The notes under the pieces are model-generated. The model was not told the DNA's origin. It searched no databases and saw nothing but the letters and a program-made list of their open reading frames with translations. 64,000 nucleotides of DNA from Lysobacter alkalisoli (lineage in GTDB: Bacteria > Pseudomonadota > Gammaproteobacteria > Xanthomonadales > Xanthomonadaceae), in NCBI RefSeq assembly GCF_006547045.1, contig NZ_CP041242.1:2242001-2306000 (forward strand). Reading direction: 5' to 3'. The translations under genes were made by a program, and so were the position numbers. Within the stretch, counting starts at the first letter, position 1; every line of letters starts with the position of its first letter. Positions 1-64,000 of the stretch are shown here, one piece after another.

Positions 1-621
1 GAAGCGCTCCACTGTTGTTTCACCGCGGAAGAAGCTGCCGTGGTCGTCGGTGAAGAACAGATGGCACTTCTTGTCGTCGCAGATGTTCCAGAAGTCCAGC
101 CAGGCCGCCTTGCCGTTGGCGTCTTTGACACTCTCCGGGATGGTCGGGTAGAAGGGCTGCGGCGCCGTCCATGAGCCGGGATCGGCCAGGTTCCTGGTCG
201 TGGAATACAACGGGTCGCCGCCTTGGTAGATCAGATACCAGAGTTCTTGCGGCGCGAAATAGAAAACCTGCGGCGCTGCGCGGTAACCCGGCCCGATGGG
301 GGACTGGTCGAGCATGAACAGGGGCGCATTCGGCGCTTCGTCCCAGTCCACAAAGCTCGTATAGGCCATGCCCCAGCCCGTTGCCGCGGCCGTGGTGATG
401 AAAACGTGGTATCGGCCGTCGTGATAGACGATGGTCGGGTCTTTGACGCCATGGATATCCTTGGCATCGGCTGGAGGCTTGATCAGGGGCTCGCTGGATT
501 TCCATTCAAAAGGTTTGGCGCGAGTCGCGGGTTCCGCCGCATGAGCGAGCGTGCTCAATGCCAGGCATGACGCGAACCAGAGTGCATTGAACCCGGCAAG
601 GGAGGATTTGTAGTTGTGCAT
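1..621 (-). CDS. GH62 alpha-L-arabinofuranosidase, 3' end beyond the window
   Basis: The frame is open from an ATG at 621 to the left edge (207 codons, no stop), so the protein is truncated by the window. Residues 1-28 form a signal peptide ending LAHA, so the enzyme is exported. The motif GVKDPTIVYHDGRYHVF (about 58-74) carries the Asp expected to be the catalytic base (D61), and later blocks (WYLIYQGGD; FWNICDDKKCHLFFTDDHG) match the GH62 five-bladed propeller pattern. GH62 enzymes remove arabinose side chains from arabinoxylan. About 100 more residues are expected to the left. GH43 is the main alternative, but the LFFTDDHG block favours GH62. Confidence 0.85.
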   Translation of the reverse strand, partial: MHNYKSSLAGFNALWFASCLALSTLAHAAEPATRAKPFEWKSSEPLIKPPADAKDIHGVKDPTIVYHDGRYHVFITTAAATGWGMAYTSFVDWDEAPNAPLFMLDQSPIGPGYRAAPQVFYFAPQELWYLIYQGGDPLYSTTRNLADPGSWTAPQPFYPTIPESVKDANGKAAWLDFWNICDDKKCHLFFTDDHGSFFRGETTVERF

Positions 622-664
622 AACTTCAACCACTGATGTTTACAGGGATTCGGCAACGAGAAGG

Positions 665-743
665 GGTGTCAGGGACAATTAGTCTCGGCCGGCGACCGCC
701 CTGCCCGGCGCAGCCTCGGGAAGTTGTCCTTGGCACCTTTTTT
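665..743. repeat. Imperfect REP-type hairpin
   Basis: GGTGTCAGGGACAATT at 665-680 pairs imperfectly with AAGTTGTCCTTGGCACC at 721-737, which is followed by a run of T. It lies in the gene-free stretch 622-906, next to a transposase remnant, and has the same design as the other RAYT-associated repeats here (an arm ending in a T run). I see no gene in this stretch. Confidence 0.5.
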
Positions 744-906
744 GCGGTTCCGCTACGCCACCAGCTGGCGTTCCAGGGCTTCGCGTTGCCGGCTGCTGCC
801 GTTGTGTCACGAACTGTCATGGATTAACTTCGAGGCGAAGCATAGGCAGGCGCGTCGTGCCATATCCAATGAATTGTTCAGCGCGAGCGATAACTTTTTT
901 TGCGAC

Positions 907-1191
907 CTAAAAGGTTCCAGATTCAATTTCACGCTGGATGAGACACGTTCGCCCACGCGGACGAACCTCAGAGCACAGCCCGGCCAGCGATCCGATGTGA
1001 CGCTGAAAACGCTGGCTGCCATAAACCTTGCCCTGCATCAGGTGCACTCGGATCCCCTCCATCTCGACCGCGTCGGCGCCCTCCGACACCCAGGCTGCGT
1101 AACGCGCGCGGCGTGATGCGGGGTCCGCATCGAGTGCCAGCCATGCCGCGTGCGGCGTCACGAGTCGATCGGCATGCCCTTCCGCTTTCAT
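907..1191 (-). pseudogene. C-terminal remnant of a REP-associated tyrosine transposase
   Basis: The 94-residue open frame matches only the last third of a RAYT: LVTPHAAWLALDADPASRR, then YGSQRFQRHIGSL, then RPRGR. The same order (ITPHPLYLGLG, GSDRFRQQIEAL, RPRGRP) closes the intact RAYT at 30906-31598. The catalytic HUH and Tyr segments are absent and no start with a ribosome site is visible, so this is a 5'-truncated relic. Confidence 0.65.
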
Positions 1192-1336
1192 GATGACCCG
1201 CCCCCATCAGGCCAAGGGGCGACCGCAGCGGGAACCGGGCACGGAGGTGGGTTGATCCCCTCGGTCCCTTTTGACTGATGACGCAGTTGCCTTCGGAAGC
1301 TCCGTCCCACGGCTTAATGGCCTGCGTCCCCTTCAG

Positions 1337-2191
1337 TCATCTCCGCCCCGCCGCACAGATCGTCATGTTCGGGATGCGGACGCCGCCATCGGCGATCACG
1401 TACGGCCGAAGCCTTTCGGCGAGTCTCTGCCGATACTCCACCTGCTGCCCGGACGGTCTGTCGAGGAACAGGGCGGCGAGTTCCGGAGATACGTCCAGGA
1501 CGTACTGCGTGCACTCATCGGTGGACGCCCACTCCAGGGTCAGCCTGATCCGTTCGGTGCGCACGTCCGCAAACCCGGCATGGATCATCATCTTCTCCAA
1601 CGCGTCCTCCGCTGATCCAGGCAGTGAAGGCACCTGTGGTCGTGGCGCTGGCAGATCGAACACTTCCCGGGCGACAGCCGTCGCAAGACCCGCCAACGGG
1701 CGGCTGTCGGCCGCTGCGCCCCACACAGCCGTGGCGAACGCACCATCGGGGGCCAGCATGCGGCGTATCGCCGCCAGGGCATCCGGCGGATTCGGCAGCG
1801 ACGTCACGCCCCACCGACAGAGAACCGCATCGAAGCTGCCGTCGGGGAAATCCAGCTGCCCTGCATCGGCCTGCCTGAACTCCACGTTCGACACCCCGGA
1901 CATGGCCGCCCTCTCCCGGGCGATATCGAGCATCCGCGATGAAATGTCCGTCGCGACCACCCGTCCCGAAGGTCCGACACGACTTGCCGCCAGCAAGGCG
2001 GGCTCGCCAATCCCCGTTGCGATGTCGAGCACTCGCTGCCCGGGTTCAACTTCCGCCAGTTCCAGCATCCGTTTACTGACGCATCGCGCCGCGTTCTCGA
2101 TCGTGGGCCACCACTTCTTCCAACCGGCGGCAACCCGATCCCACTGTTGGCCTTCCTCATCAGGCATCGGAACTTTGGACGGGGTATTCAT
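1337..2191 (-). CDS. Class I SAM-dependent methyltransferase (UbiE-like)
   Basis: This 284-residue soluble protein has a Rossmann-type methyltransferase core. Motif I is VLDIATGIGEPAL (about 54-66), an acidic ribose-binding strand follows (VVATDIS), then QADAGQLDFPDGSFDAVLCRW (motif II-III region), as in Methyltransf_11/UbiE proteins. GAGGA lies about 10 bases before the ATG at 2191. The substrate cannot be told: it stands alone, convergent with the RAYT remnant, and is not next to quinone-biosynthesis genes. Confidence 0.8.
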   Translation of the reverse strand: MNTPSKVPMPDEEGQQWDRVAAGWKKWWPTIENAARCVSKRMLELAEVEPGQRVLDIATGIGEPALLAASRVGPSGRVVATDISSRMLDIARERAAMSGVSNVEFRQADAGQLDFPDGSFDAVLCRWGVTSLPNPPDALAAIRRMLAPDGAFATAVWGAAADSRPLAGLATAVAREVFDLPAPRPQVPSLPGSAEDALEKMMIHAGFADVRTERIRLTLEWASTDECTQYVLDVSPELAALFLDRPSGQQVEYRQRLAERLRPYVIADGGVRIPNMTICAAGRR

Positions 2192-2338
2192 GGGTTCGAT
2201 TCCTCGAAAGCCAGTCAGGGTGGACCACCCCGGGGCGAGGAGGCGGAAGGATCGTCTCCGTCCCTTTTAGTCGGGTTGAAATCACATGGGAAGGCCCCAG
2301 CTTCTGCAATTCCGCCGTACCACACCGGAGGCACTGTC

Positions 2339-2782
2339 TTGACCGACTGGTTCAAGGCTCTTACGAGCATCGTCAACCGCCACGAACCTTCGTCCGACCC
2401 GCACGCGCTGCCCAGGGCCGCCGCCGCGCTGCTGCTGGAAATGGCGGTCACCGCCGAAGGTGGCGATCAAGTCGAACTGGACGTGGTCCACGAGGCGATG
2501 GCCCAGGTCTTCGGCATGGCGCCGGCCGAGCTCGAATCGCTGATGGAGCAGGCCCACCAGGCAAGGCGGGAATCGATATCCCTGCACGAATTCACCCGCG
2601 AACTGCGACCCGCACTCGACCCCGAGCAACGCGCCGAACTCGTCGAATGGCTGTGGCGGGTGGCATTCGCCGACGCGCGCCTGGACAAGCATGAGGAACT
2701 GATGGTCCGCCGCGTGGCCGATCTGCTCGCCGTCCCGCATTCCGAATTCATTCGTCGCAAGCTTCTGGCGAAGGCGCAGTAA
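2339..2782 (+). CDS. TerB-like (tellurite resistance TerB family) protein
   Basis: The frame is open from 2147, but the only good ribosome site (GGAGG, 2327-2331) sits 7 bases before a TTG at 2339, giving 147 residues starting LTDWFKALTS. The protein is all helical, with the TerB-like spacing of acidic residues: ALLLEMAVTAEGG early and a second repeat, WLWRVAFADARLDKHEELMV, about 85 residues later. TerB-fold proteins bind metal or act in membrane-stress complexes; no ter operon is present, so the role is open. The TTG start suggests low expression. Confidence 0.7.
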   Translation: MTDWFKALTSIVNRHEPSSDPHALPRAAAALLLEMAVTAEGGDQVELDVVHEAMAQVFGMAPAELESLMEQAHQARRESISLHEFTRELRPALDPEQRAELVEWLWRVAFADARLDKHEELMVRRVADLLAVPHSEFIRRKLLAKAQ

Positions 2783-2920
2783 CCGGAATTGGGGCTAGTC
2801 CGGAGAAAAAAAAAAATCCAATCTACCCCCAGCCTCTTACAACGACACTGACTCCTGCTTCTGTGAGGAGCATATGCAGTTCGTGACAAGCAGCTTCCAC
2901 CGGAAGCAAGGAACAAAAAC

Positions 2921-3838
2921 ATGAGCAAGGAATTTGGCTTTACACGCTGTTCGGTCCTCAATGACAACAAAATGTATGTCGCCGGAGTCGCTGTGGAACT
3001 GGAGGACGATGACGTCCATCACGCAATCCTGTTCGAGCATGTCGATGGCGATTGGGACAAGTGGTCTTTCGAGCATCGACTGGCCGGGATCGCCAGTTAT
3101 GAGGAAAACGGCATCGCGAAGCTCATCACTGCCGGGGTGGATGGGCATATCGAAACGGCAGATTTCGATGGGGCCCAGGAAGAGCGCATCACTGCAGGCG
3201 ACAATGAAACCGCCCCCGGCCTCCTGTGCCCTCTGCACTGCATCCGGATCATCGGCGATCACGCCTATGTAGCCGGCACGGCACGTCAGGTATTCAGACG
3301 GCGGCTCGGCGAGACCGAATGGACGCGCAGCGACCACGGCTGCGTCATTCCCTGCTCAAGCCATGAAATCGGCAGCTTCCACGACATTGACGGCCCAGAC
3401 GAGAATTTTCTGGTCGCGGCAGGGCTCGGCGGAGAAATATGGCTCTCGACATCTGGAACATGGGAAAAGCTGGACAGCCCCACCCATGTCAGGCTGGAGG
3501 CGGTAAAGCATCTTGGCGGTACAGGATTCATCGCTGCCGGAGCCGAAGGCACCATCATCATGGGCGATGGAGAAACCCTGCGCGCACTGGAACAGGATTC
3601 CACGAAAGAGACGTTCTCGAGCATCGAGGAAGCATTCGGAAAGATCTACCTTTGCACCGACCAGGGCAATCTGTTCTGCATCGGCCGCGACGGCGCGCTC
3701 GGCCGGGTAGACACCGGCCTGCCGGCATCGCCTGGAGGAGGATCCCTCTCGTTCAATGAACGAAGCCTGCTGTTCGCCTGCGACTTCCATGTCGTCCTGT
3801 TCGACGGGAATGACTGGCAAGAGTTGCATCCAGCCTGA
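2921..3838 (+). CDS. Beta-propeller-like repeat protein of unknown function
   Basis: A 305-residue protein without signal peptide or membrane segment. It is built of short beta repeats of the form AAGxxGEIWxxxxGxWxxxxSPTxxxLxAV, followed by AAGAEGTIIMGDGETL and YLCTDQGNLFCIG, which suggests a WD40/YCF48-like propeller. A close paralogue lies at 4664-5571, with one gene between. AAGGAA precedes the ATG. I do not recognise a named family; such paralogue arrays are often seen as immunity or specificity modules, but nothing here proves that. Confidence 0.6.
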   Translation: MSKEFGFTRCSVLNDNKMYVAGVAVELEDDDVHHAILFEHVDGDWDKWSFEHRLAGIASYEENGIAKLITAGVDGHIETADFDGAQEERITAGDNETAPGLLCPLHCIRIIGDHAYVAGTARQVFRRRLGETEWTRSDHGCVIPCSSHEIGSFHDIDGPDENFLVAAGLGGEIWLSTSGTWEKLDSPTHVRLEAVKHLGGTGFIAAGAEGTIIMGDGETLRALEQDSTKETFSSIEEAFGKIYLCTDQGNLFCIGRDGALGRVDTGLPASPGGGSLSFNERSLLFACDFHVVLFDGNDWQELHPA

Positions 3839-3840
3839 AG

Positions 3841-4503
3841 GTGAATCGCCGGAACATGCACAAGATACCCGCCTACATAGACCTCGCAGCGCTGCAACGA
3901 AGCCCGGTCGCCTTCCTCTGGGATGACTGGGATCCCTATGCTTCATTGGGCAAGTTCGACCCCGATACGGAAGAGCGCCTCTCGGCGATGTCCGATCGGG
4001 CGATCATCGCCTTCACCATTGGCTGTGCCGAATGGGTGGCTGCCCGATTGTGGAGAAACCGGCCCGAACCCACGCCGTTTCGGTTCATGGAGGCCTGCTG
4101 GGCCTACAACATGACGGACAACCTGTTCTGGCTTCCTCCCGAGAGCGACGAGCGTGAATGGCAAGGCAAGGAGTTGGCTCCAATCGATCTGGCGCTGATG
4201 ACGATCCTGAACGCCATCTACGGAACCGAGGATGCAACATCGGCCGACGAAGGTGCCTTGGCCGAACAGATCGCCCTGCGGGTGCTACCCGGGCCTTCCG
4301 GCTTCCCCGAATGGCGCCGGGAGGCCTTGCAGCGACTCGCGCAGCTCTGTCCGCGCTTGCCAACTGACTCACTGGGCCCTCCGGTCCCAAAGGAAGCTCT
4401 GGACCCCGCAATGCCCCTGCACGCCCTTGATGCGCAGAAGAGCGTTGCGGACTTCCTCGAGGGCCTCGACACGGATCGGAACCCTTACTTGAGAAGGATC
4501 TAG
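3841..4503 (+). CDS. Hypothetical protein between two propeller paralogues
   Basis: It is a 220-residue soluble, Trp- and Leu-rich protein (FLWDDWDPYASLG near the start). I recognise no family. It begins two bases after the preceding stop, either at GTG 3841 or at ATG 3856. Neither has a strong ribosome site, so coupling to the upstream gene is likely. Its place between two related propeller genes suggests they form one functional cassette. Confidence 0.55.
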   Translation: MNRRNMHKIPAYIDLAALQRSPVAFLWDDWDPYASLGKFDPDTEERLSAMSDRAIIAFTIGCAEWVAARLWRNRPEPTPFRFMEACWAYNMTDNLFWLPPESDEREWQGKELAPIDLALMTILNAIYGTEDATSADEGALAEQIALRVLPGPSGFPEWRREALQRLAQLCPRLPTDSLGPPVPKEALDPAMPLHALDAQKSVADFLEGLDTDRNPYLRRI

Positions 4504-4663
4504 GCCGGAAACGGGGACAGCCACGCCGACTTGCAATGTTCAACCGCACCCAGGCCCCGCGTCTGCCACGGAGCGGACAAGTAGACCCAACCTCCCGTCT
4601 CACGGCTCCAGGCCTTCTCCCAACGCGCTGCCAGACAGATAAAAATCCCAAGGAGGAAAATCA

Positions 4664-5571
4664 ATGAGTGGTCATTGGACTGGCACTTATTCGTTTGTAA
4701 CCGGCGCAGTTCGTTTTTCCGATCTGGCCTACATCGCGATGAGTGCCGACGAGCTCGATAAAGCCAACTACCCCCATACCGACTTCGTCGAGTGGGACAA
4801 CCATGCCTGGCGCGATGGAGGGAGGGTGCTGTGGCCAACTGCCGGCATGAGCATTGCACAGAAGCCGCTGCAGCAGATGTGCGCTGTCGGCATCCATGGA
4901 GAGGTCCTGCTGCTGGGGAGTGGCGATCGCCACGAAGAGCAGATCGGCGATAGCCGCGAGGCCATCCAGGCCCGCGGCCCGCTGCGGGGCGTCCGCACCA
5001 TCGGCGAGACGTCTACGCCGTCGGAATGAACCGCCAGGTGTGGCGTCGGGATGATGCCCAGCAGTGGGTTTCCCTGGACCAGGGCGCAAAACCTGTCGAT
5101 GGTCACAAGGAAGTCGTCGGTTTCGAGGCAGTGGACGGATTCTCCGAATCGGACATCTATGCGGTGGGATGGAATGGCGAAATCTGGCAGTTCGACGGCA
5201 AGGCCTGGAGCCAGAAGGAAAGCCCCACCCCTCTCGTGCTGACCCGGGTACTGTGCGCAGGCGATGGCGCGGTCTACGCATCGGGCCGCAAAGGCCTTCT
5301 GCTGCGGGGGTGCGGAAATGCATGGGAAATCATCGATCACCAAAGCATGATCGACGACATCTGGGACCTCGCCTGGTATCGGGAGGAGCTTTACCTCTCC
5401 ACCATGCACGGGCTGTTCGCGCTCGACGGCGACAAGCTCCTGCCCGTCGACTTCGGCGACGACACTCCCGACAGCTGCCACCGCCTGAGCGTCGCCGACG
5501 GCGTGCTGTGGTCCATCGGAGGCAAAGACATCATGGCCTTCGATGGCGCACAGTGGAAACGAATCGACTGA
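4664..5571 (+). pseudogene. Second beta-propeller-like gene, broken by a frameshift
   Basis: An ATG at 4664 after a strong AAGGAGG starts an open frame that ends at 5029. The homologous reading continues from about 5010 in another frame (DVYAVGMNRQVW...) to the stop at 5571. Near 5008-5012 the codons read ATC GGC GA then GAC GTC TAC, so one base lost (or two gained) explains the break. The downstream part has the same repeats as 2921-3838 (AVGWNGEIWQFDGKAW...SPTPLVLTRV). It is a recent pseudogene or a sequencing error. Confidence 0.65.
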
Positions 5572-5873
5572 CGGCCATGCCCCCCCTTCAATCATCTGTA
5601 GTTGCCGGCACGACCCGTGGAGGGGCTGATCCAACACGTCTGCGTTCCGGATGGAACGTGGGTGGGCAGGCATGCGAAGATCGCCGACCGCCTGCGGGCG
5701 CCACACCGCGACTTCGCAGGCGAGGCTGCAGGCGGGCTTCTCCATCCGCAATGAGCTGTGCTGAATGTGGCTGTTGCTGCTCTGTGTCTTCGCTCTGCTG
5801 GCGGTTGTCTGTTATCGACTCGCAAGCGCGCGAGGCCACACAGTCTCCATCGAGCGGACGCGACAACCGCATG

Positions 5874-5962
5874 GCTTTGCAAGCTTGCAGCGAAACATGG
5901 GCATCAGGCCACACGGCCGCCCCGGATCACGGAATGAATGAACCTGCCCCCTTTTTTCGGAG
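5874..5962 (+). repeat. RAYT 3'-end remnant plus REP arm
   Basis: The codons before the TGA at 5939-5941 read RPHGRPGSRNE, like the RPRGRPKSSDK end of the intact RAYT. Exactly as there, they run into AATGAACCTGCCCCC plus a T run. It lies in the gene-poor stretch 5572-6094. A 58-residue frame from 5765 with a hydrophobic start (MWLLLLCVFALLAVV) ends at this point but has no clear ribosome site; I do not call it. Confidence 0.5.
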
Positions 5963-6094
5963 CGCCGCAGCAGCCGTTCCGGCGCCGTCAACTCCTGTTG
6001 ACTGCCCTCCCTGGCCTGTTCGGGCTTCCGGAAAACGTATAAGTTGTCGCGCATGGCGGGCACGATGTCCGGCCACCATTCACGGAGAGATGTC

Positions 6095-7243
6095 ATGGGT
6101 CTTGTGCAGGCAGTAGCGGGTACGGTCGGCGGCATGCTGGGCGACCAGTGGAAGGACTTCTACACGGTGCCGGACGGCCTGCCGTCAACGGCGGCGCTGT
6201 TCGCCGCAGTGCCCAGGGGCACCAATGCCGGGCGCGGCTCCAATACGAGCGCCTCCTCCAACATCATCACCAACGGCTCGAAGATCGTCGTGCCCGAGGG
6301 CTACGGCCTGCTGCTGATGCAGGACGGCAAGATCACCGGCTTCGCCGCCGAGCCGGGCGGTTACGAATGGCGCTCCGACGACATCAACTCCCAGTCGCTC
6401 TTCGCCGGTGATGGCCTGGTCGATACGCTGATCAGGCAGAGCTGGGAGCGCTTCAAGTTCGGTGGCCGGCCGGGTTCGCAGCAGGCGGCGTTCTTCGTCT
6501 CGCTGAAGGAGCTGCCGGACAACCGCTTCGGCACGCAGTCCGAAATCTACTGGGACGACGGCTTCCTCAACACCCAGGTAGGCGCGGTGACCCGTGGCTC
6601 GTATACGCTGAAGATCGTGGACCCGATCCTGTTCGTGAAGAACTTCGTGCCGGCCTCATACCTGCAGCCGGGCACGGTCTTCGATTTCACCGACATCGAT
6701 AACGCCGCGGCCACCCAGTTGTTCAACGAGGTTGTCGGCTCGCTTGCGCCCGCGTTCAGCCTGTACACCAACGACCCGGGCAAGGGCAATCGCATCACCA
6801 AACTGCAGCAGGATTCGGTCGGGTTCGCCACGAGCCTGTCCGAAGCGGTGGAAAACGCCTACCAGTGGCAGTCCGAACGCGGCCTGGCCATCGTCAAGAC
6901 CGCCATCGTCTCCATCGAATACGATCCCAACACCCGCGAGCTGCTCAAGACCGTGCAGCGCGCCGATGCACTGGCCGGTACGCGTGGCAACGTCAATTTG
7001 CAGGCCAGCGTGGCGCAAGGCATCCAGTCGGCCGGCGAGAATGGCGGCGCGGCAGGGCTGGTGGGCGTGGGCATGGCGACGGGCATGATGGGCCTGGGCG
7101 GCCTGCAGCAGCCCGTGGCACCGCCCGCACCGGCCGCCGACGACCCGGTAGAAAAGTTGAAGAAGGCCAAGGAGATGCTGGACCTGGGGCTGATCACCCA
7201 GGCCGATTACGACGCACTCAAGGCCAAGGCGCTGGGCCTGTAA
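6095..7243 (+). CDS. SPFH-domain / YdjI-like protein with C-terminal SHOCT motif
   Basis: The start is the ATG at 6095, 4 bases after GGAGAGA; the frame is open further upstream without a site. The 382-residue protein has an SPFH-like region of the virion-core/YdjI type (IVVPEGYGLLLMQDGKITG near the front, GSYTLKIVDPILF in the middle). A Gly/Ala-rich linker follows, then a terminal SHOCT motif (LKKAKEMLDLGLITQADYD). SPFH proteins scaffold membrane microdomains. It precedes a zinc-ribbon protein and a small membrane protein in a tight operon. Confidence 0.75.
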   Translation: MGLVQAVAGTVGGMLGDQWKDFYTVPDGLPSTAALFAAVPRGTNAGRGSNTSASSNIITNGSKIVVPEGYGLLLMQDGKITGFAAEPGGYEWRSDDINSQSLFAGDGLVDTLIRQSWERFKFGGRPGSQQAAFFVSLKELPDNRFGTQSEIYWDDGFLNTQVGAVTRGSYTLKIVDPILFVKNFVPASYLQPGTVFDFTDIDNAAATQLFNEVVGSLAPAFSLYTNDPGKGNRITKLQQDSVGFATSLSEAVENAYQWQSERGLAIVKTAIVSIEYDPNTRELLKTVQRADALAGTRGNVNLQASVAQGIQSAGENGGAAGLVGVGMATGMMGLGGLQQPVAPPAPAADDPVEKLKKAKEMLDLGLITQADYDALKAKALGL

Positions 7244-7264
7244 GCCGCACGACGCCCGGCCACC

Positions 7265-8575
7265 ATGCAAAACCCCAACAACCCGCCCCCCGTGCCGCCC
7301 TACACCGGCCCGGGGTCGCCGCAGGACGTGCCGCCGCAGCCCGGCAGCACGCCCATCGACCCGGCCACCCTGCCCCCGCCGATCCGCGACGAGTTGCTGG
7401 CGCCCGACCCGGTGGCCATCGACACCTCCGCCGAGGAGCTGAAGGACGGCCTCAACCGCTGCCCCAAATGCGGCGCCACCGACATCCGCCACAAACCCGG
7501 CAGCGATCTGCTGATCTGCCTGTACTGCCGCAACGAATGGCACGGCCAGCGAGTGGAGGAGGAGTTCGGCCTCGGCACCGGCATCGACGAACTGAGCGGC
7601 ACGGTCATCGCCTCCGGCGCGCGCAACATCGAAGCCGATGCCGCCAGCCTGATGACCTTCCATTGCAGCGGCTGCGGTGCCGAAGTCACGGTCAACACCG
7701 AAAACGCCATGACCGCGCGCTGCCACTGGTGCCGGCACGTGTTTGGCGTCAACGAGCAGGTGGCCAACGGCGCCGTCCCCGATGCCGTGCTGCCGTTCCG
7801 CATCAAGAAGGACGACGCAGTCGCGCGCATCCGCCAGTTCGTGGACAAGCGGCGGCTGTTCGCACTGAAGGAGTTCAAGGAACAGTTCACGCCCGAGAAC
7901 GTGGTCGGCGTCTACCTGCCGTACATGATCGTCGACGGCAAGGCGAGCGTCGACGTGGTTGGCGAGGGCGAAATCGAAACGCGCCGCTACACCAGGGGCA
8001 GCGGCGACAAGAAGAAGACCTACTACGACGCCGACGTGTACCGCGTGGCCCGGCACGTGGACTTCACCGTCGACGATCTGCCGCTGGAATCCTCCGCCGA
8101 ACGGGGCAACCTGGACACTGGCGCCAACACCAACAACATCATCAACACCATCCTGCCGTTCGACACCAAGAACGCGGTGAAGTGGAACGCGTCGTACCTG
8201 GTGGGTTTCAGCTCGGAAAAGCGCGACCGCGACGTGGCGCACCTGCACCCGCGCCTGGAGGACCAGCTGCTGTCCATTGGCCGCTGCCAGGTCGCACCCT
8301 CGGTGCGGCGCTTCGACCGCGGCGTGCGCTGGGAACGCGAACGCCTGGACGTGCACGGCACGCGCTGGGTATCGATGTATCTGCCGGTGTGGCTGTACTC
8401 GTACCACCAGCCGGGCCGCAACGGCGGCATGCTGCACTACATTGCGGTGAACGGCCGCACCGGCGAGACCATGGGCAGCGTGCCCGTGCAGCAGTGGAAA
8501 CTGCTCACTGCGGCGATCACCGTGGGCACCTTCCTTGAAGGCATTGCACTCTGGATCCTGGGGCACTCGACATGA
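7265..8575 (+). CDS. TFIIB-type zinc-ribbon protein with C-terminal membrane segment
   Basis: This 436-residue protein starts with a Pro-rich tail (about 1-45). Three Cys-pair motifs follow: CPKCG/CLYC (about 65-88), CSGCG and CHWC (about 135-165), which fit two zinc ribbons. A long beta-rich region holds WVSMYLPVWLYSY, and the C-terminus is hydrophobic (LLTAAITVGTFLEGIALWILG). Proteins of this kind are annotated as TFIIB-type zinc-ribbon or primosomal-N'-like membrane proteins, and their function is unknown. It lies 21 bases after the SPFH gene and overlaps the next gene by 4 bases. Confidence 0.7.
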   Translation: MQNPNNPPPVPPYTGPGSPQDVPPQPGSTPIDPATLPPPIRDELLAPDPVAIDTSAEELKDGLNRCPKCGATDIRHKPGSDLLICLYCRNEWHGQRVEEEFGLGTGIDELSGTVIASGARNIEADAASLMTFHCSGCGAEVTVNTENAMTARCHWCRHVFGVNEQVANGAVPDAVLPFRIKKDDAVARIRQFVDKRRLFALKEFKEQFTPENVVGVYLPYMIVDGKASVDVVGEGEIETRRYTRGSGDKKKTYYDADVYRVARHVDFTVDDLPLESSAERGNLDTGANTNNIINTILPFDTKNAVKWNASYLVGFSSEKRDRDVAHLHPRLEDQLLSIGRCQVAPSVRRFDRGVRWERERLDVHGTRWVSMYLPVWLYSYHQPGRNGGMLHYIAVNGRTGETMGSVPVQQWKLLTAAITVGTFLEGIALWILGHST

Positions 8576-8835
8576 GCGAAGACGGCGGTCTGTTTCTACT
8601 CCTGCTGGGCCCGACCGGCGGCGCCGGGCTGTACTGGCTGCTGTACCGGTACTACCGCAACACCGACAAGTCGCACGCGTTCGAACACGAAACCGATGTC
8701 GTTGCCCAACCGGTAACCGGTGCGGACCAGGACAGGAAAATCCGCGAGATCAAGGGCACGCGGGCAACGAGTATCTCCGGCAACAACGTGCGGGCCTATC
8801 GCGCGCGCGTACAGCAGATGCAGGGCGACTCCTGA
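8572..8835 (+). CDS. Small single-pass membrane protein
   Basis: An 87-residue protein whose ATG overlaps the previous stop (ATGA), so it is translationally coupled to the zinc-ribbon gene. Residues about 7-27 form one hydrophobic helix (LFLLLLGPTGGAGLYWLLY); the rest is a charged cytoplasmic tail. I recognise no family. Its position as third gene suggests it anchors or completes the SPFH/zinc-ribbon complex (inference). Confidence 0.65.
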   Translation: MSEDGGLFLLLLGPTGGAGLYWLLYRYYRNTDKSHAFEHETDVVAQPVTGADQDRKIREIKGTRATSISGNNVRAYRARVQQMQGDS

Positions 8836-8902
8836 CGCGCCACGCCGTTACGGGCGCCAGATCCACACGGGCGCGCAGGCGGGGCGTATCCGCACCCAGC
8901 GG

Positions 8903-9334
8903 CTACGGTGCGCCCGCAACCCGCACGCCATCGGCGACGATCCGGTACTCCACCGGATCCACCGCAAGCCCCTTGCCGCTGTCCGCACTGAAATGCGCGG
9001 CCTGTTCCGGCGTGAGCTGCTTGCGCTCCAGCACGCCATGCACCACCGCAGTTCCGCTCGTGTCCTTGGGCAGGTAGAACGCGTGGTTGCCAAACATCAC
9101 GCGCGCCACCTGGCCGTCGTGCTCCAGCATCATCCAGCAGCCCTTGGTCTGGCAGACCTCGGTGATACGGCCGCTGAAACGACGGGGCTCGCCGGCATGC
9201 TCCTCAAACGCCGTGATGGCCTGGGAGACCGGCACCGCCTGGCCGTCGGCAAAGGGCTCGCCATAGGTCGAGGCATCGCCCGCATGGGCGAGCAGCGCAA
9301 CGGTGGACAGCAGGCAGGCAGCAAGAACGCGCAT
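8903..9334 (-). CDS. Exported DUF4920-like protein
   Basis: This 143-residue protein has a signal peptide (MRVLAACLLSTVALLAHA), so it is periplasmic. The core keeps the hallmark RITEVCQTKGCWMML with two Cys, then an OB-like strand set (VARVMFGNHAFYLPKD, VVHGVLERK). DUF4920 proteins are uncharacterised, and the Cys pair may bind metal or be redox active. It is monocistronic, facing the SPFH operon tail-to-tail. Confidence 0.75.
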   Translation of the reverse strand: MRVLAACLLSTVALLAHAGDASTYGEPFADGQAVPVSQAITAFEEHAGEPRRFSGRITEVCQTKGCWMMLEHDGQVARVMFGNHAFYLPKDTSGTAVVHGVLERKQLTPEQAAHFSADSGKGLAVDPVEYRIVADGVRVAGAP

Positions 9335-9465
9335 GATGGGTTCCGGTTCGATGGCGGGATCGACTTCGACGATATCAAAACCGGGGTCGGCGTGGGCTTT
9401 TTCCCACCCTCAACCGGCGGAGGGCACTCAGGAAGATACAGGGGATGCCTGCCTGTAGAGCTCTC

Positions 9466-9945
9466 CTACTTTCCGTCAACAAGGATGTATTCGCTTCCCT
9501 TGCTCTTCCACGTCGAGGCATCCTTGTCGAGCCGGATGCAGGGCCGGCCACCGCAGGAAGTGATCTCGACATGCCGGGACGCTTCCATCACTTCCGCCTT
9601 GACCTCGGCGGCATCGGCGCGTGCCTGTGCGGCATTCAGGCGGTCGTTCGTCTGCTTCAGCAGGAGCATGCCGCCAGCCAGCAACAGCACCAGCACGCCG
9701 GCCACCGCCGCCACGATCTGCCAAGCTCGAACGATCGCCGGACGCAAGGCCGCCTCCATGCGCTGCTGGTGCTCATGGAACATGGCCACCATCGCCTGCT
9801 TGAACTGTGCTTCCTCGCGCTCGCGTGCGGCATGCAGCGCCTCCTGGGAGGCCTGCAATTGCCGCTGGTGATCGATGATCAGCTTTTCCAGGCGCCCGAA
9901 AATGGCGGTGACCTGATCCAAAGTGCCTTCCATGGTGCGATCCAC
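9466..9945 (-). CDS. Coiled-coil membrane protein at the end of the effector cassette
   Basis: The chosen start is a GTG at 9945, 7 bases after GGAGG; an in-frame ATG lies 12 bases later without a site. The 159-residue product has a long amphipathic helix (QVTAIFGRLEKLIIDHQRQL onward), one transmembrane helix (IVAAVAGVLVLLLAGGMLLL), a second coiled coil and a short outer domain with a Cys pair (ITSCGGRPCIRL). It starts 25 bases after the effector gene. It could be an inner-membrane immunity or accessory protein; I see no named family. Confidence 0.65.
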   Translation of the reverse strand: MDRTMEGTLDQVTAIFGRLEKLIIDHQRQLQASQEALHAAREREEAQFKQAMVAMFHEHQQRMEAALRPAIVRAWQIVAAVAGVLVLLLAGGMLLLKQTNDRLNAAQARADAAEVKAEVMEASRHVEITSCGGRPCIRLDKDASTWKSKGSEYILVDGK

Positions 9946-9970
9946 GTTCCTGCCTCCAGAGGTATTGTCA

Positions 9971-12439
9971 TCAGCGCGATAGCGCCGTTTCCTGCTGCAT
10001 CTGCCGCTGCTGTGCCTGCAACAGGGCCTGCTCTTCCTGCCGTTGGGTTTCAGCCGCCAGATCCTGCAGGCTCTGATCCAAAGGCTGGATACCGGCCTGG
10101 AAGCGGTCGACCGTGCAGTGGCGATCAAGCACGTTATTGTGTGGATGGGTCCAGGTTGCCATCAAGGTCTGACCGTCCCGGCTCAGCGCCAGCCCATCGA
10201 TACCCGGCATGTGCCTCACTTGGGCCTCGTGAGCCAGCGCGCCGGCCACGCTTTCCATCTGCAACCGATCGAGGTAGCCGCCGACCTCCGGCCCGGCCTT
10301 CTCCAATTGCTCCAATGCCTGACCGAACAGCGGATGGTCGCGACCGGACAGCTGTTGCTGCTGATCCCACACCCGCTGCTCCGCTTCGGCGACGATCTGC
10401 TGCCCGCGCTCGGACTCGGCGAATGCGATCGAGGCCTCGCGCATGCCCTGCTCGTCGCCAGCCTCCAGAGCAGCCAGGAACTGGCTGACCCGCGGATCGC
10501 GGGTCGTCGTGGTCTCGGGCGCGTCGATCGCCGGCGACGCGGTCACTCGCACCGTGTCCAGCGTCGGAATCCGTGCCTCCGCCTGTTGCTGCTGGTAGGT
10601 GGCTTCCAGTTCCTGCCGCAGGTTGCCCTTGGCCTGGCTGTCCCAGAGCAGGCCATCGTGGGTCCATTGGCCCTCGGCATCGCGCTGGTACAGCCGGCCG
10701 TTGGAGCCCACCACCCGACCCGGATTCTGCAAGGCCTGGGTCACCGCATCGGGCACCGAACCGTGTTGCGCCCAGCCGTTTTGCTCATGTATCTGCTGGA
10801 ACGTGGCCGCCATCGCCGCCGGCGTCTGCGCGGCGTTCTGCGCGATGATTGCCTGCGAGGCGGCCTCCAGCTCCGCCGCGCGCTCCGGACTCGCCTCCAC
10901 CCGCTCCGTCTTGTAGACCGCGCTGTTGATGCGGTAATCAACGAGGCGACTGACCTCCCGCGACCATTGCTGGGTGTCCGGATCGCGGGTCCACGCTGCT
11001 TCACGCGCACTACGTGCATCCTGGTCGCCGGCTTGGAGCGTGTACGGATCGCGTGATCGTGGCGGTGCGCCCAGCGCCAACTCGACCGAGGTGCTCGACG
11101 CCTGGTAGTCCAGCCGGTCCGATAACGCCGGATCTGCGGTCAGGGTTCGGGTCTTGTAGAGGGTCGAGTCGCGAGTGTGATAGCGCATCGCCTCGGCATC
11201 GATCGTACGCTCCTGATGCGTCCAGCCCTTTTCCGGGTGCTTCGGGTCGAAGGTCCAGGTTCTGCCCTCCGGATCCTGCTGGCGATTGATCTTGCGCTCG
11301 TCGAGCCAATCGGCCACCTTGTCGCCGGCCACCGCACCGACGATACCGCCGATCGCGCCAGTGACCAGCAGGCCCGGACCGCTCGTCACGCCTGCCGCCG
11401 CGCCCCCCGCCATGCCCGCCGCCGCGCCGCCCCAGCCGGTGACGTTCTGCACGGCAAAACGCTCGATACGCGACTGGGCGGCGGTGTTGTTGCCCTGGCC
11501 GCGCAACTGCGACATGCCATGGACCGTGTCGGCGGCGTCGTAAATTGACACGATCACACCGGCTGCGCCCAAGGCTTTCATACCCGTACCCGGCCGCAGC
11601 CCTTGACGCGTAGCCGCTGCTTCGGCAGCCAATGCGGTTTCACCGATTGCCACGCCTTGGGCTCCGAACCCGATTGGAGCCCGGGTCAGTCCGGACGCCC
11701 TGATCTCGGCCGACGAAGCGAATCTGGACAACTGGTTTGCATCAATATCCATCGCGCTTGCAAATTCACGCGACAGCGTCACCTTGCTGACCTTGGCGCC
11801 CGTGGTATCGGGTAAGGAAAAAAGGCCCTTCGGCGCTGCTTCAATGAATGGCGCCTGCACCTTGGGCAGCACGGCTTCCGCACCGCCCTGGACATAGAGC
11901 ACTTTCAGTTCCGCAATTGGCTGTCCACCCAAAGACCTTACGTTGGGGTTTTCCAGAAGGGTGGGAAGCTCGACCTTTCCGAAGACGCGCTCGATATTGG
12001 CATTCGATGCAACGACCTTGACATCGCCACGCAAGGAGCCGGCGAACTCACGTGAGGCCTCACCCCACAGGCAATTGTCGAGAGAGGTGGCACTGTTGAC
12101 AGCAGCCTTGGAGTCTCCGTAAAGAAAAGCCATCTTTGACTTTTCTGCTTGCGCGAGGCTCTGCCCATTCGCCCGAAATATTCGCTCGGCCGATTCGCTG
12201 ATTATGTCATCAGCGCTGGACAGAAATTTCGCGCGCGGCGTGTCATTGATAATAGGAAGCCCAGCTTGTCTTGCGAGCTCTTTTGCGATTGACTCAGAAG
12301 GAACATCGCCCACGGGTCGGCTATAGAGAACACCGCCATCCCCGGTGGCCTTCGCCGAAAACTCTCGAACAACCTCTCGAATTTCCTCCAACGAGGTCGC
12401 ATTGCGAATGCGTTCGATCTGAGGCCCATGGTCCATCAT
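9971..12439 (-). CDS. XVIPCD-type antibacterial type IV secretion effector (X-Tfe)
   Basis: An 822-residue protein. The C-terminal ~120 residues fit the XVIPCD secretion signal for VirD4: DHPLFGQALEQLEK, then LAHEAQVRHMPGIDGLALS, then the pattern IQPLDQSLQ, and a Gln-rich tail. The middle holds a Gly/Ala-zipper (WGGAAAGMAGGAAAGV and on, about 330-375) that could insert into or cross a membrane. The N-terminal ~190 residues (GGVLYSRPVGDVP; FAGSLRGDVKVV; VELPTLLENPNV) resemble, from memory, an unnamed toxin domain of Rhs-type proteins. The gene overlaps the upstream gene at ATGA. The N-terminal third is near 48% GC, the rest near 65%. Confidence 0.78.
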   Translation of the reverse strand: MMDHGPQIERIRNATSLEEIREVVREFSAKATGDGGVLYSRPVGDVPSESIAKELARQAGLPIINDTPRAKFLSSADDIISESAERIFRANGQSLAQAEKSKMAFLYGDSKAAVNSATSLDNCLWGEASREFAGSLRGDVKVVASNANIERVFGKVELPTLLENPNVRSLGGQPIAELKVLYVQGGAEAVLPKVQAPFIEAAPKGLFSLPDTTGAKVSKVTLSREFASAMDIDANQLSRFASSAEIRASGLTRAPIGFGAQGVAIGETALAAEAAATRQGLRPGTGMKALGAAGVIVSIYDAADTVHGMSQLRGQGNNTAAQSRIERFAVQNVTGWGGAAAGMAGGAAAGVTSGPGLLVTGAIGGIVGAVAGDKVADWLDERKINRQQDPEGRTWTFDPKHPEKGWTHQERTIDAEAMRYHTRDSTLYKTRTLTADPALSDRLDYQASSTSVELALGAPPRSRDPYTLQAGDQDARSAREAAWTRDPDTQQWSREVSRLVDYRINSAVYKTERVEASPERAAELEAASQAIIAQNAAQTPAAMAATFQQIHEQNGWAQHGSVPDAVTQALQNPGRVVGSNGRLYQRDAEGQWTHDGLLWDSQAKGNLRQELEATYQQQQAEARIPTLDTVRVTASPAIDAPETTTTRDPRVSQFLAALEAGDEQGMREASIAFAESERGQQIVAEAEQRVWDQQQQLSGRDHPLFGQALEQLEKAGPEVGGYLDRLQMESVAGALAHEAQVRHMPGIDGLALSRDGQTLMATWTHPHNNVLDRHCTVDRFQAGIQPLDQSLQDLAAETQRQEEQALLQAQQRQMQQETALSR

Positions 12440-12864
12440 GTGGAGGACTCCCCTGCTTCAAGGAGAGCCCATCCTTCCCGAAAAACAACCTGCCCCATGA
12501 ACCGGGCATCGGCATATTCGTTCAACAAGCCCGGCCTGGTCTCTGAAGCAGCGGCAGCCTGAATCATTCCGACGATCAGCTTTTTTGCCTCATCCGACTC
12601 TTCAGGAGAAAATGTGTGGCACATGCCAGGCATTGGCATTCCCACCCACTCCGTTCCTGGCCAGCCGAACGAGACGATTTCAATATTGAAATCGTTCTCA
12701 TTTTGCAAAAAAGTTCGACGAACTTCGCCGTAATAAGTCTCCCCCCTCAACTCCACTGCGAAAGTCTCGTGACCGCGCTCATCAGCGCCACGGACACTGC
12801 CGGAAAAGCGCGCTCGCCCTTCGGGGAACTGCTGCCAGTCAAACGGCTTTGGATATTCGCTCAT
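12436..12864 (-). CDS. Candidate immunity protein of the effector
   Basis: The start is the ATG at 12864, with GGAGT 10 bases before it; a GTG at 12882 is a weaker choice. The 142-residue acidic soluble protein (MSEYPKPFDWQQFPEG...) has no signal peptide. It overlaps the effector start by 4 bases and starts 5 bases after the previous stop. Small gene, coupling to a toxin gene and low GC all fit a cognate immunity role; no family was recognised, so the function is inferred from position. Confidence 0.6.
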   Translation of the reverse strand: MSEYPKPFDWQQFPEGRARFSGSVRGADERGHETFAVELRGETYYGEVRRTFLQNENDFNIEIVSFGWPGTEWVGMPMPGMCHTFSPEESDEAKKLIVGMIQAAAASETRPGLLNEYADARFMGQVVFREGWALLEAGESST

Positions 12865-12869
12865 CGCCC

Positions 12870-13073
12870 CTACTCCTTCCACGAATCCGACCCATCTTCG
12901 CCCAGCGCCTCCCGACCCTCTCCGCTCGCCTCGAATTCGAACTCGGCCTGCTCCATGACAGGACGATTCCTTTCCGCGCGCTCCATGAACGCTTCGAAGT
13001 TATTATGCAATCGGGCTGAGCGCGGATCGCTGCTATACGAATTGTATTCGCGCAGCTCGGTAGACAGGATCAT
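12870..13073 (-). CDS. Small acidic protein, first gene of the effector cassette
   Basis: Starting at ATG 13073 (AAGGA about 9 bases before), it encodes 67 residues beginning MILSTELREYNS, rich in Glu. The longer open frame upstream runs through a REP repeat and is not credible. It may be a secretion adaptor or a part of the immunity pair; nothing in the sequence decides. It is cotranscribed with the next three genes (gaps of -4 to 25 bases). Confidence 0.55.
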   Translation of the reverse strand: MILSTELREYNSYSSDPRSARLHNNFEAFMERAERNRPVMEQAEFEFEASGEGREALGEDGSDSWKE

Positions 13074-13164
13074 GGATTGCGTTCCTTTGCGGCATCGAAT
13101 GCGACGTAGCAGTGTCGGGTCCGGCGACGGCCTGACGGGGGCGGCCACGAAAGATGGTAACGCC

Positions 13165-13252
13165 AAAACAGGGGGCAGAGTGCTTTCTGGCAGGAAAAGT
13201 GCACTCTGGAAAGTGCAATCTGACTCCTGTTTTGGTGGACTCCTGTTTTGGT
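13165..13252. repeat. RAYT-associated hairpin repeat (GGGGCAGAGTGC family)
   Basis: It contains GGGGGCAGAGTGCTTTC, a matching GAAAAGTGCACTCTG arm, then two TGACTCCTGTTTTGGTG-like ends in tandem. The same element occurs cleanly at 22531-22580. It fills most of the gap 13074-13378; no gene is seen there. Confidence 0.6.
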
Positions 13253-13378
13253 GCGAGCAGGTGCGGCAATAGCTGAGTCGCAAGCATGCGGTGACCGCAT
13301 GGATTCCGGTGTGGCGGCCCGTCGTCGCGCCGGGAACAGACGAGCTTCGTCCTCTTCCAACGCTGGTACCCCCTTACT

Positions 13379-14692
13379 TCATCCGGAGATCTCGCGCACG
13401 GCGCGAACGGCGGCGTCGACTTCCTCCGGCGTGTTCACCAGGCTTGGCGCAAGGCGCGCGTAAGTGACTGCGTAAGGGCTGGTACTGGCGATGATGCGTT
13501 TGGCCAACAGCTGCCTGACCACTTCTTCGGGTTTGACGCCGTCTACTTCGAATGCAACCAGGCCGGCCGACAGGTCGCCGCTGCGCGGCGTATGCATCTT
13601 CACTTTCGGGTTCTCGGCCAGCCCGGACTTGAGCTGGTCGTTCAGCACGCGGATGCGGGCGGCGACCCGGTCGCGGCCCATCGCCTTGTGCATGCGGAAC
13701 GCGGCCGCCGCCGCCCACTGGTGCTCGAATGCATGGAAGCCGCCGGGGGTCATGCGGGCGGCGTTGGTCGGCGTCTTCGGTGCGCGGTTTTCGGTCCACG
13801 CGACATAGCTCTCCAGGTCGCTGAAATCGGGAACCGTCGGCCGCAGCCGTGCCCAGTTGTCCGCGCTCGCCTGGATCAGGCCGGTGCCGCGCGGCCCGAG
13901 CATCCACTTGTGCGTGCCCGCGCAGAAATAATCCGCGCCCATCGTGGCGACCGTCTCGTCGGCCGCGCCGAGTCCGTGCACGCCATCGACCACCAGCAGC
14001 ACCTCGCCGTGGCGCGTCTTCAGGGCGGAGGCGATCTCGCGGACCGGCAGGCGGATGCCGCTGCTCGAATGCACCCAGGTCACGCCGACCACGCGCGTCT
14101 TCGGTCCGATGCCCGCGAGCAGCCGCTCGATGATGCGGTCGGTGCTGGCATCGGCGGCCTCCTCGAACAGCGACACCTTGCGCATCGACGCACCGACCCG
14201 TTCGGTGGCGAGCCGGATCGACTCGTGGTGCGAGTAGTGGTCGTGCGTGGTGGCCAGCACCTCGTCGCCGGCCTTCAACGGCAGGCCGTGGTAGACCAGC
14301 GCCAGCGATTCGGTGGTGCTGCGGGTGAGGCAGATCTCGTCGGCCTGGCCACCGAGGTAGCCAGCCATTTCGGTCCGCACCTGCAACGGGATATTGTGCG
14401 CGTCGTCCTCGAACAGGGCCTCCTCGACGAAGCGGAAGGCGTTGCGGTCGATGGCGCGCCGATAGGCCTCGATCGCCTCGCGCACGGGTGCGGGATGGCT
14501 GACGATGAAGAAGCTCGCGAAGTGTGCGTAGGACGGATCAAGCGCGAACTGCGCGCGCACCCGGCTCCAGTCGGACAAATCCGGCACGACCGGCGTTTCC
14601 GCGGCCAGAGCAGCCAGCAGGCCGCCGGGCAATGCAGTCGTCGCCGCCAACATCGCCGGTGCCACCAGGAACTGTCTGCGCGTCACGGCCAT
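13379..14692 (-). CDS. Tat-exported class V aminotransferase (isopenicillin N epimerase-like)
   Basis: Start at ATG 14692, preceded by GAGGAGA; 437 residues. The N-terminus MAVTRRQFLVAPAMLAATTA is a twin-arginine signal, so the folded PLP enzyme would be exported. The fold-type I core shows VVDGVHGLG (PLP-binding Asp) and GTHKWMLGPRGTG with the Schiff-base Lys. Family members act as epimerases, desulfurases or lyases on amino acids; the substrate is not evident. It stands alone between repeats. Confidence 0.85.
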   Translation of the reverse strand: MAVTRRQFLVAPAMLAATTALPGGLLAALAAETPVVPDLSDWSRVRAQFALDPSYAHFASFFIVSHPAPVREAIEAYRRAIDRNAFRFVEEALFEDDAHNIPLQVRTEMAGYLGGQADEICLTRSTTESLALVYHGLPLKAGDEVLATTHDHYSHHESIRLATERVGASMRKVSLFEEAADASTDRIIERLLAGIGPKTRVVGVTWVHSSSGIRLPVREIASALKTRHGEVLLVVDGVHGLGAADETVATMGADYFCAGTHKWMLGPRGTGLIQASADNWARLRPTVPDFSDLESYVAWTENRAPKTPTNAARMTPGGFHAFEHQWAAAAAFRMHKAMGRDRVAARIRVLNDQLKSGLAENPKVKMHTPRSGDLSAGLVAFEVDGVKPEEVVRQLLAKRIIASTSPYAVTYARLAPSLVNTPEEVDAAVRAVREISG

Positions 14693-14789
14693 CGTCGCTT
14701 CTCCTCGTTTCGCCCCGGGGACACCAACAGGATCAACGCCCGAAGCAGGCGCAACCGGACAGGTGTTACCCAAAAAACCAAAAACAAAA

Positions 14790-14877
14790 CCGGGGTCAGA
14801 GTGGAATTTTTTCTACCCCCTGCCGGGACCGATACCTACGGGCAGGCATTGCAGCTACTCTGACCCCTGTTTGGCCA
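14790..14877. repeat. RAYT-associated hairpin repeat (GGGGTCAGAGT family)
   Basis: GGGGTCAGAGTGGAATTTTT near 14793 faces GCTACTCTGACCCCTGTTT near 14857-14875. It belongs to the same family as 13165, 22531 and 39374. The remainder of the gap 14693-15031 holds nothing I can support; a short open frame ending at 14994 has no recognisable content. Confidence 0.6.
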
Positions 14878-15031
14878 TCCTATTGGCACTCGCCGCAAGC
14901 CAAATTGCACCGCTGGCGAGAGCCTCTCCATATGCCGCTCGAGCTTCTGGAAGAAATCTCGGACGTCGTCAGACTGATGCAAGGCGCCCCCTAATCGCTC
15001 ACAAAATGCACATGTCGGGCCTGGCTCGACA

Positions 15032-15625
15032 TCAATTCAGGCGAACGCCAAGTTCCGGGGTGGCTTGCTCCACCCTCGCCGGGTCCAGTGCGTCCACCGT
15101 TGCCAGTCGCTGCCTGAGATCGTCGTCGGACAGGGCGCCCTCGCGGTGCAGCCACTTGAAGCGCGCGCGATGCTGCTCAGGGGTTTCGCTCTCGGGCATG
15201 AAGTCGTACTCGTTGCGGTACTGGACCGCGCGGCGCGATTCGATCTCCTGGAGGATGCGCTGGCCCTCTTCACCGTCGATCACGTACAGGTTGCCCTTGT
15301 CGGTGGGCACGATGGTGAAACGCGTAGTGCGAAAGCGATAGACCGCATAGCAGGCCGCACCGACCCAGAGCCAGATCGAGACCTTCAGCCCTTCGTCGCC
15401 CATGAGGCTGAAACCAGTCAATGCCGCGCCAAGCGCCAGCCACAACAGGCCCACGTTGCCCAACCACTGATTGCGCTCCAGCAAGGTCTGGCGGTCACGG
15501 CTGATGTCGGTATAGCCCACCGAGAACGAGCGGCTACCCGATGAGTCTTCGATGCTGTAGCCCAGGCTGTCTTCGTCGAAGACGAAGCGGATCTTGTTGG
15601 AGTTCTTCTGCTGCCTGATTTCCAC
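15032..15625 (-). CDS. Two-TM membrane protein, unknown function
   Basis: I place the start at GTG 15625, which has GGGGAA 6 bases upstream, giving 197 residues. The frame stays open to 15691, but that stretch is REP sequence. Two hydrophobic helices (NVGLLWLALGAALTGFSLM and VSIWLWVGAACYAVYRF) form a hairpin. They are flanked by a beta-rich N-terminal part and a C-terminal segment (FMPESETPEQHRARFKWLHR, then GALSDDDLRQRLATVDAL) with a SHOCT-like short helix pair. No named family recognised. Confidence 0.6.
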   Translation of the reverse strand: MEIRQQKNSNKIRFVFDEDSLGYSIEDSSGSRSFSVGYTDISRDRQTLLERNQWLGNVGLLWLALGAALTGFSLMGDEGLKVSIWLWVGAACYAVYRFRTTRFTIVPTDKGNLYVIDGEEGQRILQEIESRRAVQYRNEYDFMPESETPEQHRARFKWLHREGALSDDDLRQRLATVDALDPARVEQATPELGVRLN

Positions 15626-15670
15626 CCTGTTCCCCTTTAGCCGCAGTTCGGCTATCCCTAGTTGTTCAGC

Positions 15671-15726
15671 GGGAAAGTTTACTCTGACCACCGCTGCCTG
15701 GGACCAGTGGAAAGTCCACTCTGAGG
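15671..15726. repeat. REP-type repeat at the start of the 15.0-15.6 kb gene
   Basis: AAAGTTTACTCTGACC and AAAGTCCACTCTGAGGCC are two same-direction copies of the arm found in the other GTGCACTCTG repeats. The element overlaps the extended reading frame of the neighbouring gene. Confidence 0.45.
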
Positions 15727-15777
15727 CCGGTTCTGAAGCCGGTACCCAATGGCGAATGACCTGGCCCTGCTGTTTCC

Positions 15778-17127
15778 TCAGTCCGCATCCTTGACGATGC
15801 GTCCATCCTTCACGATTACCGCGAAGTTGCGCGCGGGATCGGCGATGACATCGAGATCCTGCAGCGGATCGCCGTCCACCAGCAGCAGATCTGCCAAGGC
15901 GCCCTCCTCCACCACGCCTAAGCGACCCTCGTAGGGGCTGCGCAGGCCTGACAACGCCAGCAGATCGGCATTGTCACGGGTCACCATCCGGAGGATCTCC
16001 GCCGGGGTGAACCACTCGCGCAGCAAGAGAATGAAGGCGTTCTGCTCGGTATTGAGCGCGGGCTCGAACAGGAAGTCCGTGCCCCAGGCCATACGCACGC
16101 CCGCGCGTTTGGCCAGTGCGATCGTGCGCGCCTGTCCTTCTATCACCGGCTTGCGTTTTTCGCGTCGCAGCGGATCCAACGCCTCGGTGCTCGGCCGCAG
16201 GGTCTGGGTGGACAGCCATACGCCGCGTTCCGCCATCAACGCCAGCGTCTCCTCGTCGAGCAACTGACCGTGCTCGATGCACTTCACCCCGGCCTCGATG
16301 GCACGGCGCACCGCGCGCGCCGTGTAGGCATGCACCATGACGTAGGTGCCCCAGTCCTCGGCCGCCTCCACGGCCGCGCGCAGCTCGTCGAAGGTGTACT
16401 GGGTGACGTCGATGGGATCGTAGGCCGACGAAGTGCCGCCCCCGGCCATCAGCTTGATCTGGCTGGCGCCCATGCGCAGGTTTTCGCGCACCGCGGTCAG
16501 GACTTCGTCGCGGCCGTCGGCGATGAAGGTCGCGCCCATCTCCTCGGCCATGGACGGCTTGCCGAAGAAGCGGCGCGAGCGCTCGTGCGGCTGGCGCATG
16601 TCGCCGTGACCCGCGGTCTGGCTGATGAAGGCGCCCGAGGGCCAGATGCGCGGCCCCTGCACCTTCCCCGCGTCGATGGCGGCCTTCAGCTCGAAGATCG
16701 GCCCGCCCGCATCGCGCACGCTGGTGAAACCGCGCAGCAAGGTGCGCTGCGATTCGGCCGCGACGATGGCCGTGAGCTTCTCCGGCGACGCGTCCGGCGC
16801 CAGCAGGTCGGCCTGCGGCAGGGCGGTGAACGTGCTGTGCCAGTGCACGTCGATCAGGCCCGGCATCAGCGTGCGTCCGCGCCCTTCGATCACGCGGGCC
16901 GATGCCGATGGCTGCACACCATCGCCGATGGCGGCGATGCGATTGCCGCGCACCAGCACGTCGGTGGACGGCCCCAGCACCCCGCGCGCGGTATCCAGCA
17001 CGCGAACCTCGCGGAACAGCAGTTCGCTCCCACTGGCGGGCGTTTGTGCATGGGCGAGCGCCGCAGGCAGGAGCAACAGCACGATCGACCACCGGCGCAT
17101 CAAGCTCATCACCATCATCATCTCCAT
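15778..17127 (-). CDS. Periplasmic metal-dependent amidohydrolase (imidazolonepropionase-like)
   Basis: This protein of about 449 residues has a signal peptide (SIVLLLLPAALAHAQ). Amidohydrolase-superfamily metal sites are visible: HxH in PGLIDVHWHST, the Lys that becomes carboxylated in IKLMAGGG, His in MVHAYT and CIEHGQ, and Asp in AWGTDF. It probably cleaves a cyclic amide or dipeptide in the periplasm, as related Xaa-Pro or organophosphate-active enzymes do. Several clustered start codons follow GGAGAGGATGGAG; the exact one is uncertain. Confidence 0.85.
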   Translation of the reverse strand: MEMMMVMSLMRRWSIVLLLLPAALAHAQTPASGSELLFREVRVLDTARGVLGPSTDVLVRGNRIAAIGDGVQPSASARVIEGRGRTLMPGLIDVHWHSTFTALPQADLLAPDASPEKLTAIVAAESQRTLLRGFTSVRDAGGPIFELKAAIDAGKVQGPRIWPSGAFISQTAGHGDMRQPHERSRRFFGKPSMAEEMGATFIADGRDEVLTAVRENLRMGASQIKLMAGGGTSSAYDPIDVTQYTFDELRAAVEAAEDWGTYVMVHAYTARAVRRAIEAGVKCIEHGQLLDEETLALMAERGVWLSTQTLRPSTEALDPLRREKRKPVIEGQARTIALAKRAGVRMAWGTDFLFEPALNTEQNAFILLLREWFTPAEILRMVTRDNADLLALSGLRSPYEGRLGVVEEGALADLLLVDGDPLQDLDVIADPARNFAVIVKDGRIVKDAD

Positions 17128-17167
17128 CCTCTCCGCATGATTCCCGCCCTGGCCTAGAAGCGCCAGG

Positions 17168-17977
17168 TCAGCCCGAACGCCGGCCCTTCAGGCGCGCGTC
17201 GTAGACGTGGCCGCCATGGTCGTAATCGACGTCGAGCACCTTGTAGCCCGCGGCCACCGAAAGATGTTCGGTGGCCACGTAGTTGATGGTCGCAAGCGCC
17301 GACCACGTCGAATCCGCGCCGACGCCCAGCCCGCCCGCATCCAGCTGGGCCTGCAGGGACCATGCCTCCGACAGGCGTCGGAACGCACGCAAGCCAATCA
17401 CCGGATCCACCCAATCGAAGCGCTCGCCGTAGCTGCGCGACGTACCCAGGGCGCTGACGGTCACGTCGTTGGAGATGCGCCACGCGCGCAGGCCTGCCAG
17501 CGCGTCGAGCGTGAAGTCCTGGGCTTCGACAAGCCGATAACCCGCTTGCGCGGTCGCGTTGAATTGCCGGCTGTCGACGCGGCCGTCGACGACCGTACTC
17601 GGCGGCACCGGCACGGGAAGCGGCGGCAGCGGGCCGAAGGCATGGTCATCGGAGGTGGCGACGTACATCACGTCGCCGGAGAACACGAACCGGTCGCGAC
17701 GCAGCCACAGGTTCGCGAACCCGCCGAATTCCAGTCCGTCCACAACATCGGAGAACGACTTCTCGACACCGATGGTCGACCCGCGCCGGAACGGGGAGAG
17801 CCTCCCGTCCAGACCGGCCGCCCACAGATAAGGAGTGACCTGCAGCGCATGGTCGGCACGATCCATCGTCGCCGGCGACGGCTGTGCAGAATCAGCGTGG
17901 CCCCCTGCATCCGCATGCGCCAACGGGCCTGCACAAAGCGCGAAGAAAGTAGTGAGAAAACCCTTCACGTTCGCCAT
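17168..17977 (-). CDS. Outer-membrane beta-barrel protein with a frameshifted C-terminus
   Basis: From ATG 17977 (after CGAGGA) it has a signal peptide ending near ALCAGPLAHADA, then alternating beta strands (LQVTPYLWAAGLDGRLSPF, FGGFANLWLRRDRFVFSGD) typical of an 8-12-stranded porin-like barrel. The frame stops at 17168 as ...DARLKGRRSG. One added C in GGCCGGCG would give LKGPAFGLTWRF and a stop at 17155, ending in the Phe that barrels need for BAM recognition. So a single-base deletion or sequencing error has removed the last strand. Confidence 0.75.
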   Translation of the reverse strand: MANVKGFLTTFFALCAGPLAHADAGGHADSAQPSPATMDRADHALQVTPYLWAAGLDGRLSPFRRGSTIGVEKSFSDVVDGLEFGGFANLWLRRDRFVFSGDVMYVATSDDHAFGPLPPLPVPVPPSTVVDGRVDSRQFNATAQAGYRLVEAQDFTLDALAGLRAWRISNDVTVSALGTSRSYGERFDWVDPVIGLRAFRRLSEAWSLQAQLDAGGLGVGADSTWSALATINYVATEHLSVAAGYKVLDVDYDHGGHVYDARLKGRRSG

Positions 17978-18125
17978 GATTCCTCGCAGCAACACCCAGC
18001 GCCAAGGTCATTTCGGGATACCGCGAATGCTATTGCGCCACGCGGCCCGTGCGCTGGGTAGCTTACCTCCTCGCAGAAGGTGGGGCGGCTGGATCGCATA
18101 CGGCGCCCGGCCACCGGGGAAAATC

Positions 18126-18172
18126 AAGCAGTCCGAGAAATCAGGGGTGGCTCAATCTCACCCCATTTTTCC
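18126..18172. repeat. Repeat similar to the IS3 right end plus REP arm
   Basis: GTCCGAGAAATCAGGGGTGG then CTCAATCTCACCCCATTTTT closely matches 32907-32950, the right end of the IS3 element and its flank (GTCCGAGAAATCGGGGGTAG). It is either an old IS footprint or a REP copy that the IS end resembles. Confidence 0.5.
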
Positions 18173-18261
18173 ACGTTCCGCCAATCACGACATCCGTCAC
18201 GACGCCGCGGCAGGACGCGCCACTACCCTGCACGCCACCATCCCATCGCGATATATCCCGA

Positions 18262-18444
18262 ATGAAATGCCTGCTTGCCCTCCTGCTCGTCCTGCCACTG
18301 TCCGGCTGCGTGCTGTTGCCGGTAGATGTCGGCCCCGCCGGCAAGGAGTGGGTCTGCCACAAGGGCAAGAAGACGCTGGAACTGCCACCCGAAGCAATCA
18401 ACGCCCACCTCGGTCACGGCGACTACAGGGGGCCGTGCCGCTGA
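18262..18444 (+). CDS. Small lipoprotein
   Basis: A 60-residue protein from ATG 18262 with a classic lipoprotein signal (MKCLLALLLVLPLSGC, lipobox LSGC, +2 Val, which suggests outer-membrane sorting). The mature part is only about 45 residues, with a further Cys pair (WVCHKGKKTL ... GPCR). It resembles small xanthomonad envelope lipoproteins annotated as hypothetical. No ribosome site is clear, but the signal is convincing. Confidence 0.7.
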   Translation: MKCLLALLLVLPLSGCVLLPVDVGPAGKEWVCHKGKKTLELPPEAINAHLGHGDYRGPCR

Positions 18445-18502
18445 GGCGACACTCTGCGGGGACATGCAATGATGTCCTCACAATGGCCAACGCACTCGAC
18501 GC

Positions 18503-19438
18503 ATGACTGACCATCAGGACGATTTCAAAGCCCTGCGCAAGGAAGCCTACGACGCCATGGATCGTGGCGCACTGGCCGAGTCATCACGGCATTTCGAGGC
18601 GCTGCTGCAGCGCGAGCCCGACGACCCCTACTACCACTACATGCGCGGGCTGGCGCACAAATACATGCTCGACTGGCCGGTGGCGCTCCGCCACAACCTC
18701 CGCGCCATCGAACTGTCTGACGAAGCGGGCGAAGCCGAACACTGGAACGCCGCCATCGCCGCCACTGCGCTCGGCGATTGGCCACAGGTCCGGCGCCTGT
18801 GGACCGCTTGCGGCATCCGCGTGCCCGAGGGCGAAGGCTCCATCGTCGACGACTACGGCGTGGCCGTGGTGCGCCTCAACCCGTGGCACGGCGGCGAGAC
18901 CGTGTTCATCCGGCGCATCGACCCGGTGCGCGGCCGCCTGCTCAATGTCCCACTGCCGGAAAGCGGGCATCGCTTTGGCGACATCGTCCTGCACGACGGC
19001 GCGGCCACCGGCCACAGGTTCGACGGCGAACACAAGGTGCCGGTATTCAACGAACTGCAGCGCCTGGTGCCATCGGAGTTCCAGACCTTCGTCGTCTTCG
19101 TCAACTGCGACAGCCGCGACGACCTGCAAGCCCTGCTCGACGCCACCGCGCCGGGCATCGGCTACGCCGAGGACTGGACGGAGACCGTCCGCTACTACTG
19201 CATGCGCTGCAGCTACGGCACGCCGCACCAGCACGACGCGGATGATTCCGGCGAATGGCAACCGGACCGCAACCTGGGCATCGCGGCGCAAAGCCGCAAG
19301 TCGGTGGAGAAGCTATTGAAAGACTGGGTTGGCGCCGGCGGGTCTCGGCGCATTGATGGCATCGAGACCCGCGAGTGCGACATCCCCGAACGGGAAGATG
19401 GCCACGAATGGTGGCGTGGACCGGACGAGGACGAGTAG
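18503..19438 (+). CDS. TPR-containing protein of unknown function
   Basis: This 311-residue cytoplasmic protein begins with about two to three tetratricopeptide units (EAYDAMDRGALAESSRHFEA, REPDDPYYHYMRGLAHKYML). A beta-rich domain follows (FNELQRLVPSEFQTFVVFVN) and then a Cys/His segment, YYCMRCSYGTPHQH, that may bind zinc. TPR units mediate protein contacts. It is monocistronic with a weak ribosome site. Confidence 0.65.
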   Translation: MTDHQDDFKALRKEAYDAMDRGALAESSRHFEALLQREPDDPYYHYMRGLAHKYMLDWPVALRHNLRAIELSDEAGEAEHWNAAIAATALGDWPQVRRLWTACGIRVPEGEGSIVDDYGVAVVRLNPWHGGETVFIRRIDPVRGRLLNVPLPESGHRFGDIVLHDGAATGHRFDGEHKVPVFNELQRLVPSEFQTFVVFVNCDSRDDLQALLDATAPGIGYAEDWTETVRYYCMRCSYGTPHQHDADDSGEWQPDRNLGIAAQSRKSVEKLLKDWVGAGGSRRIDGIETRECDIPEREDGHEWWRGPDEDE

Positions 19439-19465
19439 GAACTCAGGAATCCGTCCCTGACGGTC

Positions 19466-19510
19466 AAACAGGAAAAAGCCGACTCTGATCCTCTGTTTTT
19501 TTGTTCTCCA
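19466..19510. repeat. Degenerate REP copy
   Basis: The sequence CCGACTCTGATCCTCTGTTTTTTT has the ACTCTGA-CC-T-run end of the GGGGTCAGAGT family. It lies between two convergent genes and may serve as a terminator. Confidence 0.4.
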
Positions 19511-19537
19511 GGGACGTCCGAGGCACGGCCCCTCCCC

Positions 19538-20443
19538 TCACTCCTCCTCGATCCCCCCAAACCCTGCCACCAGATGCTCGATCAAGGCCCTCACCGCCGG
19601 CAGCAGCCCGCGCCGTGAGGGAAATACCGCGTGGATGATCTCCGCGCGCGGCGCCCACTCGGGCAACACCGGCACCAACTGCCCGGCAGCCAGTTCGGCG
19701 GTGACCATCATGTGCGGCAACTGCACCACGCCGATGCCGGCCGCGGCCGCCGTGCGCAGAGTCATCATGCTGCGCGTGATCAGGCGCGGGCGGTGGTGGA
19801 CGCTGGCCTGGGCGCCGTCGGGACCGTACAGGTGCCAGACGTGTTCGTGCGAGGGTTGGCCCAGGTCCAGGCTCGGCAGGTGCGGGAGGTCGGCGGGGGT
19901 GGAGGGGAGGCCGTGGGCTTCGATCAGGGCGGGGGCGGCCAGCAGGCATTGGCTGCGTTCGGCCAGCACGCGCATGACCAGGTCGCTGTCCTCCAGCGGT
20001 GGGGGGCGCACGCGGATGGCGAAGTCCAGGCCTTCGCCGATCACGTCGACGCGGCGGTTGGTGGCGTCCAGGTGCACATCCACGCGCGGGTTGGCGGCCA
20101 TGAACTCGGCCAGCATGGCGCCCACGCGGGTCTCCAGCAGGGCCACGGGGCAGCTCAGGCGCACCGTGCCGCAGGGGTCGGTGCGGGTGAGGTCGATGGC
20201 CTCCTGTGCGGCCTCGGCCTCCACCAGCATGGCGCGGCAGTGGGCCAGGTAGACCTGGCCGATCTCGGTAACGGCGAAGCGGCGGGTGGAGCGCTGGATC
20301 AGGCGCACGCCCAGGCGCTCTTCCAGCAGGGCAATGCGCCGGCTCAGCTTGGACTTGGGCATGCCCAGGGCGCGGCCGGCGGGGGCGAAGCCGCCGTGGT
20401 CCACCACCTGGACGAAGTAGTAGAGGTCGTTGAGGTCCTGCAT
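19538..20443 (-). CDS. LysR-family transcriptional regulator
   Basis: Using ATG 20443 the protein has 301 residues, the usual LysR length; the longer frame lacks support. The N-terminal winged helix is typical (LNDLYYFVQVVDHGGFAPAG, ALGMPKSKLSRRIALLEERL), followed by the periplasmic-binding-like effector domain (GTVRLSCPVALLETRVGAM...). It is divergent from the pirin gene across 122 bases, the standard layout for a LysR regulator and its target, so it probably controls pirin and itself. Confidence 0.9.
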   Translation of the reverse strand: MQDLNDLYYFVQVVDHGGFAPAGRALGMPKSKLSRRIALLEERLGVRLIQRSTRRFAVTEIGQVYLAHCRAMLVEAEAAQEAIDLTRTDPCGTVRLSCPVALLETRVGAMLAEFMAANPRVDVHLDATNRRVDVIGEGLDFAIRVRPPPLEDSDLVMRVLAERSQCLLAAPALIEAHGLPSTPADLPHLPSLDLGQPSHEHVWHLYGPDGAQASVHHRPRLITRSMMTLRTAAAAGIGVVQLPHMMVTAELAAGQLVPVLPEWAPRAEIIHAVFPSRRGLLPAVRALIEHLVAGFGGIEEE

Positions 20444-20565
20444 GGCCGAGGCATCGTTCACCAGATAGGACTGTGAGGATAAATCAGGCCAGCTACCGAA
20501 CCTATCGTTCCCGTCGCATGCTCTCCGGCAACGCAGCCCCCTGTCGGGGCCAACCGGAGAAAGCC

Positions 20566-21480
20566 ATGAAGAAGGTCCTCGGCACCTACAGCGCGCCACA
20601 CCCGCACTGGGTGGGCGACGGCTTCCCGGTCCGCTCGCTGTTTTCCTACAACAGCCACGGCCGCCATCTGAGCCCCTTCCTGCTGCTGGACTACGCCGGT
20701 CCAGCCAATTTCGAGCCCGGGACCCGGCGGCGCGGGGTGGGCGAGCACCCGCATCGCGGCTTCGAGACGGTCACCATCGTCTACCAGGGCGAGGTGGACC
20801 ACCGCGATTCCACCGGCGCCGGCGGCCACATCGGGCCGGGCGACGTGCAGTGGATGACGGCGGCCTCGGGCATCGTGCACGAGGAGTTCCATTCGGAGGC
20901 CTTCACCCGCCGGGGCGGCACGCTGGAGATGGTGCAGCTGTGGGTGAACCTGCCGGCGCGGGACAAGATGGCCGAGCCGGGCTACCAGACCCTGCTGGAT
21001 GCCGACATTCCTTCCGTGCCGCTGGCCGATGAGGCCGGGCGGGTACGGGTGATCGCCGGCGAGTTCGAGGGTCATCGCGGGCCGGCGCGCACCTTTACAC
21101 CTATGAACGTGTGGGACCTGCGCCTGAACCAGGGCGGCCATGCGCGCTTCAGTCTGCCGGCCGGGCACACGCTGGCGTTGGTGGTGCTGCGCGGCACGGT
21201 GCTGGTCAACGGCAGTGCGGTGGCGCGCGAGGCTCAGATGCTGGTGTTCGACCGCGACGGCAGTGAGATCGATGTGGTGGCCAACAACGAGGCCACGTTG
21301 CTGCTGTTGGGTGGTGAGCCGATCGAGGAGCCGATCGTGGGATATGGGCCCTTCGTGATGAACACGCAGACGGAGATTTCGCAGGCCATTGCGGACTACG
21401 AAGGTGGGCGGTTTGACCAAGTTGGAGGCCCCAGCAAGAGCAACACCATCCCCACCCAACGTCCCGGCCCTCCTGCATAG
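20566..21480 (+). CDS. Pirin-family bicupin protein
   Basis: Start ATG 20566 after CCGGAGA; 304 residues. The N-terminal cupin shows the iron ligands of pirins, HPHRGFETVTIVYQGEVDHR (two His) and GDVQWMTAASGIVHEE (His, Glu). The C-terminal cupin lacks metal ligands, as usual. Bacterial pirins act as quercetinase-like dioxygenases or redox sensors. The divergent LysR gene is its likely regulator. Confidence 0.9.
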   Translation: MKKVLGTYSAPHPHWVGDGFPVRSLFSYNSHGRHLSPFLLLDYAGPANFEPGTRRRGVGEHPHRGFETVTIVYQGEVDHRDSTGAGGHIGPGDVQWMTAASGIVHEEFHSEAFTRRGGTLEMVQLWVNLPARDKMAEPGYQTLLDADIPSVPLADEAGRVRVIAGEFEGHRGPARTFTPMNVWDLRLNQGGHARFSLPAGHTLALVVLRGTVLVNGSAVAREAQMLVFDRDGSEIDVVANNEATLLLLGGEPIEEPIVGYGPFVMNTQTEISQAIADYEGGRFDQVGGPSKSNTIPTQRPGPPA

Positions 21481-21677
21481 CCCTCGGGCGTTCATCGGCG
21501 CGCCCCGCCTTGCGGCACCCTGCGCCACCTCGCACCACGGCGGAGCGAATGGCGATGCGCTTCTTCGCATCGCCCTGTTTCGCCTTTCCTGTTCCGCACG
21601 ACGCCGGTGCCGGCCCGGCGTCGCGTGTCACCCGGGGCCTGGCCCCTTTCACGCAACACCACCATGAGGAGAACGAC

Positions 21678-22304
21678 ATGAGCAAGCCCTACAAGCGTCT
21701 GGACAAGAACGATGCCGCCGTCCTGCTGGTCGACCATCAGGCCGGCCTGCTGTCGCTGGTGCGCGACATCGAGCCGGACAGATTCAAGAACAACGTGCTG
21801 GCCCTGGGCGACCTGGCCAGGTACTTCAAGCTGCCGACCATCCTCACCACCAGCTTCGAGAACGGCCCCAACGGTCCGCTGGTGCCGGAGCTGAAGCAGA
21901 TGTTTCCGGAGGCTCCGTACATCGCGCGACCGGGCAACATCAACGCCTGGGACAACGAGGAATTCGTGGCGGCGGTCAAGGCCACCGGCAAGAAGCAGCT
22001 GATCATCGCCGGCGTGGTGACCGAGGTCTGCGTGACCTTCCCGGCCCTCTCGGCGATCGAGGAAGGCTTCGACGTGTTCGTGGTCACCGATGCCTCAGGC
22101 ACGTTCAACGAGGTTACCCGTCACGCCGCATGGGACCGCATGTCACAGGCCGGCGCGCAGCTGATGACCTGGTTCGGCGCGGCCTGCGAACTGCACCGCG
22201 ACTGGCGCAACGACATCGAGGGCCTCGCCGCGTTGCTCTCCAGACACATCCCGGACTACCGCAACCTGATCACCAGCTTCGACGCGCTGACGGCGCAGAA
22301 GTAG
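21678..22304 (+). CDS. ycaC: YcaC-like cysteine hydrolase
   Basis: This 208-residue protein is nearly collinear with E. coli YcaC: LLVDHQAGLLSLVRDIEPD with the catalytic Asp19, PYIARPGNINAWDNE, and the nucleophile Cys118 in VVTEVCVTFPALSAIEEG. The isochorismatase-like family hydrolyses small amides, but the YcaC substrate is unknown. GAGGAGAAC lies before the ATG. It follows the pirin gene by about 200 bases and could be co-regulated. Confidence 0.9.
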   Translation: MSKPYKRLDKNDAAVLLVDHQAGLLSLVRDIEPDRFKNNVLALGDLARYFKLPTILTTSFENGPNGPLVPELKQMFPEAPYIARPGNINAWDNEEFVAAVKATGKKQLIIAGVVTEVCVTFPALSAIEEGFDVFVVTDASGTFNEVTRHAAWDRMSQAGAQLMTWFGAACELHRDWRNDIEGLAALLSRHIPDYRNLITSFDALTAQK

Positions 22305-22416
22305 CGGTCGATCCTGGAGCTGAGGCGGCTCTGCCAGTGTCGCGGCGGAGCCGGTGGAAAGTGGAAGGCGTGGGCAATGCGGGCCACGCCTTCTGCTGCA
22401 CGGTGCCACCGAATCC

Positions 22417-22660
22417 GTAGCCTGGGCTTCGCCCTGGGCTCAACCCAGGTTACGGGCTACGGTACCGGGGCCAGCGCCTCGGCCAGGACCTGGATGCGCT
22501 CGAGGAAGTCGGGGGTAGCTCAGAGGGAACACAGGGGGCAGAGTGCACTTTCTGGTGGGGAAAGTGCACTCTGCCCCTGTTTTTTTCCCACCGGGCTCAG
22601 GTCCCGCGGCTGGCCCAGATCAGGGGATAAAAGAACCTGCCTCCATTTTTGGATCCGGCT
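22417..22660. repeat. Cluster of hairpin repeats
   Basis: Three elements stand side by side in the gene-free gap 22305-22718. The first is a GTAGCC...GGGCTAC hairpin (22417-22460). The second is a GGGGGCAGAGTGCACTTT hairpin with matching arm AAAGTGCACTCTGCCCC and T run (22531-22588). The third is a RAYT-tail copy (GGCTGGCCCAGATC ... AAAAGAACCTGCCTCC, to 22660). On the minus strand at about 22462-22514 a short tail TPDFLERIQVLAEALAPVP ends in a stop, perhaps the last codons of a lost gene. Confidence 0.6.
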
Positions 22661-22718
22661 GGCGTGCGGCCGCTTCGATCTGGAACCTGGCACGGTGGGC
22701 GACCAGACGTCCGGATAG

Positions 22719-23114
22719 TCAGCCGCGCTGGTGGTAACGCGCTTCCTGGGTGACGCCGCCGTAGCCATAGGCTGCCGCACGCACATCATGGACATGGATA
22801 TAGCTTTCCTCGTGCAGGTTTCCGAGCAAGGCGGCCAGCCCGGAGAAGGCCTCGCGGATGAACTCCGCCTTCTCGTCCTTGGTATTGGTTTCGTCGGTGA
22901 CCTTTATGTCGAAATAGACGCTGCTCTTGCGCTGCTCGGCGAGGCTGCGGCCGCCGGCGTACCAATCCTCGGGGGCGACGAAATCAATGGCGATGGCGGT
23001 CACCGCCGGGTCCTTGCGCAGAACGCGCGCGGTCAGGTCCTGCAGCAGCGACGCTATCGCCTTCGACAGTGCCTGCGAGCGCACCGCGGCAACCTTGACG
23101 TTGAGGATGGGCAT
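22719..23114 (-). CDS. Tautomerase-superfamily protein
   Basis: The 131-residue protein begins MPILNVKV, so after Met removal Pro is N-terminal, the catalytic base of the 4-oxalocrotonate tautomerase superfamily. The length and the segment SSVYFDIKVTDETNTKDEKA fit a longer-chain subgroup. The gene lies directly after the MarR regulator in the same direction, with a MarR-type operator between them, so it is probably induced by a phenolic or carbonyl effector. Confidence 0.85.
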   Translation of the reverse strand: MPILNVKVAAVRSQALSKAIASLLQDLTARVLRKDPAVTAIAIDFVAPEDWYAGGRSLAEQRKSSVYFDIKVTDETNTKDEKAEFIREAFSGLAALLGNLHEESYIHVHDVRAAAYGYGGVTQEARYHQRG

Positions 23115-23128
23115 GTCAGTTCTCCTTT

Positions 23129-23146
23129 TAGTTAGCTAAGCAACTA
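23129..23146. promoter_or_regulatory. MarR operator, copy 1
   Basis: TAGTTAGCTAAGCAACTA is an imperfect palindrome (TAGTT / AACTA). It lies between the MarR stop and the tautomerase start and matches the second copy at 23598 in 17 of 18 bases. The AGTTA-CAACT half-sites fit MarR-family operators. Confidence 0.7.
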
Positions 23147-23158
23147 TATGGGCGTAGT

Positions 23159-23575
23159 TCAGCCCAGCATCTTGCGTACCTGCCGCATCTCCGCGACGAC
23201 GTCGCCGAAGCGCCTTTCCCCGAGCGTCTTCTGCAGGCGGCGGGTAACAGCCGCGCTGGCGCGGTTGAGATCGTTGGCAATCGCCAGCGCGGCGGCGGTG
23301 GGGTGGATTTCCAGCTCGCGGCCGTCGTTGCCCGAACTGCGGCGTTCGATCAACTTCCGTTGTTGCAGCCCATCCAGTAGCCGGGTCGCGGTAGGACGGG
23401 TGATGGTCATGGCGTCGGCCAGTTCGCGCTGCAACTGCCCCGGTTGCGCTATCACCGCACGCAGCAGGAATGCCTGCGGGGGGCTCAGGCCGAACGGATT
23501 GAATGCCTGCGTCCAGACGCGCTCAAGCATTCGCGACAAGGCAGCGGTATTGAAGTATAGGCAGCCATCGAACAT
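23159..23575 (-). CDS. MarR-family transcriptional regulator
   Basis: A 138-residue winged-helix regulator: GLSPPQAFLLRAVIAQPGQL, recognition helix ITRPTATRLLDGLQQRKLIE, and wing RRSSGNDGRELEIHPT. It starts at 23575, just downstream of an 18-bp palindrome repeated before the tautomerase gene, so it very probably represses itself and that gene. Ligands of such regulators are usually phenolic or oxidising compounds. Confidence 0.88.
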   Translation of the reverse strand: MFDGCLYFNTAALSRMLERVWTQAFNPFGLSPPQAFLLRAVIAQPGQLQRELADAMTITRPTATRLLDGLQQRKLIERRSSGNDGRELEIHPTAAALAIANDLNRASAAVTRRLQKTLGERRFGDVVAEMRQVRKMLG

Positions 23576-23597
23576 GCGGTAGAGACTAGCACCACTT

Positions 23598-23615
23598 AGT
23601 TAGCTATGCAACTAT
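23598..23615. promoter_or_regulatory. MarR operator, copy 2
   Basis: TAGTTAGCTATGCAACTA lies 23 bases upstream of the MarR start and differs from copy 1 at one base. The two copies bracket the regulator gene. Confidence 0.7.
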
Positions 23616-23655
23616 ATCAGAACCCGATGCACGGGCATGACGATGCCCGAATCCG

Positions 23656-23752
23656 GAGATGGAGTCAGGTTCATTTCTCAACAGTCTTCCGCCGGCCTCA
23701 GGTTCCGCGGCTGCCCCGGATCAGCGGATAAATGAACCTGCCCCTTTTTTGT
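23656..23752. repeat. RAYT-associated repeat, complete hairpin
   Basis: GAGTCAGGTTCATTT (about 23663) pairs with AAATGAACCTGCCCC (about 23730), which is preceded by GGCTGCCCCGGATCAGCGGAT and followed by a T run. This matches the arms that flank the intact RAYT at 30806 and 31593. The nearby stretch 23576-23827 holds no gene. Confidence 0.7.
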
Positions 23753-23827
23753 GTTGCAGCATGTCGAAACGCGGATGCGACGTTCGTCGGGTAGATGAGT
23801 CGCAACCAATCCACGCGAGGCAATGCC

Positions 23828-24226
23828 GTGAACACATCAAAGATGCTCTGGACCGGTCGCATCGCGACCGGCCTTTTCGCGCTTTTCATGCTCGGCGCAT
23901 CGATCGCGCCCAAGCTGCTCGGCATGCCGGTCGCCGAACAGACGCTGGCGCAGCTCGGCTGGCCCCCGGGTTATGCCTTCACGATCGGGCTGATCGAGTT
24001 GGCCTGCCTGTTGCTGTACCTCATCCCGCGCACCAGCATGTTCGGTGCGGTGCTGATGATGAGCCTGCTCGGCGGCGCGATGGCGACGCAGGTCAGGGCC
24101 GAAAGCCCTCTGTTCAGCCATGTTCTTTTCAGCCTCTACCTTGGGCTGTTCATGTGGGGCGGCCTCTGGCTGCGCGACGCACGGCTGAGGAAACTGTTTC
24201 CTATCAACCGAAAGACGGCGCCATAA
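23828..24226 (+). CDS. DoxX-like membrane protein
   Basis: I take GTG 23828 as start (GAGG 9 bases upstream), giving 132 residues starting MNTSKMLWTGRIATG; an ATG at 23795 is the alternative. Four transmembrane helices with the DoxX-like pattern are visible (GRIATGLFALFMLGASIAPK, FTIGLIELACLLLYLIPRT, GAVLMMSLLGGAMATQV, LFSLYLGLFMWGGLWL). Members influence membrane redox or sulfur metabolism; the role is not defined here. Confidence 0.75.
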   Translation: MNTSKMLWTGRIATGLFALFMLGASIAPKLLGMPVAEQTLAQLGWPPGYAFTIGLIELACLLLYLIPRTSMFGAVLMMSLLGGAMATQVRAESPLFSHVLFSLYLGLFMWGGLWLRDARLRKLFPINRKTAP

Positions 24227-24448
24227 CGGCGCGAGAAGTACTCCTTGTCGAAACCCCGCCCCGCCATCCGTCGAACGGGCGTATGTGCCCTCTCGCACCG
24301 CGAGCCCTGATGCCACCCACCGTCAACGCGGTCGCAGGCCCGCCCGGTGACAGCCAGGGCTTGATGCAACACCCTTGATGCGACACCCCTGCGCAGTTGC
24401 ACCAGAACCCATCGCCTGCCCCACCCACCCCGCTACCGAGGACATGAC

Positions 24449-24895
24449 ATGAAGATCGTCACCAGCCTGAGCTTCCAGGGACAATGCCGCGAAGCGTTCG
24501 AGTTCTACGCCAACGTATTGGGCGGCAAGATCACCGCTGCCATCCCCTACTCCGACGCGCCGCCGGACATGCCGATCACCAACGAGAAGTACAAGACGTG
24601 GCTCATGCACTGCTGGCTGGACGTCGGCGACCAGTCCCTGATGGGCGCCGACATGGACGTCGAGTGGGCTCCCAACGTCGACAAGCCCAAGAACGGTTTC
24701 GACGTCACCCTGCACACCGACGATATCGACCAGGCCAGGCGCTGGTTCGAACAGCTGTCCGAGGGCGGCAGGCAAGTGATGCCGTTCGCCGAGACCTTCT
24801 GGTCACCCGGCTACGGTGCGCTGGTCGACCGCTTCGGGGTGCCGTGGATGGTCAACACCGTGCCGTCGGCGGACTGGAAGCCGGCACAGGGCTGA
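24449..24895 (+). CDS. VOC-family (PhnB/glyoxalase-like) protein
   Basis: The 148-residue protein has the paired beta-alpha-beta-beta-beta modules of the vicinal-oxygen-chelate fold: FQGQCREAFEFYANVLGGKI near the start and VTLHTDDIDQARRWFEQLSE in the second half. It ends with GALVDRFGVPWMVNT, typical of PhnB-like proteins. The family name 3-demethylubiquinone methyltransferase is a common misannotation; substrate unknown. Monocistronic; the upstream 222 bases hold nothing else. Confidence 0.8.
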   Translation: MKIVTSLSFQGQCREAFEFYANVLGGKITAAIPYSDAPPDMPITNEKYKTWLMHCWLDVGDQSLMGADMDVEWAPNVDKPKNGFDVTLHTDDIDQARRWFEQLSEGGRQVMPFAETFWSPGYGALVDRFGVPWMVNTVPSADWKPAQG

Positions 24896-25082
24896 GTTCG
24901 GAGGCCCCGGGCAGGCGCGTTGGCCTGTCGACAGGTGCATCCACCACGGCTGGGTGACGGCGACTTCCCCCCGCTAGTCCAGATCCGCCTGGATCCAGCG
25001 CCGCGAGTGGTGGATGTCGATCGTCTGCAGCCGACCGGGCCCCGGATTCTCGAATCGATGCAGCACACCCGCGGGACCGACG

Positions 25083-25384
25083 TCAGCTTGAGGTCCGGCA
25101 ACGCGCCTCGTGAGCGCGATCTCGAATAGTGCTGCACAGCTCGCTAGCCCGGAAGAACAGCACCGGAATGTCGACTCGGCACGCCTGGCCAGCCGATGCG
25201 CAGGCGAGCCAGGTCTTGCCCACGCGGGTGGCGCCCTGGAAGATGAGGTTCTGCTGCTGTCGAATCCAGTCGCAGCTGATCAGACTCGCGATCTGCGCCC
25301 GATCCATCCCGCGCTGAGCCCTCGCTGCCTCTGGCAACGCGGCAGCCCTGAAGAGGCGCTTGAGCTTGCGGTCGCCTCGTCGGC
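25083..25384 (-). pseudogene. IS21-type IstB helper fragment
   Basis: The reading RKLKRLFRAAALPEA, then ASLISCDWIRQQQNLIFQG, then ATRVGKTWLACASAGQACR is an IstB ATP-binding protein with its P-loop. The normal N-terminus is missing and the C-terminus is cut after about 30 further residues. It is fused upstream to an IS5 fragment. Not functional. Confidence 0.75.
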
Positions 25385-25612
25385 GAGGTTGAACCAGTGC
25401 GGCACGAAGTACATGCGCAGCATGCGCTCCAGCCCGATGGGCGGCCGACCCTTGCCGGCCTTCGGGTAGTGGGGCTCGATGACCGCACACAGATCAGCCC
25501 ACGGAACGATGGAGTCCATCGTCTGCAGGAACACATCGCGTCTGGTGGGCGTTCGGGACCGCTCGGACTCCGCACCCTGATCTGCAGCCGCTGCCAGCGT
25601 TGCTTGCTTCAT
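25374..25612 (-). pseudogene. IS5-family transposase N-terminal fragment
   Basis: MKQATLAAAADQGAESERSR, then PTRRDVFLQTMDSIVPWADL and KGRPPIGLERMLRMYFVPHW, is the start of an IS5-family transposase. Homology stops at FNLADEA, where the sequence passes into IstB. The DDE catalytic core is absent, so this is debris. Confidence 0.75.
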
Positions 25613-25774
25613 GCCTTCATCATGCCAACGCCCATTCCGTCGGGGTACCAGGTCAACCCGGAAGTGGGGGACTTAATCAGCGTCGCCTTAAGCGCGGTGA
25701 CTTGAAAAAAGCGGGGGCAGCTGTCGCAAGCGAACTGATGCCCGCATCCGTTCGAGGGCAGCTCAGGGTCGCTC

Positions 25775-26776
25775 TCAGCGGACCTCCACCACGACCTTGC
25801 CTTTGGCACGCCCCTGCTCAACATAGGCGAGCGCCTCTGCGGTCTGGTCCAGCGTGAACGATCGGTCGACGACGGGACGGATCGCACCCTTCTCCACCAG
25901 CGCCGTGATCTGGCTCAGCTGCTTGCCTTCTGCGCGCATGAGGACGAACGTATAGTTGACGCCGCGCGCCTTGGCCTTCCTTCGAATGCCGAAGCTCAGC
26001 AGACGCAGCACCTGCTTCACCGGCCAGGGGAATCCCCGCTCGGCAGCGAAGCCGGGCGTGGGCGGCCCGGAGATCGAGATGAGGTGCCCGCCGGGCTTGA
26101 GCACCTGCAGCGACTTGTGCAGTTCATCGCTGCCGAGGCTGTTGAGCACCACGTCGTAGTCACGCAATTCGGTGGCGAAGTCCTGCTTCTTGTAGTCGAT
26201 GACCACATCGGCGCCCAAGGCCTTGACCCAATCGACGTTTGCCGTGCTCGTGTTCGTGGCGACCCAGGCCCCAAGGTGCTTGGCCAACTGGATCGCGATG
26301 GTGCCGACGCCACCGGAGCCCGCCTGAATGAACACCTTCTGCCCCTTCTTCAGCTTGGCCGTCTCGACCAAGACCTGCCAGGCCGTCAGCGCCACGAGCG
26401 GCAGCGAAGCCGCTTCGCCCATGCCGATGTTGGCGGGCTTGCGAGCCACCGACGTGGCCTTGACCGCGATCAGCTCTGCGAACGTGCCAATCCGGTCGTC
26501 GTCGGGACGGGCATAGACCTCGTCACCCACATGGAAGTCCCGAACGAGACGGCCGACCCGCACGACGGTGCCGGCCACGTCGTTGCCGAGGATGAGCGGC
26601 ATGGGGTAGGGAATGACGTTCTTGAACTCGCCAGTCCTGATCTTGAGGTCCAGCACGTTCACGCTGGCGGCGTGAATCTGGATCAGCACGTCGTCGTCTT
26701 GCATGCCCGGTTCAGGCATGTCGGCGAGGCGACCGACTTCCTTCTTGCCGTAGCGGTCGATGATGAAGGCTTTCAT
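25775..26776 (-). CDS. Zinc-free NADP-dependent quinone-type oxidoreductase (MDR family)
   Basis: From ATG 26776 it has 333 residues: a GroES-like N-domain (MKAFIIDRYGKKEVGRLADM, LILGNDVAGTVVRVG) and a Rossmann domain with GSGGVGTIAIQLAKHLGAWV. The Cys/His zinc ligands of classical alcohol dehydrogenases are lacking, so it is a quinone-oxidoreductase/alkenal-reductase type. It is the last gene of a four-gene leftward cluster probably under the GlxA-type regulator at 29830. Confidence 0.85.
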   Translation of the reverse strand: MKAFIIDRYGKKEVGRLADMPEPGMQDDDVLIQIHAASVNVLDLKIRTGEFKNVIPYPMPLILGNDVAGTVVRVGRLVRDFHVGDEVYARPDDDRIGTFAELIAVKATSVARKPANIGMGEAASLPLVALTAWQVLVETAKLKKGQKVFIQAGSGGVGTIAIQLAKHLGAWVATNTSTANVDWVKALGADVVIDYKKQDFATELRDYDVVLNSLGSDELHKSLQVLKPGGHLISISGPPTPGFAAERGFPWPVKQVLRLLSFGIRRKAKARGVNYTFVLMRAEGKQLSQITALVEKGAIRPVVDRSFTLDQTAEALAYVEQGRAKGKVVVEVR

Positions 26777-26858
26777 GGGGATCTCTTTCTCTTGAAATGG
26801 AAGGTCAGGCGGCAGCCGCGCGACCCAGGATTCGAAGTTACTGATGCCTTGCCGCAGC

Positions 26859-27845
26859 TCAGGCACTCACGTCCACCACCGTGCGCCCACGCACCTGCCC
26901 TCGCAGCACGGGCTCCGCGAGGCCGGGCACATCCGCGAGGCCGACCACCTGGGTGGCGCGCGCCAGCTTGCCCAGATCGAGGTCCGTCGCCAGGCGGGAC
27001 CACGCTGCCAGGCGCACGTCCTGCGGTGCGTTGACCGAATCGATGCCGGCCAGCGTGACATTGCGCAAGATGAAGGGAAGGACCGAGCCGGGAAGGTCCA
27101 TACCCTGTGCCAGGCCAAACGCGGCCACGGCGCCGCGGTAGCGGATCTGGGCCAGCACATTGGCCAGTGTGTGGCTACCCACCGAGTCGACGGCTCCAGC
27201 CCAGCGCTCGTTGCCAATCGGCGCGCCCGGTTCGGACAGCGTGCGGCGATCAATCACCTCCACGGCGCCCAGATCACGCAGATAGGCCGTCTCCTCGGCG
27301 CGCCCGGTCGAGGCGACGACGCGGTAGCCGAGCTTGGACAGCAGCGCGATGGCGACGGATCCGGACCCACCGCCGGCGCCGGTCACCAGCACCTCGCCCT
27401 TGTCCGGTGTCAGGCCAGCATGCTCCAGCGCCAGCACGGCAAGCATTGCCGTGTAGCCCGCCGTGCCGATGGCCATGGCGTCTCGCGTCGAGAACACGTC
27501 TGGCAGCTTGATCAACCAGTCACCACTGACGCGGGCCTTCTGCGCGAAGCCGCCGTGATGCGTCTGGCTCAGGCCCCAGCCGTTGGCAACCACGCGGTCC
27601 CCCGGCGCGAACGCCGGGTGTGAGGACGTTTCCACCACGCCAGCGAAATCGATGCCTGGAATCAGTGGGAACTGGCGGATGACCGGCGCGCGGCCGCTGA
27701 TTGCCGCCGCGTCCTTGTAGTTCACCGTCGAGTAGTCGATCGCGACGGTGACGTCGCCGGGCATCAGATCAGCCTCGGAGAAATCGACCAGGTCGGTCGA
27801 AATCGCCTCACCAGACTGGGTGCTCAGTAGTGCTTTGAATGTCAT
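26859..27845 (-). CDS. acuI: Acrylyl-CoA reductase AcuI / YhdH-like oxidoreductase
   Basis: Start ATG 27845, AAGGAG 7 bases before; 328 residues. The YhdH/AcuI subfamily is indicated by YSTVNYKDAAAISGRAPVIR, PLIPGIDFAGVVE, GWGLSQTHHGGFAQKARV and the cofactor loop VTGAGGGSGSVAIALLSKLG. AcuI reduces toxic acryloyl-CoA to propionyl-CoA with NADPH. Here the context (hydrolase, SDR, second reductase) points to detoxification of reactive carbonyls; the substrate is inferred. Confidence 0.82.
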   Translation of the reverse strand: MTFKALLSTQSGEAISTDLVDFSEADLMPGDVTVAIDYSTVNYKDAAAISGRAPVIRQFPLIPGIDFAGVVETSSHPAFAPGDRVVANGWGLSQTHHGGFAQKARVSGDWLIKLPDVFSTRDAMAIGTAGYTAMLAVLALEHAGLTPDKGEVLVTGAGGGSGSVAIALLSKLGYRVVASTGRAEETAYLRDLGAVEVIDRRTLSEPGAPIGNERWAGAVDSVGSHTLANVLAQIRYRGAVAAFGLAQGMDLPGSVLPFILRNVTLAGIDSVNAPQDVRLAAWSRLATDLDLGKLARATQVVGLADVPGLAEPVLRGQVRGRTVVDVSA

Positions 27846-27936
27846 TGCATTGCTCCTTGTGAAATAGCGGTTTGTTCGAGAGTGTTCAGCTGCGCGCGCA
27901 GGCGACGTGTGCAGTAGGTGTCGGAACGTTCGCGAG

Positions 27937-28821
27937 TCACAGCGCGTCATTCAAAACCTTGGCAGCCACGTCCGGCCGCTCGAGGACGATGAAGTGGCCG
28001 GCGCCAGGCACCTGGACAAACTCGGCCGCGGGGAGGATCTGCTGGTTGGCTTGTCGGTCCGAGGGTCTGGACCAATCCGTCTCTCCGTAGATGAGGTGCA
28101 CGGGTGCGCGGACCTCGGGGTAGCGGGCGCGGGCCGCGATGAGGCTGGGCAGGTTGCCGTACACCGCGCGGGCAACAACCGGATAGCCGGGCCGACGTCC
28201 AACCTTCAACAGTTCATCGAGGTAGTCATCGCGCAGGGCGGCCTTGTTCCCGAGGCCCCCACGGAGCACGGCGCGCACGATCGGCTTGGGTTGGACGCCC
28301 GCGATGGTCGGGCCGACACCCGGCGCCAGCGCGCCGGTCACGACGAACCGGGCCAGCAGGCTGGACCGCTTGATGCCGCCCGCATAGTCATAGGCATTGA
28401 TGGCCACGACACGCCGCACCCGCTCGGGCAGATCGGCCGCAGTGGTGAGGGCGAGCGTCGCGCCCATCGATTCGCCGAGCAGCGTCACGTCACGCAAGTC
28501 GAGTCGGGTGATGAGGCGCTTGACCGCCGCGCGCATGGCCGGCTCCTCATAGGAGGCGTTCGGCACGATCTGCGAGTAGCCCATTCCAGGAAGGTCGAGG
28601 GCATAAACCGTGTACCGATCCTTGACGAGCGGGATCAGGTGACGGAAGTGCTCGGCCTGGGTGCGCACCGTGTGCAGCAAGATCAACGCTGGCCCCTTTC
28701 CGCCCGAGAGATAGCGCAAACGCCCCAGGCTTCCCTCGCTGGACCCGAGCGGATCGAGAAAGTGTTCCTCGGTCCCGGGAATCTTGATGGACGACAGTGA
28801 TTGAATGCTGGTGGGTGACAC
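27937..28821 (-). CDS. Alpha/beta-hydrolase
   Basis: This 294-residue hydrolase begins at GTG 28821 with AAGGAA upstream. It has the nucleophile elbow LLGESMGATLA (Ser), an oxyanion segment LILLHTVRTQAEHF, the acid in LIYGETDW and the catalytic His in VPGAGHFIVLERPD. There is no signal peptide. It is most like epoxide/haloalkane-type or C-C hydrolases; the substrate cannot be read from the sequence. Confidence 0.85.
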   Translation of the reverse strand: MSPTSIQSLSSIKIPGTEEHFLDPLGSSEGSLGRLRYLSGGKGPALILLHTVRTQAEHFRHLIPLVKDRYTVYALDLPGMGYSQIVPNASYEEPAMRAAVKRLITRLDLRDVTLLGESMGATLALTTAADLPERVRRVVAINAYDYAGGIKRSSLLARFVVTGALAPGVGPTIAGVQPKPIVRAVLRGGLGNKAALRDDYLDELLKVGRRPGYPVVARAVYGNLPSLIAARARYPEVRAPVHLIYGETDWSRPSDRQANQQILPAAEFVQVPGAGHFIVLERPDVAAKVLNDAL

Positions 28822-28920
28822 GGTGGGTTTCCTTCTATTTTTAGGGATGCTTGCTGGCGCACCCCATGCGGCTTCATGCGGATTTCAGAGCGGTGCGCAG
28901 GCCGAATGCGATGCGGCCAC

Positions 28921-29721
28921 TCAGCGCAAGGGCTGGTAGCGCGATGCCACTTCGTTGCTCGAGAGCTGGGGCGCCATCGCCTTGCGCGCGCCCTCAAAGG
29001 CATCCCAGAGAGCCACGTCATGCAGTGCAGGAATCGTCACCGACTCCCCGCGCTCGAAGCCCTGCAAGGCGGCATCCACCAGGTCTTCGGCACGCATCAC
29101 GATCTGTGCCGGCAGGTGCTCCACGGGAAGGCCGCCGCGGGCCCAGAACTCGGTGGCCGTCGCACCCGGCAGCACGGCTTGCACCCGCACGCCTTTGCCG
29201 GCGAGCTCGTGCTGCAGCGATTGACTGAAGGCCAATACGAAGGCCTTGCTGCCGCCATACACGCCATTGAGGGTTTCCGGCGAGACGGCGACAGCGGAGG
29301 CGATGTTGATCAACGCGCCTTTGCCGCGTGCCACGAAGCCGGGCACCGCCGCGTAGCTCAACCGGGTCAGCGCCGTCACGTTGAGGTCAATCATGCGCAC
29401 CATCTCGTCCACGCCGCTCTCCAGCAGCGGCGTGTGCGTGCCGATGCCGGCGTTGTTGACCAGCAGGGTGATGCTGGCATCTTGCTTGAGCTTGTTCTCC
29501 ACGCTGCGCAGCGCCACCGGGTTGTTCAGGTCGGCGGGAAAGACCTCCACCGCGCGGCCGTGGCGGCTGGTGATTTCCTCAGCCAACGGGTTCAAGCGAT
29601 CGCGGTTGCGGGCGACGAGGATCAGGTCGTAGCCGAGTCGCGCCAGGCGGTCGGCGTAGAGGGCGCCTATGCCGGAAGATGCTCCGGTGATGAGGGCGGT
29701 GCCCAGGTTCGTCTGTGTCAT
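28921..29721 (-). CDS. Short-chain dehydrogenase/reductase
   Basis: Start ATG 29721 (CGGAG 8 bases before); 266 residues. Classical SDR motifs are present: LITGASSGIGALYA (NAD(P) site), LLVNNAGIGTHTP, INIASAVAV (Ser), YGGSKAF (Tyr-x3-Lys). The basic residues after the second strand (VARNRDRL) suggest NADP. It is the first gene of the leftward cluster, divergent from the AraC/GlxA regulator across about 108 bases. Confidence 0.88.
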   Translation of the reverse strand: MTQTNLGTALITGASSGIGALYADRLARLGYDLILVARNRDRLNPLAEEITSRHGRAVEVFPADLNNPVALRSVENKLKQDASITLLVNNAGIGTHTPLLESGVDEMVRMIDLNVTALTRLSYAAVPGFVARGKGALINIASAVAVSPETLNGVYGGSKAFVLAFSQSLQHELAGKGVRVQAVLPGATATEFWARGGLPVEHLPAQIVMRAEDLVDAALQGFERGESVTIPALHDVALWDAFEGARKAMAPQLSSNEVASRYQPLR

Positions 29722-29829
29722 GGTGATGCTCCGTTTCGGGGTTGCGATGGAACCCATGTTGCACCGTCTAGCGTTTGGCGCAAATGACGCTTATAGTCAT
29801 GTTTTATGCCATTGGCTCCGGAGACGCAC

Positions 29830-30777
29830 ATGCACAAAATCGGCTACGTCCTGCCGGCCGGCTTCCAGGTGATGGCGCTGGCCACGCAGGCGGTCTTCGA
29901 GTTCGCCAATTTTGTGGCGGGCGAGCCCTTCTACGAGGTGACTTGCCACTCGATGCCCGGGGGCAGCGTGAAGACATCGCTAGGCACGGCCCTGCAGACG
30001 CGTCCCTTCACCGCACGCAGCACGGCCGACACCTGGATGGTGGTGGGCGTGATCGACCCGTTGGCCACGCCATCACCATCCGAATTGCTGCGTGCGCTGC
30101 GAAAGTGCAGCGCTCGGGCACGTCGGACCGTAGGCCTGTGCACCGGAGCTTTCGTGCTGGCCCAGGCCGGCCTGCTGGCAGGGCGGCGCGCCACGACGCA
30201 CTGGGCCTATGCGAACGCACTGCAACAGCGGTATCCCGATGTCCAGGTCGAGCCGGACCGCATCTTCATCGCCGATGACCCGATCTGGACCTCGGCCGGC
30301 ATGACGGCCGAACTGGATCTGGCGCTCGGCCTCGTCGAGAAGGACCTGGGCGACGACGTGGCGCGATCGGTGGCGCACCGGCTGGTCATGCATCAGCGCC
30401 GTTCGGGCGGCCAGTCGCAGCATTCGGAGATCCTGAATCTCGCGCCGCGCTCGGACCGCATCGCGCGGGCGCTGGAGCATGCCCGCGGCCACCTGGCGCA
30501 GTCGCTGAGCGTGGAAGAACTCGCTGCGGCCGCGAACCTCAGCCCGCGCCAGTTCAGCCGCGTGTTCACGGCCGAGACCGGCCAGTCGCCAGCCAAGGCG
30601 GTAGAGCGTCTGCGCGTGGAGGCAGCGCGTTTGATGATCGAGCGCAGCCGCCATCCGCTGGAGGTGGTGGCACGCGAAACAGGCTTTCGCGACCGACGCC
30701 ATCTTCGCGAGGCGTTCATGCGGGGCTTCGGCAAGCCGCCTCAGTCACTCAGGCGCGACGCCCGCCTGGGGTCCTGA
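29830..30777 (+). CDS. GlxA-family (DJ-1/PfpI + AraC HTH) transcriptional regulator
   Basis: I choose ATG 29830 (CCGGAG 7 bases upstream): 315 residues. The N-terminal DJ-1/PfpI-like sensor keeps GLCTGAFVLAQAGLLAGRRA, the nucleophile-elbow Cys position. The C-terminal ~100 residues are an AraC-type double HTH (SVEELAAAANLSPRQFSRVF, VARETGFRDRRHLREAFMR). Divergent from the SDR/hydrolase/reductase cluster, which is its likely target. Confidence 0.88.
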   Translation: MHKIGYVLPAGFQVMALATQAVFEFANFVAGEPFYEVTCHSMPGGSVKTSLGTALQTRPFTARSTADTWMVVGVIDPLATPSPSELLRALRKCSARARRTVGLCTGAFVLAQAGLLAGRRATTHWAYANALQQRYPDVQVEPDRIFIADDPIWTSAGMTAELDLALGLVEKDLGDDVARSVAHRLVMHQRRSGGQSQHSEILNLAPRSDRIARALEHARGHLAQSLSVEELAAAANLSPRQFSRVFTAETGQSPAKAVERLRVEAARLMIERSRHPLEVVARETGFRDRRHLREAFMRGFGKPPQSLRRDARLGS

Positions 30778-30800
30778 AGCGTGTCGAGATGACGGTGACC

Positions 30801-30823
30801 AAAATGGGGTCAGGTACATTTCC
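30801..30823 (+). repeat. Left REP arm of the RAYT unit
   Basis: GGGGTCAGGTACATTT (30806-30821) is the reverse complement, with one mismatch, of AAATGAACCTGACCCC at 31593-31608 after the transposase gene. The two arms bracket the RAYT as an inverted repeat about 800 bp apart. Confidence 0.75.
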
Positions 30824-30905
30824 TACATACGCGCACGCAGTTGTCTGATGGTCGCGGCGCAAGCGATATCGAACACTAGGGGTCTCTTCACCGCATGGAT
30901 GCGAC

Positions 30906-31598
30906 ATGGCCCGCCTGCCCCGCCTCGACTTTCCCGGTATCGCCCAGCACATCGTGCAACGCGGCAATGACCGGCAAGCCTGCTTCGCCGACGACGCCGA
31001 CCACCTGCACTATCGCCAGGAGCTCGGCCAGGCTGCGCTCAAGCATGGCTGCGACCTGCACGCCTACGTGCTGATGACCAACCACGTGCACCTGCTGGTC
31101 ACTCCGCACGAGATCGGCGCCGTCTCAAGGATGATGCAGGCCATTGGCCGACGCTATGTCGGTTGTTTCAATGCCCGGTATCGCCGCACCGGCACGCTCT
31201 GGGAAGGCCGCTTCAAGTCGGCACTGGTCGACAGCGCCGACTACCTGCTCACCTGCTATCGCTACATCGAGCTCAACCCCGTCCGTGCCGGCATGGTGGC
31301 GAAACCCGCGGATTACCGCTGGTCCAGCCATGCCCACAACGCCCTTGGCGCACATGAGTCCCGCATCACTCCCCATCCGCTCTACCTCGGACTCGGAGCG
31401 AACGCTATCGAGCGCCAGCTAGCGTACCGCGAACTGTTCAATGCCGAACTGGGCTCGAACAAGATAGACGACCTTCGTGCCCACACCCAGCAACAGAAGG
31501 CCTGGGGCAGCGACCGCTTTCGTCAACAGATCGAAGCGCTGACCCAGCGATCCGCAAGCGTCAGACCCCGCGGGCGCCCCAAATCTTCGGATAAATGA
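30906..31598 (+). CDS. REP-associated tyrosine transposase (RAYT, IS200-like Y1)
   Basis: The 230-residue protein carries the HUH motif in YVLMTNHVHLLVTPHE (His60, His62) and the Tyr-bearing helix YLLTCYRYIELNPVRAGM, as in TnpA-REP enzymes that nick and join single-stranded REP hairpins. It appears intact. The last codons (RPRGRPKSSDK) and stop lie inside the right-hand REP region, a feature repeated at other loci in this window. RAYTs are usually domesticated and spread REPs. Confidence 0.9.
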   Translation: MARLPRLDFPGIAQHIVQRGNDRQACFADDADHLHYRQELGQAALKHGCDLHAYVLMTNHVHLLVTPHEIGAVSRMMQAIGRRYVGCFNARYRRTGTLWEGRFKSALVDSADYLLTCYRYIELNPVRAGMVAKPADYRWSSHAHNALGAHESRITPHPLYLGLGANAIERQLAYRELFNAELGSNKIDDLRAHTQQQKAWGSDRFRQQIEALTQRSASVRPRGRPKSSDK

Positions 31599-31723
31599 AC
31601 CTGACCCCTTTTTTCTTTTCGACCGCTTTCGTCAACAGATCGAAGCCCTGACCCAGCGATCCGCAAGCGTCAGACCCCGCGGACGCCCCAAATCTTCGGA
31701 TAAATGAACCTGACCCCTTTTTT
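31511..31723 (+). repeat. Tandem duplication of the RAYT 3' end with its REP arm
   Basis: The 109-bp unit 31511-31619 (last 29 codons of the RAYT, stop, AAATGAACCTGACCCC and T run) is repeated at once at 31620-31723 with about two mismatches. The second unit is cut by the IS3 element, whose left end lies in the repeat. Confidence 0.85.
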
Positions 31724-31752
31724 CGAGGACAATCCTCGCATGGAGGTGTTCG

Positions 31753-32046
31753 ATGCAGAAGCGTCAACGGTTCACGGCGGAGTTCAAGCGCGAGGCGGTT
31801 CGACTGCTCAAGGCGGGCGATCGGCCAGCGGCGGTCGTGGCGCGGGAGCTGGGGATCCCGCGTAATCGGCTCTACAAGTGGGCGCAGGATCTGGAGAAGA
31901 AGGGCAGCCAGGCCTTTGCCGGCAGCGGTCGTCGTCCGGCCGGTATCGACGATCCGGCCGCGCTCAAGCGCGAGATCGCGCGGCTGAAGGAAGAGAACGA
32001 GATCTTAAAAAAAGCGGCGGCGTACTTCGCGCGGGAACTGCCGTGA
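31753..32046 (+). CDS. IS3-family OrfA (HTH protein)
   Basis: This 97-residue protein has the IS3 OrfA helix-turn-helix, VVARELGIPRNRLYKWAQDL, and the leucine-zipper tail, LKREIARLKEENEILKKAAA. GGAGG lies 6 bases before the ATG. The A7 run near its 3' end lets ribosomes slip into orfB; unslipped OrfA acts as a regulator. Confidence 0.9.
   Translation: MQKRQRFTAEFKREAVRLLKAGDRPAAVVARELGIPRNRLYKWAQDLEKKGSQAFAGSGRRPAGIDDPAALKREIARLKEENEILKKAAAYFARELP
32006..32014 (+). other. Probable -1 frameshift site (A7G)
   Basis: The run TAAAAAAAG sits in orfA, and orfB continues in the -1 frame through this point, the standard IS3 arrangement for making the OrfAB transposase. A GTG at 32043 overlapping the orfA stop would allow separate OrfB translation. 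Confidence 0.75.
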
Positions 32047-32900
32047 AGTACGCATGGATCCGGGATCAATCCGGCTACCCGGTGCGTCGGCTATGCCGGG
32101 CATTGAACGTCTCAACAAGCGGCTACTACGCCTGGCGGGATCGCCGGCCCAGTTCGCGCGCCAAGGCGAACGCGCAGCTGCTGGAACGCATCCAGGCGCT
32201 CCACGCGCGGAGCCGGCAAACCTACGGTGCAGTGCGACTGTGGCAGGCGCTACGTCGCGAGGGCGAGACCTGCGGTCGGCATCGCGTGCGCCGGCTGCGC
32301 CGCAAGCATGGGATCCAGGCCAAACGGCGGCAGCGATATATACGCACGCGCGGCACCTACCAGCGCGTGCCCCCAGCCCCGAACCTGCTGGCTTGGCCCT
32401 TTGTCAGCCCCAAGCCGGGCGCGGTCTGGGTCGCTGACATCACCTTTGTGCCCACGCGCGCCGGCTGGCTGTACCTGGCCGCGGTCCTCGACCTGCATAC
32501 CCGTCAGATCGTCGGCTGGGCGATGGGCGAGCGCGCCGACCAGGCCCTGGTCAGCGCCGCGCTGCGGATGGCGGTCGAACGCCGCAAGCCTGCGCCGGGC
32601 GCGATCCATCACAGCGATCAGGGCAGCCAATACACCAGCGGCGCCTATCAGACCCAGCTCAAGGCCGCCGGTCTGCAGCCGAGCATGAGCCGCAAGGGCA
32701 TGCCTTACGACAATGCGGTAATGGAGAGCTTCTTCAGCTCGCTCAAGCAGGAGTTGACGCACCATGAGCGCTTCGTCGGCCTCGACGAAGCCAGGCAGAA
32801 GCTGTTCGACTACATCGAGGTCTTCTACAACCGCCAACGGCTGCATAGCAGCCTCGGCTATCGGACGCCGGTTGAACAGGAGCAACTGGCGAGTGCTTAA
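32043..32900 (+). CDS. IS3-family OrfB (DDE transposase)
   Basis: OrfB has the HTH_21 region (RRLCRALNVSTSGYYAWRDR) and a full rve integrase core. The DDE triad is in VWVADITFVP, HHSDQGSQYTS and NAVMESFFSSLKQE, and the terminal block YNRQRLHSSLGYRTPVE is typical. All catalytic residues are present, so the element may be active. It is read as the OrfAB fusion after frameshifting, or from the GTG overlapping orfA. Confidence 0.9.
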   Translation: MKYAWIRDQSGYPVRRLCRALNVSTSGYYAWRDRRPSSRAKANAQLLERIQALHARSRQTYGAVRLWQALRREGETCGRHRVRRLRRKHGIQAKRRQRYIRTRGTYQRVPPAPNLLAWPFVSPKPGAVWVADITFVPTRAGWLYLAAVLDLHTRQIVGWAMGERADQALVSAALRMAVERRKPAPGAIHHSDQGSQYTSGAYQTQLKAAGLQPSMSRKGMPYDNAVMESFFSSLKQELTHHERFVGLDEARQKLFDYIEVFYNRQRLHSSLGYRTPVEQEQLASA

Positions 32901-32994
32901 TTAACCTGTCCGAGAAATCGGGGGTAGCTCAACCTGACCCCTTTTTTTCCTTTTTTTGGACCCCTTTTTTGCCTTTTTTGCTTTCGGGGCCTGC

Positions 32995-35250
32995 TCAGCT
33001 GGACACCTTCGAACAGAAAGCCTCAAAATCACCCGCTGCCGTCGCCAGCGCTGATTGGATGCGGCTCATCGGCATGGCCAGTCGATACCTCTTTTGAACA
33101 CCAGCCCCCCGGTAATCGGTTTCAGCTAGGACGCCTGACCTGAGAAGGGCAGGCAAAACCGAATCAAAGAATACCGGGGCCTCCACCCCCAACTTTACCC
33201 GCAGAGTCTGCTCATTATGTTGAGTCGCACGCATAAATGCACGCATGGCACGTGAAACTATCTCAAGCTCTGGATCGGGCGATGCCTTTCCAGATTTCTC
33301 ACCTGCCGCATCACCAATGCCAGAAAACCCTGCCTTACGAAGCGCGTCATCTATACCCGCCGGGTCATAGACCGTCGACTCGCCGTCTGGAAGCACAACA
33401 CACGCAATATCGCACTCACTCAACGATGTTTCGAAGACGCGGCTATTTGCGAATTCTATCCGTTCAAACGTGCAGTGCTCGAAAGCCACTCTCGAAAGCA
33501 CCGTTCCATTGAGTGAAGTAGGCCCGAAATAACATTTCAAAAACCTTACCCGCGCAAGCTTCCGATCTACAAGAGACTGTGACGAGAAAGCAAACCCTTC
33601 CGCGATTCGCTCCCCACCGTCCGACTCAACCTCGCCGTCCAACACGCGTACAAGCAGGTTGCCCGCATTCTCAGGCACAAACGAGGTAGGAAGCTCGCCG
33701 GCGACTACAGAGACGAGGAGGCTGGTCAGCGATTGATGCGAAGTGCCGCCCTTGATGCAAGAGAGAACAGCCTCATCTAAGGCGACACTCGGGATCAATG
33801 CCGTACGCAATAGCGAGCGCAGCAACTCAACATCTAGCTTAGCCAATGCCAAGCTGAGGGAGACACCCAAGAAGAACTGTCGAAAATCTTCGTGATCGAA
33901 TGAGAACCCAGGCCGACCGCCACCGACCTTAACAAGCAAGGCATGATGGGTCAGTCGTTCCCTAACTTGACGAGCTACGCTAGGAGACTTCTTACCTTCC
34001 TCACAAAAGAGGTCCGCGACAAAGTCAAGTAGATCACTGCGAAGCACATCCACTCCGGAAACCCACATCTCCTTCGCCACATCCGCGAGCAATCGATGAT
34101 GCTCTGCCAATGTGAGAAGAGGTCTTTGATCTGCCGTGTCCCTCCACTTCTCTTGCGCCTCGCGCTCGATGATGGCAAGCACGAACGCGTGAAAATAAGC
34201 CTGAGGCGTATCGCCAAGCTTAGCCACGAGAATATCGACTTCATTCACATCCTTGGCCACATCAAACAGTCTTCGCACAAGCACAGCACGTGTGATCAGT
34301 GGATGCGTCTCGCCGAGCCGCGCGGAAACCGCATCGTATATCTCTGCACCATCCTTGCGACCTCTTCGTGAGGCATACTGTTCAAATTGTTTCCTCGTCC
34401 ATCGATGCAAAGAAACACGCGAAAACGCCACCGATTGTTCTGAGCCTATTGCATCGAACAGACGGGCCTGCGTGCGAAAGCTCTGGTACTCGAAGAATGC
34501 CTTCCGAGCTGCGAACAGCGCCTTACCCTCAGAGCTTAACTGATCAATAAACGACCCCAGTGCGGAAAGCGCATCACCAGACGAGTTCTCGACAATCATC
34601 TCTTCGAACCCGTCAAACGCGGGAACGACTACTCCCATCCTGACCAGCTCAACAAAGCTTTCAAAGAACCAAAACGGAAAGCGATAACGTCCCATCAACG
34701 CAGCTAGAACAGCCTCATCGAATCGGAGAAATGCCCTACCTCCGAGCGGGATAGGCAAGATAATCCAATCCTGCTTCCCTGATTTGTAACTCTCTGCTGC
34801 TGCGCGAGACAGTCGTGAGATAAGAGTGGTCTTTCCCTCGCCCGCGTCAGAAGTGAGGTAGACGATCTGCGTAGTTCCCGGAGTCTGCCGCGCCAGAAGA
34901 CGCAGACAGAGAACCTCTGCTCCTTGAGGCTCCTCTTCGGAGTCGCCTGTCGTTGAGTCCAACTCAGGAAGATAGGCAGCGTCTGGTTCTACAAAATTAT
35001 CGGGATCTGGAACAGCTGCTAGGATTCGATCAGCCAAGAGCCGTAACTTGCTAATACGCTTAACTACCCATGCTTGGGCCGGGATAGCCAACTCACCCTC
35101 TTCGACATAGAGCACTCCATCAGTCTTCCGAAAACGACCGACGATCGTCTCATCGATGGTTTGGAGAACAAATTCGCCATCCGCACCAACAAAGCTGTTC
35201 GGAGAATCCGAGAAACACCCAACAATTCTCTTGAAATCCTTGACGTCCAC
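32995..35250 (-). CDS. NACHT-type STAND NTPase, candidate defence sensor
   Basis: The 751-residue protein starts at GTG 35250, one base after the NYN gene's stop, so it is translationally coupled. Walker A is SDAGEGKTTL (134-143). The NACHT-style Walker B is VVVPAFDGFEEM (207-218), and ALFAARKAFF (244-253) sits where the sensor follows. Pentapeptide-like repeats come after (FLKCYFGPTSLNGTVLSRVA, then HCTFERIEFANSRVFETSL, about 565-620). The C-terminal ~90 residues look like a winged helix (LLRSGVLAETDYRG...KRYRLAM). GC is about 45-50%, against 65-70% nearby. Bacterial NACHT proteins commonly sense phage; the ligand here is unknown. Confidence 0.72.
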   Translation of the reverse strand: MDVKDFKRIVGCFSDSPNSFVGADGEFVLQTIDETIVGRFRKTDGVLYVEEGELAIPAQAWVVKRISKLRLLADRILAAVPDPDNFVEPDAAYLPELDSTTGDSEEEPQGAEVLCLRLLARQTPGTTQIVYLTSDAGEGKTTLISRLSRAAAESYKSGKQDWIILPIPLGGRAFLRFDEAVLAALMGRYRFPFWFFESFVELVRMGVVVPAFDGFEEMIVENSSGDALSALGSFIDQLSSEGKALFAARKAFFEYQSFRTQARLFDAIGSEQSVAFSRVSLHRWTRKQFEQYASRRGRKDGAEIYDAVSARLGETHPLITRAVLVRRLFDVAKDVNEVDILVAKLGDTPQAYFHAFVLAIIEREAQEKWRDTADQRPLLTLAEHHRLLADVAKEMWVSGVDVLRSDLLDFVADLFCEEGKKSPSVARQVRERLTHHALLVKVGGGRPGFSFDHEDFRQFFLGVSLSLALAKLDVELLRSLLRTALIPSVALDEAVLSCIKGGTSHQSLTSLLVSVVAGELPTSFVPENAGNLLVRVLDGEVESDGGERIAEGFAFSSQSLVDRKLARVRFLKCYFGPTSLNGTVLSRVAFEHCTFERIEFANSRVFETSLSECDIACVVLPDGESTVYDPAGIDDALRKAGFSGIGDAAGEKSGKASPDPELEIVSRAMRAFMRATQHNEQTLRVKLGVEAPVFFDSVLPALLRSGVLAETDYRGAGVQKRYRLAMPMSRIQSALATAAGDFEAFCSKVSS

Positions 35251-35251
35251 A

Positions 35252-35962
35252 TTACCCCCACGTCAGACAAGTATAGGAACCGCCCCTGAGGGAAGAGTAG
35301 TAGCTCGGCAGATTAAAACTGGGCTTGGTTAGCAGATGTATTAAGCCAGAACCAGTCGACGCGGCCAACCGGAGCCCTGGCCACATATCATCATCCCGAG
35401 AAACTAGTGCCACTCCAAAACCGTTCTGGGATGCGTAGATCAGATCAACCACCAGCATTGAGTCGACGACTTTTTGTTCACCACGCTCAAGCACAGCAGC
35501 GCCTTTAACCGTACAGCCGTCAGTGCTACATCCACTATCGAAGAAACGAACAAACCCTGCGCATGGACACTCAGCAGGGTTGGCACACCCTCTCCAAGGT
35601 GAACGCTTACACCTCAGATTCTTCTGCGCCTCGCGTCTTCGGAAAGTGTTGTCGACTAGTGTTGACGGATCGGCCAGCAGGGAGTTTGCAAGCTCTAGAT
35701 TGACCAGCAAGGAGGATCCGCTTTCCCTCAAAAAAGTGATGGGCCCCAACGACGCAATCTCCCTTGTGAGTAGCTGCCCATTGCGAGTCATTCGACCCTG
35801 CTCATACCATCCGCCATAGAGTCGAACCCTCACTCGACTCGCATCAGCCGTCAACGTGCCGTCACACAACCTTAGGATCTTTCTGCCTACGTATTCAAGC
35901 CCATGGCGCGACTCCCCTACTTCGATATTATCGAAGTCAACTAACACTAGAATTTCGCTCAC
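35252..35962 (-). CDS. NYN/PIN-like ribonuclease-fold protein, partner of the NACHT gene
   Basis: Starting at GTG 35962 after GGGGGGCAAC, the 236-residue protein has a NYN (LabA/DUF88) metal-site pattern: LVLVDFDNIEVG (Asp9, Asp11, Asn12), KVVDSMLVVDLIYAS (Asp167, Asp173) and VALVSRDDDMWPGL (Asp190-192). NYN enzymes are RNases. A Cys-rich insert (Cys118, 126, 132, 134, 145, 150) in the middle may bind zinc. Its stop lies one base before the NACHT start. It is the likely effector nuclease of the pair (inference). Confidence 0.72.
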   Translation of the reverse strand: MSEILVLVDFDNIEVGESRHGLEYVGRKILRLCDGTLTADASRVRVRLYGGWYEQGRMTRNGQLLTREIASLGPITFLRESGSSLLVNLELANSLLADPSTLVDNTFRRREAQKNLRCKRSPWRGCANPAECPCAGFVRFFDSGCSTDGCTVKGAAVLERGEQKVVDSMLVVDLIYASQNGFGVALVSRDDDMWPGLRLAASTGSGLIHLLTKPSFNLPSYYSSLRGGSYTCLTWG

Positions 35963-35993
35963 ACGTTGCCCCCCATCTTCCCGTGTCAGGTTT

Positions 35994-36354
35994 CACATAT
36001 TCCTACGATACTCCCCACCCACCTCATACAACGCGTGCGAGATCTGCTCCGGGCTGTGGGTCTTCACGGCCTCCATGAGCGATTCAAACACATTCTGGCG
36101 TTCGCGGGCGGTGGATTGTAGGTAGGCGAGCCGGGGGCAAACCCATCCCCACCCCGGCCCTCCCCTTGAAGGGGAGGGAGAAGAGCGGCGTTGCGCAGCT
36201 ACCGGAAGTTGGCACCGTTGTCGATCTGCTGGCCCTTCTCGCCTTCTGTGCTGCGGATCAGTTCGATCTCGGTGACGACGTCGCCGGCGTGCTTCTTGGG
36301 CAGGTAGGTGTTGGCGCCGATCAGGGGCAGGCTGCCGTCGTGCTTTTTTTGCAT
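35994..36354 (-). pseudogene. Duplicated 3' end of icmF, decayed
   Basis: The stretch is collinear with the last ~390 bases of icmF (36962 onward): both end in the codons for GGEYRRNM, and both carry a hairpin repeat at the same point. In this copy, GAN FR is followed by an in-frame TAG (about 36201), and the repeat is a different version with the core CCCCTTGAAGGGG. It lies directly upstream of the NYN-NACHT operon, so that operon's promoter must be in or beyond it. Confidence 0.85.
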
Positions 36355-36395
36355 TCGGAGTACCTCTCCTGCTGACTGAACCTCACAACCAGGAC

Positions 36396-36887
36396 TCAGG
36401 GGCAGTGCTGCGTTCTTGAGTTGAGCATTGCACCATTCGGGCAGCGGCGCCGAAGCTCGTCCCTCAACGCCTTACTTCGCGCACTCGCTGCCTGCATGCG
36501 CTGCTGCCAGACAGCATTTAGTGCCTTGACCTCATCCCCCGCGTCGGTGAGGGACATGCTCTTGGCGCGTATTCTGAGTTCGTCCACGGCACGCTGGTAA
36601 TCGGCTTGCAAGCGCCGCTCCTCATCGTGCACGGCCATGATCTGCTGATGAAGCGCAGCCAAGTCACTTGCCGGGGCGGCAGGCGCAACGGCGGGTCCCG
36701 GGCGTCCGGCAGTTGAAGGCGCGGCCCGGTGGGGCGGCGTGTCAGGCGCACCGTCGCAGGCGGTGTCCTGATACACCGTGTTTCTGCCCGAGGAACATTT
36801 GTAGACCTGGCCCACTCCGACATTCGGAACCGCCATCGCGATGGCGAGAACAGCCAGCAGCCGCCCAATTGAACCGTGTGTTCGCAT
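36396..36887 (-). CDS. DUF4124-domain exported protein
   Basis: This 163-residue protein has a signal peptide (LLAVLAIAMAVPNVGVG) and the DUF4124 core QVYKCSSGRNTVYQDTACDG with its Cys pair. A Pro/Ala linker follows, then a helical Arg/Glu-rich tail (DEERRLQADYQRAVDELRIR) and a final Cys pair. Such envelope proteins are common in xanthomonads and uncharacterised. It sits between the complete icmF and the broken 3' copy. Confidence 0.75.
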   Translation of the reverse strand: MRTHGSIGRLLAVLAIAMAVPNVGVGQVYKCSSGRNTVYQDTACDGAPDTPPHRAAPSTAGRPGPAVAPAAPASDLAALHQQIMAVHDEERRLQADYQRAVDELRIRAKSMSLTDAGDEVKALNAVWQQRMQAASARSKALRDELRRRCPNGAMLNSRTQHCP

Positions 36888-36961
36888 TCCCTGCTTTCCC
36901 CCTGTCTAGTTTTCTATGCAGAAGCTGCCAGCGCGAGGCGCATAGCCACTGCAGCCACACC

Positions 36962-39900
36962 TTACATATTCCGCCGATACTCCCCACCCACGTCATACAG
37001 CGCATGGCTGATCTGCCCCAGGCTGTGGGTCTTGACGGCCTCCATCAGCGATTCAAACACATTCCGGCGCTCGCGGGCGGTGTTCTGGAGGTAGGTTAGG
37101 CCTGAGTTGCCCTCACCCTGCCCTCTCCCGCTGGCGGGAGAGGGTTCCAAACCGTTGCGGAGCTGCTGGAAGTTGGCGACGTTGTCGATCTGCTGGCCTT
37201 TCTCGCCTTCCGTGCTGCGGATCAGTTCGATCTCGGTGACGATGTCGCCGGCGTGCTCCTTGGGCAGGTAGGTGTTGACGCCGATCAGGGGCAGGCTGCC
37301 GTCGTGCTTCTTGTGCTCGTAGTAGAGGCTTTCTTCCTGGATCTTGCCGCGCTGGTACATGGTGTCCATGGCGCCGAGGACGCCGCCGCGCTCGCTGATG
37401 GCTTCGAACTCCTTGTAGACGGCCTCTTCAACGATGTCGGTGAGCTTGTCGACGATGAAGCTGCCCTGCCAGGGGTTCTCGCAGAAGTTCAGCCCCAGCT
37501 CCTTGTTGATGATCATCTGGATGGCGACGGCGCGGCGCACGCTCTCTTCGGTCGGCGTGGTGATGGCCTCGTCGTAGGCGTTGGTGTGCAGGCTGTTGCA
37601 GTTATCGAACAGGGCGTACAGGGCCTGCAGGGTGGTGCGGATGTCGTTGAACTGGATTTCCTGCGCGTGCAGGGAGCGGCCGCTGGTCTGGATGTGGTAC
37701 TTCATCATCTGGCTGCGGCTGCTTGCGCCGTAGCGCTCGCGCATGGCGCGGGCCCAGATGCGGCGGGCGACGCGGCCGATGACGGTGTACTCCGGGTCCA
37801 TGCCGTTGGAGAAGAAGAACGACAGGTTGGGCGCGAAGTCGTCGATCTTCATGCCGCGCGCGAGGTAGTACTCGACGATGGTGAAGCCGTTGGACAGGGT
37901 GAAGGCGAGCTGGCTGATCGGGTTCGCGCCGGCTTCGGCGATGTGGTAGCCGGAGATCGACACCGAGTAGAAGTTGCGCACGCCCTTGTCGACGAAGTAC
38001 TGCTGGATGTCGCCCATCATGCGCAGGGCGAACTCGGTGCTGAAGATGCAGGTGTTCTGGGCCTGGTCTTCCTTGAGGATGTCGGCCTGCACGGTGCCGC
38101 GCACGGTCTTGAGGGTGTCGGCCTTGATGCGGGCGTAGGTTTCGGCATCGACGACCTGGTCGCCGGTAACGCCGAGCAGGCCGAGGCCGAGGCCGTCATT
38201 CGTTTCGGGCAGGGTGCCGCTGTATTCGGGGCGTCTCTTGCCCTCGAACAGCTTTTCGATGGTGTCGTGGGCGGCGTCCCAGCGTGACTGGTCCTCGCGC
38301 AGGTATTTCTCGACCTGCTGGTCGATGGCGGTGTTCATGAACATCGCCAGGATCATCGGCGCGGGGCCGTTGATGGTCATCGACACGCTGGTGGTCGGCG
38401 CGCACAGGTCGAAGCCGGAGTACAGCTTCTTCATGTCGTCGAGTGTGGCGATGTTGACGCCGGAGTTGCCGATCTTGCCGAAGATGTCCGGGCGCGGCGC
38501 CGGGTCCTCGCCATAGAGGGTGACCGAGTCGAACGCGGTGGACAGGCGCGCGGCGGGCTGGCCGACGGACAGGTAATGGAAGCGGCGGTTGGTGCGCTCG
38601 GGCGTGCCCTCGCCGGCGAACATGCGGATCGGGTCCTCGCCGCTGCGGCGGTACGGGTAGACGCCGCCGGTGTACGGGTAGGCACCAGGCAGGTTTTCCT
38701 TCTGCAGGAACACCAGCAGCTCGCCCCATGACTTGTAGGTGGGCGCGGCGATCTTCGGGATCTGCTGGTGGCTGAGCGATTCGCGGTAGTTCTCGACGCG
38801 GATGGTCTTGTCGCGGACCTGGTACTCGTTGACCTCGTCGGTGATCGACTTGAGGCGGGCTGGCCATTCGCGCAGCAGTTTGAGGGCTTCGGAGGAGAGC
38901 GACTGGATGGCGTCGTTGTAGCGTTGGCGCAGGGTCAGCAGGGTCTTGTCTGCTTTCGCTCCCTCTCCCGCTTGCGGGAGAGGGCTGGGGTGAGGGGCTT
39001 TTCCGCCAGAGGCGCCCTCATCCGCCCTTCGGGCACGTTGATTCACCACATCCTTGTGGCTCACCCTCCGGGCGACTTCGTCGTCCAAATCGGCAATCCA
39101 TGCCGATTTGTCTCCCGCATGCGGGAGAAGGGATTCTGCGTCGTAAAGATCCAGGGCCTTTGGCAGCTTGTCGTCCTCGAGCGATTCAAGCGCCTGCCAG
39201 CAGCTCTGCGCGCGGTCGGCGATCTCGGCCTCGGTCTCGATCTGCGTGTTGATCGCCCTGCCCTGTTCGGCGATCTCGGCGAGGTAGCGCGCGCGGTTGC
39301 CGGGAATCAGGACGGTCGCGCGCGGTTCTTTCAGCGAGGTGTCGATGTTCGGGGTGAAGTCGCAGCGGGGAGAAAAAATGGGGTCAGAGTCATTTTTCGA
39401 CTCTTTGCCCGCCTCCCCTTTGCCTTCTGCCTTCGAAAAATGACTCTGACCCCATTTTTCCTTCAGCAGGCGGCACAGGTTGGCGAACATCCAGCTGATG
39501 CCGGGGTCGTTGAACTGGCTGGCGATGGTCGGGTAGACCGGCACGTCCTCGTCCTTCATCGAGAACGCGACGCGGTTGCGCTTCCACTGCTTGCGCACGT
39601 CGCGCAGCGCATCTTCCGCGCCACGCTTGTCGAACTTGTTGAGCACGACGAGTTCGGCGAAGTCGAGCATGTCGATCTTCTCGAGCTGGCTCGGGGCGCC
39701 GAAGTCGCTGGTCATCACGTACATCGGGAAGTCGACCAGGTCGACGATCTCCGAGTCGCTCTGGCCGATGCCGGCGGTCTCGACGATGACCAGGTCGTAG
39801 CCCAGGCCCTTGAGGAAGGCGATGGAATCCTGCAGCACCGCGTTGGTGGCGGCGTGTTGCCGGCGGGTCGCCATCGAGCGCATGTAGACGCGCCTGGAGC

Positions 39901-40711
39901 GCAGCGAGTTCATGCGGATGCGGTCGCCGAGCAGCGCGCCGCCGGTGCGGCGACGGGTCGGGTCGACCGATACCACCGCGATGCGCATTTCCGGGAAGCT
40001 GGCGAGGAATCGGTTGAGCAGTTCATCGGTCACCGAGGACTTGCCGGCGCCGCCGGTTCCGGTGATGCCGACGACCGGAGTGGACCGGCGCGACTCGGAC
40101 GCCTGCGGCTGGGCCCAGGCTTTGCGCAACATGGCCATCTCCGCATCGGAGAAGTGGCCGTCCTCGATCGCGCTGAGCATGCGTCCGATCGCGATCTCGT
40201 CGTCGATGTCCGGCAGCGGATGCTGGTCGAGATCATCCGGCATGCCGTTGGTCTGGCGGGACTGGTCGGCGCGACGCACGACATCCTCGATCATCGCCAC
40301 CAGGCCCATGTGCATGCCGTCGTTGGGATGGTAGATGCGCTCCACGCCGTAGCTCTGCAGCTCGCGGATCTCCTCCGGCGTGATGGTGCCGCCACCGCCG
40401 CCGAACACGCGGATATGGCCGGCACCGCGCTCGGCGAGCATGTCGACCATGTACTTGAAGTATTCGACGTGGCCGCCCTGGTAGGACGACAGCGCGATGC
40501 CGTCGGCATCTTCCTGCAGCGCGGCGCGGACGACGTCCTCGACCGAGCGGTTATGGCCGAGATGGATCACTTCCGCGCCCTGCCCCTGGATCAGCCGGCG
40601 CATGATGTTGATCGCGGCGTCATGGCCGTCGAACAGGCTCGCGGCGGTGACAAAGCGCAGCGGTGTGGCGTCGGTTTCGGCCTGGGGAAGTTGACTGGCG
40701 GGAGTGCTCAT
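36962..40711 (-). CDS. icmF: Fused isobutyryl-CoA mutase/GTPase IcmF with three in-frame repeat insertions
   Basis: The 1249-residue enzyme starts at ATG 40711. An N-terminal B12-binding domain ([11 protein letters not shown], about 27-37), a MeaI-like GTPase (P-loop [12 protein letters not shown], 215-226) and a C-terminal mutase domain with [18 protein letters not shown] and [19 protein letters not shown] are all present. It interconverts isobutyryl-CoA and butyryl-CoA (or related acyl-CoAs). It is about 150 residues longer than usual IcmF (~1090). Repeat DNA is translated at about residues 418-446, 527-583 and 1188-1203, all in linkers or loops. Confidence 0.88.
37121..37144. repeat. Hairpin repeat inside icmF (C-terminal insertion)
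   Basis: CCCTCTCCCGC and GCGGGAGAGGG form a stem translated as [12 protein letters not shown], which is not part of the mutase fold. The broken icmF copy has a diverged repeat at the same point. Confidence 0.75.
38961..39133. repeat. Composite ~170-bp repeat inside icmF
   Basis: It is bounded by CCCTCTCCCGC/GCGGGAGAGGG (38961-38984) and TCTCCCGCATGCGGGAGA (39111-39128), with further internal dyads such as GGCAATCCATGCC. It is translated as [18 protein letters not shown] to [13 protein letters not shown], the signature of a dispersed proteobacterial repeat, in the GTPase-mutase linker. Confidence 0.75.
39374..39459. repeat. Perfect 27-bp inverted repeat inside icmF
   Basis: The arms 39374-39400 and 39433-39459 are exact reverse complements (core GGGGTCAGAGTCATTTTTCG), with a 32-base loop. 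It is the GGGGTCAGAGT RAYT-associated family, here in a coding region and translated as [13 protein letters not shown] to KNDSDPIFS without a stop. Confidence 0.9.
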
Positions 40712-40780
40712 GGATGCGACTCGATACGGTTGAGGCAATTCTGGAATTGTAGCGTGGCAGCCTGACGGAGCCTGGCTTTC

Positions 40781-40822
40781 ATACCACTTCAATACCAGCT
40801 GTTGCCGCATGCCATACCACTT
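40781..40822. promoter_or_regulatory. Helically phased ATACCA direct repeats upstream of icmF
   Basis: ATACCACTT occurs at 40781 and 40814, and ATACCA also at 40792: spacings of 11 and 22 bases, whole turns of the helix. They lie about 70-110 bases upstream of the icmF start, in the 355-base gap between the divergent icmF and leucine dehydrogenase genes, which otherwise holds no gene. A regulator site is plausible but unproved. Confidence 0.4.
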
Positions 40823-41066
40823 GGCGGGAAACGGAAACGCCCTCCAATTCATGCGGCGACGCAACATCGAAGATACGTAGCCGTATCCAACTAATGGATT
40901 AGACTAGCGCCCCTGCGGCGGCCCCAACTGCGCGCCGTGCAGAAGCCGGATCGGGTATGGCGATATCAACCAACCCGGTTCAACTCCCCAAAAAGAAAAT
41001 ACTGTCGGCGCCAATGCACCGTGCTTCACATCCAGTGCATTGGGCCTCGTCGACACGGAGCACCCG

Positions 41067-42173
41067 ATGATTTTCGAAACCCTCGAAAGCTACGGCCACG
41101 AGCAGGTCGTGTTTTGTCACAACCAGGACGCAGGCCTGAAGGCGATAATCGCGATCCACAACACCGTGCTTGGCCCGTCGCTGGGCGGCCTGCGCATGTG
41201 GCCGTACAAGACCGAGCAGGATGCGCTCAACGACGTGCTCCGCCTGTCGCGCGGCATGACCTACAAGAACGCGGTGGCCGGCCTGAACATCGGCGGCGGC
41301 AAGGCGGTGATCATCGGCGATCCGGCCAAGGACAAGTCCGAGGCGCTGTTCCGCGCGTTCGGCAAGTGCGTCGATTCGCTGGGTGGCCGCTACATCACCG
41401 CCGAGGACGTCGGCATCGACGTCAACGACATGGAGTACGTGTACCGCGAGACCGAGTACGTCACCGGCGTGCACCAGGTCCACGGCGGTTCGGGCGATCC
41501 GTCGCCGTTCACCGCCTACGGCACCCTGCAGGGCCTGATGGCGGCTCTGAACAAGCGCTTCGGCGACGAGGAAGTCGGCAAGTACAGCTTTGCCGTGCAG
41601 GGCCTGGGCCACGTCGGCATGGAGTTCGTGAAGCTGCTCAAGGAGCGCGGCGCGAAGATCTTCGTCACCGACATCAACCAGGGTCTGGTCGACAAGGCGG
41701 TGAGCGAGTACGGCGCCGAGGCGGTGGGTCTGGATGAGATCTACGACGTCAACGCCGATGTCTATTCGCCGTGCGCGCTGGGCGGCACCGTCAACGAGCA
41801 GACCCTGCCGCGCCTGAAGGCGAAGGTGATCTGCGGCGCGGCCAACAACCAGCTGGCCAACAACGCGATCGGCGACGAAGTGTCCAAGCGCGGCATCCTG
41901 TACGCGCCGGACTACGCGGTCAACGCAGGCGGCGTGATGAACGTGTCGCTGGAGATCGACGGCTACAACCGCGAGCGCGCAATGCGCATGATGCGGACGA
42001 TCTACCACAACCTCGGCCGTATCTTCGAGATCGCCGAGCGCGACGGCATCCCGACCTACCTGGCCGCCGACCGCATGGCCGAGGAGCGGATCGAGACCAT
42101 CGGCAAGCTCAAGCTGCCGATGGGCCGCACCGCGCCGCGCTTCCATGGGCGGATCCGCGGCGGCGGGCATTGA
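41067..42173 (+). CDS. ldh: Leucine (Leu/Val/Phe) dehydrogenase
   Basis: This 368-residue enzyme starts at ATG 41067 (CGGAG upstream). It shows the amino-acid dehydrogenase signature LGGLRMWPY, then GMTYKNAVAGLNIGGGKAVI with the catalytic Lys and Asp downstream (AEDVGIDVNDM). The NAD-binding loop is VQGLGHVGMEFVKLLKERGA. It oxidatively deaminates branched-chain amino acids to 2-oxo acids, the first step of the route whose later enzymes follow here. A strong terminator overlaps its stop. Confidence 0.9.
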   Translation: MIFETLESYGHEQVVFCHNQDAGLKAIIAIHNTVLGPSLGGLRMWPYKTEQDALNDVLRLSRGMTYKNAVAGLNIGGGKAVIIGDPAKDKSEALFRAFGKCVDSLGGRYITAEDVGIDVNDMEYVYRETEYVTGVHQVHGGSGDPSPFTAYGTLQGLMAALNKRFGDEEVGKYSFAVQGLGHVGMEFVKLLKERGAKIFVTDINQGLVDKAVSEYGAEAVGLDEIYDVNADVYSPCALGGTVNEQTLPRLKAKVICGAANNQLANNAIGDEVSKRGILYAPDYAVNAGGVMNVSLEIDGYNRERAMRMMRTIYHNLGRIFEIAERDGIPTYLAADRMAEERIETIGKLKLPMGRTAPRFHGRIRGGGH

Positions 42174-42195
42174 TCTGGACTGAGTCCAGATCAAT
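42169..42195. terminator. Palindromic terminator-like hairpin
   Basis: ATTGATCTGGACT (42169-42181) and AGTCCAGATCAAT (42183-42195) are perfect complements around a single G and include the leucine dehydrogenase stop codon. No T run follows, so it may be a bidirectional stop or a repeat. Confidence 0.5.
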
Positions 42196-42223
42196 CCCAA
42201 GGTTTGCGCAAGCAAACCTTGGG
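42196..42223. repeat. Short dyad repeat CCCAAGGTTTGC
   Basis: CCCAAGGTTTGC and GCAAACCTTGGG form a 12-bp stem with loop GCAA. The same element, slightly changed, recurs at 43714-43740 on the other side of the isovaleryl-CoA dehydrogenase gene. Confidence 0.65.
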
Positions 42224-42338
42224 CCCCGCTGGAGTACATCCAGATCCCCCGCCGCTGTCGCGGCCGCCCCCCTTTACTAAAAGGGGGGCTCCACCAGCCG
42301 CCAGGCAATGGCGGTGTCCCCACTTCCAGGTAGGAGCC

Positions 42339-43496
42339 ATGCGTCCATTCCCGTTGGGTGAAGAAATCGACGCGCTTCGCGATGCGGTCCGCCGCTTCGC
42401 CGAGGCGGAGATCGCGCCGCGTGCAGAAGCCATCGACCACGAAAACGCCTTCCCGCAGGAGCTGTGGCCGAAGCTGGGCGAGATGGGCCTGCTTGGCATG
42501 ACCGTGCCGGGCGAGTTCGGCGGCAGCGAGATGGGCTTCCTCGCCCACCTGGTGGCGATGGAGGAAGTCTCGCGTGCATCCGGCTCGGTCGGCCTGAGCT
42601 ATGGCGCGCATTCCAATTTGTGCGTCAGCAACCTGTACGCCAACGGCAACCAAGCGCAGCGCGCGAAGTACCTGCCCAAGCTGTGCAGCGGCGAATGGAA
42701 GGGCGCGCTGGCGATGAGCGAACCGGGCGCGGGCTCGGACGTGGTCGGCTCGATGGGTTGTCGCGCCGAGCTGCGTGACGGCGTGTGGATCGCCAACGGC
42801 AACAAGATGTGGATCACCAACGGCCCCGAGGCCGATGTGCTGATCGTCTACATGCGCACCGCCAGCAGGGACGCGGGCAGCCAGTGCATGACCGCCTTCA
42901 TCGTCGAGAAGGGCATGAAGGGTTTTTCCACCGCGCAGAAGCTCGACAAGCTCGGCATGCGCGGCTCCAACACCTGCGAGCTGGTGTTCGAGGACTGCGA
43001 GATCCCGACCGAGAACGTGCTTGGAGAGGTCAACCAGGGCGTCAGGGTGCTGATGAGCGGCCTCAACACCGAGCGGCTGGTGCTGACCGGCGGCCCGATC
43101 GGCCTGATGCAGGCCGCGCTCGACATCGCCCTGCCCTACGTGCGCGAGCGCCGCCAGTTCGATGCGCCGATCGGCACCTTCGGCCTGATGCAGGGCAAGA
43201 TCGCCGACATGTACACCGCGCTGCAGTCGTCTCGTGCCTTCGCATACCAGGTCGCGCGCGACTACGACGCCGGCAGCAAGAGCCGCATCGACGCCGCCAG
43301 CTGCCTGCTGCACGCCTCCGAGGCGGCGGTGCAGGTCGCACTGGAGGCCATCCAGACGCTCGGCGGTAACGGCTACATCAACGAGTTCGCGACCGGCCGC
43401 ATCCTGCGCGACGCCAAGCTCTACGCCATCGGCGCCGGCACCAACGAGATCCGCCGCATGCTGATCGGACGGGAGCTGTTCGTCGGCAACAGCTGA
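42339..43496 (+). CDS. liuA: Isovaleryl-CoA dehydrogenase
   Basis: A 385-residue acyl-CoA dehydrogenase with AGGAG before ATG 42339. FAD/substrate motifs are [15 protein letters not shown] and [15 protein letters not shown]. The catalytic Glu sits in [19 protein letters not shown], the helix-G position characteristic of isovaleryl-CoA dehydrogenases rather than the C-terminal Glu of most paralogues. It ends with [20 protein letters not shown]. It oxidises isovaleryl-CoA to 3-methylcrotonyl-CoA and passes electrons to ETF. Confidence 0.92.
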
Positions 43497-43533
43497 GGAC
43501 GACACCCCGCCGCGCCAGGTACCGCTTAACCCC

Positions 43534-43605
43534 GTAGCCCGGGTAAGCGAAGCGCACCCGGGGCCGAGTCGGAGCCCCCGGATGCGCTCCGCTTATCCGG
43601 GCTAC
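43534..43605. repeat. GTAGCCCGGG hairpin repeat
   Basis: GTAGCCCGGGTAAGCGAAGC and its imperfect complement (GCTCCGCTTATCCGGGCTAC) form a long stem. It is the same family as the perfect copy at 62076-62149 and a likely terminator after liuA. Confidence 0.75.
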
Positions 43606-43713
43606 AGGCTATTGCACCCGAAGAGTGGTTCCAGTAGCCCGATCAACAGCCCCTGAGTCAGGGGGCGATTCGCGCCGCAGGTGCGAATGGGGGTGTGGAA
43701 GCGCACGGCGGGG

Positions 43714-43764
43714 CCCAAGGTTTGCGCAGCAAACTTTGGGGATACCCGGGCACAGCCCGGGTAG
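43714..43764. repeat. CCCAAGGTTTGC dyad followed by a terminator-like stem
   Basis: CCCAAGGTTTGCGCAGCAAA (43714-43733) continues to CTTTGGG and repeats the dyad at 42196. TACCCGGGC / GCCCGGGTA (43744-43764) follows with a 3-base loop. It lies just beyond the 3' end of the autotransporter gene. Confidence 0.6.
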
Positions 43765-43768
43765 CCAC

Positions 43769-46585
43769 TCAGAATGCCTTGTTCCAGCCAACCCACGCGG
43801 TATTCAGGGTCTCGCCGAACTCGCGACGCGTATCGAGGTTGAGGCTGAAACGGCCCCAGCCCGGAAGCTCGCTGCCCAATCCGAACCCGAACACACCCAC
43901 GTCGCGGTCGAGGCCGCGTCCCGCGATCGGCGACCACACGTCGATACCGGTGAAGCGCGCATCGATATCGGTACCCGACTGCGACAGCGTGCGCTGCCAC
44001 TCGATACGACCGGTCAGGTCGAAGCGCGTCGCACCGCTATGCCACTCGCGACCGAAACGCAGGCCTGCGAGAGCCTGGCTCGCACGCAGGGTCGAATCCT
44101 CGGCGCTCAGGCCGAACCCTGCCGCACCCGGCTCGTCGAAACCGTCGCGGCGCATCCGCAACGACTGCAGGCCGAGGTACGGGGTGATGACCGAACCGTC
44201 GGCATCGAATCGATAGCCTGCCTGCAGACCGAGGGTGTCGTAACGGCTGGCATAGTCGCTGTCGACGCCGAATGCCTGGCCGCCAAGCAGGACCTGGCGC
44301 TGCATGCGCCGGTCCATCCGCCCGCTGGTGTAGCGGCCGAACACATAGGCATCGTTGTGCTGCCACTGTGCGTACAGCTGGCCTTCGACCTGGCGGTTGC
44401 GTTCGCGGTCGCCGCGGGCGGAGCTCCAGGCCACCCCATCGAGCTCGCTGAACGCAGCACCGACGGTGAACGCTCCGAAGCGGTGATCCTGGCCCAGCAC
44501 CCAGCCGCTGGCATCCACGTCCAGTCGCGACATCGCGCGCTTGCCGCTCACCGCATCGGCCCAGATGCCGCCACCGACCTGACCGTGGGCCGAATCCAGG
44601 CGCGATTCCAATGCATGACGACCGCCGTCGATGGCCATCATCGCCAGCGCGGTGTCGGCGGTGTGCAACTCGCCGGACAGGCTCTCCAGCGTGGACAGCG
44701 CCGCGGCTTCGGTCGGGGTGCGCTGGAATGCGCCGGCCATCGCGCGGAAGTTGCCGTCGATGACGACATTGCCGCCGTTGTCCGGGTTGCCGGCTTCATC
44801 CAGGCCCTGGAATGCCTGCTCCATGCGCACCGCCGCCGAGGCCGAAGCGGCGGTCACCCCCGCCAACCCCATTGCGGTCGCACTGACGTCGAGGCGGGCG
44901 ATGTTGAGCCAGGCGGTGGTCGGGTCGTAGCTCAGGGTCGCTTCCAGGAACACGCCATCGGCCCAGGTCAGTTCGTCGAACTGGCCCGACAGCCCGCCCT
45001 GCGCGATCAGGATGTTCTCGCGCTGGCTGGTGGTGTAGCCGTCGGCGACACCCAGCACGTGCGCCTCGCCGCCATTGAGCGTGGCCGTGCCGGTCACCCG
45101 CAGCGGCGCGCCGACTTCGAACGCGAAGCGGGCCGATGACGACTGCGTGTAATTGCCGCTGACCTGGTGCGTGCGCGTGGAGAGGGTGGTCACCGTGCCA
45201 TTGTTGGTCAGGTTGCCGTTCACGCCGCGGACCAGTTCGAGGTTGCCGCCGGAAGACACCGTGGCCGCACCCGGCACCGAGAACGAGGACCGCAGCGTGC
45301 CGTTCCGCACCTGGGTCGTTCCCTGGTACGCGTTCCGGCCGGTCAGGCGCAGGGTGCCGCTGCCGCGCTTGATGATGCCGCCGGCACCGGTGATGTCGTT
45401 GCTCCAGGTCGATGTGCCGGAGAAGGTGGCGGTCACGTTGCCCCAGTCCAGCCGGCCCGGGCCCCTGATCGCCTTGGCCACGTTCAACATGCCGTGGCCG
45501 AACACGTCGTCCACGCCCGGATCGCCCAGGTCGGTCGCCGTGCCCAGCAGGGTCTGCCGCACCAGGTCGTTGTTGAAGTACGGGAACGCCTCCCACACCA
45601 GCGCGGCCGCACCCGACACCAGCGGTGCCGCCAGCGAGGTGCCCGACCACGACCAGTAGCTGGGGTCGTTGGGCGCATCGTCGGTACCGGTCACCACCAC
45701 CGTGCCCGGCGCGACCATGCAGTAGTTCATGGCGATGCCGCAGGCATTGGAGTAGCTGGCCAGTTGGGTCGGGTCGTCCTTGTCCAGCGCGGCCACCGCG
45801 ATCCAGCCACGCTCCAGGTCGGCCGCCGGCAGGCTGCCGTTCGGCCCCGGTTGGCTGGGCAGCGCCGCCATGTCGGAGGGGTCGGCGAAACCCGAGTTGC
45901 CGGTGGCGAACACCACCAGGCCGTCGTTGCTGAGGATGAAGGGGCGGTATTCCTGGGCAATCGCGTCGGTCGCGTTCGGGTTGTTCCAGTACAGCCCGCC
46001 CCAGGAGTTGTTCATGATCCGCACGCCGCGGTTGATCAGGTCCTGGTGGATCGGCGCCAGGCCGAGCGGGCCGTCGACTTCGTTGCCTCCACCGGAGCCG
46101 TCATCCTCGGGCGGCTCGTCGGAGATGATCCGCGCCGATACGATTTCCGCCCCCGGGGCGATGCCGCCCGGCCAGGCGCCAAACGCGGTACCGGCCGCGG
46201 CCTGCGCCACAGCGGTGCCGTGGCCGACCTTGTCGTCGACCGACAGGTCGTTGCCGTTGGAGCTGATATAGACCAGGTTGCTGACCACCCGCGGCGACAG
46301 CGCCGGGTGGTCCCGGTTGACACCGCTGTCGACGATGCCGATGCGATAGCCCGCGCCGGTAAGGCCGGCGGCATGGGCCTGGTCGGCACCGGTCAGTGCG
46401 ATGTGCTGGCTGTAAGCCGGATTGGGATCGAGTACGACCGGCGGCGGCGGCGCGGTGGGCGGCGGATCGACCGGGCGGACGTTGCTGGAGCCACCACCGC
46501 CACAGGCAGCCAGGCTCAACGTGATCGCGAGGGCCAGGGCGCCACGGCGCAGCCCACGGGCGTTTGTGATTTCAAGGTTCTTCAT
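43769..46585 (-). CDS. S8 (subtilisin) autotransporter serine protease with a lipobox
   Basis: This 938-residue protein starts with a signal (LALAITLSLAACGGGGSS) whose LAAC lipobox suggests lipidation before secretion. The S8 domain has Asp in GIVDSGVNRDHP, His in GHGTAVAQAAAGTAFG and Ser in WSGTSLAAPLVSGAAALVWE. A beta-helix passenger repeat follows (GSGTLRLTGRNAYQGTTQVR). The C-terminal ~270 residues form an autotransporter barrel ending in Phe (NTAWVGWNKAF). It may process surface proteins, as NalP-type enzymes do. Confidence 0.9.
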   Translation of the reverse strand: MKNLEITNARGLRRGALALAITLSLAACGGGGSSNVRPVDPPPTAPPPPVVLDPNPAYSQHIALTGADQAHAAGLTGAGYRIGIVDSGVNRDHPALSPRVVSNLVYISSNGNDLSVDDKVGHGTAVAQAAAGTAFGAWPGGIAPGAEIVSARIISDEPPEDDGSGGGNEVDGPLGLAPIHQDLINRGVRIMNNSWGGLYWNNPNATDAIAQEYRPFILSNDGLVVFATGNSGFADPSDMAALPSQPGPNGSLPAADLERGWIAVAALDKDDPTQLASYSNACGIAMNYCMVAPGTVVVTGTDDAPNDPSYWSWSGTSLAAPLVSGAAALVWEAFPYFNNDLVRQTLLGTATDLGDPGVDDVFGHGMLNVAKAIRGPGRLDWGNVTATFSGTSTWSNDITGAGGIIKRGSGTLRLTGRNAYQGTTQVRNGTLRSSFSVPGAATVSSGGNLELVRGVNGNLTNNGTVTTLSTRTHQVSGNYTQSSSARFAFEVGAPLRVTGTATLNGGEAHVLGVADGYTTSQRENILIAQGGLSGQFDELTWADGVFLEATLSYDPTTAWLNIARLDVSATAMGLAGVTAASASAAVRMEQAFQGLDEAGNPDNGGNVVIDGNFRAMAGAFQRTPTEAAALSTLESLSGELHTADTALAMMAIDGGRHALESRLDSAHGQVGGGIWADAVSGKRAMSRLDVDASGWVLGQDHRFGAFTVGAAFSELDGVAWSSARGDRERNRQVEGQLYAQWQHNDAYVFGRYTSGRMDRRMQRQVLLGGQAFGVDSDYASRYDTLGLQAGYRFDADGSVITPYLGLQSLRMRRDGFDEPGAAGFGLSAEDSTLRASQALAGLRFGREWHSGATRFDLTGRIEWQRTLSQSGTDIDARFTGIDVWSPIAGRGLDRDVGVFGFGLGSELPGWGRFSLNLDTRREFGETLNTAWVGWNKAF

Positions 46586-46985
46586 GATGGTCTCTTGTCG
46601 CCCTCAGGGGCATCCGTAAGTGATGGTCACGCCTTCCCGGGCATCGGGCCGCCATGGCAGGCGGCAAAGGCTCTGTCTGTTTACAACGACCAGCAGCGCG
46701 ATCGCCCTACGCCACCGCGATGGCTTCCACGCGAACCGCGTCCGGCCATCGAATCAGTTTTAATCCACTGTCAGCCCACAGTCCAGTAAACCGTTGCCGA
46801 TATTGCCGTTTGAGCGCGGAATGTCACGGGATCGACATCCCGCCGGGAAGCATTCAGATTCCACCCGCCCCGGTCTCCATTGGACCCTTGGACGTTTGCC
46901 GCACCGTGGCGCGGAGCCCATAATTGTTGGACTCGGCCCCCACCGCATCCCGGATCGGGCCGCCCGTCCACGCAGGAGTTCCCCC
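46586..46985. other. 400-bp divergent intergenic region without a gene
   Basis: It separates the autotransporter from the thiolase gene and must hold both promoters. I see a short dyad, ACTGT CAGCCC ACAGT (about 46768-46783), and no open frame of substance. The first part after the autotransporter is GC-rich and unstructured. Confidence 0.4.
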
Positions 46986-48161
46986 ATGAGCGACGTCGTC
47001 ATCGTCGGTGCCAAGCGTACTGGCATCGGTTCCTTCCTCGGTCAGTTCACAGGCGTTCCAACCCCCGCCCTGGGCACCGCCGCCATCGGTGGCGCACTGG
47101 AGCAGGCCGGTGTTGCCGCCGACCAGGTCGACGAGGTCATCATGGGCTGCGTGCTGCCGGCCGGCCTCGGCCAGGCGCCGGCGCGCCAGGCCGCCCTCGG
47201 CGCAGGCCTGCCCACCTCGGCCGGCTGCACCACCATCAACAAGGTCTGCGGCTCGGGCATGAAGGCGGTGATGCTGGGCCACGACCTGATCAAGGCCGGT
47301 TCCGCCAGCGTTGTCGTCGCCGGTGGCATGGAGTCGATGACCAACGCCCCGCATCTACTCAACGGCTCGCGCACCGGCGTCCGCTACGGCAGTGCCGAGA
47401 TGCTCGACCATATGTCCTGGGACGGCCTGACCAATCCCTACGATGGCAAGGCGATGGGCGTGTTCGGCGACGCCACCTGCGCCGAGTACGGTCTGGACCG
47501 CGAGGCGGTCGACGCCTACTCCGCCGAAAGCGCGAACCGCGCCCGCAAGGCCCAGGCCGATGGCGTGTTCAAGGACGAGATCGTCCCGGTCACGGTCAAG
47601 ACCCGCAAGGGCGAGGTCGTGGTCGACAGCGACGAGGAGCCGGGCAAGATCGACACTGCGCGTATCCCGACCCTGCGCGCGGCGTTTGGCAAGGACGGCG
47701 TGCTGACTGCCGCCTCATCGTCGAAGATCTCCGACGGCGCCGCCGCCACCGTACTGATGAGCGCGGAGGAGGCGAACAAGCGCGGCCTCAAGCCGATCGC
47801 GCGCATCGTTGCCCACGCAGGCCACGCGCAGGCGCCGGAGTGGTTCACCACCGCGCCGGTCAAGGCGATCGCCAGCGTGCTCGACAAGGCCGGCTGGAAA
47901 GTCGATGACGTCGACGTGTTCGAAGTCAACGAAGCCTTTGCCTGCGTGGCGATGGCGCCGATCAAGGACCTCGGCATCCCGCACGACAAGCTGAACATCC
48001 ACGGCGGCGCGCTCGCCCTGGGCCACCCGATCGGCGCCAGCGGCGCACGCTTGATCGTCACCCTGCTGAATGCATTGAAGGTGCGCGGTGGCAAGCGCGG
48101 CGTGGCCTCGCTATGCATCGGCGGTGGCGAAGCGACCGCGATCGCCGTCGAACTGGCCTGA
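46986..48161 (+). CDS. Acetyl-CoA C-acetyltransferase (thiolase)
   Basis: This 391-residue enzyme begins at ATG 46986. The nucleophile Cys is in INKVCGSGMKAVMLG, the His in NIHGGALALGHPIGASGARL and the second Cys in GVASLCIGGGEA, all biosynthetic-thiolase signatures. It can cleave acetoacetyl-CoA from ketone bodies made by leucine breakdown or condense acetyl-CoA. No operon partner; the liu genes nearby make the catabolic role likely. Confidence 0.9.
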   Translation: MSDVVIVGAKRTGIGSFLGQFTGVPTPALGTAAIGGALEQAGVAADQVDEVIMGCVLPAGLGQAPARQAALGAGLPTSAGCTTINKVCGSGMKAVMLGHDLIKAGSASVVVAGGMESMTNAPHLLNGSRTGVRYGSAEMLDHMSWDGLTNPYDGKAMGVFGDATCAEYGLDREAVDAYSAESANRARKAQADGVFKDEIVPVTVKTRKGEVVVDSDEEPGKIDTARIPTLRAAFGKDGVLTAASSSKISDGAAATVLMSAEEANKRGLKPIARIVAHAGHAQAPEWFTTAPVKAIASVLDKAGWKVDDVDVFEVNEAFACVAMAPIKDLGIPHDKLNIHGGALALGHPIGASGARLIVTLLNALKVRGGKRGVASLCIGGGEATAIAVELA

Positions 48162-48317
48162 ACGACGTCGATATCCCGCTGCTCTCAGGCGCGACATCGG
48201 CCCTGCTTCACGAAAAAGAAACATCCTGACCCTTGACACACGTCATCCGGTTGCCATCATGATATTGGCGCGCGACTGCGCGTTGCCCCATTTCAAATCG
48301 ACGAGGATTCAAAAACC

Positions 48318-48629
48318 ATGACCATGAACAAGGCGCTGATCGCCCTGGCCCTGGGTTTCGCTCTGACTGCCTGCTCCCAGCAGGAAGCTGCTCAGGAAGC
48401 CGCTTCCGACGCCGCCACCGAAACCGCCGAGGCTGCCGAGGCCTATGCCGACGCTGCTGAAGCCGGCGCCGAGGCTGCTTCCGACGCCGCCCAGCTGGCT
48501 GCCGACGAGGCCGCCGCAGCTGCTGACGCCGCAGCCACCTCTGCCGACGCAGCCTTCGACGCTGCTGCCGAGGCTGCTGACGAGGCCGAGGAGGCCATCG
48601 AAGAAGCTGTCGAGGAAGACAAGCAGTAA
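48318..48629 (+). CDS. Alanine-rich small lipoprotein A
   Basis: The 103-residue protein has a lipoprotein signal (MNKALIALALGFALTAC, lipobox LTAC). The mature part is almost only Ala, Glu and Asp (AAEAGAEAASDAAQLAADEA), likely one long coiled-coil helix. It resembles Lpp-type periplasmic helices but is more acidic. A strong terminator follows, and a paralogue lies at 48821. ATG 48324 is an alternative start. Confidence 0.8.
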   Translation: MTMNKALIALALGFALTACSQQEAAQEAASDAATETAEAAEAYADAAEAGAEAASDAAQLAADEAAAAADAAATSADAAFDAAAEAADEAEEAIEEAVEEDKQ

Positions 48630-48684
48630 TCGTCTGGCGATCGGTTCGGCCTTCCCGGTCGGATCGATCGCGCTGCAGACACGG

Positions 48685-48713
48685 AAAGCCGCCGGTTGCA
48701 CCGGCGGCTTTTT
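48685..48713 (+). terminator. Rho-independent terminator
   Basis: AAAGCCGCCGG, loop TTGCA, CCGGCGGCTTTTT: a GC-rich stem followed by T residues, 55 bases after lipoprotein A. Confidence 0.9.
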
Positions 48714-48820
48714 ACATGTAGGAACGGCAATGGCAATGGCCTTTACATCCGCCGCTGCCATCCACTGACAGGCAGCCAGGTTATGCCCGGCTTCCCCACC
48801 AGAACCGAACTGGAGACCCC

Positions 48821-49171
48821 ATGAACACCAAACTGCACGTTGCCCTCATCATGTCCATGCTGGCCCTGGCGGCGTGCCAGGGCGAGAACTCCACCGCCCA
48901 GAACGCTGCGGCCGAAGCCGAAGCTGCGGCCGAGCGAGCCGCCGAAATGGCTACCGAAGCCACCGAGGCTGCCGGCGAAGCGATCGACCATGCCGCCGAC
49001 GCCATCGAGGAAGGCGCCAGCGACGCTGGCGATGCGATGTCGGACGCTGCCGACAAAGCGCAGGCCGAAGCCGCCGATGCTGCTTCCAGCCTCGCCGACA
49101 AGGCCCAGGACATCGCTGACAAGGCCAAGGAAACTGCCGAAAAGGCCCAGGACGCTGTCGAGGACAAGTAA
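48821..49171 (+). CDS. Alanine-rich small lipoprotein B
   Basis: 116 residues with lipoprotein signal MNTKLHVALIMSMLALAAC (lipobox LAAC) and a mature helix rich in Ala/Glu/Asp with Lys (DKAQDIADKAKETAEKAQDA). The heptad-like spacing suggests a coiled coil spanning the periplasm. It probably arose by duplication with lipoprotein A, with its own terminator; the two may differ in charge-based binding to the cell wall. Confidence 0.8.
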   Translation: MNTKLHVALIMSMLALAACQGENSTAQNAAAEAEAAAERAAEMATEATEAAGEAIDHAADAIEEGASDAGDAMSDAADKAQAEAADAASSLADKAQDIADKAKETAEKAQDAVEDK

Positions 49172-49194
49172 GCATCCTCTGCCATGCTCCTTTG

Positions 49195-49222
49195 AAAAGA
49201 CCCGCTTCGGCGGGTCTTTTCT
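49195..49222 (+). terminator. Rho-independent terminator
   Basis: AAAAGACCCGC, loop TTCG, GCGGGTCTTTTCT: a stable UUCG tetraloop stem with a T run after lipoprotein B. Confidence 0.92.
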
Positions 49223-49381
49223 TGTCCGCGCGTCTGCCGACCCGGATGCGCGCGGCGAGCAGGTTATGCGGAGAACTCGACATGCTTCATGCGGTGGGCA
49301 TACCGGCTTGATGACAACCAGCGCTGGCCGCTCCGCGGGCTTTGTGGTTTGATGCCGCGTTTCCAGGAAGCCATTGGTCCG

Positions 49382-50992
49382 ATGTCCGCGATCACCTCAC
49401 AACTCGACCCTCGCTCGCAGGATTTCCAGGACAACGTGGCCTGGCATCGCGCACTGGTCGGCGAACTGGATGCACGTCTGGCACGTGCCGCCGACGGCGG
49501 CGGCGACAAGGCCCGCGCCCGGCATACCGAACGTGGCAAGCTGCTGGTGCGCGACCGCATCACCGCCCTGCTCGACTCCGGCTCGCCTTTCCTCGAGATC
49601 GCACCGCTCGCGGCCGAAGAGATGTACGACGGCGCCGCTCCTGCCGCCGGCATGGTCTGCGGCATCGGCCGGGTGATGGGACAGGAAGTGGTGATCGTCG
49701 CCAACGATGCCACCGTCAAGGGCGGCACCTATTTCCCGATCACGGTGAAGAAGCACCTGCGCGCACAGGAGATCGCACGCGAGAACAACCTGCCCTGCGT
49801 TTACCTGGTCGATTCCGGCGGCGCGTTCCTGCCGCTGCAGGACGAGGTGTTCCCCGACCGGGAGCACTTCGGCCGCATCTTCTACAACCAGGCCCGGCTG
49901 AGCGCGCAGAACATCCCGCAGATCGCGGTGGTGATGGGCAGCTGCACCGCGGGCGGCGCCTACGTGCCAGCGATGTGCGACGAGTCGGTGATCGTCAAGG
50001 AACAGGGCACGATCTTCCTCGGCGGTCCGCCGCTGGTGAAGGCCGCAACCGGCGAGGTTGTCGATGCCGAGGCGCTCGGCGGCGCCGATGTGCACACCAG
50101 CGTGTCGGGCGTAGCCGACCACTTTGCCGAGGACGACCGCCACGCGCTGCAGATCGCGCGCGACATCGTCGGTACGTTCAACCGCCGCAAGACCCTGCCG
50201 GTCGCGGTGCAGCCCTCGCGCGAGCCTCTGTATCCGGCCGAGGAGCTGTACGGGATCGTGCCGAAGGACACCCGTCGCCCGTTCGACATCCGCGAGGTGA
50301 TCGCACGCGTCGTCGACGGCAGCGAACTGCAGGAGTTCAAGGCGCGCTACGGCAAGACCCTGGTCACCGGCTTCGCCCATATCCACGGCTACCCGGTCGG
50401 CATCGTCGCCAACAACGGCATCCTGTTCGCCGAGTCGGCACTCAAGGGCGCGCACTTCATCGAGCTGTGTAACCAGCGCGGCATCCCGCTGGTGTTCCTG
50501 CAGAACATCACCGGCTTCATGGTCGGCAGGAAATACGAGAACGCCGGCATCGCCAAGGACGGGGCCAAGATGGTCACCGCGGTGGCGTGCTCGCACGTGC
50601 CCAAGTTCACCGTGGTGATCGGTGGCAGCTTCGGCGCCGGCAACTATGCGATGTGCGGCCGTGCCTACGGGGCCCGCTTCCTGTGGATGTGGCCGAACGC
50701 ACGGATCAGCGTGATGGGCGGCGAGCAGGCCGCGAGCGTACTGGCGACGGTGCGGCGCGATGGCATCGAGGCGCGTGGCGGCGAATGGACTGCGGAGGAG
50801 GAAGAAACCTTCAAGGCCCCGATCCGCGAGCAGTACGAGACCCAGGGCAGCCCGTGGTACGCCACCGCGCGGCTGTGGGACGACGGCATCATCGACCCGG
50901 CCGATACCCGTCGCGTGCTCGGTCTAGGTCTATCGGCCAGCCTGAACGCGCCGATCGAAGGCCCTCCGCGCTTCGGCGTGTTCCGGATGTGA
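49382..50992 (+). CDS. liuB: 3-Methylcrotonyl-CoA carboxylase, carboxyltransferase (beta) subunit
   Basis: I use ATG 49382 (536 residues), with GGAAG upstream; ATG 49352 is possible. The carboxyltransferase fold shows [55 protein letters not shown] and [16 protein letters not shown], the last being the CoA-binding Gly pair typical of MCC beta. It transfers CO2 from biotin of LiuD to 3-methylcrotonyl-CoA. Its partner is encoded about 5 kb away, not next to it. Confidence 0.92.
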
Positions 50993-51146
50993 TCACTGCA
51001 ACTCTGATCACGCTTCGCGCCGTATGTCGGAAAACTGCCGATTGTTGAGAACAACTGCACGAAAGCAGTAAAAACCTCGTGCTAGCCTCGAAAAATCCGG
51101 CCTTTTCCCCTATTCGGCCGGACCAGCCCCGTCAGAGGAACGCACC

Positions 51147-51689
51147 ATGGCAATTTTCGGCACCCCGACCGCTTCCCAGAAATCCGACTCCCCTACCCCG
51201 CCGCAGGCTCCGCCGCGCACTGAAGAAAAACGCCCCGAGCCGGTGGCATTCAGCACGCCCACCACAAGCAGCAGCCCGGCCCCGGTCGCGCGCACTTCGA
51301 CCAGCGAAAGCAAGGAATCGGTGATCGCCTCCGACCTCACCATCGAAGGCAAGATCGAGGGCTCCGGCCATGTCCGCCTGGCGGGCAAGTTCAAAGGCGA
51401 TGTCAACGTGCAGGGCGACCTGACCATCGAGGTCGGCGCCAGGCTCAACGGTGGCGTCAAGGCGCGCAAGGTGATCATCGCCGGCGAGCTGGAAGGCAAT
51501 GTGGATTCGGCCGAGCGTGTCGAGCTGCTCGACAGCGGCATGATGATCGGCGACATCAAGGCCGGCACCGTGACCATCGCGGCCGGTTCGAAGATGCGCG
51601 GCCAGGTCGAGTTCGGCTGGAGCAAGGACGGCGGCAAGCCGGGCAGTTCCAACGGCAAGGGCGCCGGGGAGAATGGCACCAGCTCATGA
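51147..51689 (+). CDS. Bactofilin (polymer-forming cytoskeletal protein)
   Basis: 180 residues with a Pro/Ser-rich flexible head (1-55), then a right-handed beta-helix of regular turns (IEGKIEGSGHVRLAGKFKGD, LNGGVKARKVIIAGELEGNV) and a Gly/Lys tail. The mix of Val/Ile/Leu at fixed intervals is the bactofilin pattern. Bactofilins form filaments that position cell-wall enzymes. Overlaps the next gene at ATGA. Confidence 0.9.
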   Translation: MAIFGTPTASQKSDSPTPPQAPPRTEEKRPEPVAFSTPTTSSSPAPVARTSTSESKESVIASDLTIEGKIEGSGHVRLAGKFKGDVNVQGDLTIEVGARLNGGVKARKVIIAGELEGNVDSAERVELLDSGMMIGDIKAGTVTIAAGSKMRGQVEFGWSKDGGKPGSSNGKGAGENGTSS

Positions 51690-52057
51690 GTGTGCCCCGC
51701 CCAGGCACGCCTGGCGCGACGCGGACCTGCCCGCACTGCAAGACCACGATTCTCGAAAGCGCGAACGTCTGCCCCTCGTGCCAGCACCACCTGCGCTTCG
51801 ACGCCGATGCGGTGGCGTCGAAGGCGCAGCGCACGGTGCCGCTGCGGGTAGAAGGCACGATCCGCCCGCAGCCGGCCGACGGCGCGCTCGAGTACACGAT
51901 GGTGGTGACGATCCGCAACGAACGCGGCGAGGAAATCGATCGCCAGGTGATCGGCGTCGGCGCCCTCTATCCGGGTGAGGAACGCAGTTTCACGCTCGCG
52001 GTGGAGGCGTTCGAGGTCAAGGGCTATCGCGCCGGCAAGGGGCGCAGCCGGCACTAG
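51686..52057 (+). CDS. Zinc-ribbon protein coupled to bactofilin
   Basis: The 123-residue protein begins with a CPHC...CPSC zinc ribbon (TCPHCKTTILESANVCPSCQ, about 14-33), followed by a beta-sandwich-like domain (LEYTMVVTIRNERGEEIDRQ). The ATGA overlap couples it to bactofilin. It may be a bactofilin cofactor; no named family was recognised. Confidence 0.7.
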   Translation: MSVPRPGTPGATRTCPHCKTTILESANVCPSCQHHLRFDADAVASKAQRTVPLRVEGTIRPQPADGALEYTMVVTIRNERGEEIDRQVIGVGALYPGEERSFTLAVEAFEVKGYRAGKGRSRH

Positions 52058-52208
52058 TCGTCCGGGGCCGGCATGAATCGCCGGGATCCGGGAGCCCATG
52101 ACCCGGATTCCGGTCTGCGTCCGCATGGCGGGGCTTGCAAGCCCCGCTCTCGAAGTCTCGATATGGCCCGGCGCAAGTGGCCTGAGCCGTAGACCCGGAA
52201 CCGCCTGC

Positions 52209-54137
52209 TCAACCCGCCGCGGTAACAACGCGTGCGTTGCGCGCGTTCCAGCCAAAGCCGGCCAGCAGCACCAGCAGCACCACGATCTGGACCACGACAC
52301 CCTGCAGGGTCGGGTAGACGCCGAGCAGCTCGATTCGTGGCATCGACAGCAGCGAGACCGGCAACCAGCCGGCTTCCTGCAATGCCGCAACGCCCTTGCC
52401 GGCCAGCACCACCGCGAGCACAGCGAGCAGCACCGAACTGGCCGCGAAGAACTTCCCGAACGGCAGGCGCCGGCTGTAGCGCAGCATCGCCCATGCGATC
52501 GCCGCCAGCGCGACAACGGCCGTCGCCGCGCCGGCCAGTACCGCGGCATGATTGCCCTGGCTCCAGAGCGCAGCATAGAACAGCACCGTCTCGAACGCCT
52601 CGCGATACACGATCAGGAACGCGAGCAGGAACAGGAACCAGGCCGAGCCGCGCGACAACGCACCGGACAGTTTCTCGCGGATGTAGCGCTGCCAGGCATC
52701 GGCCTGGCTCTTGCCGTGCATCCAGATACCGACCGACACCAGCACCGCTGCCGCGATCAATGCGGCGATGCCTTCGGTGACCTCGCGGCTGCTGCCGCTG
52801 ATCTCGACCAGACGGGTCGCCACCAGCCAGGTCGCGCCACCGGCGATCAGCGCCCCGACCCAGCCGGCGTGCACGTATGGCATCGCATCGGTGCGCTCGG
52901 CCTTGCGCAGGAACGCGATCATCGCGATCACCAGCAACAAGGCTTCCAGGCCCTCGCGCAGCAGGATGGTCAGCGCGCCGACGAATGCGGCTCCGGCACT
53001 GCCCCGGGTCTGGTCGTTGATCACCATCCGGGTCCGGTCCAGCAACGCGGACAGCTGCTCCGCCTGGGCCTCGACCTCCGCCTGCGGTGCCAGCGCTCCA
53101 ATGCTCGAACGCAGCTGCTGCATGGCGCCCTCGACCTCCACCAGCAGGCCGGAGTCACGGATCGCCAGCAGCGGTTCGATCGGCTCGAAACCGTCCAGGT
53201 AGGCCGACAGCACCTTGTCGCGCGCACGTTTGTAATCGCCGTCGGCGTAAGCTTCGACGCCTTCGCGCAGGCGCGTCTTGGCCAGGTCCAGCAGGCCGTC
53301 ATTGCCACCGCCCACGGATGCTGCGACCGCTCCGGGCTGACGGCGCAGCCAGGCATTCAGCGCATCGGCATCGGCTTCTTCCAGGCCTGCGATGTCCACC
53401 GGCAACACCTGCACCAGCGCGTCCAGGTCCGGCAGTGCGGCACGAACGTCGGCGCGCTGCTCCCACAATGCCCGGCCACGCCCGGCCTGGTCTTCCGGAA
53501 ACGCGAACTGGCCGATATGGAAGGCCAGCGCCCAACGATCATGTTCCGACAGCTGCGGATACCCGGCCATCGCGGTGCCATCCAGGCCGTTCTCGATCAC
53601 CTGCTGCAGTGCGAACACGCTGCGCTGGCGCGCGCGTTCCACATCGGTGAAGTCGATCGGCGCCGGCTCGAGCGCGACCCCGGCCGGGCCGTCGCCGGCC
53701 CCCTGGGCGCCATGGCAGCTGGCGCAGTGGTCGCGGTACAGGGCCGCAGCCCCGCCGAGGTCGGGCACCTGTCGCGGGCCACGCGGCACCGGGTAGACCT
53801 GCAGCAATGCTTCGGCCAGTCCGCGCGCCTGGCGGCCCACGTCCGCCGCCGATGCTTTATCGTCGATCGCCGCCTGCAGCAGCCCGGCCTGCGCGATCAG
53901 ACCGGTCCGGCCCGACGCTTCCGGCAGCTGCGCCAGCCGCTCGCTGACCGATGCGGAAAACTCCTGCATCTCGTCGTACTCGAGCTCGCTGACCACGACC
54001 CCGTCCTGCACCGCCTCGGGATAGTCGACCGCGATGTAGTCGAGCAGTTGCCACACCTGCTGCGCCTGGGGATTGGCCGAGGCAATGAATGCCGTCAGCA
54101 GCAGCAAGGCAAGCGACAGGCGACGGAGGGCGTGCAT
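52209..54137 (-). CDS. Cytochrome c-FTR1 fusion iron permease
   Basis: 642 residues: a signal peptide (RLSLALLLLTAFIASANPQA), a cytochrome c domain with one CASCH heme site (YRDHCASCHGAQGAGDGPAG), then a helical segment and a seven-helix FTR1 permease. The permease keeps the two REGLE-type motifs, LREGLEALLLVIAMIAFLRK and YREAFETVLFYAALWSQ, whose Glu residues bind iron. Such fusions couple ferrous-iron oxidation to uptake. A palindrome upstream (54193) could be a Fur site. Confidence 0.88.
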   Translation of the reverse strand: MHALRRLSLALLLLTAFIASANPQAQQVWQLLDYIAVDYPEAVQDGVVVSELEYDEMQEFSASVSERLAQLPEASGRTGLIAQAGLLQAAIDDKASAADVGRQARGLAEALLQVYPVPRGPRQVPDLGGAAALYRDHCASCHGAQGAGDGPAGVALEPAPIDFTDVERARQRSVFALQQVIENGLDGTAMAGYPQLSEHDRWALAFHIGQFAFPEDQAGRGRALWEQRADVRAALPDLDALVQVLPVDIAGLEEADADALNAWLRRQPGAVAASVGGGNDGLLDLAKTRLREGVEAYADGDYKRARDKVLSAYLDGFEPIEPLLAIRDSGLLVEVEGAMQQLRSSIGALAPQAEVEAQAEQLSALLDRTRMVINDQTRGSAGAAFVGALTILLREGLEALLLVIAMIAFLRKAERTDAMPYVHAGWVGALIAGGATWLVATRLVEISGSSREVTEGIAALIAAAVLVSVGIWMHGKSQADAWQRYIREKLSGALSRGSAWFLFLLAFLIVYREAFETVLFYAALWSQGNHAAVLAGAATAVVALAAIAWAMLRYSRRLPFGKFFAASSVLLAVLAVVLAGKGVAALQEAGWLPVSLLSMPRIELLGVYPTLQGVVVQIVVLLVLLAGFGWNARNARVVTAAG

Positions 54138-54192
54138 GGAGAATCCTTCGGCGAGGAAATGGCGGGGAACGGCAATTCGCCATTCTATGCCA

Positions 54193-54211
54193 AATGCGAA
54201 TAGATCGCATT
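54193..54211. promoter_or_regulatory. 19-bp palindrome in the divergent ftr1/liuC promoter region
   Basis: AATGCGA ATAGA TCGCATT is a perfect 7-5-7 inverted repeat midway between the iron permease (start 54137) and liuC (start 54287). Length and AT-rich ends recall a Fur box, but the core differs from the GATAATGAT consensus, so a Fur or a different dimeric regulator is possible. Confidence 0.45.
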
Positions 54212-54286
54212 CTCTCTTTTTGGCCGTACAGCGACGAATTGCGCCCCCCGGCTATCATGTGCGGTCGCCCTGAACAGGAGTGCTGA

Positions 54287-55072
54287 GTGAGCGAACCGAT
54301 GCAATTGCTGCGCGATGGTCCCGTCGCGCGCCTGCGGCTGAACCGCCCGGCCCTGCACAACGCCTTCGACGCGGCCCTGATCGCGGCCCTGACCGCCGAA
54401 TTGGGGGCCCTGGGCGCGGATGCAGGGGTACGCGTCGTCGTGCTTGAGGGCGAAGGCCCCTCGTTCTCGGCCGGTGCCGACCTGAACTGGATGCGCGGCA
54501 TGGCCGCCGCCAGCGAGGCCGAGAACCGCGAGGACTCGCTTGCCCTCGCCCGCCTGATGCGGACCCTCGACGAACTGCCCAAGCCGACCATCGCCCGTGT
54601 CCACGGCGCGGCCTTTGGAGGCGGTGTCGGCCTGGTCGCCTGCTGCGACATCGCGATCGGTGCCCGCGAGGCGAAGTTCGGCCTGACCGAAAGCAAGCTC
54701 GGCCTGCTGCCGGCGGTGATCTCGCCCTACGTGATCGCGGCAATAGGCGCGCGCCAGGCGCGGCGATGGTTCGCCAGCGCCGAAATCTTCGATGCCGACG
54801 AGGCCTGCCGGATCGGCCTGCTGCATCAGGTCGCGGAGGCCGATGCGCTGGACGCAGCCGTGCAGCGGCAGATCGACCTGCTGCTCAAGGCCGGCCCGAT
54901 CGCGTCGTCTTCGGCCAAGGTCCTGGTCCGCCAGGTCACCGCCCACACCGATCGCGACCGCCACGACACCGACAACGCCGCCCTGATCGCCCGATTGCGG
55001 GTGTCGGAAGAGGGGCAGGAAGGGCTGAGCGCATTCCTCGACAAGCGCAAGCCGAAATGGGCCGAGGGCTAA
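54287..55072 (+). CDS. liuC: Methylglutaconyl-CoA hydratase
   Basis: The 261-residue crotonase-fold protein starts at GTG 54287 after AGGAG. It has GPSFSAGADLNWMRGMAAAS (oxyanion/CoA loop, typical of LiuC) and ARVHGAAFGGGVGLVACCDI, with the acidic residue in FGLTESKLGLLPAVISPYV. It hydrates 3-methylglutaconyl-CoA to HMG-CoA and is the first gene of the liuCDE operon, 5 bases before liuD. Confidence 0.9.
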   Translation: MSEPMQLLRDGPVARLRLNRPALHNAFDAALIAALTAELGALGADAGVRVVVLEGEGPSFSAGADLNWMRGMAAASEAENREDSLALARLMRTLDELPKPTIARVHGAAFGGGVGLVACCDIAIGAREAKFGLTESKLGLLPAVISPYVIAAIGARQARRWFASAEIFDADEACRIGLLHQVAEADALDAAVQRQIDLLLKAGPIASSSAKVLVRQVTAHTDRDRHDTDNAALIARLRVSEEGQEGLSAFLDKRKPKWAEG

Positions 55073-55077
55073 AGACC

Positions 55078-57071
<1,994 letters not shown>

Positions 57072-57075
<4 letters not shown>

Positions 57076-57977
57076 CCGCCGCCATGCCCACACAGGTACG
57101 CATCGTCGAGGTCGGCCCGCGCGACGGGCTGCAGAACGAGAAATCGATGGTCGCGACCGCCGACAAGATCGCGCTGATCGACCGGCTGTCGGCGACCGGC
57201 CTGCAGAGCATCGAAGCGACCAGTTTCGTCAGCCCGAAGTGGGTGCCCCAGCTGGCCGATGCCGCCGAGGTCTATGCCGGCATCACCCGCCGCGAAGGCG
57301 TGCACTACCCGGTGCTGGTCCCGAACGAGAAGGGCTACGAGCGCGCACGCGAGGTCGGCGTCGAGGAGATCGCGGTGTTCACCGCCGCCTCGGAAGCCTT
57401 CAACCGGAAGAACATCAACGCTTCCATCGACGAGTCGCTGCAGCGCTTTGCGCCGGTGATGGAACGCGCCCGGGCCGACGGGGTCAAGGTGCGCGGCTAC
57501 GTCTCCACCGTGCTCGGCTGCCCCTACCAGGGTGCAGTGCCGCTGGCCGACGTGGTGCGCGTCGCGCACGCCCTGCACGACATGGGCTGCTACGAGATCT
57601 CGCTCGGCGACACCATCGGCGTCGGCACCCCGGGCAAGGCCCGCGCGATGCTGAAGGCGGTCGCCGCTGAAGTGCCGCTGAGCGCGCTGGCGGTGCACTT
57701 CCACGATACCTGGGGCCAGGCACTGGCCAACATCCTCGCCTGCCTGGAAGAAGGCGTCGCGGTGGTCGACGCCGCGGTGTCCGGCACCGGCGGCTGCCCT
57801 TACGCAAAAGGCGCCAGCGGCAACGTCGCCACCGAGGACGTGGTCTACATGCTGCACGGTCTGGGCATCGGGACCGGCATCGACCTCGATGCGCTCGCCG
57901 ACACCGGGCGCTGGCTGTCCACCGTGCTCGGACGCGACAGCGGCAGCAAGGTCGCGAAGGCATTGGCGGCCGCGTGA
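57072..57977 (+). CDS. liuE: Hydroxymethylglutaryl-CoA lyase
   Basis: 301 residues. The metal/active-site motifs are VEVGPRDGLQNEKSMV (Arg/Asp), HFHDTWGQALANIL (His pair) and the active-site Cys in SGTGGCPYAKGASGNVATED, a signature of HMG-CoA lyase. It splits HMG-CoA to acetyl-CoA and acetoacetate. Overlaps liuD at ATGA and the GGDEF-EAL gene at GTGA, so all three are coupled. Confidence 0.93.
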
Positions 57978-60544
57978 ACAATACCCCGCCCGTACGCAGC
58001 GCTGGAATGGCCGCGGACGGCGCGGCGCCGGATGATGTGCTCGCGGCGCTGGAACGGGCCCTCGGCGACCCGGCCCAACCTGAAGCCACGCGGGCCCTGC
58101 TGCGCCAGGCCCGCGACGCACTCCGGCAGTCCCGCCAGGACGCCGACAACGCCCGCCAGCGCTACGACGCGCTGTTCAATGCCGTCCCCGACCCGGTCAG
58201 CATCATCGACTACGACGGCACCGTGCTAGACCTCAACCGTGCCGGCATGGCGGCCTACAACCGTCCGCGCGAAGACGTGGTCGGGCGGCCGATCCACGTG
58301 CTCAACCCGGACCTGCCGGCCGACCATATGGCACCGGTGGTGGAAAGCCTGCGCCGTGGCGACACTTATGTCATCGAAGTCACCAACATGCGCGCCGACG
58401 GCACCCGCTTCCCGGTCGAGGTGCATTCGGCGGCGCTGCAGTACGACGGCCGCGAGTGCCTGGTCGCGGTGGCACGCGACCTCAGCGGCCGCCGCGATGC
58501 CGAACTGCGCTACCGCGAACTGGTCGAGACCCTCAACCAGGGCATCCTGGTGCAGGACGCCAACGGCCGCTACATGTTCGCCAATGCCGCCGCGATGCGG
58601 ATCTTCGGCATCGGCAAGGGCAAGTTCCTGGAACAGGAAATGCAGCCCGACAACTGGCTGGTGATCGACGAACACGGCCGCGAGCTGCCGCCTGGCCAGT
58701 GGCCGGCACAGCGGGCACTGCAGTGGGGGCGCACCGTCGGCAGCACCCTGCTCGGCTTCTACCACCGAGGGCGCCGCCAACTGAGCTGGCTGTCGGTCAC
58801 CTCGGTGCCGCACTATCCGGCCGGCGGCGACCGTGCGCGGCAGGTCCTGTCGCTGTATTCGGACGTCACCGCGCTCAAGCGCGACAGCGCCCTGTTCGAC
58901 CGCGCCCAGTCCCTTGCCCACATCGGCGGCTGGGAATGGGACAGCGGCCGCGACGAGCTCTACTTGACCGACGAGGCCCAACGCATCATCGGCTGCCACC
59001 CGCCGCCGCGCTACATGGACGCCTTCACCGCCTGCCTGCGGGTACCGGACCGGCAACGCCTGCGCGACGCCCTCGCCCGCGCGATGGCGACCGGCAACGG
59101 CCTCGACCTCGAACTGCAGGGAATGCACGGCAGCGGCAAGCCGTTCTGGATCCGGGTGATCGGCGAACCGATGGTCGGTACCGCCTACAGCGCGCGCCTG
59201 ACCGGCACCCTGCAGGACATCACCGAACGCAAGCATTCGGAAGAGACACTGCGCCAACAAGCACGCACCGACACCCTGACCGGCCTGCTCAACCGCGACG
59301 CCATCCTCAACGAACTCGACGCCTGGCTGGAAGATCCCGAGTACGCCCAGATCGCCGTGCTCTATGTCGACCTGGACCGGTTCAAGATCGTCAACGACAT
59401 GCTCGGCCATGCCGCCGGCGATCGCTTGCTGGTCCATGCCTCGCGACGCATCGCGCAGGTGGTTGGCCTGGAAGGCCAGTTGGCCCGTTTCGGCGGCGAC
59501 GAATTCCTGGTCATCTGCGTGAATGGAGACGATGCCGGGCGGCCGCAGCGGCTGGCCGAGGGCATCCTGAAAGCTTTCGACCCCCCCTTTCATCTCGACG
59601 GCGAGGAGTTCGCGATCACCACCAGCATCGGCATCGCCCACGCACCACAGGACGGCCTGGCCTCCTCGCAGCTGATCCAGTGCGCCGACGCGGCGATGTA
59701 CGACAGCAAGCGCCGTGGCCGCAACGGCTGGCAGGCATTCACTGCCGAACTGGCCGAGCAGCAACTGCAGCGCCTGCAACTGGAAACCCACCTGCGGCGC
59801 GCGGTCTACAACGATGAGTTCCATCTGGTCTACCAACCACAGGTCGACCTCGGCTCCGGCCGCCTGGTCGGCAGCGAAGCGCTGATCCGCTGGCGCAACC
59901 GCTCGCTCGGCGAGATGCGCCCGGACCGCTTCATCGACCATGCCGAGACCACCGGCGACATCGTCGGCATCGGCCGCTGGGTCCTGCGCGAAGGCTGCCG
60001 GCAACTGCGCCAATGGCGCGATGCCGGGCTCGCGATCGACCGCATCGCGATCAACGTCTCCTACCGCCAGTTCCTCAGCGAGGACCTGATCCAGAGCGTG
60101 CGCGAGGCGCTCGACCAGAGCGACCTGCCCGGCCACATGCTGGAACTGGAATTCACCGAACGGGTGCTGATCGAGGACGACCCGGACACCCATCGCGCAT
60201 TCGATGAACTGCGCGGCATGGGGGTGCAGCTGTCGATCGACGACTTCGGCGAGGGTTACAGCGCGCTCAACTACCTGCGCCGGCTGCCGATCAGCGGTCT
60301 CAAGCTCAGCCAGCTGTTCATCCAGGGCGTCCCCGACAACCACTCCGACGTGGCGGTCTGCCAGGCGGTGACCGGGATCGCCAGCAGCCTCGGCCTGCAG
60401 GTGGTGGCCGAGGGCGTGGAAACCCCGGCCCAGCGCGACTTCCTGCTGCAGTTGGGCATCACCACCGGGCAGGGTTTCCTGTATGCACCAGGCCTGCCGC
60501 CCGATCAGTTCCTGCAACGGTACCGGGCCGGGGCTCCGGACTGA
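57974..60544 (+). CDS. PAS-PAS-PAS-GGDEF-EAL c-di-GMP enzyme
   Basis: 856 residues from a GTG overlapping the liuE stop. Three PAS-like sensor domains lie at about 65-165, 178-300 and 308-420, then GGDEF (RFGGDEF at 505-511, no RxxD inhibitory site seen) and EAL (EAL at 635-637). Phosphodiesterase residues appear present: Asn in INVSYRQF, Glu in LEFTERVL, the DD of IDDFGEGYS, Lys in LKLSQLF (though the usual KID is KLS) and AEGVET. It is likely cytoplasmic and bifunctional. Being in the liu operon is unusual. Confidence 0.88.
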   Translation: MNNTPPVRSAGMAADGAAPDDVLAALERALGDPAQPEATRALLRQARDALRQSRQDADNARQRYDALFNAVPDPVSIIDYDGTVLDLNRAGMAAYNRPREDVVGRPIHVLNPDLPADHMAPVVESLRRGDTYVIEVTNMRADGTRFPVEVHSAALQYDGRECLVAVARDLSGRRDAELRYRELVETLNQGILVQDANGRYMFANAAAMRIFGIGKGKFLEQEMQPDNWLVIDEHGRELPPGQWPAQRALQWGRTVGSTLLGFYHRGRRQLSWLSVTSVPHYPAGGDRARQVLSLYSDVTALKRDSALFDRAQSLAHIGGWEWDSGRDELYLTDEAQRIIGCHPPPRYMDAFTACLRVPDRQRLRDALARAMATGNGLDLELQGMHGSGKPFWIRVIGEPMVGTAYSARLTGTLQDITERKHSEETLRQQARTDTLTGLLNRDAILNELDAWLEDPEYAQIAVLYVDLDRFKIVNDMLGHAAGDRLLVHASRRIAQVVGLEGQLARFGGDEFLVICVNGDDAGRPQRLAEGILKAFDPPFHLDGEEFAITTSIGIAHAPQDGLASSQLIQCADAAMYDSKRRGRNGWQAFTAELAEQQLQRLQLETHLRRAVYNDEFHLVYQPQVDLGSGRLVGSEALIRWRNRSLGEMRPDRFIDHAETTGDIVGIGRWVLREGCRQLRQWRDAGLAIDRIAINVSYRQFLSEDLIQSVREALDQSDLPGHMLELEFTERVLIEDDPDTHRAFDELRGMGVQLSIDDFGEGYSALNYLRRLPISGLKLSQLFIQGVPDNHSDVAVCQAVTGIASSLGLQVVAEGVETPAQRDFLLQLGITTGQGFLYAPGLPPDQFLQRYRAGAPD

Positions 60545-60645
60545 GACGCACGCGGCCTCACTGCCGGCTGCAGGGCAACGCGGCCTACTGGTAATGGTCA
60601 ACAAACCCTAGAATGTGCGGCTCACCCGCGTGGAGCCGTACCGAC

Positions 60646-61416
60646 ATGCAGCTTGATTCCTCCCTGGCCATCGTCACCGGTGGCGTTTCCGGCCTTGGCC
60701 TGGCCGTCGCCAAACACCTCGTCGCCCGTGGCGGCAAGGTCGCGCTGTTCGACGTCAACGACGAGAAGGGCGCCGCCGCGGTAGCCGAACTGGGCGAGGC
60801 GAACGCCCGCTACTTCAAGACCGACGTGACCAGCGAGGATGGCGTGACCGCCAATGTCGAGGCCGCGCGCGAGTTCCTTGGCGGGCTCAACACGCTGGTC
60901 AACTGCGCCGGCATCCTCGGCCCCGGCCGCGTGCTCGGACGCGAGGCGCCGATGCCGTTGGCCAACTTCCAGTCCACGGTCATGGTCAACCTGGTCGGCA
61001 GCTTCAACGTCGCCAAGGCCGCGGCCAACCTGATGCAGCACAACGAGGCCGGCAGCGACGGCGAGCGCGGAGTGATCGTCAACACCGCCTCGGTGGCCGC
61101 CTACGAGGGCCAGATCGGCCAGGCCGCGTACTCGGCCAGCAAGGGCGGCGTGGTCGGCATGACCCTGCCGATGGCGCGCGAGCTGTCGCGCTTCGGCATC
61201 CGGGTGATGACGATCGCGCCGGGCGTGTTCTGGACGCCGATGGTCGACGGCATGCCCGAGAGCGTGCAGCAGTCGCTGGCCGCCTCGATCCCGTTCCCGT
61301 CGCGGCTGGGCAAGCCGGAGGAGTTCGCCGACCTGGTCGCCTACATCCTCGGCAACACCTACCTCAACGGCGAGACGATCCGGCTGGATGGCGCGACCCG
61401 GCTGGCGCCGAAGTAA
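60646..61416 (+). CDS. 3-Hydroxyacyl-CoA dehydrogenase-like SDR (HSD17B10 type)
   Basis: 256 residues from ATG 60646 (TGGAG 9 bases before). SDR motifs are [35 protein letters not shown] and [20 protein letters not shown] with Tyr-x3-Lys. It ends in a C-terminal [20 protein letters not shown]. Its similarity to type II 3-hydroxyacyl-CoA dehydrogenase suggests 2-methyl-3-hydroxybutyryl-CoA oxidation in isoleucine breakdown, fitting the region. Confidence 0.85.
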
Positions 61417-61435
61417 CGCTTCGCCCCCATCCCGG

Positions 61436-61459
61436 CCTTCCCCCGCAAGCGGGGGAAGG
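61436..61459. repeat. CCTTCCCCCGC hairpin
   Basis: CCTTCCCCCGC, loop AA, GCGGGGGAAGG forms a perfect 11-bp stem between the SDR and EfpL genes. It may end the first transcript or be a REP copy. Confidence 0.6.
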
Positions 61460-61492
61460 AGCAAAAAAAACAACCCTCAATCACGGCATCCC

Positions 61493-62059
61493 ATGAAAGC
61501 CAGCGACATCAAGAAAGGCAACGTCGTCGAACACAACAACGGCGTCTACCAGATCCGCAACATCGAGCGCAGCTCGCCGCAGGGCCGCGGCGGCAATGTC
61601 CGCTTCCGTTTCACCATGTACTCGGTGCCCGGCGGCAACAAGCTCGACGCCAGCTTCGACGCCGACGACGACCTGAAGGAAGTCGAGCTGGCCCGCCGCC
61701 AGGCGACCTATTCGTACAAGGACGGCGACACTTTCGTGTTCCTCGACGACGAGGACTACAGCTCGTACATGCTCGATGCCGATGCCATCGGCGACGACGC
61801 CGGCTACATCATCGACGACCTGTCGGGCTGCTACGTGCAGTTGATCGACGACCAGCCGGTGGCCCTGCAACTGCCGCAGACGGTGGCGATCGAAGTGGTC
61901 GACACCCCGCCGGAGCTGAAGGGCGGCACCGCCACCAAGCGGCCGAAGCCGGCCAGGCTGGCGACCGGGATCGAGATCATGGTTCCCGAGTACGTCGGCA
62001 ACGGCGAGCGCGTACTGGTGAACACCACCACCGGCGAGTTCTCAGGCCGCGCGGATTGA
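61493..62059 (+). CDS. efpL: Elongation factor P-like protein (EfpL/YeiP)
   Basis: 188 residues, three beta domains as in EF-P. The tip loop [17 protein letters not shown] replaces the PGKG-type lysine loop of EF-P with the longer QGRGG loop of YeiP/Efp[21 protein letters not shown] in the last domain fits the family. EfpL rescues ribosomes stalled at polyproline and some other motifs. Confidence 0.9.
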
Positions 62060-62075
62060 TATCCCGCGGACGGAC

Positions 62076-62149
62076 GTAGCCCGGGTAAGCGAAGCGCACC
62101 CGGGACATGATGTCCGCAATCCCGGGTGCGCTTCGCTTACCCGGGCTAC
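62076..62149. repeat. Perfect 29-bp inverted repeat (GTAGCCCGGG family)
   Basis: The arms 62076-62104 and 62121-62149 are exact complements (beginning GTAGCCCGGGTAAGCGAAGC), with a 16-base loop, between convergent efpL and NUDIX genes. It probably acts as a two-way terminator. The same repeat lies at 43534. Confidence 0.85.
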
Positions 62150-62152
62150 GGG

Positions 62153-62749
62153 CTACGGTCGCGGTCTCTGCCGCTGCAGCCACTTCTCCGCCATCCGCAG
62201 CAATGACGGGTCGGCGCCTTCGTCGTCGGCCAGCGCCCGAATGTCGCGCCAGGCCAGGTCCAGCGACTCCTCGCTGACCACGAAATCCTCGTCCGTGCCG
62301 GCTCGGACGACGTAGCGCACGTCGTAGTGCCAGTGACCGGGCACGTCGCCGCGTTCGGGAATCCAGTGGCGGTCGAGATCGAAGGGTTCGGGCTCGACGC
62401 TCAATCCACCCAGCCCGGACTCCTCTTCCGCTTCTCGCAGGGCCACCCGGGCCAGGTCGCGGTCGCCGTCGGCATGGCCGCCGAGTTGCAGCCAGCGTTC
62501 GAGTTTGCGGTGGTGGGTCAGCAGCACCCGCGTCCCGGAGCGATCGACCAGCCAGGCCGAAGCGGTGAAGTGCCCGGCCAGCCGCGAGCGCTCGAACGGA
62601 TCGAATGAATCGGCCAGCAGTTCCAGGAACTGCCCGGCAGCCTCCGCCTCGCCGGGCCAGCGCCGGGCGTGGATCTGCAGCGCCTCGGCAAGACCCGCCG
62701 CCAGGCCGTGGATGTCGGGGGAAGCAGTACCGGGTTCGTTATGGGACAT
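62153..62749 (-). CDS. NUDIX hydrolase
   Basis: From ATG 62749, 198 residues. The Nudix box is complete: GGHADGDRDLARVALREAEE then ESGLG (G-x5-E-x7-REUxEExGU). The N-terminal helical part (LAEALQIHARRWPGEAEAAG) is an extension found in a small subgroup. The preceding ribosome site is weak. Likely hydrolyses a nucleoside-diphosphate derivative; the substrate is not evident. Confidence 0.85.
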   Translation of the reverse strand: MSHNEPGTASPDIHGLAAGLAEALQIHARRWPGEAEAAGQFLELLADSFDPFERSRLAGHFTASAWLVDRSGTRVLLTHHRKLERWLQLGGHADGDRDLARVALREAEEESGLGGLSVEPEPFDLDRHWIPERGDVPGHWHYDVRYVVRAGTDEDFVVSEESLDLAWRDIRALADDEGADPSLLRMAEKWLQRQRPRP

Positions 62750-62944
62750 CGGGCAAAAAAATGAACGAGGGGCGCCCCAGTATCGCCGATCCATGACGGC
62801 CGTAATCGCCAACGACCGTCCCTTGCTGCCGGTTTCACGGCTGGGTTATGGTGGCGCGCCACTTCGCCGGACGGACGCCGCAACGCGCCGCCGGTGTTGA
62901 ACGTACTCCCGGCGAACCTTCCGGGAATCCAGCCGGGGAACCTG

Positions 62945-64000
62945 ATGCAAGACAACGTGAACACCCGCCCGGGCCGCGAGCCCAGCGTGCTCGAACCCAG
63001 TTTGTGGCAGGCGGTGACCCCCCTGGTGTTCCTCGCGGTGCTGCTGGCCGGCGCGGTGTACGTGTTCGCCGACGATGCCTCCTACGGCGCCAACCAGGTC
63101 TCGCTGATGCTGGCCGCCGGCGTGGCCGCCCTGATCGGCCTGCGCAACGGCCAGCGCTGGATCGATATCCAGAACAGCCTGGTGCACGGCATCTCGCTGG
63201 CGATCGTGCCGATCTTCATCCTGCTTGCGGTTGGCGCATTGATCGGCACCTGGATCCTGTCCGGCACGGTGCCGACCCTGATCGTCTACGGCCTGAAGCT
63301 GCTGCACCCGTCGTTCTTCTACCCGGCCGCCTGCCTGATCTGCGCGATCGTGGCGCTGGCGATCGGCAGCTCGTGGACGGTCGCCGGCACCCTCGGCGTG
63401 GCCCTGATCGGCGTTGGCCAGGGCCTGGACATGTCGCCGGCGATCACCGCCGGCGCGGTCATTTCCGGCGCCTATTTCGGCGACAAGATGTCGCCGTTGT
63501 CGGACACCACCAACATCGCGCCGGCCGCCGCCGGCAGCGAACTGTTCGCGCATATCCGGCACATGACCTGGACCACGGTACCCAGCATCCTGATCGCTCT
63601 GGTGCTGTTCACCGTGGTCGGCCTGAACGCCGCACGCGGCAGCGGCGACAGCGGCTTCGGCGATCTGCCGGAGGTGCTGGGCGGGCAGTTCAACCTCGGA
63701 CTGCATCTGCTGATTCCGATGGCGGTGGTGTTCGTACTGGCGATCCGCCGCTTCCCGGCCTACCCGACGATCCTGATCGGCGCCCTGCTCGGCGGCGTGT
63801 TCGCGGTGATCTTCCAGCCCGAACTGGTGCTGAAGCTGGCCGACAAGGAGGCGCTGTCGCGGCCGATGGCGATGCTGGCGGGCGTGTGGAGCGCACTCGC
63901 CGACGGCTACAAGGCCGGCACCGGCAACGAGGCGGTCGACGAGCTGCTCAGCCGCGGCGGCATGAGCAGCATGCTCAACACCATCTGGCTGATCATCTGT
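62945..64000 (+). CDS. nhaC: NhaC-type Na+/H+ antiporter, 3' end beyond the window
   Basis: The frame is open from ATG 62945 (GGGGAA 4 bases before) to the right edge, 352 codons with no stop. Multiple transmembrane helices are visible (VTPLVFLAVLLAGAVYVFAD, GISLAIVPIFILLAVGALIG). The NhaC signature SSWTVAGTLGVALIGVGQGL and GAYFGDKMSPLSDTTNIAPA is complete. It exchanges sodium for protons at the inner membrane. About 110 residues are probably missing to the right. Confidence 0.9.
   Translation, partial: MQDNVNTRPGREPSVLEPSLWQAVTPLVFLAVLLAGAVYVFADDASYGANQVSLMLAAGVAALIGLRNGQRWIDIQNSLVHGISLAIVPIFILLAVGALIGTWILSGTVPTLIVYGLKLLHPSFFYPAACLICAIVALAIGSSWTVAGTLGVALIGVGQGLDMSPAITAGAVISGAYFGDKMSPLSDTTNIAPAAAGSELFAHIRHMTWTTVPSILIALVLFTVVGLNAARGSGDSGFGDLPEVLGGQFNLGLHLLIPMAVVFVLAIRRFPAYPTILIGALLGGVFAVIFQPELVLKLADKEALSRPMAMLAGVWSALADGYKAGTGNEAVDELLSRGGMSSMLNTIWLIIC

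Follow-up and report, generated by a model that had tools for sequence, protein, structure and literature searches.

Stacked terminal fragments at the ends of TIRtrons: a Lysobacter unit with a duplicated right end and its relatives

IS200/IS605 elements (IS608, ISDra2) share a Y1 HuH core fold with the transposase described here; they carry subterminal hairpins, and both of their ends are cut on one strand. RAYT units, or REPtrons, of which E. coli TnpAREP (PDB 4er8) is an example, are flanked by REPs and have hairpins with a GTAG foot. In the sections of Quentin et al. 2018 (PMC6006769) that set out the TnpAY1 subclasses, the IS200/IS605 proteins form subclass 1.1, with a Y---Q motif, DH[VI]H and a median length of 152 aa, and subclass 2.1 is characterized by NHVH or NH[YF]H, W[EQ], a YIELNP-type Y motif and a length of ~238 aa. 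A C-terminal HTH-like domain (Bac_DnaA_C, HTH_23 or HTH_28) is reported there for subclass 2.1, which is said probably to correspond to the TIRYTs of Di Nocera et al. 2013 (PMC3733652). The parts of the two papers dealing with these genes describe them as free of REPs and flanked by long terminal inverted repeats (TIRs), many of which contain GGGGWSAS, with further TIR-like repeats that occur elsewhere as dimers or in clusters; those parts mention no end at +7/+8 and no stacks of truncated terminal pieces. TIRtrons are already known, and the apparent novelty is the stacking of terminal pieces anchored at the element's end. We found no account of such stacking in the literature searched, where a relevant paper may have been missed, and no title on bacterial transposons was among the matches listed in a full-text search with the arm sequence.

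A Y1 transposase gene between two inverted repeats

The window is a 64,000-nt stretch of Lysobacter alkalisoli DNA (contig NZ_CP041242.1, positions 2,242,001 to 2,306,000 of the forward strand). On its + strand, a gene at 30906-31598 encodes a Y1 HuH transposase of 230 aa with NHVH at residues 59-62, WE at 99-100 and a catalytic-type tyrosine, Y120, within YIELNP. The protein has a Y1_Tnp domain (E=5.7e-14) and scores 72.6 bits against the NCBIfam model for REP-associated tyrosine transposases, below the cut-off of 80. Residues N59, H60, H62, W99, E100 and Y120 are invariant across 28 relatives. An AlphaFold2 model (28-sequence input) has a mean pLDDT of 92.6, and its top PDB match is 4er8, a REP-associated tyrosine transposase with its REP hairpin (E=4.4e-8), followed by the ISDra2 and IS200/IS608 transposases; a profile search also ranks 4er8 first. 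The RAYT fold is hence the nearest solved one, and the window protein is predicted from the model to have a HuH fold; its catalytic motifs are intact.

The gene lies between two arms. The left terminal inverted repeat, F, spans 30799-30821 (+), with a GGGG core from 30806 and a predicted element end ~7 nt outside the core, the outer limit being drawn from relatives; the arm itself (30806-30821) reads GGGGTCAGGTACATTT. The right terminal inverted repeat, R1, spans 31593-31615 (+) and includes the stop codon of the gene; its CCCC ends at 31608, and the element end is placed at 31615, or +7. The arm of R1 (31593-31608) and that of a second right repeat, R2 (31702-31717), both read AAATGAACCTGACCCC. 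Allowing up to 3 mismatches, the 16-mer arm is found 12 times in the window, where 0.88 would be expected, and 0 of 100 shuffles reach that number. The inverted match between F and R alone is weak (15/16, with 15 attained in 1 of 40 local shuffles), and we take the pairing as real because it is conserved in relatives.

The initial annotation had described these arms as REPs and the gene as a REP-flanked RAYT. The arms do border the unit as it proposed, and it is their identity that has to be revised. A classical RAYT with REPs could be ruled out, as the intergenic flanks contain no GTAG palindromes; the only GT[AG]G hairpins in 29906-32598 are 3 weak ones, all within coding sequence. The protein has NHVH, WE, YIELNP and 230 aa, as in subclass 2.1 and the TIRYTs and not as in subclass 1.1, and the TIR pattern GGGG[AT][CG]A[CG] is present as GGGGTCAG in F and as CTGACCCC in R1 and R2. 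Since its motifs, its length and its GGGGTCAG-containing inverted repeats fit subclass 2.1, the unit is, by its sequence, assigned as a TIRtron, that is, a TIRYT gene (TnpAY1 subclass 2.1) between two TIRs, rather than a RAYT between REPs. In the family lists of 28 members of the group, no Pfam match at E <= 1 was to Bac_DnaA_C, HTH_23 or HTH_28; helices are predicted at residues 158-213 of the window protein in the AlphaFold2 model.

The genome holds this one full unit, and a search with the Pfam model found no second Y1 gene in it. Further full units with both arms, to which the initial annotation had looked, are absent, and what the genome offers in their place, as RAYT genomes do with miniature arm derivatives, is a few miniature F..R pairs and relics. 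In the window these comprise a miniature F..R pair at 23661-23745 (+), whose interior is similar to the 3' end of the unit, and a right-end relic without a left arm, a solo R, at 5901-5959 (+). If as many as 2 mismatches are allowed, 24 sites in the genome match the arm pattern, 9 of them inside ~41 kb around the gene. Although this genome yielded no second Y1 gene, miniature pairs of another TIR type (GGGGTCAGAGTCATTT) were seen in it three times, at 39380-39453 (+) in the window and at 3038802-3038872 and 3455250-3455295 of contig G000:C1.

The duplicated right end and its neighbours

The right end of the unit is duplicated head to tail, as had been recognized at the outset. Its two copies, 31511-31615 and 31620-31724, are identical at 103 of 105 positions and start 109 nt apart; the two mismatches (31538 and 31574) fall at third codon positions and are silent in the frame of copy 1. 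The second copy, a 3'-end piece at 31620-31724 (+), contains codons 203-230, the stop codon and R2, so that the 29 duplicated codons counted originally are obtained if the stop is included. Both copies stop exactly 7 nt beyond CCCC. The first CCCC is separated from the second copy by 11 nt (TTTTTTCTTTT), of which TTTT at 31616-31619 (+) could possibly be part of a very short terminal piece. The layout is thus F, gene and R1 to 31615, TTTT, the piece from codon 203 to R2 ending at 31724, and then, without a gap, an IS3-family element.

This element (31725-32931, +; orfA 31753-32046, orfB within 31878-32900) lacks ~33 bp of its left end in comparison with other copies, and its left side abuts the R2 border directly, base 31724 being assignable to either partner. 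Further on, a third right arm, R3, occupies 32926-32949 (+; arm 32926-32941). Its left half is replaced by the IS3 end (AGCTCA|ACCTGACCCC), a T-rich border comes next, and shorter border-like pieces may continue beyond it to ~32985. The stop at +7, the 11-nt spacer and this third right arm interrupted by IS3 were absent from the initial annotation.

The 103/105 identity may point to a recent age for the 109-bp duplication, as first proposed. None of the 6 other genomes of the genus has a counterpart of the flank at 29600-30800, apart from a single 31-bp match (in G005), and the duplication locus is therefore not comparable within the genus. Likewise, no empty site for the unit was found at the window locus among these 6 genomes.

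An IS3-family element lies within TIRtron arms at about the same base at several places, namely 32906-32941 and 18129-18170 of the window and loci L189 and L165. In several genomes the IS3/arm joints read GGCTCA|ACCTGACCCC on the right and AAGTTAACC|TGAGCC or GGTCAGGT|TGAGCC on the left, as if the TIR arms were a target of the IS3-family element; IS elements that target REPs are known (PMC1525189). Next to R3, a 751-aa protein (32995-35250, -) has as its only library matches weak ones, below curated cut-offs, to a pentapeptide repeat region and to the anti-phage Hailong effector HalA, and is possibly a defence gene.

Stacked end pieces and the end of the element in relatives

Two samples of relatives were compared. 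A scan of species genomes left 79 loci. In the window's family (Lysobacteraceae), 300 of 395 genomes had a protein match, and 80 regions with 93 near-full genes were taken from them; these regions were hand-chosen among the best matches, some for their multiple copies, so the frequencies of stacks given below are not population estimates. An inverted arm pair surrounds the gene in most of the 79 loci with enough flank, mostly ~45-115 bp before the start upstream and within ~60 bp of the stop downstream. The interior of the arms differs among lineages, and the two arms of one unit match.

Additional arms of a unit's own type were counted around genes with an arm-pair score >=14. Where 2.5 kb was available to either side (60 genes), there were 62 extra R and 14 extra F arms downstream, and 25 extra F and 19 extra R arms upstream; close to the gene (500 bp down, 600 bp up), the counts were 29 R and 5 F downstream and 12 F and 3 R upstream. 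Among 70 extra downstream R arms, 22 follow a C-terminal TIRYT fragment and 20 stand <=60 bp after the previous arm, the remainder comprising 6 in miniature pairs, 21 after other DNA and 1 after a different TIRYT part. Close inspection, covering 18 of the 70 in one look and 25 in another, found that the fragments usually begin no more than ~10 nt from the preceding CCCC and at variable codons (e.g. 52, 80, 98, 131, 165, 173, 177, 190, 203, 212). Some stacked fragments are nearer to another TIRYT lineage than to their neighbour and carry the arm type of that lineage: a 570-bp piece at L194 is 85% identical to the L152 protein and 51% to the neighbour's, and its arm is the AATGGAACC of L152.

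A tail beside the right border would also be expected if a younger unit had landed within an older unit's arm, the stacked piece being the older tail. Such nesting should leave the other half of the older arm in the opposite flank, where it was found in 0 of 36 cases tested. N-terminal halves upstream are rare as well: within 3 kb on the same strand, the 80 regions contain 28 C-terminal fragments downstream (in 21 regions) against 3 N-terminal fragments upstream, with 9 C-terminal upstream and 3 N-terminal downstream making up the other classes. We reject nested insertion, whose likelihood we regard as negligible.

Whole TIRtrons might also enter exactly at an existing right border and then lose their left part. 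At least two TIRYT genes do lie close together on one strand in several regions, and pieces of other lineages adjoin the right border, as such trimming would have it. However, the tandem units at L009, L016 and L017 show no abutting R|F joint, their gaps being tens to hundreds of bp; the deletion would have to begin exactly at the border every time; and pieces of 8-20 nt are left unexplained. Insertion followed by trimming is accordingly an improbable source of the stacks.

The position of the joins was determined in a starting set of 172 units (the 93 from the 80 family regions and the 79 scan loci), of which 106 with both arms were kept for the junction profile under a flank limit specific to that profile. 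Tandem duplications were sought whose repeated unit measures 8-299 bp and whose junction falls <=120 nt from the core. Right ends gave 37, with the junction at +4 to +12 outside CCCC in 24 of them (23 genes), and left ends, read outwards, also gave 37, again with 24 at +4 to +12 (24 genes). Junction coverage peaks at +7/+8 (16 and 13 on the right, 17 and 16 on the left), and only 1 and 2 duplications lie wholly on the inner side. With exact repeats only, +1..+16 contains a junction at 18 right and 19 left ends, and when these repeats are binned by 16 nt, the border bin holds 17 and 20 ends, every other bin holding 0-6. At one locus (L051) several successive short pieces are each closed by the same nine outer bases. 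Inner breakpoints range from a few nt to codon 52, and no conserved base pair was seen at the junction.

In 77 full units, complementarity between the outer parts of the two TIRs drops from 0.55 at +6 to 0.31, a background level, at +7; in 34 miniature pairs, background is reached at +8 to +9. Over both sets, complementarity ends at +6 to +8. Because TIR complementarity stops at the same place, the duplication junction can be read as the element's own end. These comparisons establish, at the level of sequence, that the true TIRtron ends are to be placed ~7-8 nt outside the GGGG/CCCC core and that terminal fragments, running from a variable inner point x to the END, are joined head to tail onto the border at either end. 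The recurrent, fixed join just outside the end repeats points to the position where the enzyme cuts.

The 109-bp repeat of the window would, by this rule, be one instance of what TIRtron ends generally do, a point the first reading had missed. It could be taken for an ordinary random tandem duplication unrelated to transposition, given that only one locus is concerned and the genus offers none to set beside it. Among the 106 units, however, 23 right and 24 left ends have the same type of junction at one position, and the window repeat ends at that very position, which makes a chance origin very improbable.

Stacking confined to the right end was considered and dropped, since short stacks are equal at both ends and only the long Lysobacteraceae pieces are biased to the right. 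This bias of the long pieces is absent outside Lysobacterales (3 vs 3 in 57 loci of the scan). Counting GACCCC next to the ends, a simpler measure for which 49 units without a recognizable core at both ends, 10 duplicates and 6 with short flanks were excluded from the 172, gave 43 right vs 22 left in the family sample and 26 vs 26 in the other.

How the stacks could arise

We propose, with a probability of roughly 50%, that the transposase cuts at the border and that one-ended joining to variable sites then builds the stacks. Both TIRs would pair in single-stranded DNA to give a single long stem whose loop is the gene, and the TIRYT would nick this stem at its 3' foot (the END). On the top strand that foot is the right end of the unit, and on the bottom strand symmetry makes it the left end. 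The 3'-OH released there would be joined, at one end only, to a site x. If x is in the sister copy of that end, the product would be a terminal duplication such as the 109-bp repeat; if x is further downstream, it would be an adjacent deletion such as the truncated IS3 beside R2. Repeated rounds would yield a stack. Several observations weigh against this proposal: the junctions show no conserved base pair, loci outside Lysobacterales lack the rightward bias of the long pieces, 21 of the 70 extra downstream R arms come after other DNA, and the search for an empty site yielded none. HuH cleavage by TnpAREP, as described in the pertinent part of PMC8266576, leaves a 5'-phosphotyrosine and a 3'-OH usable for priming or strand transfer, and the joining could be either direct strand transfer or primed re-copying. 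We lean slightly towards strand transfer because there is no excess of microhomology: in 33 of the 35 exact cases it measures 0-3 nt, and over all 35 it averages 1.14, compared with a chance value of ~0.67 (an estimate for equal base frequencies), the difference being due to two outliers.

The main rival to cutting by the transposase is slippage of host replication, in which the polymerase, held up at the foot of the long TIR stem, would resume upstream and so copy terminal pieces twice, with no transposase chemistry involved. Much of the same picture would be expected from it, including junctions at the stem foot at both ends and shortest pieces of merely 8-20 nt. Against it, microhomology is not clearly above chance, and the pieces from other TIRYT lineages and the join into IS3 require more than local slippage. 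We therefore consider slippage unlikely as the general explanation, if by some way the most credible of those set against enzymatic cutting.

A wider form of the cutting model can be offered only tentatively, and is in our judgement rather doubtful: TIRYTs would cut the 3' foot of both strands, and the free 3' ends would repeatedly be joined to sites that vary, within their own ends or in neighbouring ones, giving a ratchet of truncated terminal pieces, with the Lysobacteraceae right border as a landing strip accumulating foreign right ends and other DNA. If this were true, cutting of both strands would set TIRtrons apart from the one-strand IS200/IS605 elements, from which they already differ in having inverted ends, each of which shows the same stacking, and would make them a prokaryotic, HuH-based counterpart of foldback elements. 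Galileo, a foldback-like element of Drosophila, resembles them in TIRs that grow through direct tandem repeats and differs in its P-superfamily transposase, its far longer TIRs and repeats that lie inside the TIR and are not anchored at the last base, as far as the relevant sections of PMC3573991 describe it.

A junction fixed at +7/+8 supplies the missing end of the element together with a testable cleavage site, and suggests that both inverted repeats, as one long stem, are the substrate of the enzyme. The border rule also helps to read the repeat-rich DNA beside TIRYT genes, which may otherwise be mistaken for REPs or unrelated repeats.

A few further arrangements were encountered among the relatives. 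In single-contig genomes, with dnaA assumed at position 1, no lagging-strand bias in orientation was seen by eye. One genome (G291, loci L216-L219) contains 29 matches to AAGTGAACCTGACCCC with <=1 mismatch, 26 of them in one orientation and grouped in a few clusters of several kb. An integron-like cassette array looked attractive there in view of the clustering and the 26 vs 3 orientation of the arms, and was set aside, as a rough list of inter-arm ORFs showed no evident shared cassette gene. At L064, a 170-bp direct repeat (91%; 2698-2868 and 3710-3879) flanks the TIRYT unit. Finally, at L178, L187, L196 and L206, 2-3 arms stacked on the left are mirrored on the right in the same series, spacers included, as though one end were a copy of the other.
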